Shown here piece after piece: positions 1 to 47,385 of a stretch of DNA of 47,385 nucleotides. How positions within the stretch are numbered: position 1 is the stretch's first letter; the number at the start of each line of letters is the position of its first letter. Origin of the DNA: Opitutaceae bacterium (GTDB lineage: Bacteria > Verrucomicrobiota > Verrucomicrobiia > Opitutales > Opitutaceae). The stretch lies in the NCBI GenBank assembly GCA_014879845.1, contig JACSRI010000148.1, positions 1 through 47,385 of the forward strand. The letters run 5' to 3'. Below the pieces are notes generated by a model, which saw only the letters and a list, made by a program, of their open reading frames with translations, ran no database searches and was not told the origin of the DNA. Made by a program: the position numbers and the translations under genes.

Positions 1-19
1 AGATGTGTATAAGAGACAG
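1..19 (+). other. Nextera/Tn5 mosaic-end adapter (artefact)
   Basis: The first 19 bases are the Tn5 mosaic end used in tagmentation libraries (AGATGTGTATAAGAGACAG). They are not genomic. Together with the inverse-oriented copy at the right end they show that the assembler extended into adapter on both sides. The reading frame of the first gene stays open through this adapter, so any protein end predicted here is artificial. Confidence 0.98.
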
Positions 20-3267
<3,248 letters not shown>

Positions 3268-3349
3268 GCCGATGCGGTCATGCTCGCGTGCGCGCGGGGC
3301 CGCGACGACTGCAAAATGCAGCCTGAGCCGACGCGAGGGCTCGCCATCG

Positions 3350-3384
3350 AAAAAGAAAGCCCGCGCACGACGTGCGCGGGCTTT
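3350..3384 (-). terminator. Rho-independent terminator after the chemoreceptor gene
   Basis: Read on the minus strand, GCCCGCGCAC pairs perfectly with GTGCGCGGGC and is followed by TTTCTTTTTC. It lies 26 bases past the chemoreceptor stop codon, in the right orientation to end that transcript before the hybrid kinase gene. Confidence 0.85.
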
Positions 3385-3409
3385 GAACCCCAATACCCTC
3401 TGTCTGAGA

Positions 3410-5404
3410 TCAGAAATCGAGTGTCGCGGCCGCGGGGTGTGCGCGACCGGGGGCGACGGCCGTCGTGCGTGTCGTTTTCGCGACCGGCGCCGGGCGAGCG
3501 GCGGGGCGCCCTGCGATCGGCGCTTTGGTGAGAACCGGGGAGACCACCGGCGGCAGGGCGGCAGCGAGCGACGAGTCGCCCTGGACCAGGCCGACCAGTT
3601 CGTTGACGGCGCTCTTGAGCGAGATCGAGTGTGCGTTGAGTTCCTGGGCGGCGCCCGCGGTCTCCTCGGCGCTGGCGGCGTTGGACTGCGTCACGCGGTC
3701 CATCTGGCTCACGGCGATGTTCACCTGGGCGATGCCGTCGGCCTGTTCCTTCGACGCCGTCGCGATCTGGCTGACCGACGTGGATACGCGGCGGGCGATC
3801 TCGGTGTTGCGCTCGAGCGCGGCGACCACGTGGGCGTTGAGCTGGCTGGCCTCGATGATGCGGGCATTCGAGCTCTCGATCATCTCGGCGGTCTCGCGCG
3901 CCGCCTTGGCGCTGCGCTGCGCGAGGCTGCGGACCTCCTCGGCCACGACGGCGAAACCGGCTCCGGCCTCGCCGGCGCGCGCGGCCTCGACCGCGGCGTT
4001 GAGCGCGAGGATGTTCGTCTGAAACGCGATCTCGTCGATCGTCTTGATGATCTTCGCCGTCTCCTTCGAGGCGGCGACGCTCGCGGTGATGGCGGCGTTC
4101 ATCTGGTCCGTGCGGGCGGACATCTCCTGGAAATTCGTGATCGCTTCCTCGGACATCACGCGATTGGTCGCGCCGGCGTCCTCGGCGTTGCGTTTGGTCA
4201 TGCTCGACATCTCCTCGAGCGAGGCACTGGTCTCCTCGAGCGACGCGGCCTGCTCGCTCGAGCCGGCGGCCAGAGCCTGGCTCGCGGCCGAAACCTGGGC
4301 GGCGGCGACATCGAGATGCTCGGACTGCGCGCGCAGGCCGTCGGCGATCCGGCGGATCGGCGCGGCGATGCCGTGGGAGAGCCACCCGACGACGACCAGC
4401 ACCAGGCCGATGGCGGCGGCTGAGACGGCGAGGAGACGATTGCGCGTGGCGCGGGCGCCGGCGAGCATCTCGTCCTCGCGCAGCGTGAGCACCACCGACC
4501 AGGGCGTGCCGGAGTCGCCGAGCGCGATGGGCGCCACGGCGCGGTAGGTGTTGGTCCCGAGCGTCCTCGAGTAGGACTCGGTGAGGAAGGTTTCCCCAGC
4601 GGTGATCGATCGGAGGAAGGGCTCGGCCCAGGGGTCGGACTCGACCAAGGGCTTGCCGAGGCGCTCGGTCTTGGGATGCACCACGTAGTTGGTGGCGTTG
4701 GACACCACGCCGATGTAGCCGGGAAGGTCGGTCTGGAGCTCGAGCACGTGCCTCGAGAGATCATCCATGGCGATGTCCGCGCCGACCACGCCGAGGAGCC
4801 GGCCTTCGTGCAGCATGGGCACGATGAGGCTCGTCATGAGGACCTGCTTGCCGCCGACCTCGTCGAAGTAGGGCTCCAGGACCGTCTCGGCCTTTCGGGC
4901 GCGCGGGATCGTGTAGTAGTCGGCGGTGTCGGCCGTCTCGCCCGGCTCCCAGGCGATGGAGACCAGGTCGCTGCCGGAGCGATGCCAGTCGAGATCGAGT
5001 CGTCCGGAGGGCTCGCGACCCTCACGGCCGGCGAACTCGGCGTCGCGTCCGTCAAAGGCGCCGGGTTCGCCGATGGCCCACAGGCCGAGCACGCCGGGGT
5101 TCTGCCGAAGCGTGTGCTTGAGCATCGCGTCGGCGGTCGTGCGGTCGGCGTGGCCGCTGATGACCGTGGCTTCGATCGCCTTGGCCAGCCCGCGCACGAT
5201 GCTGAACGCGTGGTTGAGATCGCTGGCGGCCTCGTTGGCCGTGCGGTCGGCGAGCGAGGTGGCGACACGGCGGGCGTTGTCGCGACCGTCGTGGAACGCT
5301 GTATACGTGGCCCAGCCGCCCACGGCGGAGAGGCTGAGGAAGACGAGCGTGCCGATCGTCACGAGCAGTCGGGAGCGGAGGCTGCGGCGGGAGAAGAGGA
5401 TCAT
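3410..5404 (-). CDS. Methyl-accepting chemotaxis protein with periplasmic dCache-type sensor
   Basis: Transmembrane chemoreceptor of 664 residues that would signal to a CheA/CheW complex. TM1 lies at ~9-32, a periplasmic dCache-like sensor at ~35-300, and TM2 at ~321-345. A short HAMP-like stretch ([12 protein letters not shown]) leads into the cytoplasmic coiled coil. The conserved signalling tip is clear at ~455-491 ([20 protein letters not shown], then [20 protein letters not shown]). The last ~50 residues are Pro/Ala-rich and no CheR-binding pentapeptide is visible. No che genes are in the window, so the partner array must be encoded elsewhere. The gene starts 64 bases after a stand-alone receiver on the same strand. 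No Shine-Dalgarno sequence is visible before the ATG. Confidence 0.95.
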
Positions 5405-5468
5405 GGGGGAGGATTGGGTTGGATCAGGGATCTTGCGGGATGAAAGCGCGGGCGGGGGGCGCGGCGCC

Positions 5469-5933
5469 TCAGGCGGTCAGGCCGGGACGGAGCTGCTGCG
5501 CACGCAGCGCCTCCTCGCGGCGCTTGAGGGCGAGATCAAGTGCCGCGCCGAGCTCGTCGGCGGTGAACGGCTTGAGCAGCACGAGCGGCGCGCCGAGGTT
5601 GGAGGCGAAGCGCAGGCAAAGGGCCGCGTCCACGCGACTGCCGCCCGACATCGCGATGATGGGCGTGATCGAGTCGATCGCGCGGATCTCGCGCAGCGTC
5701 TCGATGCCGTCCTTCTCGGGCATGAGCATGTCGAGCAGGATCACCTCGGGCTCGACCGCGCCGAGCATCCTCAGGCACTCGTTGCCGTTGGTCGCCTCGG
5801 CGGTGTCGTGGCCGAGGAACTGGACCAGCGTGCGTGTGACGCGGCGCACGGCGGGATCGTCGTCGACGATCAGGACGCGGTTCTTGCGGGTGCCGGAGGA
5901 GGGCGTGGTGGATGGGCTCGCGGACGAGGACAT
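5469..5933 (-). CDS. Stand-alone response-regulator receiver
   Basis: Single receiver domain of 154 residues with no output domain, CheY-like in layout. The acidic pair is in [12 protein letters not shown], the phospho-acceptor Asp in [13 protein letters not shown], the switch Thr/Ser position in IIAMSGG, and the conserved Lys in LLKPF. I chose the ATG at 5933 (MSSSASP). A GTG at 6032 in frame would lie inside a strong hairpin and add a non-conserved leader. The gene lies just upstream of the chemoreceptor, so it may act in chemotaxis or as a phosphate sink for one of the two kinases in this block; the sequence does not decide. Confidence 0.88.
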
Positions 5934-6008
5934 GGAGCCAACGATCGGTTGTTCGGCCTCCGGTCCACAGCCTGCATTTCCCCAGACACCCCCGAAAATC
6001 CGGAAGGG

Positions 6009-6034
6009 GCGTGTCGGGAAAACACCCGACACGC
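6009..6034 (-). terminator. Hairpin, likely terminator of the NarL/LuxR regulator gene
   Basis: Perfect 10-base stem GCGTGTCGGG / CCCGACACGC with a 6-base loop, 32 bases past the stop of the upstream regulator gene. On the minus strand it is followed by CCCCTTCCGGATTTTC, a weak T-run, so termination is likely but not certain. It could also be a leader structure for the receiver gene. Confidence 0.55.
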
Positions 6035-6065
6035 GCGCCCAGCCTGTGCGCGACGAGACGCCGAT

Positions 6066-6716
6066 CTACCGCTTCACCAGGCCCAGCCGCGCGGCGTGAT
6101 GCGCGAGCTCGACCTTGCTCGTGCAGCCGAGCTTGCGCGTGAGGCGCGCGCGATAGGTCTCGATCGATTTCACGCTCAGGGAGAGGCGTGTCGCGATCTC
6201 CTTGTAGGTGATGCCCTCGCCGATGCCGCGCAGCACCTCGAGCTCGCGCGCGGACAGGCCGTGGGCCACCGCGTCTTTCGGCCCCGCGGGCGGATCCTCG
6301 CGCAGCGCCTGGGCCACCGCCGCGGCCGCCTCGGGAGAAAGGTAGGTCTTGCCCGCCATCACGGCGCGAATGGCGCGCGGCAGCTCCTCGATCGCGTCCT
6401 CCTTGCGCACGAAGCCCTCGGCGCCGGCTCGCGCGACCTCGCGTGCCGCGCCGGGATCGGTCGTGCCCGTGATCACGAGCACGCGCGTGCCCGGCCAAGT
6501 GTGGCGGATGCGCGCGATGGCCTCCAGGCCGCTCTCGCCCGGCAGGTTCAGGTCGAGCACCACGACATCCGGGCGCGTTGTCTCGATCAACCGATATGCC
6601 TCGACCAGCGCACCCGCGTCGCCCACCACCTCGAAGTCGGGCTCGAAGCGCAGCCGCAGGCGCAGGCCGTCGCGCAGCAGCTGGTGATCATCGACGAGGA
6701 TGAGACGCACGGGCAT
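6066..6716 (-). CDS. NarL/LuxR-family response regulator
   Basis: Two-domain transcriptional regulator of 216 residues. The receiver carries LILVDDHQLLRDGL at the start, phospho-acceptor Asp in VVVLDLNLPGESGL, VITGTTD, and a Lys in FVRKED. The C-terminal LuxR-type helix-turn-helix reads LSARELEVLRGIGEG, ITYKEIATRLSLSVKSIETY and RKLGCTSKVEL, the usual NarL layout and length. Phosphorylation by a histidine kinase should release the DNA-binding domain. No dedicated kinase is adjacent; the nearest are those at 20-3267 and 8644-11109. It follows the methyltransferase gene by 33 bases and may share its transcript. Confidence 0.93.
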   Translation of the reverse strand: MPVRLILVDDHQLLRDGLRLRLRFEPDFEVVGDAGALVEAYRLIETTRPDVVVLDLNLPGESGLEAIARIRHTWPGTRVLVITGTTDPGAAREVARAGAEGFVRKEDAIEELPRAIRAVMAGKTYLSPEAAAAVAQALREDPPAGPKDAVAHGLSARELEVLRGIGEGITYKEIATRLSLSVKSIETYRARLTRKLGCTSKVELAHHAARLGLVKR

Positions 6717-6749
6717 CGGCAGGCAGGCTGCCCCGGGGTCGGGCCGGCA

Positions 6750-7937
6750 TCAATCCAACAACAGCCTGTCGAGGGCGTGGTGCCCGACGCCCGCCCAGGC
6801 CTTGAGGCGCTGGATCTCCCCGGCCGCCTGTGCGCGTACCGCCACATCGGGTGGCGTGGCGCGCCGCACACCGGCGAGCAGCAGGTTGCGCGGCGTGTGT
6901 TCGGAGGATACGAATTCGACCACCTTCGTGGTGTAGCCGGCGCGCTCGAGGTGCAGCGCGCGCAGGCCGTCGGTCAGCCATTCGCTGAAACGCTCGGCCA
7001 TGATGCCGTGCGCGAGGATCGGCGCCAGCGGCTCGGGTCGGCCGAGCTGCGGACGCAACTCCTGGTGGCAGCATGGCGAGAGCAGGACGAGCCGCGCGCC
7101 CGCGCGCACGCCGCGGGACAGGGCATCGTCGGTCGCAGTGTTGCAGGCGTGCAGCGCGATGAGCACGTCGACCGGCGGCAGGGCCGCATCGGCGATCGTG
7201 CCGACCGTGAAGGACAACCCGTCGGCGCCGATCGCGCGTGCGACGGCGCTCGTCTTCTCGACGAGATCGGCCCGCGCCTCCACGCCGAGGACGGTCGCGC
7301 GCAGCCCGAGGTGCTTGGTGAGCAGGTGCCACACGCCGAAGGTGAGGTAGCCCTTGCCGCAACCCATATCGGCCACGGTCACCGCGTCGCCGGCGCGCCA
7401 GCCGCAGTCGGCCGCGAGATGGGAGACGATCTCGAGGTAGCGTTCGAGCTGGCGATGTTTGTCCGCCATCGAGGCGCGCACCGCGCCGTCCGGCGTGCAC
7501 AGGCCGAGCTGGACCAGCCACGGCAGCGCGGCGGCGTCGAGGAACCGGCTCTTCGCGCGATCGTGCTGGCGCGACGGCGCGGCCGTCTGTGTGGGGCGGT
7601 GGGCGGCGAGTTTGAGGCTGCCGTCTTTGGCGGCGTGCAGTTGCCAGGTCTTCGCCGTCGTCTCGAGCACGGCGCTGCGAAACACCGCGGGCAGCTGGGC
7701 GCCGAGCCAGCCGGCGACCGCGTCGAGCCCGAGATTCTGCGTCGTGTCGCGGCGCGGCTCGCGCAGCGTGAGCGAGAGCGCGGGTGCGCCACGCACCTGC
7801 ACGAGCCGGCCGATGACGCGCTCGCACGGCGTCGCGCCGGCCAAGGGCTGCGAGAGCAGCAGGCGCACAAACGTGCCGTCGCGCAGGGCGGCGGCGACAT
7901 GGGCGAGAAAAGACTCGAGCGGTGCGGCAGGATTCAC
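6750..7937 (-). CDS. SAM-dependent methyltransferase, Methyltransf_32-like
   Basis: Class I SAM methyltransferase of 395 residues. The SAM-binding motif I is VADMGCGKGYLTFG near residue 190. The acidic motif II is in VLGVEAR, and LIALHACNTATDDAL and LLSPCCHQELR resemble the PF13679 group (GSTCD/METTL25-like). The N-terminal ~150 residues have no recognised domain and may bind substrate. The substrate is unknown; RNA is a reasonable guess but not shown. Translation probably starts at GTG 7937 (GTG AAT CCT). It lies between signalling genes on the same strand but has no obvious role in signalling. Confidence 0.8.
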   Translation of the reverse strand: MNPAAPLESFLAHVAAALRDGTFVRLLLSQPLAGATPCERVIGRLVQVRGAPALSLTLREPRRDTTQNLGLDAVAGWLGAQLPAVFRSAVLETTAKTWQLHAAKDGSLKLAAHRPTQTAAPSRQHDRAKSRFLDAAALPWLVQLGLCTPDGAVRASMADKHRQLERYLEIVSHLAADCGWRAGDAVTVADMGCGKGYLTFGVWHLLTKHLGLRATVLGVEARADLVEKTSAVARAIGADGLSFTVGTIADAALPPVDVLIALHACNTATDDALSRGVRAGARLVLLSPCCHQELRPQLGRPEPLAPILAHGIMAERFSEWLTDGLRALHLERAGYTTKVVEFVSSEHTPRNLLLAGVRRATPPDVAVRAQAAGEIQRLKAWAGVGHHALDRLLLD

Positions 7938-7981
7938 GTGGGTGCGATCAGGCCCGATGACCGGCCGGTTCCCAAGGTTAA

Positions 7982-8647
7982 TCAGGCCATGTGCTCCGGC
8001 CCGGCGCCGCGCCGGCCGAGCACCTCGAGGGCGCGGAAGGTCGCGCCGTTGCGCGTCTCCACGCCGAGTTTCTCAAACGTGTTTTGCAGGTGTTTCTTCA
8101 CCGTGTGCACGGTCATCTCGAGGATCGTGGCGATGTCGGCGTTGGACTTGCCCTGGGCCACCCAGAGCAGCACCTCGGCCTCGCGCGGGGTGAGCCCGAG
8201 GTCGCGCTCGAGCGGCGCGGCCGAGCTGAAGTCGGGATGGAAGGCGGCGCCGCCCGAGGCGGCGCGCACGGCCTGCGAGCGGGCGAGGCGCACCTCCAGC
8301 GCGCTGAGCAGGTCGGTCACGGTCGCCGGCTTGGTCAGGTAATCGTCGGCGCCGAGGCTCATGCCCTCGCGGATGTCGCGCTTTTCCCCGCGCGCCGTCA
8401 GGAAGATGAAGGGTGTCTGCACGAGGTGTGGATCCTGGCGGAGCTGGCGCAGCACCTCGTAGCCGTCGATCCCGGGCATCATGATGTCGCACAGGATGAT
8501 GTCCGGCGTCGCCTCGCGCGCGCGGGCCAGGCCGGTCGCGCCGTCGCGGCAGACGATCACCCGGTAGTTCTCCATCTCGAGGATGGTGGAGATGTTGCGA
8601 CGCATGTCGTCGTCGTCCTCGATGAGCAGCACGGTCTTCATCGTCAT
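7982..8647 (-). CDS. LuxR-type response regulator, coupled to upstream kinase
   Basis: Response regulator of 221 residues starting MTMKTVLLIEDDDD. The receiver shows the phospho-acceptor Asp in IILCDIMMPGIDGYE, FLTARGEK and DDYLTKPA. A LuxR-type helix-turn-helix follows: LTPREAEVLLWVAQGKSNAD, then MTVHTVKKHLQNTFEKLG. The start ATG (8647-8645) overlaps the TGA of the kinase gene (8646-8644), a classic ATGA junction. This gives translational coupling and makes this regulator the cognate partner of that kinase with good confidence. An apparently longer open frame upstream is only the kinase gene read in another frame. Target genes are unknown. Confidence 0.93.
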   Translation of the reverse strand: MTMKTVLLIEDDDDMRRNISTILEMENYRVIVCRDGATGLARAREATPDIILCDIMMPGIDGYEVLRQLRQDPHLVQTPFIFLTARGEKRDIREGMSLGADDYLTKPATVTDLLSALEVRLARSQAVRAASGGAAFHPDFSSAAPLERDLGLTPREAEVLLWVAQGKSNADIATILEMTVHTVKKHLQNTFEKLGVETRNGATFRALEVLGRRGAGPEHMA

Positions 8648-11109
8648 GAGCCCTCGGGTACGCCGGGCATGGCCCCGGCAGTGAACATGCGCAGGCGCAC
8701 CGTGGCGATCGTGCCGCCCCCCGGGGCCGAGCCGAGCACGACCGTGCCGCCGTGCAACTCGGCGCAGCGGCGCACGATGGTGAGCCCGAGGCCCGTGCCC
8801 GGGCGCTGGCCGACATTGCCGCCGCGAAAGAACGCGGTGAAGAGCCTCGGATGATCCTCCGGGGGGATGCCGATGCCGCGGTCGCGGACCTCGATCAGGA
8901 GGTCGGCACCCGCGCGATGAAGCCCGAAGTCGATCGGGCTGCCGGGCGGTGAATACTTCACGGCATTGGCGAGGAGGTTGGCCGCGATGTGGCGCAGCAG
9001 TTCCTCGTCGCCGGAGGCGCCGCCCAGCCCGTCGCCGAGGTCCAGCCGGATGGGGCAGGCCTGGCGTGTCGCCGAGGCGGCCTCCTCCACGAGGGACGCG
9101 GCGAGCCGCGGCAGGTCGAGGGCGACCGGCTCGAAGGGCACGCGCCCGGCCTCGAAGCGCCCGAGCAGCAGCACCTCGTCGAGGAGCGAGCCGAGCCGGC
9201 GGGTGGAGCGGAGGATGGCGTCGAGTTGTTCCTGGCGCTTGTCCGGTGACATGCGGTCGAGGTAGCGCATGAGGATCTCGGCCGAGGAGGAGATCACGCC
9301 CAGCGGCGTGCGGAACTCGTGCGAGACCATCGAGACGATCGTCGACTTGATCGCGCCGATCTCGCGCTCGTGCGCGAGCGCCTCGAGCATGGCGGCCTCC
9401 ACGCGCTTGCGCTCGGAGATGTCGGTGATCGTGCCGATGACCAGCCGGCCGTGGCGCGAGGGCAGCGCGCGCAGGCGGACCTCGCAGGGCACGGTCGTGC
9501 CGTCGGCGCGCCGGTGGATCCACTCGAAGACCGGGGCGCCGCCGGCCAGGGCGCTCGCGATGTGGCGGCGTGCGAGCTCGTCCGTGGCGAGGCCGTCGGC
9601 CTGCGCGGACGGGCTCATGTCGACCGGACCGAGCCCGAGCAGGTGCGCGCGGTCGATGCCGAAGAGACGCAGGGCATGGTCGTTGCCGGCGGTGAAGCGC
9701 CCGGAATCAGCGTCGAGCACGACGATTGCCTCGGGCGCGTGATCGAGCATCGTGAGCAGCCGCGCCTCGCTCTGCTGGAGCTCGAGCGTGCGGTCGGAGA
9801 TGCGGCGCTCGAGGTCGGCGTTGAGCTCGCGCAGGGCGGCGTCGCGGGTGCCGATGGCCGCGGCCATGCGGTTGAAGGCGCGCGCCATCCGGCCGAGTTC
9901 ATCGGTGTCCGGCACCTCGATCGGCGTGGCCGTGCCCGACTCGCCGAGGCGGTCGGCCGCGGCGGTGAGCTGCTCGAGCGGGCGTGCGACGGAGCGGCGC
10001 AGCGTCGCGGAGTGGAGCACGAGGAACACCACGATCGCGACGAGCCCGGCGCCGAGCACCCAGGGCGCGTGGCGCAGCGCCTGCCCGGTGAGGACCTGCC
10101 GGGGCTGGGTGACGATGAAGTACCAGCCCGACCACTCGATGCGGCTCCCGGCGTAGTAGACGCGCAGCGTGCTGTCGTATCCGGAGAAATGTTTCGTGGT
10201 GTGGCCGCGCACTGCCTGCTCGAGGCTGGCGAGCGAGGGCACGTCGCGCATGAAGAGCTGGCCGTCGGCCGCCACGATGGCGTTGCGCAGGTGCGGGTGC
10301 GCGATGACGCGGCCGTCCTCGCGCACGAGCATCGGCGTGAGTCCGGCGATGTCCTCGCGCGCGCGGGCCTCGATGAGGTTGGCGAAGGGCTCGTCGTGGC
10401 ACCAGGTCGCGACGTGCCGGCCGTCGATGTCGACGGGCAGGCAGAGCGCGACGAGGTAGTCGCCGTAGGTCGGCTCGATCATCGGCCCGGCCCAGCGCAT
10501 GAGGCGCTGCGGGTTGTTGGCCTGGGTGGAGACGATGTCGGACTCGTTGAGGTTCTGTTCGCGGTCCGCGGGCGTGTCGTAGATCCAGTCCGGGATGGTC
10601 GTGTCGAAGCCGAAGTTGATCTGCTCCGGCGAGGTCGCGTAGAGGCTCTTGAACGTGTCGCCCCAGGCGGGCAGAAACTCCTGCGCCGTGTCGTAGATGA
10701 CGAGGATGCGGCGCTTCAGCTCCGGGGTGAGCTCGGTGTGCTTGTTGACCCAGCCGTTGGCCTCGCGTCGGCCGTCGCCATGCTCGGGTCGGTTGCGCAC
10801 GGCGCCGTCGGGATAGCGCATGAAGATCCGGTCGAACCGGTCGAGAAATCCCTCCGGGTCGGGCGCGCGGTAGCGCTCGACGAAGCGCCGGGCCGCGAGC
10901 TGCAGGTTTTCGCGGATCTGGTCGAGGCGCGCTTCCTCGCTGCGGGCGCGCTCGGCGGCGTAGTGCTCGAGATGGATCAGGCCGCGCTCCTCCATCGCAC
11001 GCAGGATGAGCTGGTAGGTCACGAGCGTGATCGCCGCGATCGCCAGCGCGCCGCCGATGCCCGCGCGCAGCAGCGTGGTGCGGATGAGCGAGCGTGGGGG
11101 GCGCGACAT
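8644..11109 (-). CDS. Membrane sensor histidine kinase (dCache-HAMP-PAS-HisKA-HATPase)
   Basis: Sensor kinase of 821 residues. TM1 lies at ~15-37, a large periplasmic dCache-like sensor at ~40-335, TM2 at ~343-366, and HAMP follows (ending ELGRMARAFNRMAAAIG). A coiled coil leads to a PAS domain at ~446-563, then HisKA with MVSHEFRTPLGVIS near 595. The HATPase has NLLANAVKYS near 711, VRDRGIGIPP, and GTGLGLTIVRR. All catalytic boxes are intact. One of the few genes here with a visible ribosome site: AAGGA about 8 bases before the ATG. Downstream it overlaps its LuxR-type partner by 4 bases. Upstream is a perfect 12-base hairpin and a divergent secreted-protein gene. The ligand is unknown; dCache domains usually sense small organic molecules. 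Confidence 0.95.
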   Translation of the reverse strand: MSRPPRSLIRTTLLRAGIGGALAIAAITLVTYQLILRAMEERGLIHLEHYAAERARSEEARLDQIRENLQLAARRFVERYRAPDPEGFLDRFDRIFMRYPDGAVRNRPEHGDGRREANGWVNKHTELTPELKRRILVIYDTAQEFLPAWGDTFKSLYATSPEQINFGFDTTIPDWIYDTPADREQNLNESDIVSTQANNPQRLMRWAGPMIEPTYGDYLVALCLPVDIDGRHVATWCHDEPFANLIEARAREDIAGLTPMLVREDGRVIAHPHLRNAIVAADGQLFMRDVPSLASLEQAVRGHTTKHFSGYDSTLRVYYAGSRIEWSGWYFIVTQPRQVLTGQALRHAPWVLGAGLVAIVVFLVLHSATLRRSVARPLEQLTAAADRLGESGTATPIEVPDTDELGRMARAFNRMAAAIGTRDAALRELNADLERRISDRTLELQQSEARLLTMLDHAPEAIVVLDADSGRFTAGNDHALRLFGIDRAHLLGLGPVDMSPSAQADGLATDELARRHIASALAGGAPVFEWIHRRADGTTVPCEVRLRALPSRHGRLVIGTITDISERKRVEAAMLEALAHEREIGAIKSTIVSMVSHEFRTPLGVISSSAEILMRYLDRMSPDKRQEQLDAILRSTRRLGSLLDEVLLLGRFEAGRVPFEPVALDLPRLAASLVEEAASATRQACPIRLDLGDGLGGASGDEELLRHIAANLLANAVKYSPPGSPIDFGLHRAGADLLIEVRDRGIGIPPEDHPRLFTAFFRGGNVGQRPGTGLGLTIVRRCAELHGGTVVLGSAPGGGTIATVRLRMFTAGAMPGVPEGS

Positions 11110-11155
11110 GCGGGCATCCTTGGCGCGGAGAAGCGATCGAGGCGAGGCGGGAGAG

Positions 11156-11183
11156 GCGATCTTCCACCGAAGTGGAAGATCGC
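11156..11183. promoter_or_regulatory. Perfect 12-bp inverted repeat with CGAA loop in divergent intergenic region
   Basis: GCGATCTTCCAC (11156-11167), loop CGAA, GTGGAAGATCGC (11172-11183). It lies 47 bases upstream of the kinase start and 95 bases upstream of the divergent secreted-protein gene. No T-run follows on either side, so it is not a standard terminator. It could be an operator for a dimeric regulator, a structured 5' leader, or a REP-like repeat. Confidence 0.6.
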
Positions 11184-11277
11184 GTGAGGTCCGTGGGCAT
11201 GGAGTTACCCCGGGGTGGAATGGTTGGTTCGGCGCTACCGCGCTACGCTCGTGGCCTCAAACAACCACCTCACCCAC

Positions 11278-13290
11278 ATGAACACAGTTGCTGTCCTTCC
11301 CCCGTCCGCGGCGCCGCGCGCGCCTCGTTCCCCCCGCCTCCTGGCCCGTCAGGTTTCGAACCTGTCGGACTCGCAGCCGCGCATCCGCCCGCTGGTTTCG
11401 CCGGGACACGTCGATCTCCCGAACCGGCCCTCCCGCCCCTGCGCCATTTCCCGGCGGGGCATCGACCACGGCTGGGTCGCGCTGATCGCCTGCGCCCTGG
11501 CGCTGGTGCTGCTCGGCGCGCCGCGACTTCGGGCGGCTGAGCCGATGGATGCGTGGACGCCGATCTCCGTGCCCGATACCGTGATCAAGTCGCCCACCGA
11601 CATGATCCACGTCGACGGCGCGTTCTGGGCCACCGGCACGACTGGGCGCGTGCAGTACTCCACGGACCGCTCCACCTGGCACGTCGTGCAGACCCCGGCC
11701 GCCGGCACGCTGCGCTCGATCATCCACGCCCAGGGCCGCTTCGTCGCGGTGGGCGACAAGCTCACCATCGCCTCGTCGCCGGACGGGACCGGCAACTGGA
11801 CGGTGCACACCACCGATCCGGCCTCGACGCGCAACTACCACCAGGTGATCTACGCCGACGGCAAGTTCGTCGCCGTGGGCGGCCGCGGCCAGGCGGCGTA
11901 TTCGACGGACGGAGTCAACTGGACGCCTGTGACCATGGCGAACGTGAATATGTACTGCACCGGCGTGGCCTGGGGCAACGGACTGTTCGTGGCCTCCGGC
12001 GAACTCGACGGCTACTACTGCATCGCGACCTCGCCCGACGGCGTCACCTGGACGCGGCGCTATGTCGCCGCCGGGTACGGTTACAAGGCGATCTGCTTCT
12101 TCAACGGCCTGTTCATCGCGGGCAACGTCTCCGAGCTGGCGACCTCGCCCGACGGCACGACGTGGACGCGGCTGACGGTGCCCTTCCAATACACCAACAT
12201 GGCCATCCAGGGCATCAAGGTCCTCAACGGCCGCGCCTTCGCCTTCGGCAACACCGGCCTGCTCATGTCCTCGGTCGATGGTACCGAATGGACCACGCAC
12301 ACCACCGGGACGACGCTCAACGTTGTGGCACTCGACTACGACAACGACCGGCTGCTCGCGTTCCGCTCCGGCGCGTCGGCCTCATCCGGGAGCCCGGCCG
12401 CCTCCGAGCCCTGGGCGCCGGTTGGCGGCGGCTCGGGCGGCGGCGATGGTGGCAGTGGCGGTGGCACCGGTGACGCGCCCTGCCTCGCCAACATCTCCAC
12501 GCGCGCCTGGATCGGCGCCGGCGACTCGCTGCTGATCTCGGGTTTTGTCATCCACGGCGATGCCCCCAAGCAGGTGTTGATCCGCGCGGTCGGGCCCACG
12601 CTCACGTCCTTCGGCGTCGCCGGTGCGCTCGCCGACCCGCAGGTGCGCCTGGTCGATCACGCCGGCGCCGAACTCGGCTTCAACAACGACTGGGGCACGC
12701 TGCCCGACCAGGCCGGACTGACCGCGGCGACCTCCGCGGTGCATGCGTTCGGCCTCGCGGCCGGCAGCAAGGACGCGGCGATCCTGACGACGCTGCAGCC
12801 GGGCCTCTACACCACGCAAGTGTCGGGCGTCGGTTCCGGCACGGGCATCGCGCTGGTGGAGGTCTACGATGTGACCGGCGGCGCCGAGGCGCGTTTCGTC
12901 AACATCTCCAGCCGCGGTTTCGTCGGCACGGGCGCGAGCGTGGCCATCCCGGGTTTTGTCGTGACCGGTTCCTCTCCGCGCAAGCTGCTCGTGCGCGGCG
13001 TGGGCCCGACCCTCGGTGGTTTCGGTGTCGCCAACACGCTGGTCGATCCGCGCATCACCCTGCTCGATGCGAACCAGGTCACCCTCGCGCAGAACGACAA
13101 CTGGGGCAGCGCGGCCGACCAGGCCGGCCTCGTCGCGGCGACGAGCGCCGTCAGCGCCTTCGCGCTCGCGGCCGGAAGCGCCGACGCCGCCATGGTCGTG
13201 ACCGTGCCGCCCGGCGTCTACACCGTGCTCGTCTCCGGCGCCAACGACGGCACGGGTAACGCGCTGGTTGAGATCTACGAAGTGCCCTGA
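11278..13290 (+). CDS. Secreted beta-propeller-like protein with tandem C-terminal repeat module
   Basis: Predicted exported protein of 670 residues. A long, basic, Pro-rich N-terminus precedes a hydrophobic segment (VALIACALALVLLG) ending near APRLRAAEP, so the signal sequence has an unusually long n-region; a later start may be used but no clear ATG exists. Residues ~85-370 hold repeats of the type YSTDGVNWTPV and TSPDGVTWTRR, typical of beta-propeller repeats. A Gly-rich linker follows (GGGSGGGDGGSGGG). Then come two copies of a ~130-residue module (~402-532 and ~539-670), each with NIS(T/S)R, (I/V)GPTL after LIRAV/LVRGV, NNDWG/NDNWG, SKDAA/SADAA and ALVE(V/I)Y. The same module ends the large GH43 at 27655-30438. 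It is probably a surface-display or adhesion protein; function is unknown. Confidence 0.8.
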   Translation: MNTVAVLPPSAAPRAPRSPRLLARQVSNLSDSQPRIRPLVSPGHVDLPNRPSRPCAISRRGIDHGWVALIACALALVLLGAPRLRAAEPMDAWTPISVPDTVIKSPTDMIHVDGAFWATGTTGRVQYSTDRSTWHVVQTPAAGTLRSIIHAQGRFVAVGDKLTIASSPDGTGNWTVHTTDPASTRNYHQVIYADGKFVAVGGRGQAAYSTDGVNWTPVTMANVNMYCTGVAWGNGLFVASGELDGYYCIATSPDGVTWTRRYVAAGYGYKAICFFNGLFIAGNVSELATSPDGTTWTRLTVPFQYTNMAIQGIKVLNGRAFAFGNTGLLMSSVDGTEWTTHTTGTTLNVVALDYDNDRLLAFRSGASASSGSPAASEPWAPVGGGSGGGDGGSGGGTGDAPCLANISTRAWIGAGDSLLISGFVIHGDAPKQVLIRAVGPTLTSFGVAGALADPQVRLVDHAGAELGFNNDWGTLPDQAGLTAATSAVHAFGLAAGSKDAAILTTLQPGLYTTQVSGVGSGTGIALVEVYDVTGGAEARFVNISSRGFVGTGASVAIPGFVVTGSSPRKLLVRGVGPTLGGFGVANTLVDPRITLLDANQVTLAQNDNWGSAADQAGLVAATSAVSAFALAAGSADAAMVVTVPPGVYTVLVSGANDGTGNALVEIYEVP

Positions 13291-13320
13291 CGCGAGACCG
13301 CACCCGGTATCGCCAGCCTT

Positions 13321-13351
13321 CGCCGCACGGCCGATCTCGCGCCGTGCGGCG
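13321..13351. terminator. Hairpin between convergent genes, possible bidirectional terminator
   Basis: Perfect 10-base stem CGCCGCACGG / CCGTGCGGCG around an 11-base loop, between two genes that converge. The T-runs are poor (TTCGTGT on the plus side), so I call it a possible terminator only. Confidence 0.5.
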
Positions 13352-13387
13352 TTCGTGTATCCAGGGGGCGGAGCCGCAGCCTCCGCG

Positions 13388-15595
13388 CTAGGCCCGCGGC
13401 AGCGCCGCCTTCACCCGGGCCGGTGTCATGGGCATACGCAGCAGGCGCGCGCCGGTGGCGTCGTGGATGGCGTTGGCGATGAGGCCGCCCATGAGGATGA
13501 TGGCGGGCTCGCCGCCGCCCTGGGGCGGGAGGTCGTTGTGGTCGAGGAGCACGCCCTCGATCTTCGGCACCTGGGAGAAGCGTGGGATGGCGTAGCGGTT
13601 GAAGTTCGTATCCAGGATCTCGCCACCCTTGAAGTGCATCTCCTCCGAGAGGGCGTAGCCCAGGCCCATCATGACGCAGCCCTCGAGCTGGATGAGCGTG
13701 CCCTGCGGGTTGATGACCACGCCCATGTCCTGAGCGACGAGGACACGCTTCACCTTCACGGCGCCGGTGGCCTTGTCCACCTCGACCTCGGCGATGGCGG
13801 CGACATACGTGCCGGCGTCGGCGCCGCAGGCCACGCCGAGACCTCGGCGGCTCGGGGCGGGCGCGGGCTTCCAGCCCCAGGCGTCGGCCGCGGCCCGGAG
13901 CGTGCGCAGCATGCGCGCGTCGGTCATGTTCTTCAGGCGAAACTCGATCGGGTCCATCCCCGCCGCCGCGGCCATGATGTCGATCTGCGACTCGCGGGCG
14001 AAGGTGTTGGTATTGTTTGCGGGCGCGCGCCACGCGCCGGTGGCGAAGGGATGCGAGCCGGCCGGGCCGGTCCAGCCCGACGGCCGCGCGACGGTGCGGT
14101 GATGCGGCACGCTGTAGAATTGCGCGGAGCCGCGCTCGCCGGCGGCGATGACCTCGTAGTCCCAGAACGTCATCGCACCCGCGTCATCGATGCCGGAGGC
14201 GATCTTGATCTTCGCGGCGGGTCGGAACGTATCCAGGAAAAACTCCTCCTCGCGCGAACGCATCACCTGCACGGGCACGCCGGCGGCCCGGGCGAGGCGC
14301 GCGGCCTCGGCGCACTGGCCGTTGCTCGTCTTGCCACCGAAGCCGCCGCCGACGAAGGGCGTGATGACGCGCACCTTCTCGGGCGGAAAGCCCACAGTGC
14401 GCGCGAGCATGTCGCGCACGCCGAAGGGATTTTGTGTCGAGGCCCAGACGGTGAGCTTGTCGCCCTCGATCTGCGCGAGCGCGGCGTGTGTCTCCATGCA
14501 GACGTGCGCGACGTAACCGTCGAGGAAGGTGGTCTCGATCACGCGCTTGGTCGCGGCGCGGCCGGCGGCGAGATCGCCGCCGGAGTCGACGACCTTCGCG
14601 TCCTTGATCGTGGCGTCGAGGTGATCGTGGATCGTGTCCTCCGTGAGGGTCGACGCGGGCGGGAGTTCCCACTGCGCCTTGACCAAGGCGAGCGCCTCCT
14701 CGGCGCCGTCGGGTGTGGCGTGGAGCACGGCGACGAGGCCGTCCTGCTCGATCACGCGCACGCCGGCCGCCGCCTTCGCGCGGGTCGTGTCGGCGCTCGT
14801 GAGCTTGGCACCGTGCACAGGCGGGCGCAGGACCTTGGCGTAGAGCATGCCGGGCAGGCGCACGTCGCCCGTGTAGTGGGCGCGGCCCGTCACCTTGTCG
14901 CGGGCGTCGCGGCGCAGCTGCGGCTTGCCGACGATCTTGAACGCAGCGACGTCCTTGAGCGTGGGCTTCACTTCGAGATGGCGCTCGATGCGCTGGCCTT
15001 TGGTGAGCGCACCGTAGGCGACGCGGCGCGATTCGTCGCCGCGCACGAGCACGGCGCCGTCGCGCGTGATGAGCTGGTCGGCGGGCACGCCGAGGGCCTC
15101 GGCGGCGAGGAGCACGAGCACGGCCTTGGCCTCGGCGGCGGCCGCGCGGAACGGCGGGCCGAAAAAGCGCGTGGTCATCGAGCCCCACGTGCCCGCATCC
15201 CAGGGGCACAGGTCGGTGTCGCCGGCGACCATGCGCACGGTGTCGTAGGGCGCGTCGAGCTCCTCGGCCAGCATCTGCGCGAGCGAGGTGTTGATGCCCT
15301 GGCCCATCTCGATCTTGCCGGTGTAGCCGGTGATCTTTCCGTCCTCGGCGATGTGGAGGAAGGCGTTGAAGTCCTTCGGCAGCTCGTTGCGCGGGCGGCG
15401 CGGGCCCACGGTCGCGGCCTCCTCGGCGTCGGCGCGCAGCAGCGAGGTGTTGAGCGTCACGCCGATGAGCAGGCCGCCGCTGAGCATCTGGAGGAACCGC
15501 CGGCGCTCGGGTGAGGCCGGGCGGTCGGCCAGCATGGCGGCGCCGGCGGGCGTGGAGCGGAGGATCTCGAGCGAGAGTTTTTCGTAGTCGTTCAT
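13388..15595 (-). CDS. Molybdenum hydroxylase large subunit (xanthine dehydrogenase / isoquinoline oxidoreductase-like)
   Basis: 735-residue catalytic subunit of the molybdopterin hydroxylase family, closest in layout to IorB-type enzymes. A twin-arginine-like motif (ERRRFLQMLSGG, residue ~30) suggests Tat export with the cofactor bound. Mo-cofactor features include EMGQGINTSLAQMLAEEL near 95, FVGGGFGGKT near 415, and a C-terminal QGGGEPAI block carrying the candidate catalytic Glu. It would hydroxylate an N-heterocycle or aldehyde using water, passing electrons to the small subunit encoded just upstream. A good ribosome site (GGAGG, 8 bases before the ATG) is present. No FAD subunit or maturation factor is nearby, as is common for periplasmic two-subunit forms. 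The substrate cannot be deduced. Confidence 0.88.
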   Translation of the reverse strand: MNDYEKLSLEILRSTPAGAAMLADRPASPERRRFLQMLSGGLLIGVTLNTSLLRADAEEAATVGPRRPRNELPKDFNAFLHIAEDGKITGYTGKIEMGQGINTSLAQMLAEELDAPYDTVRMVAGDTDLCPWDAGTWGSMTTRFFGPPFRAAAAEAKAVLVLLAAEALGVPADQLITRDGAVLVRGDESRRVAYGALTKGQRIERHLEVKPTLKDVAAFKIVGKPQLRRDARDKVTGRAHYTGDVRLPGMLYAKVLRPPVHGAKLTSADTTRAKAAAGVRVIEQDGLVAVLHATPDGAEEALALVKAQWELPPASTLTEDTIHDHLDATIKDAKVVDSGGDLAAGRAATKRVIETTFLDGYVAHVCMETHAALAQIEGDKLTVWASTQNPFGVRDMLARTVGFPPEKVRVITPFVGGGFGGKTSNGQCAEAARLARAAGVPVQVMRSREEEFFLDTFRPAAKIKIASGIDDAGAMTFWDYEVIAAGERGSAQFYSVPHHRTVARPSGWTGPAGSHPFATGAWRAPANNTNTFARESQIDIMAAAAGMDPIEFRLKNMTDARMLRTLRAAADAWGWKPAPAPSRRGLGVACGADAGTYVAAIAEVEVDKATGAVKVKRVLVAQDMGVVINPQGTLIQLEGCVMMGLGYALSEEMHFKGGEILDTNFNRYAIPRFSQVPKIEGVLLDHNDLPPQGGGEPAIILMGGLIANAIHDATGARLLRMPMTPARVKAALPRA

Positions 15596-15610
15596 CGTGG
15601 TGTCCTCCGG

Positions 15611-16102
15611 TCAGCGCGCGGGTGCGGTGGGTTTTCCCGCGAGCGTGTCGCGGGCCTGTTCGATGGCGTCGAGGATGCGCGGGTGCGCACCGCAGCGGCA
15701 GAGGTTGCGCTCCATGCCCTGCACGATCTGCTCGCGTGTGGCGGCTGGGTTGCGGCGCAGCACGCCGTGGGCGGTGAGGATCATGCCCGGCGTGCAGAAG
15801 CCGCACTGCAGCGCATCGTGGTCGATGAAGGCCTTCTGCAGCGGGTGCAGCTCGCCGTCCTTTTCGAATCCCTCGATCGTGGTCACCTCCTTGCCGCGCA
15901 CGCTGCCGGCGCGGAGCATGCAGGAGCGCTGGGGGACGTTGTCGACGAGCACGGTGCAGGTGCCGCACAGGCCCTTGCCGCAGGAGTATTTCGTGCCGGT
16001 GAGGGCGAGGTCGGTGCGCAGCACCCAGAGGAGCTTGCGGTCGCCGTCGACCTCGACGGAGACGGGCTGGCCGTTGAGCGTGAACGAGAGTTTTTCAGGC
16101 AT
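15611..16102 (-). CDS. Molybdenum hydroxylase [2Fe-2S] small subunit
   Basis: 163-residue electron-transfer subunit. The plant-type [2Fe-2S] motif is at the N-terminus (CGKGLCGTC, then a Cys in RSCML) and the second, CO dehydrogenase-type cluster is in CGFCTPG and NLCRCGAHPRI. All eight cysteines expected for two [2Fe-2S] clusters are present. It lies 15 bases upstream of the large-subunit gene on the same strand, so the two form an operon. It has no signal sequence of its own and would be exported with the large subunit by the Tat route. Electrons would go to an unidentified acceptor such as a cytochrome. Confidence 0.94.
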   Translation of the reverse strand: MPEKLSFTLNGQPVSVEVDGDRKLLWVLRTDLALTGTKYSCGKGLCGTCTVLVDNVPQRSCMLRAGSVRGKEVTTIEGFEKDGELHPLQKAFIDHDALQCGFCTPGMILTAHGVLRRNPAATREQIVQGMERNLCRCGAHPRILDAIEQARDTLAGKPTAPAR

Positions 16103-16264
16103 GATCGTGGGCCTCGTGGCGAGGGCTGGGGGACAGGGGATGCGTGGCTGAAGACGCGCGCGGGATGCAGGCGTTTCATGTGCTCAGAAATCGCGCGGTC
16201 GCAAGACGCCGTCGCGTTCGAATGCGCGAACAGTCCGAACTCCGGCCCGGCGCATCATCGTATT

Positions 16265-16286
16265 GCGGTCGGGCCGCGCCGACCGC
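16265..16286. promoter_or_regulatory. 8-bp inverted repeat just upstream of the FRG-domain gene
   Basis: GCGGTCGG, a 6-base spacer, CCGACCGC, ending 24 bases before the ATG at 16311 and in the region shared with the divergent molybdenum hydroxylase operon. It is a candidate operator or leader hairpin. In DNA this GC-rich such a repeat can arise by chance. Confidence 0.4.
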
Positions 16287-16310
16287 ATCGTGTCTGCCGC
16301 GAAAGTTGCC

Positions 16311-17114
16311 ATGCCCAACCCGGAACCTTCCAACCCGTCGATCGGCGCCGTCGAGAGCCTCGGCGCGTTTCTCACGCTCGTGGATCAGGTGTGGATGTCC
16401 TGGTCGGAAAAACGCGGCGGCGTGGCCGACATCTGGTTCCGCGGACATGCCAACGCGGCCTGGCCGCTCCTGCCCGGCGCCTACCGTACGCCTTACCGGC
16501 AGGTGAGCGAGCACCGCTACCGGCACGACTTCTTCCTGCGTGCGCAGCCCTTCCTCGGCGAGGCGACGACCACACCGTCGACCGACTGGGACTGGTATTT
16601 CCTCATGCAGCACTACGGCATGCCGACGCGCCTGCTCGACTGGACGGAGAGTGCGCTCGTCGCGCTCTATTTCGCCGTGCAGCCGATCGAGGGCGACGCG
16701 CCCGGTAGCGTGTGGGTGCTCTATCCGCGCGCGGTCAACGACCGGCTGGCGGAGATCGGGAACTTCATCCCGATCTACAACCACCGCCTCGTCGCGAGCT
16801 ACATGCCCGCGCTCTGGGACGAGCGCACCGACCTCATCCCCGCGGCGCCGGTCGCGGTCGATCCGCCGGTCAACTCCAAGCGCCTGGCCGCGCAGAAAGG
16901 CAAGTTCACCGTGCACGGGCGCGACACGCGCGCGATCGACAGCTACGGCGAACTCAACGGCTACCTGCGCCGCATCGACGTGCCGGCCGCGGTCAAGGGT
17001 CGCCTGCGCCGCCAGTTGATGTCGGCGGGCGTGGCGGAGAGCGCGTTGTTTCCCGGCCTGGCGGGCCTGGGCCGCGAGATCCGCGACCTCCACGCGCACG
17101 GGCTGGACCGCTGA
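16311..17114 (+). CDS. FRG-domain protein
   Basis: 267-residue soluble protein with an FRG domain, named for the Phe-Arg-Gly seen here in IWFRGHANAAWPLLPGAYR (near residue 40). The second conserved block is FLMQHYGMPTRLLDWTESAL followed by VALYFAV near 95-125. The C-terminal half (KGKFTVHGRD, IDVPAAVKGRLRRQL) is also typical of long FRG proteins. The biochemical role is not established. Such genes are widespread and often found on mobile or defence islands, but no defence or mobile genes flank this one. I chose ATG 16311; an upstream TTG at 16263 would add 16 residues of poor character and cross an inverted repeat. No Shine-Dalgarno is visible. Confidence 0.88.
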   Translation: MPNPEPSNPSIGAVESLGAFLTLVDQVWMSWSEKRGGVADIWFRGHANAAWPLLPGAYRTPYRQVSEHRYRHDFFLRAQPFLGEATTTPSTDWDWYFLMQHYGMPTRLLDWTESALVALYFAVQPIEGDAPGSVWVLYPRAVNDRLAEIGNFIPIYNHRLVASYMPALWDERTDLIPAAPVAVDPPVNSKRLAAQKGKFTVHGRDTRAIDSYGELNGYLRRIDVPAAVKGRLRRQLMSAGVAESALFPGLAGLGREIRDLHAHGLDR

Positions 17115-17349
17115 GGCCGGGCGAGCGTGTGTCAGGCCGGCTGGATACGCCGGGCGCGCACGGGGCGCAACCGGCGCGCGAGCACGGCGGGCAGCTGCCC
17201 GAGCAGCGACAGGAGCAGGAAGGTGAGGTATAAGGGCATTCGGTGGATGGACCGCCTGCAGTCATCGGCCGATCCGGCATCCACCGTAGTGCGCACCCAC
17301 GGTCAGAAGCCGGCCTGCATGCGCCGAACAGACGCGACGCAGACGCCGT

Positions 17350-18111
17350 TCAGCGCGGAAACACCGTCGCCGTGATGCGAAAGCGCCGCGTCGGCGCCGC
17401 ATCCTGGCTCATCAGGCGCGGGCTGGACGCTGGATCATAGATCCACTCGCCGCCGTGGTGATAGAGCACGACCCAGGCGTGTCCCGGTTCACCCGGCTCG
17501 TAGCCCTCGGGCACGCCGAGGCGGATGCCGACCATCGGGTATCCGGCGCGCAACAACTCCCGGGCGAGCCACAGGCTCTTGTCCGCGCAGTCGCCCCAGC
17601 CGCGCGCTTCCAGGGCGGCGGGATCATTCCAGCATTCCGGACTCACGCGGTAGTCAAAGGCCGAGGCGCGACGTGCGGCGGCGTGGGCCGCGTCGAGCGT
17701 CGCGGGCGCGCGGCGACGTGGGCCGCGCACCTCGGCGGCCCAGCGGCCGAGTTGCTCCTGGAGCCATGTCAACTCGGGCAGGCAGAGCACACGCGCGTCG
17801 CCGAGCACACCGCGCGTGGACGGGTCGAAGGTCGAGGTCGGGGCGACGGCCGCAGATGCGTCGTCGAGGGCGATGGCGTACGGCGAGGGCACAGGCGCGT
17901 CTGTGCGTGCGGAGGACGCAGACGCATCCTCGGTCGTGGATCCCAGTGCCATCGCCGCGGCGGCGCGCGACGGCGACGATGCGACCTCCGCGGCGGCCGG
18001 CTCGGGCGGGAGCGAGAATCGCCCCTGGTGCACGAGCACCACGAGCACGACGGCGGCGACGGCCGCGGCGAAGAGACCGAGGAAAGCGAGGTCGCGCAGG
18101 AAGGATTTCAT
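17350..18111 (-). CDS. Membrane-anchored transglutaminase-like cysteine protease fold protein
   Basis: 253-residue protein with one N-terminal membrane segment (FLGLFAAAVAAVVLVVLV, residues ~8-28), then an Ala/Ser-rich low-complexity linker (to ~115) and a transglutaminase-like core. The triad is visible: Cys in GWGDCADKSLW (~171), His in GHAWVVLYH (~210) and Asp in IYDPASS (~224). The core therefore probably sits outside the cytoplasmic membrane and may act as a peptidase or amidase; bacterial members of this fold are mostly proteases. I chose ATG 18111 (MKSFLRDL), because the 29-residue upstream extension in frame looks like noise before a start with a clear basic-hydrophobic anchor. Divergent from the secreted unknown at 18343. 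Confidence 0.75.
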   Translation of the reverse strand: MKSFLRDLAFLGLFAAAVAAVVLVVLVHQGRFSLPPEPAAAEVASSPSRAAAAMALGSTTEDASASSARTDAPVPSPYAIALDDASAAVAPTSTFDPSTRGVLGDARVLCLPELTWLQEQLGRWAAEVRGPRRRAPATLDAAHAAARRASAFDYRVSPECWNDPAALEARGWGDCADKSLWLARELLRAGYPMVGIRLGVPEGYEPGEPGHAWVVLYHHGGEWIYDPASSPRLMSQDAAPTRRFRITATVFPR

Positions 18112-18342
18112 GCCGGGTCGCGACAGCCATCGACACGGCGCCGCGTGGGCTTGATCGGGGCGGATGTGATCGCGTGTAGATTGAGGCATCGCCCTCACCT
18201 CCGCTGGAGATGTCGCGCCCCGCGCGTGCTAATCGCCTGTCAACGCCGCGGAGATTGCTCAATCCATAGAATGGCGCGGGAGCTGACACCGCCGCGGCCC
18301 GCGCCCCATCGTCGCGGTTCACCCCGCGTTCCTTCGATCCCG

Positions 18343-20235
18343 ATGCGCCCACCCCTCCGTCTCGTCCTGGCCCTGAGTCTCCTCGCCGCGGCTGCGCCTG
18401 CGTCGCCGCTTTTTGCCTACGACCACTTCAAGGTCGCCGTCTACTGCCGCGCCTACGAGGTGCGCGAGATGGCCGATCCGGCGTGGCTGGAGTCGCGCTG
18501 GCGCGAACTCTCGGCCCAAGTCCACGTCGACAAGATCTACCTCGAGACGCACCGCGACCTGGTCATCGTCGACGACAAGACCCTCGAGGCGGCCAAGGCC
18601 TTTTTCGCCGCGCGCGGCGTGGCGACGGCCGGCGGCATCACCTACACCATCGACGAGAGCAACCGCTTCGAGACCTTCTCGTATGCGAATCCCGAGCACC
18701 GCCGAAAGGTGCGGGAGATCGCCGAGCACACCGCGCGGCATTTCGACGAGGTGATCCTCGACGACTTCTTCTTCACCAGCGCCAAGAGCGAGCACGACAT
18801 CACGGCCAAAGGCGTGCGCGGCTGGACCGAGTTTCGCCTCGAGCTGATGGCCCGCGCCGCGCAGGAGCTCGTCGTCGGCCCGGCGCGTGCGGTCAATCCG
18901 AAGGTCAGGGTCGTGATCAAGTATCCCAATTGGTACGAGCACTTCCAGGCCCTCGGCTTCAACCTCGAGAAGGAGCCGGCCATCTTCGACGGAATCTACA
19001 CCGGCACCGAGACCCGCGACGCCGTGCTCAGCGCGCAGCACCTGCAGCCCTACCACGGCTACTCGATCATGCGCTACTTCTCCGCCATCGCGCCGGGCCG
19101 CAACGGCGGCGGCTGGGTCGATCCTTTCGGGTCGCGCTCCTACGACCGCTACGCCGAACAGCTCTGGGTCACGCTCTTCGCCAAGGCTGCGCCGGAGATC
19201 ACGCTGTTTGACATCCTCAACCTGCACACCCCACTCAACCCCGCGTTGCGCGGCGCGTGGCAGGACCAGCCGAGCAGTTTCGACTACGAAAAGTTGCTCC
19301 AGCCGGTGAAGCTCGCCGACGGCTCGATCCTGCAGCCCGTGACGACCGCGCGTGCGGCCGGCGTGGCCTTCGAGGCGGTCGACCGCACGATCGGCGCGAT
19401 CGGCCGGCCGCTCGCGCTCAAGAGTTACCGACCCTGGCACGCCACCGGCGAGGACTTCCTCCAGAGCTACCTCGGCACCGCGGGCATCCCGATGGAGATC
19501 GTGCCGGCGTTTCCCGAAAACGAGCCGATCGTCCTGCTCACGCAGCAGGCCGCGCATGACCCGGAGATCCTCGCGAAGATCGAGCGCCACGTGCGTGCGG
19601 GCAACAAGGTCGTCATCACCTCCGGCCTCGTGCGCGCGCTGCAGGATCGCGGCCTGCACCAGATCGCCGAGATCGAGCACACCGGGCGCGTCGCCTCCGT
19701 GAAGTCTTTCCAGGCCGGCTGGGGCCCGCTCAGCACGGGCGACAAAGCGATCCTCATCCCGCAGATCGGCTACCGCACCAACGACTCCTGGGAACTCGTC
19801 TCCGCCATCGATGGCGACAACGGCTGGCCGCTCCTGCACGACGCCGACTACGGCAAGGGCCACCTCTACGTGCTCACCATCCCGGAAAACTTCGCCGACC
19901 TCTACGCCCTCCCGCAACCCGTGCTCGATGCCATCCGCAAGGTCGTCACCGCGCACCTGCCCGTGCGGCTCGAGGCGCCGGGCAAGGTCAGCCTCTTCGT
20001 CTACGACAACGACACCTTCATCGTGCAGAACTTCCGCGACGAGCCCGTCGACGTGCGGGTGGCTCTCGCTCTCGACCGAACCGCGATCGAGGACGTCCTG
20101 TCCGGCGAGGTCGTTGCCACGACCGAACGAAAGGTCGCTCGTCGCTGGAACAAGCCGCCGGTGGTCGAGGCGCAGGTCGCGGGCTTTGCTGTCGCGCCGC
20201 ATTCCTTCCGTACCTTCCGCGTGAAAGGGAAATGA
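18343..20235 (+). CDS. Large secreted protein of unknown function, TIM-barrel/GATase-like layout
   Basis: 630-residue protein with a clean signal peptide (MRPPLRLVLALSLLAAAAPA, cleavage near PLFA). The N-terminal ~330 residues look like an (alpha/beta)8 barrel: KVAVYCRAYEV, DKIYLETHRD, a strand-end DEVILDDFFF with two acidic residues, and KVRVVIKYPNWYEHF. Residues ~370-470 resemble the class I glutamine-amidotransferase-like domain that follows the barrel in GH42-type enzymes (ENEPIVLLTQQAAHDPEI, RAGNKVVITSGL). A beta-rich C-terminal domain ends the protein. By layout it could be a glycosidase, but I recognise no family, so no activity is claimed. I chose ATG 18343 for the signal peptide; the longer open frame upstream is non-coding. 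Confidence 0.72.
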   Translation: MRPPLRLVLALSLLAAAAPASPLFAYDHFKVAVYCRAYEVREMADPAWLESRWRELSAQVHVDKIYLETHRDLVIVDDKTLEAAKAFFAARGVATAGGITYTIDESNRFETFSYANPEHRRKVREIAEHTARHFDEVILDDFFFTSAKSEHDITAKGVRGWTEFRLELMARAAQELVVGPARAVNPKVRVVIKYPNWYEHFQALGFNLEKEPAIFDGIYTGTETRDAVLSAQHLQPYHGYSIMRYFSAIAPGRNGGGWVDPFGSRSYDRYAEQLWVTLFAKAAPEITLFDILNLHTPLNPALRGAWQDQPSSFDYEKLLQPVKLADGSILQPVTTARAAGVAFEAVDRTIGAIGRPLALKSYRPWHATGEDFLQSYLGTAGIPMEIVPAFPENEPIVLLTQQAAHDPEILAKIERHVRAGNKVVITSGLVRALQDRGLHQIAEIEHTGRVASVKSFQAGWGPLSTGDKAILIPQIGYRTNDSWELVSAIDGDNGWPLLHDADYGKGHLYVLTIPENFADLYALPQPVLDAIRKVVTAHLPVRLEAPGKVSLFVYDNDTFIVQNFRDEPVDVRVALALDRTAIEDVLSGEVVATTERKVARRWNKPPVVEAQVAGFAVAPHSFRTFRVKGK

Positions 20236-20301
20236 CGCGGAATTTACCGCTGGCCTTTGGGGCCTAAACCCCATGCGGTTTCGTCCGAAAAACAGACTCT
20301 C

Positions 20302-20622
20302 GTGAGTTCGGCAACCGCTCCGGCGATCGTCCAGGACGACCCGCCCCCATACAAGACACCCAGTTTCACGCTCTCGTGGTCGGACGACCCCGAGGCGAAG
20401 CTGCAGTACGCCCTGAAAGGGGACACCGCGTATGTCGTCCACATCCAGCGGGGTGCGTCGATCTCGGGTGCGCAGATCCTGCAGGCCTTTCAGCCCATCG
20501 CCGGCGAGCGCCGCATCAAGGTGATCGGCGTCGACTTCATGACCATCGGCTTCTGGGAAAAGATGCTCGAGCGAAAGCTCGTGCACGACTGGGGCATGGA
20601 AAATCCGAAGATGCTGCTGTGA
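20302..20622 (+). CDS. Small hypothetical protein
   Basis: About 106 residues from GTG 20302 (VSSATAPAIVQDD). An in-frame TTG at 20257 would make 121 residues. It has no signal peptide, membrane segment or cysteine. The core contains SWSDDPEAKLQYALKGD, AYVVHIQRG and KVIGVDFMTIGFWEKMLE. The codon pattern matches neighbouring genes (GC at third positions), which supports it being real. It follows the large secreted protein by 66 bases on the same strand and may be co-transcribed. I do not recognise a family. Confidence 0.55.
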   Translation: MSSATAPAIVQDDPPPYKTPSFTLSWSDDPEAKLQYALKGDTAYVVHIQRGASISGAQILQAFQPIAGERRIKVIGVDFMTIGFWEKMLERKLVHDWGMENPKMLL

Positions 20623-20708
20623 GGCGGCGGGGCGTGGGCGTATTGGAAACGTAGGGCCAGAGTCCTCGCTCGACCTGATGATTCCGTCTGAACAAAGCGG
20701 TCGGGTCG

Positions 20709-20834
20709 AACCACGGATAGCACAGATCGCGCGGACACAGAGGATCGGATCACAAGACTCGGGGTGAAGATCGTCACCCGTTCGATGAGCCCGCCTCCCG
20801 ATGCATCATCTTCCCCATCTGTCCGATCCGTGGT
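20709..20834. repeat. Inverted-terminus intergenic element, family E (AACCACGGAT ends)
   Basis: The left end AACCACGGATAGCACAGAT (20709-20727) and the reverse complement of the right end (20816-20834, AACCACGGATCGGACAGAT) match at 17 of 19 positions. There is no coding potential inside. Similar ends occur at 36893-37030 and 42319-42457. It fills most of the 287-base gap between the small hypothetical gene and the DUF2293 gene. It looks like a degenerate palindromic or MITE-like repeat without transposase. Confidence 0.7.
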
Positions 20835-20909
20835 TCCAACTGCCTTTCCCAGGTTCAGGCCTGTCCCTCGAGGCTTGAGCCGCGTTGCCGCGCTGCTTCT
20901 CTCGCGCGC

Positions 20910-21608
20910 GTGCCCGACCAGACCCGCGAAGTCCGTCCGTTTGCCAAGCCGCGCCACGTGCTCACCCGCGACGCGCGCGTGTTGCGTGTACCCGATGACT
21001 GGGCACTGCTGCCACCCGGCGACCCCGCGCTCAGCCGCCGCATCAAGGCCGACGGCCCGACCTGGACGGTGGTCGAGCCGGTGGGCAACAAGCGTTTCTC
21101 CCGCGGCATCTGGGCGCCGGCCGCGCGCATCGAGGCGCTCCGCGCCGAACTCGCGACCGAGCGCGCCGACCCCGCGTATCAGCGCAAGCTCGACGCCGGC
21201 CGCCGCCGCCGCGCCGCCGAGCAGGCCGACTACGTCGAGGATTTCGGCGCCGCAGTGCGGGCGTTTCTCGCCTTCGCCCCGGCCCATGCCGCGACGGCTG
21301 CGGCACTCGCCTCGCGCATCGTCGCGCACGCCACGCCGGTGGGCAGCGGCACGGTCGCCCGCACCGAGCGCATCCCGATCGAGGAGCGCGCGGAGGCGGC
21401 GACGATCGCCTGGCTGCGCCACCAGACCACGGCCTACGACCACATGCACATCGCCCGCATCAAGGGGCGCCGCCGCGAGGTGCGCCGGATGCTCGCGCAG
21501 GAGTCGCAGCGCCTGCTCGCGCGCTACCGCCGCGGCGAGGCGATCGATGCCGCGCGCTGTCCGCTGCAGCGCGCGCTGGCCTCGCCGCCAATGTCATCCA
21601 ATAGTTGA
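20910..21608 (+). CDS. DUF2293-domain protein
   Basis: 232-residue soluble, Arg- and Ala-rich protein. The C-terminal block (IPIEERAEAATIAWLRHQTT followed by AYDHMHIARIKGRRREVRR, residues ~150-195) matches what I know of DUF2293, a short conserved domain of unknown function that is also found in fungi. The N-terminal half (FAKPRHVLTRDARVLRVPDD) is a less conserved region. The positively charged helix after the block suggests nucleic-acid contact; that is inference. The start is GTG 20910. It converges with the microcompartment operon on the minus strand. Confidence 0.75.
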   Translation: MPDQTREVRPFAKPRHVLTRDARVLRVPDDWALLPPGDPALSRRIKADGPTWTVVEPVGNKRFSRGIWAPAARIEALRAELATERADPAYQRKLDAGRRRRAAEQADYVEDFGAAVRAFLAFAPAHAATAAALASRIVAHATPVGSGTVARTERIPIEERAEAATIAWLRHQTTAYDHMHIARIKGRRREVRRMLAQESQRLLARYRRGEAIDAARCPLQRALASPPMSSNS

Positions 21609-21667
21609 CAATGGCTTGGGGGCGGCGGCCGCGGATCAGAGCCGGGGAGGCTTTGCGCGCGAGGACC

Positions 21668-22219
21668 TCAGATCAGCTCGCGATAGACCTCCGGCAGCGG
21701 GCGCGGGATCACCACCGCGTTGACCAGCATGCCGGCGTCGGCGATGAGGTCGCGGCCGGCCTGCACCGCGGCCTGCACGTTGGCGACATCGCCGGTCATC
21801 GTGACGAAGGCCTTGCCGCCGAGCGCCATGGCGAGGCGTATCTCCATCAGCACGACATTCGCGGCCTTGGCCGCGGCATCGGCCGCCTCGAGCAGCGTGC
21901 CCACGCTGAAGGCCTCGAGGATGCCGAGTGCGCCGTTGACCTCGGGTGGACTGGCGCGGCCGAGCGCGGCGATGACGTCGGCGTGCACGCTGGTGATGAC
22001 AAACTGGTCGATGAGACAGCCGTTGGCCGCCTCGGCGCCGGCGGCGACGGCGCTCTGCACGGCCGAGGGATTGCCCGCGACCATGACCATGAACTTGCCC
22101 GAGCATATCGAGCGCGAGAGCACGAGGCGCACGTTGCCGGCCTTGAGCATGGTGTCGGCGACGAGAAAGCCCGCCGCGACGCTGGATAGTTCGATGAGTC
22201 CGAGGGATGATTCGGTCAT
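21668..22219 (-). CDS. PduT-like tandem BMC shell protein with conserved pore cysteine
   Basis: 183-residue bacterial microcompartment shell protein with two BMC domains in tandem (LGLIELSSVAAGFLVADTML near the N-terminus; ALGILEAFSVGTLLEAADAA near 100), the BMC-T type that forms a pseudohexameric trimer. It resembles PduT along its length, including SICSGKF at residues 37-43. Cys39 aligns with the PduT pore cysteine that binds a [4Fe-4S] cluster on the threefold axis, so it should carry electrons across a shell. The C-terminus (VIPRPLPEVYREL) also matches PduT style. Its ATG overlaps the TGA of the PduS-like gene by 4 bases, so the pair is translationally coupled. No BMC-H or BMC-P shell gene and no cargo enzyme is in the window. 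Confidence 0.9.
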   Translation of the reverse strand: MTESSLGLIELSSVAAGFLVADTMLKAGNVRLVLSRSICSGKFMVMVAGNPSAVQSAVAAGAEAANGCLIDQFVITSVHADVIAALGRASPPEVNGALGILEAFSVGTLLEAADAAAKAANVVLMEIRLAMALGGKAFVTMTGDVANVQAAVQAGRDLIADAGMLVNAVVIPRPLPEVYRELI

Positions 22220-23541
22220 GGGGTCCTCGTGAGCACGAGTTGTGAGGGTGTGAGTTCGGCCACGGTCGCGGCGAAGGGCGCGTGGATGATCGAGCCCAGC
22301 GCCTTGTCCGGGATGGCGGTGAGGGGCTGGCCCGCGGCGACGCGCGCGCCGACCTGCACGAGGGGCTGTCCGGGCGCGCCGGCGCCCTGGCGCAGCGGCA
22401 GCACGACGCGCTGCGGTTCGAGCACGGTGGCCGACCACGGCGCGGGCACGTCGTACTGCAGCACGTGCATGCGGCGCGCGAGCGTCTTGATCGGCACGCG
22501 GCGGCCGTCGCGCAGTGGATGGACTTTCACCTCGCTCGGGCCGGTCCACTTCACGTTGGCCGCGCGCATCTCGGCCTTGGAGGCGTCGCACGCCTCCTTG
22601 GGATACAACTCCTCCGGGCAGGCGAAGAGCGTGCACAGGCCGCATGAGCAGCAAAGGGCGGCGAACTGGTTGAAATACGCCGCGCCGGTCGCGGTGAAGG
22701 CGAGCGTGCGCATGACCTGGTGCGGTTCCACGGCGTATCCAAGAAGGTAACGCGGGCAGTACTCCGTGCAGTAGCGGCATTGGTCGCACGCGCTTTTCCC
22801 GATCTTCGCCTGCACGGCGGGTTTCTTCAGCTTGCGCTCCATCAGGTGATGGCCGCGCGGCAGCACGACCACGCCGGTCGTGGTCTTGGTGACCGGGCGA
22901 TCGAGGTCTTCCGTCACTTCGCCCATCATCAGGCCACCGAGGCTGTAGACGGGATCGTCGGTCGCGAATCCGCCGGCGGCGCGCTCGACGCATTCGCGCA
23001 GCGAGGTGCCGATCGGCACGGTGAATGTGACAGGCGTGCGCACGGCGCCGGCGATCGTGAGTGTCTTGTGCGTGACGGGGCGGTCCTGCTCCGCGGCCTC
23101 GGCGATGTTCACGAGCGTCTCGACGTTGTTCACGACGGCGCCGACGTGGATCGGGATGCCGCCCGGCGGGATGAGCCGGCCGGTCACGGAGTAGACGAGA
23201 TCGTACTCGTCGCCGGCGGGATAGTAGTCGCCCAGGAGATGCACGCGCACGGTCGTGCCGGCGCACGCGGCCTGCACGACCTCGACCGCGTGTTTCTTCT
23301 TCGCCTTGATGCCGATCACGCCGTGGGCGGCGCCGACCGCCTCCATGGCGAGCTGCATGCCGCGCACGAGCCGGGCGGCCTGCGTCTCCATGATCACGGC
23401 GTCCTTGTGCAGGAGCGGCTCGCACTCAGCGCCATTGGCGATGACGTACTCGGCCCGTGCGGTGAGTTTGACGTGGGCGGGGAACCCTCCGCCGCCGGCG
23501 CCGACCACGCCGGCCAGCCTGACCTTGTCCGCGAGGTTCAT
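22216..23541 (-). CDS. PduS/RnfC-like Fe-S flavoprotein electron carrier
   Basis: 441-residue protein of the RnfC/NuoF-SLBB group, closest to PduS. The N-terminal flavin/NADH-type region has GVVGAGGGGFPAHVKL and YVIANGAECEPLLHKD. A SLBB-like section follows, then two [4Fe-4S] sites: CDQCRYCTEYCPR (near residue 265) and CCSCGLCTLFACPEELYPKE (near 305-325). The C-terminal ~80 residues look like a lipoyl/barrel-sandwich module (QVGARVAAGQPLTAIPDKAL). In Pdu compartments PduS is a cobalamin reductase that binds the Fe-S shell protein PduT. I chose ATG 23541 (MNLADKV); the extra 69 residues in frame upstream are Arg/Ser-rich noise. Divergent from the TonB receptor. Confidence 0.88.
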   Translation of the reverse strand: MNLADKVRLAGVVGAGGGGFPAHVKLTARAEYVIANGAECEPLLHKDAVIMETQAARLVRGMQLAMEAVGAAHGVIGIKAKKKHAVEVVQAACAGTTVRVHLLGDYYPAGDEYDLVYSVTGRLIPPGGIPIHVGAVVNNVETLVNIAEAAEQDRPVTHKTLTIAGAVRTPVTFTVPIGTSLRECVERAAGGFATDDPVYSLGGLMMGEVTEDLDRPVTKTTTGVVVLPRGHHLMERKLKKPAVQAKIGKSACDQCRYCTEYCPRYLLGYAVEPHQVMRTLAFTATGAAYFNQFAALCCSCGLCTLFACPEELYPKEACDASKAEMRAANVKWTGPSEVKVHPLRDGRRVPIKTLARRMHVLQYDVPAPWSATVLEPQRVVLPLRQGAGAPGQPLVQVGARVAAGQPLTAIPDKALGSIIHAPFAATVAELTPSQLVLTRTP

Positions 23542-23591
23542 TGGGGTGAGGGAGGTTGTGCCAAGTGGCGTTGCGCCACGCGACGCGAAAG

Positions 23592-23648
23592 AAATCGGCC
23601 GGTCAGCTCGGACTCGGGCGGAGCGGCATCGCATGGACCGGCCGATTT
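23592..23648. promoter_or_regulatory. 13-bp inverted repeat in the BMC/TonB divergent region
   Basis: AAATCGGCCGGTC (23592-23604) and GACCGGCCGATTT (23636-23648) are perfect inverse copies around a 31-base spacer, with one more T after the right arm. The repeat lies 50 bases upstream of the PduS-like start and 138 bases upstream of the TonB receptor start. It could be a two-site operator serving both promoters, or a leader hairpin or attenuator for the receptor. Confidence 0.55.
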
Positions 23649-23786
23649 TGCGCGGCGTGTGTCGGGTTTTGCCGGAGCGCGGCGCATGTAGGCATGAAGA
23701 AACAGACCCCGTCCGCGTCCGCCGCCTCTCGCAGGGGGCAGCGGGCACGGCGCCTCTCCATGCAAGTTCTCCAAAACCCTGTGCCT

Positions 23787-26765
23787 ATGACCCACACCCT
23801 GCAGAACCCGTCAACGGGACTTTCCGATTCGAGACGGAAGCCCCTTGTTCTCCCTCTCGTGCTCGTCGCTGCGCTCACGGCTGGCAGCAGTGCCGTGCTG
23901 GCCCAGACGCCGGCTCCCGCTCCATCCACGACTCCTGCCGCGACCGAGACCGCCAAGACCCCCGCGCCCCAGCCCGACGAAGCCATCGAGCTCGAGGAGT
24001 TTGTCGTCTCCGGCATCCGCGAGTCGCTCACCAAGGCGCTCGATGTGAAGCGCGAGAACTACCAGTCCGTCGACTCCATCGTCGCCGAGGACATCGGCAA
24101 ATTCCCTGACAACAACGTCGTCGAGGCGCTCCAGCGCGTCAGCGGCGTGCAGGTGACCAACCGCTTCCGTGGCGAGGTCGCCGCGGTCACGATCCGCGGT
24201 CTGCCCGACGTCACCACCACGGTCAACGGCCGCAATGTCTTCACCGCCGCCGGCCGCGCCGTGGCGCTGCAGGACATCCCGGCCGCGCTGCTCAACCGCG
24301 TCGACGTCTACAAGACCCGCTCCTCCGACCTCATCGAGTCGGGCATCGCCGGCGTCATCGACGTGCGCACGCAGCGTCCGTTCGACTTCAAGGACCGCAA
24401 GGTCGTGCTCTCCGCCCGCGCCATCTACCAGGAGCAAGCCGACACGATCGGGCCGAATGTCAGCGCCCTCGTGAGCGACACCTGGGAGCTGGAAAACGGC
24501 GGCAAGTTCGGCGCCCTCTTCAGCCTCTCCTACGCCAACACCGAGTACCGCGACCAGAGCGTGACCGCGGGTGCGCAGTTGCCGTTCGTCACCGCGACGC
24601 CTCCGGCTCCGTGGACGCCCTATGAGCGCATCTTCGCCACGAAGGGCGGCGTTGCCGAGAACCCGATCTGGACGCCGGGTCTCGACGACGGTCTGCCGAC
24701 CGCACCCGGCTCGACACTGCCGATGACCATCGGCGAGTCGACGGTGCAGGTGCCCTACGTCCTCTCGCGCGACGCCATCTTCGCCAGCGACTTCACCGGC
24801 GACCGCACGCGTCCCGCCGCCAACCTCGCGCTGCAGTGGGCACCGAACGAGAAGTCCACCTACACCTTCGAGGCGTTCTACAACGGCTACCGCGACGACA
24901 CGTTCAACGACCTGCACTTCGCCTTCGTCGACTGGTGGGGCGCCCTCAGCGCCAATCCGTCCGCCGACATCGATCTCTGGGAGGGCACGAACATCGTGAA
25001 GGCCCGCCGCAACGTCGGCTTTCCCTACGGTTTCATGAGCGGTGACTACACCGAGGCCAAGACCGACAGCTACGTCTACGCCCTCGGCGGCGAATGGGAG
25101 ATCAGCGACAAGTTCAAGCTCTCCGCCGACCTCTCGATGCAGGACAGCGAGTTCGAGAGCCAGTTCTTCGCCGTGCGCACCGACCGCGTGCACCGCATGA
25201 TCAGCGTCGACTTCAATTCCGGCGACGGCCTGCCCGCCTTCAGCTACGGAGACGATGCCGCGACGGCCGACGTCGACGAGAGCGACCTCACCAACCCGGC
25301 GCTCTGGAATGTCGCGCAGATGTGGGACAACGGCAACTACGACAAGGGCGACGCCCAGTCGCTCAAGATCGACGGCGACTACGAGCTCGACTGGGGCATC
25401 TTCAAGTCCCTCGGCTTCGGCGGCCTCTACGACGTGCGCGGCGCGCAGTCGGGCAACCGCACCCAGTGGTCGCAGGACCGCGGCCTGGGTCGCACGCTCG
25501 CGACCTTCGATGCCGCCGCCACCTACATCAACGAGGACTTCTGGGACGGACTCTCCGACGTGCCGAGCTCGTGGGCGGTCTTCAACGGCCACTACATCCC
25601 GGCACATCGGGATGAGATCCGCTCACTCTACAACACGAGGTACGCCACCGATCCGAACTACGTGCCGCTGCTCCTGAGCGACGCCCTCGTGATGCGTGAG
25701 ACCTTCGACGTCGAGGAGACGACCACCGCGCTCTACCTCATGACCAACTTCGAGACGCGCCTTGAGGGCGCAGGCAAGATCGACGGCCAGATCGGCGTGC
25801 GCTACGTCGACGTGTCGAGCGACACGGTCTTCACCGACCAGACCACGCAGGCGGAGACCACGGGCTCGGCCAGCAACAGCAAGCTCCTGCCCAGCCTCAC
25901 CGTCCGCTACAACATCACCGACGACTTCCGTGTGCGCCTGAGCTACTGCGAGACCCTGCGCATGCCGGGCTTCAATGACCTGAATCCGACGATCACCTAC
26001 GTCGAGGACGTGACGGACATCGGCTACGGCACGGCCAGCGGCGGCAACGCCGACCTCCAGCCGACGGAGTCGAGGAACTACGACCTCTCGCTCGAGTACT
26101 ACTTCGGCAAGTCCAGCGCGGTCTATGGATCGCTCTTCAAGCGCGACATCGACGGCCTCGTGGTGCCGTTCCGTCGCCGCGTCACGGCGCAGACCACGGC
26201 CCACCCCGAGGGCTACGACTACATCCTCTCGCAGCCCTACAACGCCTCGGACGGCGAGCTGACCGGCTACGAGGTGGGTGCGATCTACTTCCCGGAGAAC
26301 CTGCCCGACCTCCTCGATGGCTTCGGCGTACAGGCCAGCTACACCTCGCTCGACTCCGAGCAGAACATTCCGCTCACCGATAACGCTGGCAACGTCACCG
26401 GCCAGAAGCGGGGTCCGTTCTTCGCCGTGTCGGACACGTCCTACAACGTCACGCTCGCCTACGAGAAGAAGCACTGGGGCGCCCGCCTCGGCTACGTCTG
26501 GCGCTCGGACTTCCTCAACAACAACGAGGCCGCGCTCTTCGCCAATCCGATCGGCGTCTACCGCCGTCCGGAGTCCAGTCTCGACCTGCAGGTCAGCTGG
26601 CAGGCCATGGAGAACCTCGTGTTCACCTTCGATGCGACCAACCTGACCGACGAGCTCGTGGCCCAGAGCCACTACGGCAACCAGTCGGGCAACGCCAAGA
26701 CCAACAACTTCGGCAACGTGCTCATCGGCCGCACGTTCTCGGTCGGCGCGCGTTACTCGTTCTGA
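23787..26765 (+). CDS. TonB-dependent outer-membrane receptor (oar/Caulobacter-Xanthomonas type)
   Basis: 992-residue outer-membrane receptor for energised uptake of a large or scarce ligand. Signal peptide: after SRRKPLVLPLVLVAALTAGS, cleavage near AVLAQ. A Pro/Thr linker leads to IELEEFVVSGIRESLTKALD, the short conserved stretch typical of this receptor type. The plug domain follows (VDSIVAEDIGKFPDNNVVEA, VTIRGLPDVTTTVNGR), then a 22-strand barrel ending VLIGRTFSVGARYSF with the terminal Phe. The plug resembles TIGR01782-type receptors, many of which act on plant glycans. No TonB box is certain. I chose ATG 23787; in-frame ATGs at 23694 and 23760 would lengthen the n-region. A good terminator follows. 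The ligand is unknown; the neighbouring arabinan and xylan loci make glycan fragments a fair guess. Confidence 0.93.
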   Translation: MTHTLQNPSTGLSDSRRKPLVLPLVLVAALTAGSSAVLAQTPAPAPSTTPAATETAKTPAPQPDEAIELEEFVVSGIRESLTKALDVKRENYQSVDSIVAEDIGKFPDNNVVEALQRVSGVQVTNRFRGEVAAVTIRGLPDVTTTVNGRNVFTAAGRAVALQDIPAALLNRVDVYKTRSSDLIESGIAGVIDVRTQRPFDFKDRKVVLSARAIYQEQADTIGPNVSALVSDTWELENGGKFGALFSLSYANTEYRDQSVTAGAQLPFVTATPPAPWTPYERIFATKGGVAENPIWTPGLDDGLPTAPGSTLPMTIGESTVQVPYVLSRDAIFASDFTGDRTRPAANLALQWAPNEKSTYTFEAFYNGYRDDTFNDLHFAFVDWWGALSANPSADIDLWEGTNIVKARRNVGFPYGFMSGDYTEAKTDSYVYALGGEWEISDKFKLSADLSMQDSEFESQFFAVRTDRVHRMISVDFNSGDGLPAFSYGDDAATADVDESDLTNPALWNVAQMWDNGNYDKGDAQSLKIDGDYELDWGIFKSLGFGGLYDVRGAQSGNRTQWSQDRGLGRTLATFDAAATYINEDFWDGLSDVPSSWAVFNGHYIPAHRDEIRSLYNTRYATDPNYVPLLLSDALVMRETFDVEETTTALYLMTNFETRLEGAGKIDGQIGVRYVDVSSDTVFTDQTTQAETTGSASNSKLLPSLTVRYNITDDFRVRLSYCETLRMPGFNDLNPTITYVEDVTDIGYGTASGGNADLQPTESRNYDLSLEYYFGKSSAVYGSLFKRDIDGLVVPFRRRVTAQTTAHPEGYDYILSQPYNASDGELTGYEVGAIYFPENLPDLLDGFGVQASYTSLDSEQNIPLTDNAGNVTGQKRGPFFAVSDTSYNVTLAYEKKHWGARLGYVWRSDFLNNNEAALFANPIGVYRRPESSLDLQVSWQAMENLVFTFDATNLTDELVAQSHYGNQSGNAKTNNFGNVLIGRTFSVGARYSF

Positions 26766-26797
26766 TCTGGGGGTTGATTCATAGCTTCGGTTGACCC

Positions 26798-26828
26798 GGG
26801 CGGCCCCGCACAGGGCCGCCCTCTTTCC
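26798..26828 (+). terminator. Rho-independent terminator after the TonB receptor gene
   Basis: Perfect 9-base stem GGGCGGCCC / GGGCCGCCC with a 6-base loop, followed by TCTTTCC, 32 bases past the stop codon. Confidence 0.82.
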
Positions 26829-26836
26829 GTACGCGG

Positions 26837-26884
26837 CGCAGGCATCCAGCCACTTCCTCAGAAAACAGGCTGGAAGCCTGCGCT
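26837..26884. repeat. Dispersed palindrome, family C (GCAGGCTTCCAGCCTGC)
   Basis: A degenerate copy (GCGCAGGCATCCAGCC, from 26837) and a good copy (CAGGCTGGAAGCCTGC, 26866-26881) lie in inverse order about 15 bases apart. The same two-copy arrangement occurs at 38901-38951, and a single copy at 37791-37807. It lies in the leader of the DUF1697 gene. Confidence 0.75.
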
Positions 26885-26939
26885 ACCTCGTTCGGTCTTC
26901 GCCGTTGACTTCCGGATACGCGCTCGCGATCACGCGGGC

Positions 26940-27503
26940 ATGCCACGCGCCGTCGCCCTGCTTCGTGGAATCAATGTCGGCGGCCACCGTGTCGCCATGG
27001 CCGACCTGCGGCGCCACTGCGAGGCGCTGCGGCTCAAGAACGTCGCGACCTTCATCGCCAGCGGCAACGTGATCTTCGACGCCGCGGCCGGCGCCGATCT
27101 CGCGGCGCTGGAGCGCCGGATGGAAAAGCACCTCGCCGAGGCGCTGGGCTTTGCGGCGCCGACCTTCATCCGCACCGTCGACGAGATCGCCATAGTCGCC
27201 GCCGCGGAGCCATTCTCCGATGCGGCGCCGACCGATTCGCTTTACGTCTCGTTTCTCCGCGCCGCGCCGGATGCCGCCGCGCAGAGGGCGGTGCTCGCTC
27301 TCGAGTCGCGGGTCGACATGTTCTGCTTCCGCGGTCGCGAGCTCTACTGGCGGTGCCGCGGCAAGATCAGCGAGGTGAGCATCGCCTGGCCGAAACTGGA
27401 GAAGCTCGCGAAGACCGCGAAACTCATCGACGGCACCTCGCGCAACATCACGAGCGTGCGCAAGCTGCTCGCCGCGATGGGCGGCGAGAAGGAGCGGCCG
27501 TGA
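26940..27503 (+). CDS. DUF1697-domain protein
   Basis: 187-residue cytoplasmic protein. The N-terminal signature of DUF1697 is clear: AVALLRGINVGGHRVAMADL, then LKNVATFIASGNVIFD. The later ELYWRCRGKISE and TSRNITSVRKL blocks also fit the family, and the length is normal. No biochemical function is established for the family. It stands alone between the TonB receptor and the arabinan locus and converges with the latter. The start ATG at 26940 has no Shine-Dalgarno sequence. Confidence 0.9.
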   Translation: MPRAVALLRGINVGGHRVAMADLRRHCEALRLKNVATFIASGNVIFDAAAGADLAALERRMEKHLAEALGFAAPTFIRTVDEIAIVAAAEPFSDAAPTDSLYVSFLRAAPDAAAQRAVLALESRVDMFCFRGRELYWRCRGKISEVSIAWPKLEKLAKTAKLIDGTSRNITSVRKLLAAMGGEKERP

Positions 27504-27516
27504 TCGCGGCTTCAGG

Positions 27517-27639
27517 GTAGGGCGGGTTCTCCGAACCCGCCGCGGTCGCGGATACGGATTCGCGGCGCGCTCGGTTCCGAGGCCGCACATGCGGCCGACA
27601 AGACCGGTCGCGCAGCGAGCCGGACCAAGCGCGCCCTAC
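27517..27639. repeat. Palindromic intergenic element, family D (GTAGGGC ends)
   Basis: The element begins GTAGGGCG and ends CGCCCTAC. It contains a perfect hairpin GGCGGGTTC-TCC-GAACCCGCC (27521-27541). It fills the gap between two convergent genes and could stop both transcripts. Related ends occur at 42361-42430 and 45362-45435. Confidence 0.65.
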
Positions 27640-27654
27640 CTGCGGGTCTTCCGC

Positions 27655-30438
27655 TCACGGCAGCTCATACACCTCGACCAGCGCCTCGCCCGTGCCGCCA
27701 CCGAAACCGGCGACATGCGCAGTGTAGCTGCCGGCCGGCAATGTCACCACCACGGCGGCGTCGAGCGAGCCGGCCGGCAGGCTGAAGGCGTAGGTCGCGG
27801 CGAACGCCTCGGCCGCGCCCGGCTCCGCGCTCCACTCGTCGTTGGTCGCGACGATGCGATCCTGGTTCGCGATCGTCGTATGCACCTCGAGGCGCGGGTC
27901 GGGCATCACGCCGGTGACCTGGTAGCGCGTGAGCGTCGGACCGATGCCGCGGATGAGCACGCGCTTGGGTGTGTTGCCGTCGATGACGAAACCGGCGATG
28001 AGCGTCTCGGAGCCGGAGCCGGCGTAGTTGCGCGCCGACACGTTGACGAAGCGCGGCTGGACCGCGTCGGTCGCGTCGTAGCACTCGACGAGCACCACTC
28101 CGCTCTGCACGGGCTCGGCGCTGGCGACGTGCACGGTGCGGCTGCCGCCCACGGTCGTGGCCAGGGCCGCGTCCTTGCTCGTGCGGTCGGTGAAGCGGAA
28201 GGCGGAGAGCTGGGCGAAGAGCGCCTCGAGCGCCGGGGCCTGGCCGCTGTCGCCCCAGTTGTCGTTGCTGCCGACGATCGTATCCACGTTGTTGATCGTC
28301 GCGTGCACGGCCAGGGCGGGATCGGGCATGGTGCCGGACACCTGGAAGCGGATCAACTCGGGGCCGGCCGCGCGGATGAGCACGTCCTTGCCCTCGCCGT
28401 TGACGACAAAACCCAGGATGAGCGGGTTGCCGCCGCGGCTGGCGACGGAGCGGATGGAAACGTTGCTGATCCTCCCGGGCGCCGGCTCGGCCACGACGAT
28501 GCGGGCGATGCGGCTGGTCGTGGTGCCGCCCGAGTCGGTCACGGTCACGGTGTAGTCGGCCGCGTCGCCCGTCGTGAGCGCGGCGAACGCGAGGGAGCTG
28601 GCCGTCGCGCCTTCGACGGCGACGGCACCCTTGAACCACTGGTAGCCGAGCACGCCGGTGCCGGTGGCGGCGACGGTGAGCGTGGCGGCGGATCCGGCCG
28701 GCTGGGTCAGGCTGGCGGGATGTGCCGTGATTCGCGGCGGCACGTTGACCACGACGGCGGCGGCGGTGCTGGTGGCGGAGCCGGCGCTGTTGGTCGCGAC
28801 GACGGTGTAGGTGCCGGCGTCGCCCGCGGTGGCCTTCGCGATCGTGAACGAGCGGTCGGTGGCGCCGTCGATGGCAGTGCCGTCCTTGAGCCACTGATAC
28901 GTCGGTGCGGGCTCGCCGCTCGCGAGCGACGTGAGCGCGAGCGTGTCGCCGGCCGTGATCGTGGTGGACGCCGTCGGTTGGGTCACGAATGCCGGCGCCG
29001 TGTTGACGGCGACCTTGCTGCCCCAGATCTGCGTGCCGGTGGCCCCGTCGAGCGCAGTGAACGCCAGCAGCCAGCGGCCGCGCGATTCGTCCCACTGACG
29101 CACGAAGACGCCGCGGTAGGTCACGCCGCCGAGGACGAGCGTGGCGTCGTAGTCGCCCGTGAGCTGCCAGGTGCCGGTCGACGAGCCGGAAACCGTGCCG
29201 TCGGCCGCGAGCGTGATGGTCGAGGAATACTTCACCGTGGTGGTGATGTCCTTGCCGTGGTTGATCAGCTTGTAGTCGCTCACGATGCGGCCGACGTCGG
29301 TCGGCGCGATCGTCTCGCCGGCGTAACGGTGCGGTGCGACGACGAGCCAGTCGTCGGCGTTGACGAACATCGGGTGCACGCGCACCTGGTGAAACTCGCC
29401 CTGGCCGACGAAGCGCGTGTGGAAGATGAGGAAATACTTGTCCGTCGTCGCGTCGTAGTAGGCGGAGTTGTGCCCGGGCGACACATAGCCGGGCCGGGCC
29501 GTGCCGGTCTCGCCGGCGACGGTCTGGAACTGGCAGTTGCCCATGAGCTTCACCCCGTAGGGCGCGATGGTGGACCACTGGCTGTTGGGGATGGCCGTCG
29601 TCGCCATGTTGTTGCCGGCCGCATCCAGGTAGGGGCCGTCTGGATTCGTGGAGCGGAACACGCGCATGTTGTAGCCGCCGTTGGCTGCGAGTCCGCCGAA
29701 CGAGACGAACAGGTAGTAGTAACCCGACTCCGGGCTGGTGATGATGTAGCCGCCCTCGATCTGGGCGTGGTTGCCGCCAATCAGCCGGGTGCCCCAGCCC
29801 TGGCCGGGAAGGGGCCGGCCGAAGGTCGGCGAGCCCACGGTCTGGTCGAGCCGCAGGATGAAGATGCCACCCGAGTAGGACCCGTAGAGCATCCACAGTT
29901 GCCCGTCCTTGTCGTAGAAAACATCCGGGTCGATCGTGTTGGGGTGGATGCTGGGATTGAAACCGGAGATTCCGGTGCCGCCTCTCAGGATCTCGCCGAC
30001 ATCGGTATACGGCCCCTCGATACCATCGGCCACCGCGAGACCCATGTAGCTGCGGTAGCCCTGAAAGTCGGTCCAGACGTTGTAGTAGTAGTAGAATCTC
30101 CCGTCGCCCAGTTGAATGACGTCGGCCGCCCAGAGGGTGGTCGCATTCGTCCACGCGATCATCTCGGAAAGCTCGCTCTGAAACGTGTTGAAGTGAGCGG
30201 GCGTGCCCGAAGTCACGCTGGTCGCGACCTGCGTCCAGCGCATCAAGTCCTCCGTCCAGGCCGACGCGCCGTGCGACCCGTAGACATACCAGCGCGCGCC
30301 CGCCTTGATCACGGCCGGGTCGTGGACCGTCACATCGGCGAACGTCGGATTCGGCGGATCGTCCGCGCGCAGCACGGGCGCGCCGGCGACGAGCAGAGAG
30401 GGTAGGACGAGGCGGTGGAGGTAACGGGCGGGAAACAT
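27655..30438 (-). CDS. Secreted GH43 arabinanase-like enzyme with Ig-like domains and tandem C-terminal module
   Basis: 927-residue modular enzyme. A signal peptide (to ~25) precedes a GH43 five-bladed propeller (~30-365) with the catalytic triad visible: Asp40 in TVHDPAVI, Asp near 171 in TIDPDVFYD, and Glu near 226 in QIEGGYI, plus GHNSAYYD. The Abn2-type C-terminal beta domain (~375-480) contains TWQLTGDYDATLVLGGVTYR. Two Ig-like domains follow (each with TYQWLKDGTAI/GYQWFKGAVAV and DAGTYTV/DAADYTV), then two copies of the ~130-residue module seen in the protein at 11278 (~656-790, ~795-927). It most likely cleaves alpha-1,5-arabinan outside the cytoplasm. It is last in a four-gene minus-strand locus. 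The C-terminal modules may anchor it or guide its export. Confidence 0.9.
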   Translation of the reverse strand: MFPARYLHRLVLPSLLVAGAPVLRADDPPNPTFADVTVHDPAVIKAGARWYVYGSHGASAWTEDLMRWTQVATSVTSGTPAHFNTFQSELSEMIAWTNATTLWAADVIQLGDGRFYYYYNVWTDFQGYRSYMGLAVADGIEGPYTDVGEILRGGTGISGFNPSIHPNTIDPDVFYDKDGQLWMLYGSYSGGIFILRLDQTVGSPTFGRPLPGQGWGTRLIGGNHAQIEGGYIITSPESGYYYLFVSFGGLAANGGYNMRVFRSTNPDGPYLDAAGNNMATTAIPNSQWSTIAPYGVKLMGNCQFQTVAGETGTARPGYVSPGHNSAYYDATTDKYFLIFHTRFVGQGEFHQVRVHPMFVNADDWLVVAPHRYAGETIAPTDVGRIVSDYKLINHGKDITTTVKYSSTITLAADGTVSGSSTGTWQLTGDYDATLVLGGVTYRGVFVRQWDESRGRWLLAFTALDGATGTQIWGSKVAVNTAPAFVTQPTASTTITAGDTLALTSLASGEPAPTYQWLKDGTAIDGATDRSFTIAKATAGDAGTYTVVATNSAGSATSTAAAVVVNVPPRITAHPASLTQPAGSAATLTVAATGTGVLGYQWFKGAVAVEGATASSLAFAALTTGDAADYTVTVTDSGGTTTSRIARIVVAEPAPGRISNVSIRSVASRGGNPLILGFVVNGEGKDVLIRAAGPELIRFQVSGTMPDPALAVHATINNVDTIVGSNDNWGDSGQAPALEALFAQLSAFRFTDRTSKDAALATTVGGSRTVHVASAEPVQSGVVLVECYDATDAVQPRFVNVSARNYAGSGSETLIAGFVIDGNTPKRVLIRGIGPTLTRYQVTGVMPDPRLEVHTTIANQDRIVATNDEWSAEPGAAEAFAATYAFSLPAGSLDAAVVVTLPAGSYTAHVAGFGGGTGEALVEVYELP

Positions 30439-30462
30439 GGCGCCGTGAATTCGGAATTTAGT

Positions 30463-30531
30463 GGAGGGCCCGGCTCCTGCCGGGCCGTGGAGGCGAAACG
30501 TGCGCGCGGCGCTGCGGGAGCAGCGCCTTCC
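30463..30531. repeat. Palindromic intergenic element, family G (GGAGGGC...GGCTCC)
   Basis: The left arm GGAGGGCCCGGCTCC (30463-30477) and the degenerate right arm GGAGCAGCGCCTTCC (30517-30531) are arranged as in the copy at 31565-31634. It lies in the 134-base gap between two GH43 genes. Confidence 0.6.
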
Positions 30532-30572
30532 GCCGCGAAAGAGGAGCGTGGAATGGGAGCGTCACATGCAAC

Positions 30573-31526
30573 TCACTCGACGCCCGACGGACGTCCGAAA
30601 ACCGGCATGTTGCCGGCGGCGTCCCACCGCAGCGGCTTCACGTAGGTGTGGCGGTTGGGATCCCAGAGCGGATCGCCGACGATCTCGGTGTAGGTGCGCG
30701 CGTGGTAGACCAGCAGGTCCGTGGTGCCGTCCTCGGCCACGGTGAAGCTGTTGTGGCCGGGACCGTAGATCTTGTGCTCGTAGTCGGTCTGGAACACCGG
30801 CTCGGACGATTTCGTCCAGCTCTTCGGGTCGAGCAGGTCGGCGTCCTCGCGCGCGTGGAGCAGGCCCATGCAGTAGTTCTCGTCCGTCGCGCTCGCCGAG
30901 TAGCTGAGGAAGATGCGGCCGTGGCGGATGAGGATCGACGGGCCCTCGTTGACCCAGAAGCCGCGGATCTCCCAGTCGAACTCGGGCCTGGAGAGCCGCA
31001 CGGGCGTGCTGGCGAGCGTCGTGGGCGAACCCATACGCGCGATCATGAGGTTGGAGTTGCCCTGAATCTCCGGCTCCTTCTGCGCCCACACGTAGTAGGT
31101 CGCGCCGCGGTGGGTGAAGGCGGTGGCGTCGAGGCAGAACGCGTCGATCCCGCTGTCGACCTGCACGGGTGCGGACCATGGCCCCTCGAGCGGATTGAGC
31201 GACGTGGTCGTGATCGCCCACATGCGGTGCTGGAAGAGGTCGTACTTGATCTCGCGCGACGGTGCGGCGGCGAAGTAAATCACCCACGTGTCGAACACGC
31301 GGTGGAGCTCCGGTGCCCAGATGAGTTCGCAGTTCGGCCCGGATGCGGGCTTGTGCCAGACGTCGACGGTCGGGGCGGTCGGCAACTCGGCGATGGAGCG
31401 GGCGCGACGCAGCTCGATGCGGTCGTAGGCGGGCACCGAGGCGGTGAAGTAATACCAGCCGTCGGCGAACCGGCGGATGCACGGGTCGGCGCGCTGGAGG
31501 ATGATGGGCTGGAGGACGTTGGCCAT
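30573..31526 (-). CDS. Cytoplasmic GH43 exo-arabinofuranosidase-like enzyme
   Basis: 317-residue GH43 enzyme without signal peptide, so it should act in the cytoplasm on imported oligosaccharides. Catalytic residues: Asp14 in QRADPCIRRF, Asp near 132 in FCLDATAF, and Glu near 192 in VNEGPSIL. GHNSFTV and the tryptophan-rich IWAPELHRV strand also fit. The single-domain size and sequence character resemble exo-alpha-1,5-L-arabinofuranosidases (the GH43_26 type, from memory). Its position directly after the symporter gene supports a role in finishing arabino-oligosaccharides to L-arabinose. Confidence 0.87.
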   Translation of the reverse strand: MANVLQPIILQRADPCIRRFADGWYYFTASVPAYDRIELRRARSIAELPTAPTVDVWHKPASGPNCELIWAPELHRVFDTWVIYFAAAPSREIKYDLFQHRMWAITTTSLNPLEGPWSAPVQVDSGIDAFCLDATAFTHRGATYYVWAQKEPEIQGNSNLMIARMGSPTTLASTPVRLSRPEFDWEIRGFWVNEGPSILIRHGRIFLSYSASATDENYCMGLLHAREDADLLDPKSWTKSSEPVFQTDYEHKIYGPGHNSFTVAEDGTTDLLVYHARTYTEIVGDPLWDPNRHTYVKPLRWDAAGNMPVFGRPSGVE

Positions 31527-31564
31527 GGCAGGAGTCAGGAGGCCGGGGACGGCAATGGCATGAT

Positions 31565-31634
31565 GGAGGGCGCGGCTCCCGCCGCGCCACGTGGGCCGAG
31601 TGACATTCGCGGCGCGGCCGGAGCCGCGCCCTCC
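31565..31634. repeat. Palindromic intergenic element, family G, best copy
   Basis: GGAGGGCGCGGCTCC (31565-31579) and its perfect reverse complement GGAGCCGCGCCCTCC (31620-31634) bracket 40 bases. It lies in the gap between the symporter gene and the cytosolic GH43 gene. The transcript could form a 15-base stem. Confidence 0.8.
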
Positions 31635-31662
31635 TGGGAAGCAGAAGTGTCGGCGGGCATCA

Positions 31663-33027
31663 TCACTCGTGCACCACGCTGGCGAGCGGCTTGAGGCCGG
31701 GGATGGCGCCGGCCTTCAGGCGCGCATAGTAGCCGTCGTTGATCTTGTAGAGGAACATCACGCCGCCCATGAGCACGTGAAAGGCACCCGGGATGAGCGT
31801 GAGCATGAGATGGATACCGTGCTGGGTCTCCGGAGTCTGCACCTGGTTGGCCTCGTAGGCGAAATACACGAGCAGGCCGTTCACGATCGCGCTGGCCAGG
31901 GCCATGCCGGCCTTCTGGCAGAAGGAGATGCCGCCAAAGGACAGACCGGAGGTGCGCTGGCCGGTCTTGGCCTCGCCGTAGTCCACGGCCTCGGGGATGA
32001 TCGACCAGAAGACCGGGGCGTGGAGGTCGACCACGAAACTGAGCGTGAAGTAGAGCACGAAGGCGGCCGCGACATCGCCCGGCTGCACCATGAAGTAGAA
32101 GAGCGCGCTGAGCACACCCACGCCGATCTGCGTCCAGCGAAAGAGCTGCACCTTGCAGATGAACTTCGTCAGCCAGGTCGAGGCCACCATCGCGAGGATG
32201 GCGGCGACCACGCCCGTGCCCATGAAGGCGGACTGCATGGCGGCGTCGCCGCCGAGATAATACGTGGCGTAGTAGATCGCGACCGAGCCGCGCACGACAT
32301 ACCCGACGGTGCCGATCACGCAGACGGCGCAGAGCAGCAGCCACTGGTCGTTGCGCAGGAGCGGCCCGAGCTGGGCGAGAAACGGCCGCGGGTCGGGCCG
32401 GTGTTTCACCCGCTCGGTCGTGGTGGCGAAGCAGAAGAGGAAGAGCACGGTCGAGATCGCGCCCATCACGCCCATCGCGACCTGGTAGCCACGAGCCTTG
32501 TCCTCGCCCCACCAGCCGGCGACGATCGGCACGGCCGTGCTCACGGCCAGCGCGGCGATTTTTGCGAAGAAGAGCCGGTAGCCGTTGGCCGAGAGTCGCT
32601 CCTTCGGGTCGTCGGTCAGCACCCCGATGATCGAGATGTAGGGAATCGTCACCGCGGTGAAGACGAGCGTGACGAGGATGTAGGTGGCGTAGGCGTAGGC
32701 CAGCTTGAGGTTGTAGGCGAGGTCCGGGGTGCTGTAGGCGAGAAACACCGACACGCCGAAGGGCACGGCCATCCAGAGGAAGTAGGGGCGGTAGCGGCCC
32801 CAGCGCGTGTTCACCTTATCGGTGATCAGGCCCATCATCGGATCGGTCACGGCGTCGATGACGCGGCCGACGAAGAGCAGCGCGATGATGTGCTCGGGGC
32901 GCAGGCCGAAGATGTCGGTGTAGAAGAAATTGATGAGAAGAAAGAACGACGAGATGACGACGTTGACGGAGGCGTCGCCGGCGCCGAAGCCGATCTTCTC
33001 AAGGACGGTGAGTCGGGGAGTCTTCAT
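31663..33027 (-). CDS. GPH-family sugar:cation symporter (MFS)
   Basis: 454-residue transporter with about 12 membrane segments. The glycoside-pentoside-hexuronide family signature is clear: EKIGFGAGDASVNVV at the N-terminus, VGRVIDAVTDPMMGLITDKV and NTRWGRYRPYFLWMAVPFG in the first loop, and DYGEAKTGQRTSGLSFGG near 330. Such proteins import pentosides, glycosides or hexuronides with H+ or Na+. Set among three GH43 genes, it is likely to import arabino-oligosaccharides or arabinose. Intergenic elements flank it on both sides. No Shine-Dalgarno precedes the ATG. Confidence 0.93.
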   Translation of the reverse strand: MKTPRLTVLEKIGFGAGDASVNVVISSFFLLINFFYTDIFGLRPEHIIALLFVGRVIDAVTDPMMGLITDKVNTRWGRYRPYFLWMAVPFGVSVFLAYSTPDLAYNLKLAYAYATYILVTLVFTAVTIPYISIIGVLTDDPKERLSANGYRLFFAKIAALAVSTAVPIVAGWWGEDKARGYQVAMGVMGAISTVLFLFCFATTTERVKHRPDPRPFLAQLGPLLRNDQWLLLCAVCVIGTVGYVVRGSVAIYYATYYLGGDAAMQSAFMGTGVVAAILAMVASTWLTKFICKVQLFRWTQIGVGVLSALFYFMVQPGDVAAAFVLYFTLSFVVDLHAPVFWSIIPEAVDYGEAKTGQRTSGLSFGGISFCQKAGMALASAIVNGLLVYFAYEANQVQTPETQHGIHLMLTLIPGAFHVLMGGVMFLYKINDGYYARLKAGAIPGLKPLASVVHE

Positions 33028-33056
33028 GCGGGAAGTGCGGAGATCGCGTCAGCATG

Positions 33057-33159
33057 GAGGGCGGCGCTCCTGCGCCGCCGCGATGTAGGAGGACAGCCGC
33101 ACATCGGTCGACGGGCGTGCACACAGATGACGCGCGGCCGGGTGGGAGCCCGGCCCTCC
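33057..33159. repeat. Palindromic intergenic element, family G, longer and imperfect
   Basis: The left part GGAGGGCGGCGCTCC (from 33057) and the right part GGGAGCCCGGCCCTCC (to 33159) enclose about 70 bases that also hold a short GCGGCGCTCCTGCGCCGC hairpin. It lies in the 165-base gap between the secreted GH43 gene and the symporter gene. Confidence 0.6.
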
Positions 33160-33192
33160 AAGCGTGCGACGTGTGAAGGTGGATACACGCGG

Positions 33193-34272
33193 CTAGTCCT
33201 CGAGCACGCTCACGTAGGAATCGAGCACGGTGGGATCGACGAAGGGCCAGCCTTCGGTGTCCCAGTGCAGCTCGGCGATCTTGAGTTTCTGCAGGCCGTT
33301 GTCGGCCGCCTCGTAGGCGTGGAAGACGACGTAGTCCCGGCCGTCGAAGGTGTAGGCGCCGTTGTGGCCGACGCCGGGCCAGACGGGCGTGCCCGCGAGC
33401 AGGATCGTGCCGCCGCCCGCGGCGAGATCCTTGCCCGTTTTATCGACGTAGGGACCGCGTACGTCCTTGGAGCGGCCGAGCATCATCTTGTAGGTGCTGT
33501 CCCGGCCGCGGCAGCATTTGTCCCACGAGACGAAGAGGTAGTAGTACTCGCCCTTGCGGAAGATGAACGGCGCCTCGATTTCGGCCGGGCCGGGCTGGCG
33601 GTCGTCGAGCAGGACGGAGCGCTCGCGCTTGGCGATCGAGTACCACTCCTGCGGTTCGGCGAGGGCGCGGGCGTCGGGTGTGAGGCGCACGAGTTTGAGA
33701 CCGCCCCAGAATGAGCCGAAACTCATCCACGGCGTGCCGGTGTCGTCGACCACGACGTGGGAATCGATCGCGTTCCAGAGATCGCGGTTAGGGACGGAGC
33801 GCAGGACGATGCCCTGGTCCTCCCATGCGTAATCGGGCGAGGTGGGGTCGAGCGTCTTGTTGATGGTCAGGCCGATGGCCGAGGTGTTTTTCCCGAAGGC
33901 CGAGACCGAGTAGTAGAGGTAAAACTTGCCGTCGTACTGCAGGATGTCGGGCGCCCAGATGTGGCCGTTGAAGGTCGGGGCGACGGATTTGGCCCAGGTC
34001 GGTTCAGTTGGGAACACACGGTCGCTGAGCCGCCAATGCACCATGTCCGTGGAGGCGTAGATCTTGATGCCCGGATCGGTGCTGAAGAGATAGAAGGTGC
34101 CACCCTGTTTGGTCATCACCGGGTCGTGGATGCTGACTTGGCGGGCGCTGGCAGCGGAGAGCCCGAAGAGGCCAGCCACCGCGAGGCCGAGGATGAGGCG
34201 GCGATGACCGCGCGCACGCGCGCCGGGCGGCGAGGTGCGGGCTGGTGAAGTGGAGCGGGAAAGGAGCGGCAT
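33193..34272 (-). CDS. Secreted GH43 endo-arabinanase-like enzyme
   Basis: 359-residue single-domain GH43 enzyme. A basic n-region and hydrophobic stretch (RRLILGLAVAGLFGLSAASA) form the signal peptide. Catalytic residues: Asp near 48 in QVSIHDPVM, Asp near 170 in NAIDSHVVVDD, and Glu near 230 in AEIEAPFIF, with VGHNGAYTFDGRDYVVFHAY further on. Size and motifs resemble endo-alpha-1,5-L-arabinanases (GH43_5 type, from memory). I chose ATG 34272; the open frame runs 65 codons further upstream but those residues are Pro/Arg-rich and would bury the signal peptide. It is first in the arabinan locus, 165 bases before the symporter gene. Confidence 0.88.
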   Translation of the reverse strand: MPLLSRSTSPARTSPPGARARGHRRLILGLAVAGLFGLSAASARQVSIHDPVMTKQGGTFYLFSTDPGIKIYASTDMVHWRLSDRVFPTEPTWAKSVAPTFNGHIWAPDILQYDGKFYLYYSVSAFGKNTSAIGLTINKTLDPTSPDYAWEDQGIVLRSVPNRDLWNAIDSHVVVDDTGTPWMSFGSFWGGLKLVRLTPDARALAEPQEWYSIAKRERSVLLDDRQPGPAEIEAPFIFRKGEYYYLFVSWDKCCRGRDSTYKMMLGRSKDVRGPYVDKTGKDLAAGGGTILLAGTPVWPGVGHNGAYTFDGRDYVVFHAYEAADNGLQKLKIAELHWDTEGWPFVDPTVLDSYVSVLED

Positions 34273-34644
34273 GGCGGCGTTCGGCGTGGTGGCTAGCCGG
34301 CGGGTTCGGGGTGGGCACGAAGCACGCGGGCCCGGGCGACCGGACCGGTGTCCCGCGGTGCCCGGCGCTTGCACCACCGGACACCGCGGCCAATACCAGC
34401 AACCCGAGAATCTGGGGCGCCCAGGGGCATCGAACGAAGCGATGATCCCGGGCACAGCGGCTTTCATCGAGGCATGCGCCGAATGGGACCGAAACCCGAC
34501 AGCCTCGGGCGATTTTCTGGCCGGATCGGGGCCGGCCGGGCGGTCGTGGCCCGGAACGACCGTGGTCCGGAGCGCCCGACTAACGATTGATCGGGCGGAA
34601 CCGGCGTCCGTCGGGCCGCCGCACGGTGGCGGCGCCGGTCCGGA
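34273..34644. other. 372-base non-coding gap upstream of the arabinan locus
   Basis: No gene is apparent on either strand. It should hold the promoter of the arabinan locus and the 3' end of the kinase transcript. Two blocks made of the same units, CGGTGTCC and CCGCGGTG, stand in opposite order (34347-34360 and 34373-34388) and could fold in alternative ways. A 7-base stem CGGTCGT / ACGACCG lies at about 34540-34562. I see no convincing promoter boxes. Confidence 0.5.
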
Positions 34645-36870
34645 TCAGGAGGCGCCGGCAGGCCCCACCAGGGTCTGCGCCTCGCGCAGGAGGATCCGTG
34701 CGAAGGCCCAGTCGAACCAGAATCCCTGCACCGGAGTGCCGCGATCCGGGCGGCCGCGGAATTTGGCGTCGACCATTTCCTCGGCTTGCACGAGTTCGGC
34801 TCGCGCCTCGTCGGAGCGACCGAGGCGCACCAGGGTCATGGCGTGGATGGCGCGCACGGTGGCCGTGCGCGGCGCATTGCCATCGGGCGAGGCCAGGCTC
34901 TTGCGGCAGAGCTCGGCGGCTTGCTCGAACTGCCCGCGGCGGAACTCAAAAAGTGCCAGCGACATGGCGCGCCACCCGGCCTCGAAAGGCTGGCCTGCCG
35001 CCTCGGCGTCGGCCATCGCGTGCGTGGTCAACGCGGCGAGCGGTTCCATCGTGTCGAGGAGCTTGTCGTCGGCCGGCGCGAGCAGGCTGATCTTCACGAT
35101 ACGATCGGCGAACGTGGTCGACGATCCGGCGAAGCGCGCCACCGCCTCGCGGCGGAAACGGTCGTAGGCCGGCATGTCGCCGAGTTCGATCAGGACCGGG
35201 CCGCGCTCGAGATAGTCGAGCGTGGAGACGTCGGGACCCTCGAGTTGGTTGATGCGCAGGAGCGCGGCGAAGCGATCGGCCGCGAGTTTCCAGCGCCCGT
35301 GGATGGCGTGCCATTCGCCCACGGCGCGAAACACGGCCGCGCCCTCCATCGTCGGTTCGGTGAGCGCGACGTCGGCGAGGATCGCATCGGCCTCGTCGTG
35401 ACGTTCCTGGCTGACGAGAAGGGCCGCCGAGGTGATCTGCTCGCGGGTCTCGGCCTGCTGGCGGAGCCGGGCCTGCTGCTGCTCGGCCGCGACCGCGCGC
35501 TGGCGGGCCTCGCGTTCGCGCAGAAACAGCCAGGTCGAGGTCGTCGTCCCGATGATCAGCGCGGTGGCGACCGCGCCGACACCGGCGAAGACCGCGCGGT
35601 TGCGGCGCGCGAGCTTGCGCAGCCGGTAAAACGGACCGTGGTGGCGTGCGGTGACCGGCTCGAAATTCAGGTGGCGCTGCACGTCCATGGCCAGGCCGTT
35701 GGCCGTCTCGTAGCGGCGGCGGCGGTCCTTCTCGAGCGTCTTGAGCACGATGTCGTCGAGGTCACCGCGCACGCGGGCGATGACCTGGTGCGGGCGGGCC
35801 CGGCGCGCGTCGGCCGCGCGCTGCAGCGCCGGCGTGTCGAGTCCGTGCAGCAGCGCGCTCGGCCGTGGCGGCTGGATCTCGCGCACCTGCCGGCGCATTT
35901 CCTCGAGCCCGGCGTCGAGCAGTTTCTTGCCGTCGAAGGGCGTGCGACCTGTGAGCAGTTCGAAGAGCAGCACGCCCAGGCTGTAGATGTCGGAGCGCGT
36001 ATCCACGTCGACACCACCCATCTCGATCTGCTCCGGGCTCATGTAGGCCGGCGTGCCGATGAGCTGGGCGTAGGCCGTGAACGGGATGCGGTCGGAAAGC
36101 CGCGCCTCCGTCGCCTTGGAGATGCCGAAGTCGATCACCTTCGGCACGGGCACCCCGTCGTGCAGCGCGACCATGATGTTCGAGGGCTTGATGTCGCCGT
36201 GCACGATGCCCTTCTGGTGCGCGTGCTGGATCGCGTGGCAGATCTGGATGAACAGATCGAGGCGCTGCGGGAGGGTGAGGCGGTTCTGGTCGCAGTAGTC
36301 CGTGATCTTCACGCCGCGCACGTGCTCCATCACGAAATACGGCGAGCCGCGCTCCGTCTCGCCCGCGTCGAACACGCGTGCGATGTTCGGGTGGTCCATC
36401 ATCGCGAGCGCCTGCCGCTCGGCCTCGAAGCGCGCGATGACCGTGCGCGTCTCCATGCCCAGGCGGATGATCTTGAGCGCGACGTGGCGCCGCACGGGCT
36501 CCTCCTGCTCCGCGAGATAGACCACGCCGCAGCCGCCCTCGCCGATCTTCTGCACCAGCTTGTAGCGGCCGATGCGGGCGCCGATCGTCTCCTCGGCGTG
36601 CGGGCGCAGCGGGTCGAGCGGCGGCGGCTCCTCCAGCGGGATGCGCGTGCGCGTGAGCCGCAGCGAGGCATCGGTGCGCGTCACGAGCGTCGCGCCCTCG
36701 GCGAAGAAATCGTCGGCCTGGTCCTCGGCCGTGAGCAGCGCCTCGATGCGCGCACGCAGCGCAGGGTCGTCCGTGCAGGAAAAATCGAGGAAGGCCGCGC
36801 GCCGGGCCGGATCGGTGATCTGCCGGGCGGCGTCGAAGAGATCCTCCTCGCGCTGGCCGATGGTGTTCAT
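34645..36870 (-). CDS. Membrane Ser/Thr protein kinase with TPR-like sensor region
   Basis: 741-residue PknB-type kinase starting MNTIGQREEDLFDAA. The N-terminal ~95 residues match the short helical region common in planctomycete/verrucomicrobial kinases. The kinase domain begins with IGEGGCGVVYLAE near 107 and has VALKIIRL, the catalytic loop IVHGDIKPSNIMV near 222, DFGISKAT near 246 and GTPAYMSPEQ. The catalytic loop reads HGD rather than HRD, so activation-loop control may differ, but the Asp, Lys and Asn are present. One TM segment (AVFAGVGAVATALIIG, ~425-450) is followed by a coiled coil and helical TPR-like repeats outside the membrane. It lies downstream of an ECF sigma gene on the same strand, a common pairing in this phylum. 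Confidence 0.93.
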   Translation of the reverse strand: MNTIGQREEDLFDAARQITDPARRAAFLDFSCTDDPALRARIEALLTAEDQADDFFAEGATLVTRTDASLRLTRTRIPLEEPPPLDPLRPHAEETIGARIGRYKLVQKIGEGGCGVVYLAEQEEPVRRHVALKIIRLGMETRTVIARFEAERQALAMMDHPNIARVFDAGETERGSPYFVMEHVRGVKITDYCDQNRLTLPQRLDLFIQICHAIQHAHQKGIVHGDIKPSNIMVALHDGVPVPKVIDFGISKATEARLSDRIPFTAYAQLIGTPAYMSPEQIEMGGVDVDTRSDIYSLGVLLFELLTGRTPFDGKKLLDAGLEEMRRQVREIQPPRPSALLHGLDTPALQRAADARRARPHQVIARVRGDLDDIVLKTLEKDRRRRYETANGLAMDVQRHLNFEPVTARHHGPFYRLRKLARRNRAVFAGVGAVATALIIGTTTSTWLFLREREARQRAVAAEQQQARLRQQAETREQITSAALLVSQERHDEADAILADVALTEPTMEGAAVFRAVGEWHAIHGRWKLAADRFAALLRINQLEGPDVSTLDYLERGPVLIELGDMPAYDRFRREAVARFAGSSTTFADRIVKISLLAPADDKLLDTMEPLAALTTHAMADAEAAGQPFEAGWRAMSLALFEFRRGQFEQAAELCRKSLASPDGNAPRTATVRAIHAMTLVRLGRSDEARAELVQAEEMVDAKFRGRPDRGTPVQGFWFDWAFARILLREAQTLVGPAGAS

Positions 36871-36892
36871 CGGAGAAAAAGGCAGCCTGAAA

Positions 36893-37030
36893 GAGCCACG
36901 GATGGCACAGATATCACAGATGCACGGAACGCGACCGTGCGCGCAGGCCAAAGGGACACGTTCGCCTCAGGAAGTGGGTGATCGTCAGAGTTCGATCGTA
37001 ATCTGTGCCCATCCGTGTAATCCGTGGTTT
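36893..37030. repeat. Inverted-terminus intergenic element, family E
   Basis: The left end GCCACGGATGGCACAGAT (from 36895), with a second ATCACAGATGCACGG unit, is echoed on the other strand at the right end (37001-37030, reverse complement AAACCACGGATTACACGGAT and onward). It lies between the sigma factor and kinase genes and would fold into a long stem in their shared transcript. Confidence 0.7.
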
Positions 37031-37044
37031 CAGTCGCGCCCCGC

Positions 37045-37617
37045 TCACGAAGTCTGTTGCTGCCCGCGGATGCACTGGAACAACCACGCCTTGGCGAAGG
37101 CCCAGTGGCGCTCGACCGTGCGCTCGGTCACGCCCATGGCCTGCGCGACCTCCTGGTTGGTGTGGCCGCCGAAAAACTTCAGCAGGACCACGCGCGCCTT
37201 CTCGGGATCGCGCACCTGCAACTCCTGCAGCGCCTCGTCGATGAGCAGGATCTTTTCCTCGGGCGAGGTCTGGGCCAGTTCCACCTCGTCGACGTCGACG
37301 CGCAGCTGGTCGCCGCCGCGCTTGAGCCGGGACTTGCGCCGGGCGTTTTCGATGAGGATGCGGCGCATCGCCTCGGCCGCGGCGCCGAAGAAATGGGCCC
37401 GGTTTTGCCAGGTGGGACGCGTGCGTCCGTGGCCGATCATGCGCAGCCACGCCTCATGTACGAGGGCAGTGGGCTGCAGCGTCTGCGCCGACGACTCGCG
37501 CGCCATGCGCACGGCGGCGTGCCGGCGCAGGTCGTCATAGACGAGGGGCAGGAGGTCTTCGGAAGCGCGGCCTTCACCGCGACCGAGGGATTGGAGGACC
37601 ATGGTGATCTCGGACAT
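37045..37617 (-). CDS. ECF-type RNA polymerase sigma factor (TIGR02999-like)
   Basis: 190-residue sigma factor. Region 2 is represented by LLPLVYDDLRRHAAVRMA and LQPTALVHEAWLRMIG, followed by HFFGAAAEAMRRILIENARR. Region 4 has the helix-turn-helix HTNQEVAQAMGVTERTVERH and ends with WAFAKAWLFQCI. These features fit the TIGR02999/ECF_sigma group found widely in Planctomycetes and Verrucomicrobia, usually beside a Ser/Thr kinase as here (174 bases downstream). Such sigma factors are thought to be controlled by phosphorylation from the partner kinase. I chose ATG 37617 (MSEITMVLQ); the upstream extension is noise. Its regulon is unknown, but the two glycan loci flank it. Confidence 0.94.
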   Translation of the reverse strand: MSEITMVLQSLGRGEGRASEDLLPLVYDDLRRHAAVRMARESSAQTLQPTALVHEAWLRMIGHGRTRPTWQNRAHFFGAAAEAMRRILIENARRKSRLKRGGDQLRVDVDEVELAQTSPEEKILLIDEALQELQVRDPEKARVVLLKFFGGHTNQEVAQAMGVTERTVERHWAFAKAWLFQCIRGQQQTS

Positions 37618-37790
37618 GGCGCGGATCAGCCGTGGGTCGACGCAGTCGACGGGACGATGACGATGGAGAGACGCATGGGGATGGGGCGTCGCGATGAAGG
37701 TCGGCGAGGTGGAGCCGGGGCAGCCTGCTCCGTGGCCCCGCCAAGTCAAGCGGGCCGCCACGCGGACCGTCAGTCGGCGGCCGCAGTCAC

Positions 37791-37807
37791 GCAGGCTTCC
37801 AGCCTGC
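37791..37807. repeat. Dispersed palindrome, family C, single copy
   Basis: GCAGGCTTCCAGCCTGC, identical to the copy at 38901. It lies between the CE2-like gene and the sigma factor gene. The 235-base gap holds nothing else that I can identify. Confidence 0.75.
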
Positions 37808-37852
37808 GTGCTTTCGCCCGACGGGAAGTGCAGCGCCGAGTGTAGGACCGCG

Positions 37853-38980
37853 CTACTCCCGGCCCATAAACGCCTGCTTGCGCAGCCACGCGATCAGCGC
37901 GTCGGCCATGATCGCGTGATCGGCAGCGCGCGGGTGGTGCGGCGTCCAATGCTCGAACGCGAAGTGCGCGACCTTCGCGTCGGTGCGCTCGAGTTCCGCG
38001 ACCGCGGCCTCCCAGGGCCCGCGCAAGCGCTCGCTCTGCGAGCCGCCGAACATCCCGCCGCGCAGGATCACGATCTGCGCCTGCGGCCACGCCGCGCGCA
38101 CGGAGCGCACGAGCGCGACATACTCCGCGGTGAACGTCGCCGGGAAGGGGCGGTTCTCGCTCGTCGTGAAGGAGTCGTCGTTTTCGCCGTAGTTGAGAAA
38201 AATGACATCCGGCGTCCACGTCGCCAGGTCGGCGCGCGGCGAGTCGGGCGATGGATGGACGCGATCCCAGATGTTCTTCGCGGGAAACGGCACATAGCCC
38301 TCGCAGATGCCCATGCCGCTCACCGCGATGTTGCAGTAATCAGCGACGAAGGCATCGGCCGTGAGGCGCGCGTAGCTCTTTGCGTTGTTGTGCGTGGCGC
38401 GATCATCCCACTGGTCCTCGGCGCCGTCCTCGTTGTTGGCCCCGACGGTGATGGAGTCGCCGAGGAAGAGCATGCGCAGCGCATAGCCTGGTGCCGCGGG
38501 CGCATGCACCTTCGCGTCGTCGGTCACCGTCACACCGCGAAACGCCACGGTGCCGGCGGCGGCTTCGCTGCGCTTGAAGAGTCGCAGCGAGTGTCGGCCG
38601 GGGCCGAGGCCGCCGAAGCGCGCACCCACCGGATCCCGACCTTCACGCAGATCGACTCGCGTGGTCCGGCCGTCGATCGTCGCGTCGAAAAACACCTGGC
38701 CCTTCACGTCGCTGAAGCGCAGCTCGAGCACAGCGCCTTCGAAATCAACGGCGATGCGGCTGCCCTGCCAGATCACGACGGGCGCGGTGGCGTCAGTCGT
38801 GTCGAAGCGTCCCTCATAGCGAAAGGCTGGATCGGCGGCGGATACAGCGATGGCGGCGAATGCAGGTGAAGGCATCACGAGAGCGAGGGCAGAAAGGAGC
38901 GCAGGCTTCCAGCCTGCGATGGTTCGCAGAAGGGGCAGGCTGGAAGCCTGCACTACGTCAGAAAGTCCCGAGCGTCGCAT
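37853..38980 (-). CDS. CE2-like SGNH carbohydrate esterase with repeat-derived N-terminus
   Basis: 375-residue secreted esterase. After the signal region come an N-terminal beta-sandwich (~45-160) and an SGNH hydrolase domain: FLGDSITVG with the nucleophile Ser near 172, the Gly block VSGMGICEGY, NYGENDDSF near 263 and a His in HHPRAADH near 350. This two-domain layout matches carbohydrate esterase family 2, deacetylases of xylan and other sugars. Residues ~10-30 (VQASSL, AGWKPALLSAL) are encoded by the family C palindromes at 38901-38951, so the signal peptide h-region is partly repeat DNA. The ATG at 38980 overlaps the upstream gene by 23 bases. If the start is instead at an internal codon, the protein loses part of this signal. 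Confidence 0.82.
   Translation of the reverse strand: MRRSGLSDVVQASSLPLLRTIAGWKPALLSALALVMPSPAFAAIAVSAADPAFRYEGRFDTTDATAPVVIWQGSRIAVDFEGAVLELRFSDVKGQVFFDATIDGRTTRVDLREGRDPVGARFGGLGPGRHSLRLFKRSEAAAGTVAFRGVTVTDDAKVHAPAAPGYALRMLFLGDSITVGANNEDGAEDQWDDRATHNNAKSYARLTADAFVADYCNIAVSGMGICEGYVPFPAKNIWDRVHPSPDSPRADLATWTPDVIFLNYGENDDSFTTSENRPFPATFTAEYVALVRSVRAAWPQAQIVILRGGMFGGSQSERLRGPWEAAVAELERTDAKVAHFAFEHWTPHHPRAADHAIMADALIAWLRKQAFMGRE
38901..38951. repeat. Dispersed palindrome, family C, two inverted copies inside a coding region
   Basis: GCAGGCTTCCAGCCTGC (38901-38917) and GCAGGCTGGAAGCCTGC (38935-38951) are inverse copies 17 bases apart. They lie wholly within the first 27 codons of the CE2-like gene and adjoin the end of the GH35-like gene. 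Confidence 0.85.
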
Positions 38981-40571
38981 GGACGACGAGGTCAGACGTG
39001 GCGAAGTTCAGGCCCCAGTCGGTCTGGTCGCCGTTCCACAGGCGACGCACCTGGAATATGCCGTCGACGTAGCGGCCCTCCTCGACGCGCAGGTAGACAC
39101 GCTGGAGTCGGCTCTTGTCCGCGAGTTCGAAATCCACGCGGCAGTGCGCGCCTGCGACGAGGAACTTGTCCTCGGCGATCTGCGCGACGAGCGCGCGACC
39201 GATCGGCTCGGGGTTGCCCTTCGCGCCGGTGGCGAAACCGAAGAACGGTATCCCGTAGGTCACGACAGCGCGCCACTTGCCGAAGTCGAGCACCTGCGAC
39301 GGCACGCCGGGCTCCTCGGCCGTGGCCTTGAGTCTGCCCTCAAAGTTGAGCTTCGCCACCTCGCGCGTCATCGGGCCGACGATGCGGTAGTTCAGCGTGA
39401 AGGGCGCGAGTTTCTCGGGCGTGCCGGTGTCGCCGCCGAGCGGGCTGTTGTGGTAGCCGGTGTAGTCGATGCCGAATGGCGCCCAGCCGATCGCGCCATG
39501 GCCGAGCGCGGTGAAGAAGTGGCGGGCGTTGAGCGGTGCGTTGGCCGTCTCGGGAATGAGCAGCGGATTGTCCGGGCGCGCGTAGAGTTCGCAGACGCGG
39601 CGATACTGCGCGTAGCCGGGCAGGTAGATGTCGGGCGCGAGCACATCGACGGCGGGCGCGGCGGCCTTCCAGAGCGGGAGCACGTTGTCCGTCGGCGCGC
39701 CGGTCTGGTAGTGGGTCGGGGGTGGCGGCGAGAGCGGGTCGCGCAGCGCGGTGTTGACCAGCATCGGGAGCGGATACTCCTCCTTGCCGGCGGCCGCGAC
39801 CTGGCCGATGAAGCGCGCGACCGACCAGGCGTGGAAAAACTCGTCGGCGTCGCGCGCGAAGGCGGCGTCCCAGTTGGCCCCCGCGAGATGCTCGCGCCCC
39901 ATGGCCCGTAGTGCCTCGATGGGCACGGGCGCCTCGAAGAGCTGCTGCGCGGCGGGCGAGTAGTCGCGCACGCTGCCCCAGGTGCCCGGCTCGTTCTCCG
40001 GCTGCACCATGATGACGGTGCGCGGCGGGTCCTTCTCCCTCAGGTGACGCATGAGCGCGCGGAAGGCACGCTTGTCGGCCTCGAGGGTATCGCTCGCGTG
40101 CGGCGAGAGGGAGTGCACGGGCCGGTCCTCGCGGCCGAGCATGCGCGGGTATTTCTCCGGCTGCGCCTTCATCCAGAGCGGGATGTAGTTCGGGCTGCCG
40201 TTTTTCCAGGTGGCGAACCACAGGAGAATCACGCGCACCTTCGCCTCGCGCGCCTGGTCGATGATCAGATCGACGATGGAGGTGTCGTACTTGCCCGGCT
40301 CGGGCTCGAACTGCTCCCAATAGATCGGGATCTCGAGCGTGTTCGCGCCGATGTCGCCGATCGCCGGCCAGACCTCTGGCAACGTGGCGGGCCACGCCGA
40401 GGAGTTGTGACACTGCGCGCCGAGGATGAGGAACGGCGCGCCGTCGACGAGCAGCGCGTGGCGACCGTTTTCGGAGACCAGGCGCGGGATCGGAGCTTCG
40501 GCGGCGGAAGTCATGGGAGCGAGCGCGAGGCCCGCGAGGGTCAAGGCGGAGGTTAGGGCGCGTAGGTTCAT
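38958..40571 (-). CDS. Secreted GH35-like / DUF5597 glycoside hydrolase
   Basis: 537-residue enzyme with a signal peptide (LTLAGLALAPMTSA, cleavage near SAAEA). The N-terminal barrel begins FLILGAQCHNSSAWPATLPE and has NTLEIPIYWEQFEPEPGKYD, typical of GH35/GH42 clan A. The candidate acid/base Glu is in MVQPENEPGTWG near 187 and the nucleophile Glu in LLIPETANAP near 339. The C-terminal beta domain (~400-537) fits DUF5597, as in many Bacteroidota and Verrucomicrobia enzymes called beta-galactosidases. Here it lies in a xylan operon, so the substrate may be galactose side chains of xylan or another pentosan; that is inference. It is 61 bases after the GH43 gene and overlaps the CE2-like start. 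Confidence 0.87.
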   Translation of the reverse strand: MNLRALTSALTLAGLALAPMTSAAEAPIPRLVSENGRHALLVDGAPFLILGAQCHNSSAWPATLPEVWPAIGDIGANTLEIPIYWEQFEPEPGKYDTSIVDLIIDQAREAKVRVILLWFATWKNGSPNYIPLWMKAQPEKYPRMLGREDRPVHSLSPHASDTLEADKRAFRALMRHLREKDPPRTVIMVQPENEPGTWGSVRDYSPAAQQLFEAPVPIEALRAMGREHLAGANWDAAFARDADEFFHAWSVARFIGQVAAAGKEEYPLPMLVNTALRDPLSPPPPTHYQTGAPTDNVLPLWKAAAPAVDVLAPDIYLPGYAQYRRVCELYARPDNPLLIPETANAPLNARHFFTALGHGAIGWAPFGIDYTGYHNSPLGGDTGTPEKLAPFTLNYRIVGPMTREVAKLNFEGRLKATAEEPGVPSQVLDFGKWRAVVTYGIPFFGFATGAKGNPEPIGRALVAQIAEDKFLVAGAHCRVDFELADKSRLQRVYLRVEEGRYVDGIFQVRRLWNGDQTDWGLNFATSDLVVHATLGTF

Positions 40572-40632
40572 GCGGGGCGAGCGGCCCAGCATGCGCGCAT
40601 CCGGCGCGGAGGCGAACGGGAAGTGATCCGGC

Positions 40633-42300
40633 CTACTTCTCCACCCGCGCGTGCATCCCGATCGTCGCGCCGACAAAGCCCCAGGAGGCTTGCGTGGTGA
40701 GGATCGTGGCGTCGGCGTCGGGGACGAGCACGGTCGGCGCGCCCGGGCCCGTGGAGAAGGCGAAACTCGCGCGCTCGTCGTGCATCTTCACGTGCAGTTT
40801 TACCGCGCCCATCCGCTGCTTGAGCGGCGTCGTGGCCACGATCGCCGCGGAGTCCTTGCCGGCCGATTTCTCGAGGAACACCTCCGCGCCATCCCGCGAC
40901 TGGCGCACGCCCATGAAGTAGTGGTGCGTCTCGCTCTGAAAGACCACGAGGCCGGCAGAAACGCCGGGCTCGGCCGGAATCATCAGCGCCGTCGCGGCCT
41001 CAAAGCGCGCGTGGTGCACGCGGCGTGCGAGATAGCTGGGGTTGGCGTTGCCGGACACCTTTTCGGCGCGCGGTGTGAGACGCACGGTCGAGGCCGCTGT
41101 GTCGACGGACCACCACGGCTCCTTCGGCGTGCGCAGCATGATCCAGAGCGGCGAAAGCTCGGAGGCGGCAAAGTCATCGCGCCAGGTGAAGTTGCCCGTG
41201 AGCGGCGTGCCCGTGGTGTTGACGGAGGCGGCGCGCGGCGCGTCGACGACATAAGGCACGCGCTCGCCCGGCGGCAGGATCACCGGCCAGTCGTCGTCGG
41301 TCCAGGTGACGGGGAGCAGGAAGGTCTCGCGGCCGGTGGCGTACCACTTCCCTCCATACGGACGACAGGCGAGGAAGACCGACCACCAGTTGCCGTCGGG
41401 CCCGATCACGAGGTCGGCGTGGCCGGTCGAGGTGACGGCGAGCGGGACGGAGCCATCGAGGTCGCGCTGGGTCAGGATCGGATTCTTCTCCCAAGGCACG
41501 AAGGGACCGGTGGGCGACTTCGAGCGCAGGATCACCTGCGAGTGGTTCTCGCTCGTGCCGCCCTCGGCGGCGCACAGGTAGTACCAGTCCCCGCGCTGGT
41601 AGAGGTGCGGTCCCTCGATCCACACGGGCTTCTTCGAGATATCGACGCCACCGTTGACCAGGACCTGGCGCGGGCCGACGAGTTTCTTCGCCGCGATGTC
41701 GAACTCCTGGATCCAGATCGCGCGATGGCCGTCGTAGCGCGGGGTCTCGGCGGGCGCGCCGTTATTGAGCATCCAGGCACGGCCGTCCTCCATGAAGCAG
41801 AGCGACGGATCGATGCCCTCGAAATCGAACCAGATCGGATCCGACCACGGGCCGGCGGGATCCTTGGCCGTGACCAGGAAATTGCCGCCCGCGTCGACCA
41901 TCGTGCATACCACGTAGAACGTGCCGTCGTGGTAGCTGATGGCCGGCGCGAAGATCGCGCGCGACACGCCGAGACCGTCATAGGGCAGCTGCTCGGGACG
42001 ATGGATGACGTGCCCCACCTGCTTCCAATTCACGAGGTCGCGGCTGTGGAAGATCGGGATGCCCGGGAAGTAGGCGAAGGTGGAGTTGATCAGGTAGTAG
42101 TCGTCGCCGACGCGGCAGATGCTCGGGTCGGGGTAGAAGCCGGAGAGGATCGGGTTGCGGAACTGCCCGGGCGCGATCGGCTGCTCGAAGGCGGTGTCGC
42201 GGCCGGTGTATTCAAACCAATCAAACGCGACCGGCTCGGCGGCGGTGAGCGCGCCCGGGATCATCACGGAAGCAAGGGCGAGGAACGGGAGTCGAGACAT
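40633..42300 (-). CDS. Secreted GH43 beta-xylosidase/arabinofuranosidase-like enzyme
   Basis: 555-residue two-domain enzyme. Signal peptide MSRLPFLALASVMIPGALTA. The GH43 propeller (~45-340) has Asp58 in GFYPDPSIC, Asp near 164 in EGIDPSLCF, and Glu near 230 in VWIEGPHLY. A C-terminal concanavalin-like domain (~365-555, with FTWRDDFAASELSPLW at its start) matches the X19/DUF1349-type domain of GH43 beta-xylosidases and arabinofuranosidases (GH43_12-like, from memory). It should remove xylose or arabinose from xylo-oligosaccharides. A 183-base repeat-rich gap separates it from GH67, the longest gap in the operon. Confidence 0.92.
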   Translation of the reverse strand: MSRLPFLALASVMIPGALTAAEPVAFDWFEYTGRDTAFEQPIAPGQFRNPILSGFYPDPSICRVGDDYYLINSTFAYFPGIPIFHSRDLVNWKQVGHVIHRPEQLPYDGLGVSRAIFAPAISYHDGTFYVVCTMVDAGGNFLVTAKDPAGPWSDPIWFDFEGIDPSLCFMEDGRAWMLNNGAPAETPRYDGHRAIWIQEFDIAAKKLVGPRQVLVNGGVDISKKPVWIEGPHLYQRGDWYYLCAAEGGTSENHSQVILRSKSPTGPFVPWEKNPILTQRDLDGSVPLAVTSTGHADLVIGPDGNWWSVFLACRPYGGKWYATGRETFLLPVTWTDDDWPVILPPGERVPYVVDAPRAASVNTTGTPLTGNFTWRDDFAASELSPLWIMLRTPKEPWWSVDTAASTVRLTPRAEKVSGNANPSYLARRVHHARFEAATALMIPAEPGVSAGLVVFQSETHHYFMGVRQSRDGAEVFLEKSAGKDSAAIVATTPLKQRMGAVKLHVKMHDERASFAFSTGPGAPTVLVPDADATILTTQASWGFVGATIGMHARVEK

Positions 42301-42318
42301 GGGTTAGCAGGGAATTTG

Positions 42319-42457
42319 AACCACAGAGGACACTGAGGGCACAGGGGTCGGAGGCAAAGGGTAGGGTCAGGCCTCTGGCCGAGCCGTGATTCGGAGCTTG
42401 GTGAGCGACTTGGCAGAGGCATGACCCTACCTGCCTTCCTCTGTGTCCTCTGGGGTT
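42319..42457. repeat. Composite intergenic element: family E ends with a nested family D element
   Basis: Outer arms AACCACAGAGGACACTGAGG (42319-42338) and the reverse complement of 42438-42457 match at 18 of 20 positions. Inside, GTAGGGTCAGGCCTCTGGCC (42361-42380) is echoed by the reverse complement of 42412-42430. The inner part is a relative of the element inside the GH8 gene (45362-45435). It fills most of the gap between GH67 and GH43. Confidence 0.75.
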
Positions 42458-42483
42458 AACTTCGGTTTGAGTGGGTTTGCGGC

Positions 42484-44607
<2,124 letters not shown>

Positions 44608-44623
44608 GTCCGTGATGGGTGGT

Positions 44624-45955
44624 TCAGGTTTCAGGCGTGGCTGGGTGGTAAGCCTGGAAACGCCCGCCGGCCTGCAGGCGGCCGAGCATGACGAGCAGGC
44701 CGTTGTAGTAGCGCCACTGGCCGGTCGGCGTGGGCGCCTTCCACAGGCGCTGCACGAACGGGCGGGCGAGCTTGGGATCGGCGGCGAGACCGGCCACGGC
44801 GGCGGTGGCGCCGAGGCCGATGGACGGATCCTTCGAGAGCGGGCGGCCATCGAGTGTGTATTGGTCGACGAACTCGCGGCCCTGCCTCTTGAGGAAACGC
44901 AGCACGCGGTTGCTCTGCTCGACCTGCCACGGGTCGGCGGCGAACCACGCGTGGTCGACGGCGACATTGGCGAGGATGCGCCAGGCGTCGTAGCGGAAGT
45001 CGCCTTTGCCCGCGCCGAAGGTCGTCTCCGTGTAGGGGCGGCCGTCGAAGTGGGCGTACTCGGACATCAGACCCGTATCCGGATGGGCGGCACGGCGCAG
45101 GAAGGCGCGGCTCTCGTCCACGCATTCGCGCCAGAAGGCGCGACCGGCGGGATCGGCATCCCACCGGGCCCAGAGCTCGAGAAAATGCGGCAGGTGGTAC
45201 GAGGGATCGGTGAGCTGGGCGCCGTCGCGCGTCGGCGCGAAGACGATCTGCCGGCGTTCGAGGTCGAAGATGCTGGTGATGGCGCCGCCGCGGTCGTCGT
45301 CGCGCATCGCGCGCAGGAGCGCTTGGGCGTCGGCGAGATAGTCGATCGAATCGGCTCGGGGGTAGGGCGAGGCCTCCGGCCGAGCCGAGTCGGCGGCGGG
45401 CATACGTGGCGGCTCGGCCGGAGGCCTCACCCTACCTTCGGCGGTGTCGATGCTGTGTCCCCAGCGGTGCGCGGCGAAGAAGAGCGCGGTGGCGAACCAC
45501 GCCTCGCCGTCGCTGGCTGACCCGGGGTCGATCTGCGTGCCGTCGAAGCGGCATTGCCACGCGAAGTAACCGCGCCGCGGGCTGTCGGCCGGGTGCTGCA
45601 TGTATCGCTTCGCCCATCGCCAGAGGCGGTCGAACTGCTCACGCTGGCCGAGCTGGACGGCGATCATCATGCCGTAGGACATGCCTTCGCTGCGCACGTC
45701 CTGGCTCCCGATGTCGGCGATGTAGGCCAGATCGTCGCCGACTTCATAATACAGACGCTCGGTCTTCGGGTCGCCGTGGGTGAACTGCTGCCACGTCGAT
45801 TCGACGAGTGCGGTCGTCTCGGCCTCGGACTTGCCAAGGAGCTCGGCGAAGAGGTTGCGCGTGTTCTGTTCCGCCGCGTCGACGGCGGAACAGGCGAGCG
45901 CCCAGCAGCCGGCACCCAGCAGCCAGCATCCGAGTTTCGTGATCGGGTGGGTCAT
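44624..45955 (-). CDS. GH8 reducing-end xylose-releasing exo-oligoxylanase-like enzyme
   Basis: 443-residue GH8 enzyme. After a signal peptide (GCWLLGAGCWALACSAVDA) the (alpha/alpha)6 barrel shows the acid Glu90 in DVRSEGMSYGMM, Asp149 in SASDGEAWFATALFF, and a candidate base Asp near 251 in LTDPSYHLPHF. This pattern is that of Rex enzymes (EC 3.2.1.156), which release xylose from the reducing end of xylo-oligosaccharides. Rex is often cytoplasmic; here export is predicted. Two oddities: the signal peptide is written in diverged heptanucleotide repeats (45898-45932), and about 26 residues from GRVRPPAEPP to EASPYP come from a palindromic element inserted in frame (45362-45435). It follows the symporter gene by 37 bases and precedes GH67 by 16. 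Confidence 0.92.
   Translation of the reverse strand: MTHPITKLGCWLLGAGCWALACSAVDAAEQNTRNLFAELLGKSEAETTALVESTWQQFTHGDPKTERLYYEVGDDLAYIADIGSQDVRSEGMSYGMMIAVQLGQREQFDRLWRWAKRYMQHPADSPRRGYFAWQCRFDGTQIDPGSASDGEAWFATALFFAAHRWGHSIDTAEGRVRPPAEPPRMPAADSARPEASPYPRADSIDYLADAQALLRAMRDDDRGGAITSIFDLERRQIVFAPTRDGAQLTDPSYHLPHFLELWARWDADPAGRAFWRECVDESRAFLRRAAHPDTGLMSEYAHFDGRPYTETTFGAGKGDFRYDAWRILANVAVDHAWFAADPWQVEQSNRVLRFLKRQGREFVDQYTLDGRPLSKDPSIGLGATAAVAGLAADPKLARPFVQRLWKAPTPTGQWRYYNGLLVMLGRLQAGGRFQAYHPATPET
45362..45435. repeat. Family D palindrome inserted inside the GH8 coding sequence
   Basis: Two 25-base arms, 45362-45386 and 45411-45435, are inverse copies with one mismatch, around a 24-base spacer. 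Both arms start (on the outside) with GTAGGG. The reading frame stays open across the element. Related copies are intergenic at 42361-42430 and, more distantly, 27517-27639. Confidence 0.92.
45866..45893. promoter_or_regulatory. Perfect 11-bp hairpin at the GH8 signal-peptide cleavage region
   Basis: CTGTTCCGCCG (45866-45876), loop CGTCGA, CGGCGGAACAG (45883-45893). It codes for the stretch CSAVDAAEQ. It lies about 60 bases into the GH8 coding sequence, just after the repeat-derived hydrophobic core, and could slow ribosomes there or be another repeat-derived palindrome. Confidence 0.5.
45898..45932 (-). repeat. Diverged heptanucleotide tandem repeat encoding the GH8 signal peptide
   Basis: Five 7-base units on the plus strand: GCGCCCA, GCAGCCG, GCACCCA, GCAGCCA, GCATCCG. 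On the coding strand they read YGG(N)(T/C)GC, the same consensus as the GH67 repeat (TGGNTGT) with more GC. They encode GCWLLGAGCWA. Confidence 0.82.
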
Positions 45956-45992
45956 CGTGCGAATGGAGCGGGTCGAGCCCGCGAGAACCTGC

Positions 45993-47358
45993 TCAGGCTT
46001 TGCCGGCCTTCAAGCGGCGGGCGGCAAGTTCCTCGGCGATCTGCAGCGTGCGCGCCTTGGTGAGCGAGCATGCAGCGATCGAGATCGCGCCGCCGACGAA
46101 GAGGAGGCCGACCATGATGCTGCTCGAGACGAGGTAGCCGTGCACGGCGCTGGGCGCGGACGGCATCGTCGTGTCGTAGTCGAAGAAGCCGGCCATGATC
46201 CAAAGGAAGCACGCCGAGCCGAGGGCCAGGCCGGACTTGAGCGCGAAACCGATCGTGGCGAACACCATGCCGGTGAAGCGGCGGCCGGTCTGCCACTCCG
46301 AATAATCGGCGGCATCGGCATACATCGCCCAGGCCACGGCGATCGTCGGTGCGTAGACGATGGATCCGGTGATCGCGAGCACGAGCATGGCCGTCGTGTT
46401 CGACGGGCTGATGAAGTAATAGAGGAACGCGTTGACCGCGGCCAGGCTGAAGCCGCCGCAGATCACGGCCTTGCGGCCGAAACGCTTGGACAGGCCGGTC
46501 GAGAGGATGATGAAGACGATCGTCGTGGCCGTGCCGATCATGTTGATGATCGAGTTGAACACGTCGGCCACGTTCGAGCTGGCGAGGTTGTCGCGCGTGC
46601 CGTGCACGATGTAGCCGAGCCACTCGAGGATGCCGCCGCCCTTTTCCATCGAGGCGGTGGTCAGGCCGAGCTTCTCCACGAAGTCGAACATCGCGGCCTT
46701 GTCGGCGTAGTGGTGGTAGAAGTTGTAGTGCGCGCCGCCGCGGTAGGTCAGCATCGCGAAGTTGAATACCGTGTAGCAGACCAGCGCGATCCAGGGGGCG
46801 TTTTTCAGCAGGTCCTTGAAGTCCTGCTTGGGTGAACTCTTCACCTCGACCACGGGCTTGATGCGCTCCTTGGTGGTGACGAAGGTGATGAGGAAGAGCA
46901 CGAGGCAGAGGACGGCCCAGATGGTCATCGTGACCTGCCAGCCGTGCTGGCGGTCGGAGCCTTGGGCGAATTTTGCGACCAGCGGCAGCGTGAGGCCGCC
47001 GACGATGAACTGGGCGATGTTAACGGCGACGAAGCGGTAGGAGTTGAGCTTGGTGCGCTCGTTGAGGTCGGCCGTCATCACGCCGCCGAGGGCGGAGTAC
47101 GGCATGTTGTTCATCGAATACAGCGTCATCAGCAGCGTGTTGGTGATGGCGGCGTAGGCGATGAGCGCGCCCATGCTCCAGCCCTTGGGCGTGGTGTAGG
47201 CGAGTACCATGACGACGGCCCACGGCACGGCCGTCCAGATGACCCACGGGCGGAACTTGCCCCAACGCGTATTCGTGCGGTCGGCGAGCACGCCCATGAT
47301 CGGGTCGAACACCGCGTCCCAGAGGCGCGGCCAGAGCAGGATCGCCGCGGCGGCGGTG
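45993..47358 (-). CDS. GPH-family sugar:cation symporter, N-terminus missing at contig end
   Basis: At least 455 codons of a second GPH transporter. Family motifs: LWDAVFDPIMGVLADRTNTR, then WGKFRPWVIWTAVPWA, and DYSEWQTGRRFTGMVFATIG near the C-terminus. About 40-60 N-terminal residues are lost because the contig runs into adapter at 47359; any start codon in the adapter (giving MCIRDS or MYKRQ) is an artefact. An insertion between the two halves holds amphipathic sequence (KLGLTTASMEKGGGILEWLG). It heads the visible xylan operon, 37 bases before GH8, so it most likely imports xylo- or glucuronoxylo-oligosaccharides. Confidence 0.93.
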
Positions 47359-47385
47359 CTGTCTCTTATACACATCTCCGAGCCC
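47359..47385 (-). other. Nextera/Tn5 mosaic-end adapter (artefact)
   Basis: CTGTCTCTTATACACATCT followed by CCGAGCCC, the mosaic end plus the start of the Nextera read-2 adapter. Not genomic. Confidence 0.99.

Follow-up and report, generated by a model that had tools for sequence, protein, structure and literature searches.

The window analysed here is a stretch of 47,385 nucleotides (47 kb) that makes up one entire contig (C220) of the draft genome of an Opitutaceae bacterium (G000). Two adjacent genes on its minus strand form the locus of interest, i.e., pduS (22216..23541, ATG start, 441 aa), encoding a PduS-type NADH/FMN/2x[4Fe-4S] flavoprotein, and directly behind it pduT (21668..22219, ATG start, 183 aa), encoding a PduT-type tandem BMC (BMC-T) shell protein. 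Both genes were assigned by open reading frames and domain matches, and the ranges were identical to those of the original prediction. The pduS stop and the pduT start share a 4-nt ATGA overlap (22216..22219, minus strand), which bears out the proposed translational coupling of the two genes.

Profile searches of PduS returned the domain order Complex1_51K (E 1e-45), SLBB, Fer4_17 dicluster and a C-terminal RnfC_N, and these domains are the ones described for PduS (PMC6325248). The NADH/FMN-binding (Nuo51-like) domain covers residues 7-147 (23101..23523, minus strand) and contains the conserved GaGGgGFP...NgAECEP. Two tetracysteine [4Fe-4S] motifs follow, C252-x2-C255-x2-C258-x3-C262 (22756..22788, minus strand) and C297..C300-x2-C303-x4-C308 (22618..22653, minus strand), and each of these cysteines was present in 95/95 relatives. 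The nearest solved homologues are RnfC subunits, and the protein shares the Nuo51-like FMN/NADH domain, the SLBB domain and the 4Fe-4S dicluster with RnfC/NuoF. Unlike in RnfC, however, where RnfC_N is N-terminal, this domain is C-terminal in the window protein, whose score stays below the RnfC cut-off (228 vs 246) and below the PrdC cut-off as well; furthermore, no rnf operon was noticed at the window locus. In Citrobacter, PduS is known to bind FMN as well as two [4Fe-4S] clusters; NADH reduces it, and PduT co-purifies with it (PMC2982820).

PduT comprises two tandem, non-permuted PF00936 domains (E 5e-45), and its nearest solved homologues are the PduT-type chains 3nwg, 3pac and 3n79, matched over the full length. 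The tandem BMC protein had been proposed to keep the PduT pore cysteine, and this was confirmed by the alignment of its pore motif SICSGKF with SKTICPGKF of chain 3pac and by conservation of the residue, C39 in the first BMC domain (codon 22103..22105, minus strand), as Cys in 96/96 relatives. Loss of a cluster-binding cysteine among relatives, which would have spoken against the original prediction, was not seen in either protein. It is known that the PduT trimer carries a [4Fe-4S] cluster via three pore cysteines (PMC6325248). With 128 bits compared to a cut-off of 250 for the NCBI equivalog TIGR02526, the window protein is, judged by its sequence, PduT-like and not a Pdu/Eut equivalog. The lysines K26 and K118 are also invariant (96/96) and presumably correspond, by position, to the lysine at the edge of BMC hexamers (PduA) through which adjacent tiles are joined. 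Conservation was tested on clean alignments of 96 PduS and 97 PduT sequences, in which the window pair showed 0 departures in the 79 PduS and 32 PduT columns conserved at ≥97%. Together with the invariant cluster and pore cysteines and edge lysines, this suggests that PduT has been constrained along most of its branch, and the protein still resembles a facet tile.

Regarding the neighbours on the contig, the TonB receptor noted earlier next to the pair (23787-26765) is a real gene, but its position is incidental rather than conserved. No homologue was found next to any pair in ~115 loci, which answers the original prediction's question about recurrence beside TonB receptors in the negative, and the receptor was rejected as a functional neighbour. 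The large subunit of a molybdopterin-binding aldehyde/xanthine oxidoreductase (13388-15595, minus strand), 6 kb from the pair, was also rejected as a partner, as matches occurred in only 4 of ~115 loci and at varying distances. A 20-nt inverted repeat (20708-20727 and 20817-20836; 90% complementary, 89 nt apart) is intergenic and lies before a DUF2293 gene.

To place the pair among its relatives, 84,980 species genomes were scanned, which yielded 80 loci with PduT homologues. PduS adjoined PduT in every PduT-type locus examined (80 loci). The original prediction had asked whether the pair recurs apart from shell loci, and this was the case for 42 of the loci examined, which are satellites whose flanks reach 5 kb or more in either direction and in whose vicinity shell genes are missing. 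Another ~23 loci adjoin shell operons, a number that excludes L027, L150, L160, L162 and L166, as these are main shell loci in which the PduT query spanned two BMC-H genes. In Verrucomicrobia, the adjacent operon is of the PVM type (Planctomycetes/Verrucomicrobia) with the order PduL, BMC-H, BMC-H, AckA, BMC-H, BMC-P, AldDH, BMC-P, BMC-P and aldolase, often ended by an LDH/MDH-type gene after the aldolase. A metallo-beta-lactamase-fold gene is conserved near satellite pairs of the window's family (L024, L028, L056, L061, L147, L149, L151, L155, L159, L161 and L165), often directly beside pduT, and several of these pairs lie near groES/groEL. At L186 (G035, a single-contig genome, C1:2093500-2112500), PVM shell genes and the aldolase are present, and AldDH, PduL and AckA were undetected within ~9 kb.

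Pentamer genes, usually three, were found in 49/50 pair-bearing genomes of the wider set. The exception is G213 (ADurb.Bin118, locus L073), the sole other pair-bearing genome found without them. Within the window's family, the pair was found in 27 of 200 genomes, of which the other 26 all carry pentamer genes (26/26), compared to 71/173 pair-less genomes (Fisher p 1e-9, for genomes that are not phylogenetically independent and in a family set that partly overlaps with the wider set). A sparser sample of 388 genomes from across the phylum revealed six other pair-bearing genomes, all from this family and all with pentamer genes. Conversely, only ~27% of the shell-bearing family genomes have the pair, and most PVM loci lack it. 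PVM (fucose/rhamnose) organelles have the pair as an optional accessory, which is usually satellite-encoded. For the relatives, many of whose pairs lie far from the operon, the earlier proposal of a satellite serving a PVM-type shell is therefore supported; in the present genome, no shell was found, and the satellite has no visible main locus.

The genome is a 277-contig draft of 5.44 Mb with a completeness of 99.43% and a contamination of 1.84%. Over the whole assembly, the PF00936 profile matched only the two BMC domains of the window PduT, and neither the pentamer profile (PF03319) nor the PduL profile (PF06130) gave any match. The lack of hexamer and pentamer genes that had been noted near the pair thus extends from the 47-kb contig, which holds no further BMC gene (PF00936, PF03319), to the entire assembly. 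A fused query of PVM PduL, AldDH, EP aldolase, RhaB and RhaA retrieved only RhaA and remote class II aldolases from the genome. Among its FGGY kinases, which we assigned by inspection to two glycerol-kinase types, one xylulokinase and one AraB type, there was no rhamnulokinase. The pair, being the sole BMC genes on its contig, is an insufficient shell set as in satellite loci, but neither a main locus with BMC-H and BMC-P nor the PVM set of BMC-H, BMC-P triplet, PduL, AldDH and EP class II aldolase was found elsewhere in the assembly. In one 510-aa ORF (G000:C171:38951-40183; L145:8658-10190), two class II aldolase domains stand in tandem; in relatives, its homologues are located either beside the PVM operon or between RhaB and RhaA (L163:14434-15606, L199 and L196).

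We further inspected dapL-panC, the commonest site of PVM operons in pair-bearing genomes of the family (14/26 loci). PVM operons adjoin dapL-panC at L182, L194, L219, L023, L148, L150, L152, L156 and L160, and further ones at L162, L166, L208, L209, L211, L214, L216 and L217; at times, panE lies on the other side of the operon. In the present genome, contig C91, whose tetranucleotide composition matches the bin, carries dapL together with panC, and panC is adjoined by a GNAT gene and nadB, with no shell operon. The site is assembled and empty, and an assembly gap at this position was rejected, as dapL-panC and then GNAT and nadB are on a single contig. About half of the family PVM loci lie away from dapL-panC, so that a gap elsewhere, or a plasmid, is conceivable. 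A PVM main locus might thus be present in the organism and be missing from the draft, be it at another site, on a plasmid or on an unbinned contig, which would make the pair an ordinary satellite. The shell that nearly all other pair-bearing genomes possess and a draft in 277 contigs with evident binning errors argue for this possibility, which we nevertheless consider rather doubtful in view of the high completeness, the absence of all PVM genes searched (shell, PduL, AldDH and aldolase) and of rhamnulokinase, and the empty commonest site.

In a tree of concatenated PduS and PduT (IQ-TREE, LG+C20, 63 rows), most family pairs formed one clade (100/99). The window pair fell outside of this clade and formed a five-member one (99/96) together with pairs of other Verrucomicrobia (L051, L052, L067 and L069); each of these four genomes contains three pentamer genes. 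The branch of the window pair measures 0.31 changes per column. As the pair groups outside the clade of its own family, horizontal acquisition is likely and would be the simplest reading. Transfer as a block with the sister loci was rejected, since no synteny is shared, and at the pair we found no tRNA, no convincing flanking repeats and no Rfam match as marks of a mobile element. The same position in the tree, a contamination of 1.84% and two compositional outliers in the bin could also mean that the window contig was mis-binned from another, shell-bearing verrucomicrobium. This is very unlikely, as the tetranucleotide profile of the window correlates at 0.95-0.96 with four other bin contigs and the GC content matches (0.686), compared to 0.90 for the best foreign locus and 0.53-0.82 for the sister loci. 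The outliers are contigs C194 and C110, with correlations of 0.78-0.87 to other contigs (0.92-0.95 among those) and 0.90 to each other, and they are probably contaminants of the bin. C194 (L144) carries RhaA and C110 (L179) a second panC. RhaA without RhaB, considered as a sign of an assembly gap, was dropped because of this probable contamination.

We favour, with some reserve, an electron conduit formed by PduS and PduT for a PVM-type shell, i.e., the optional and usually satellite-encoded accessory known from the relatives, whose partner shell is absent from the assembly. Most likely, the partner organelle was lost after the horizontal acquisition of the pair or never accompanied it; a partner shell on unassembled DNA is less likely. 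In the proposed mechanism, lumenal NADH from lactaldehyde dehydrogenase would reduce the FMN of PduS, from where electrons would travel via both [4Fe-4S] clusters of this protein to a further [4Fe-4S] cluster, coordinated by three C39 residues in the PduT trimer pore, and on to a cytosolic acceptor. NAD+ would thereby be regenerated inside the shell without cobalamin. It has been described that PVM organelles oxidise lactaldehyde with NAD+, and the LDH/MDH-type gene was proposed to restore the NAD+ (PMC4207490); an electron-exporting PduS-PduT conduit would serve the same end. The gene followed the aldolase in 12/25 pair-bearing and 22/28 pair-less loci (p 0.025), a difference that was not significant after collapsing by genus (9/18 and 12/15, p 0.15), and we take this distribution as a weak hint at NAD+ recycling by the pair. 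For the present genome, the conduit role is extrapolated from the relatives, as electrons would have nothing to cross without a shell.

The original prediction had also raised a stand-alone redox complex. Retained after loss of the organelle, PduT trimers and PduS could form a soluble NADH-oxidising complex outside any shell, and a bacterium without a microcompartment would then have repurposed a BMC trimer, together with a flavoprotein, as a free redox scaffold. Such a role would fit the complete lack of shell genes in a nearly complete assembly, the empty common site, and sequences that are intact and strongly constrained along the branch of 0.31 changes per column. We consider it improbable. 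It has no positive support, the shell-tiling lysines are kept, no new partner gene is conserved, and only one other of ~75 pair-bearing genomes (G213) is likewise without pentamer genes, so the shell-less condition is not a recurring, stable lifestyle. For this genome, a PVM accessory whose organelle is gone thus ranks as the likeliest reading; an organelle that the draft fails to cover comes second, and the repurposed complex third.

The cobalamin-reducing role that had been attributed to the two proteins is unlikely here because PVM chemistry is B12-free. Homology to PduS and PduT, and the reduction of cobalamin by the characterised PduS (PMC2982820), would be in line with a pair that reduces cobalamin for a Pdu-type compartment, as in Salmonella/Citrobacter. 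We give this hardly any credence, since no other pdu gene was seen in the window, no cobalamin riboswitch was found, the partner organelle of the relatives is a PVM one, which has a class II aldolase but lacks a B12 enzyme, and PduT fails the equivalog cut-off. The window pair and the pair of the Pdu organelle have in common the same two proteins as partner genes, the domain order of PduS and the pore cysteine of PduT; in contrast, the window pair lies outside a pdu operon and lacks a diol dehydratase context, with a PduT below the equivalog score. The B12-independent GRM1, GRM3 and GRM5 organelles also carry an adjacent PduS/PduT pair, and GRM5, which degrades fucose/rhamnose too, always has it (PMC6325248). 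They differ from the window in their glycyl radical enzyme context, phylum and shell type. The pair is also connected to the PVM organelle (PduL, 3 BMC-H, 3 BMC-P, AldDH and EP aldolase), beside which or in whose genomes its relatives are found, whereas most PVM loci have no pair and the present genome carries the pair without a PVM locus. As in BMC satellite loci (Axen 2014; Sutter 2021), a shell protein and its partner are encoded away from a main locus, but a satellite has, by definition, a main locus, and none was found here.

Satellite loci are a known concept (PMC4207490, PMC8217296), and PduS/PduT outside of B12 organelles are known for GRM types (PMC6325248). In the main texts of the open literature searched, we did not find PduS/PduT described as PVM satellites. 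New are the recurrence of the pair as a PVM satellite and its presence in a genome that has no shell. For organelles that do without vitamin B12, the function of PduS/PduT is regarded as unsettled (PMC6325248). A PVM organelle that is aerobic, B12-free and radical-free and has an optional pair removes both proposed roles, cobalamin reduction and glycyl-radical activation, which leaves electron export and NAD+ recycling as the simplest one. PVM-bearing strains with and without the pair make this role testable, and a genome that carries the pair without a shell would serve as a natural control.
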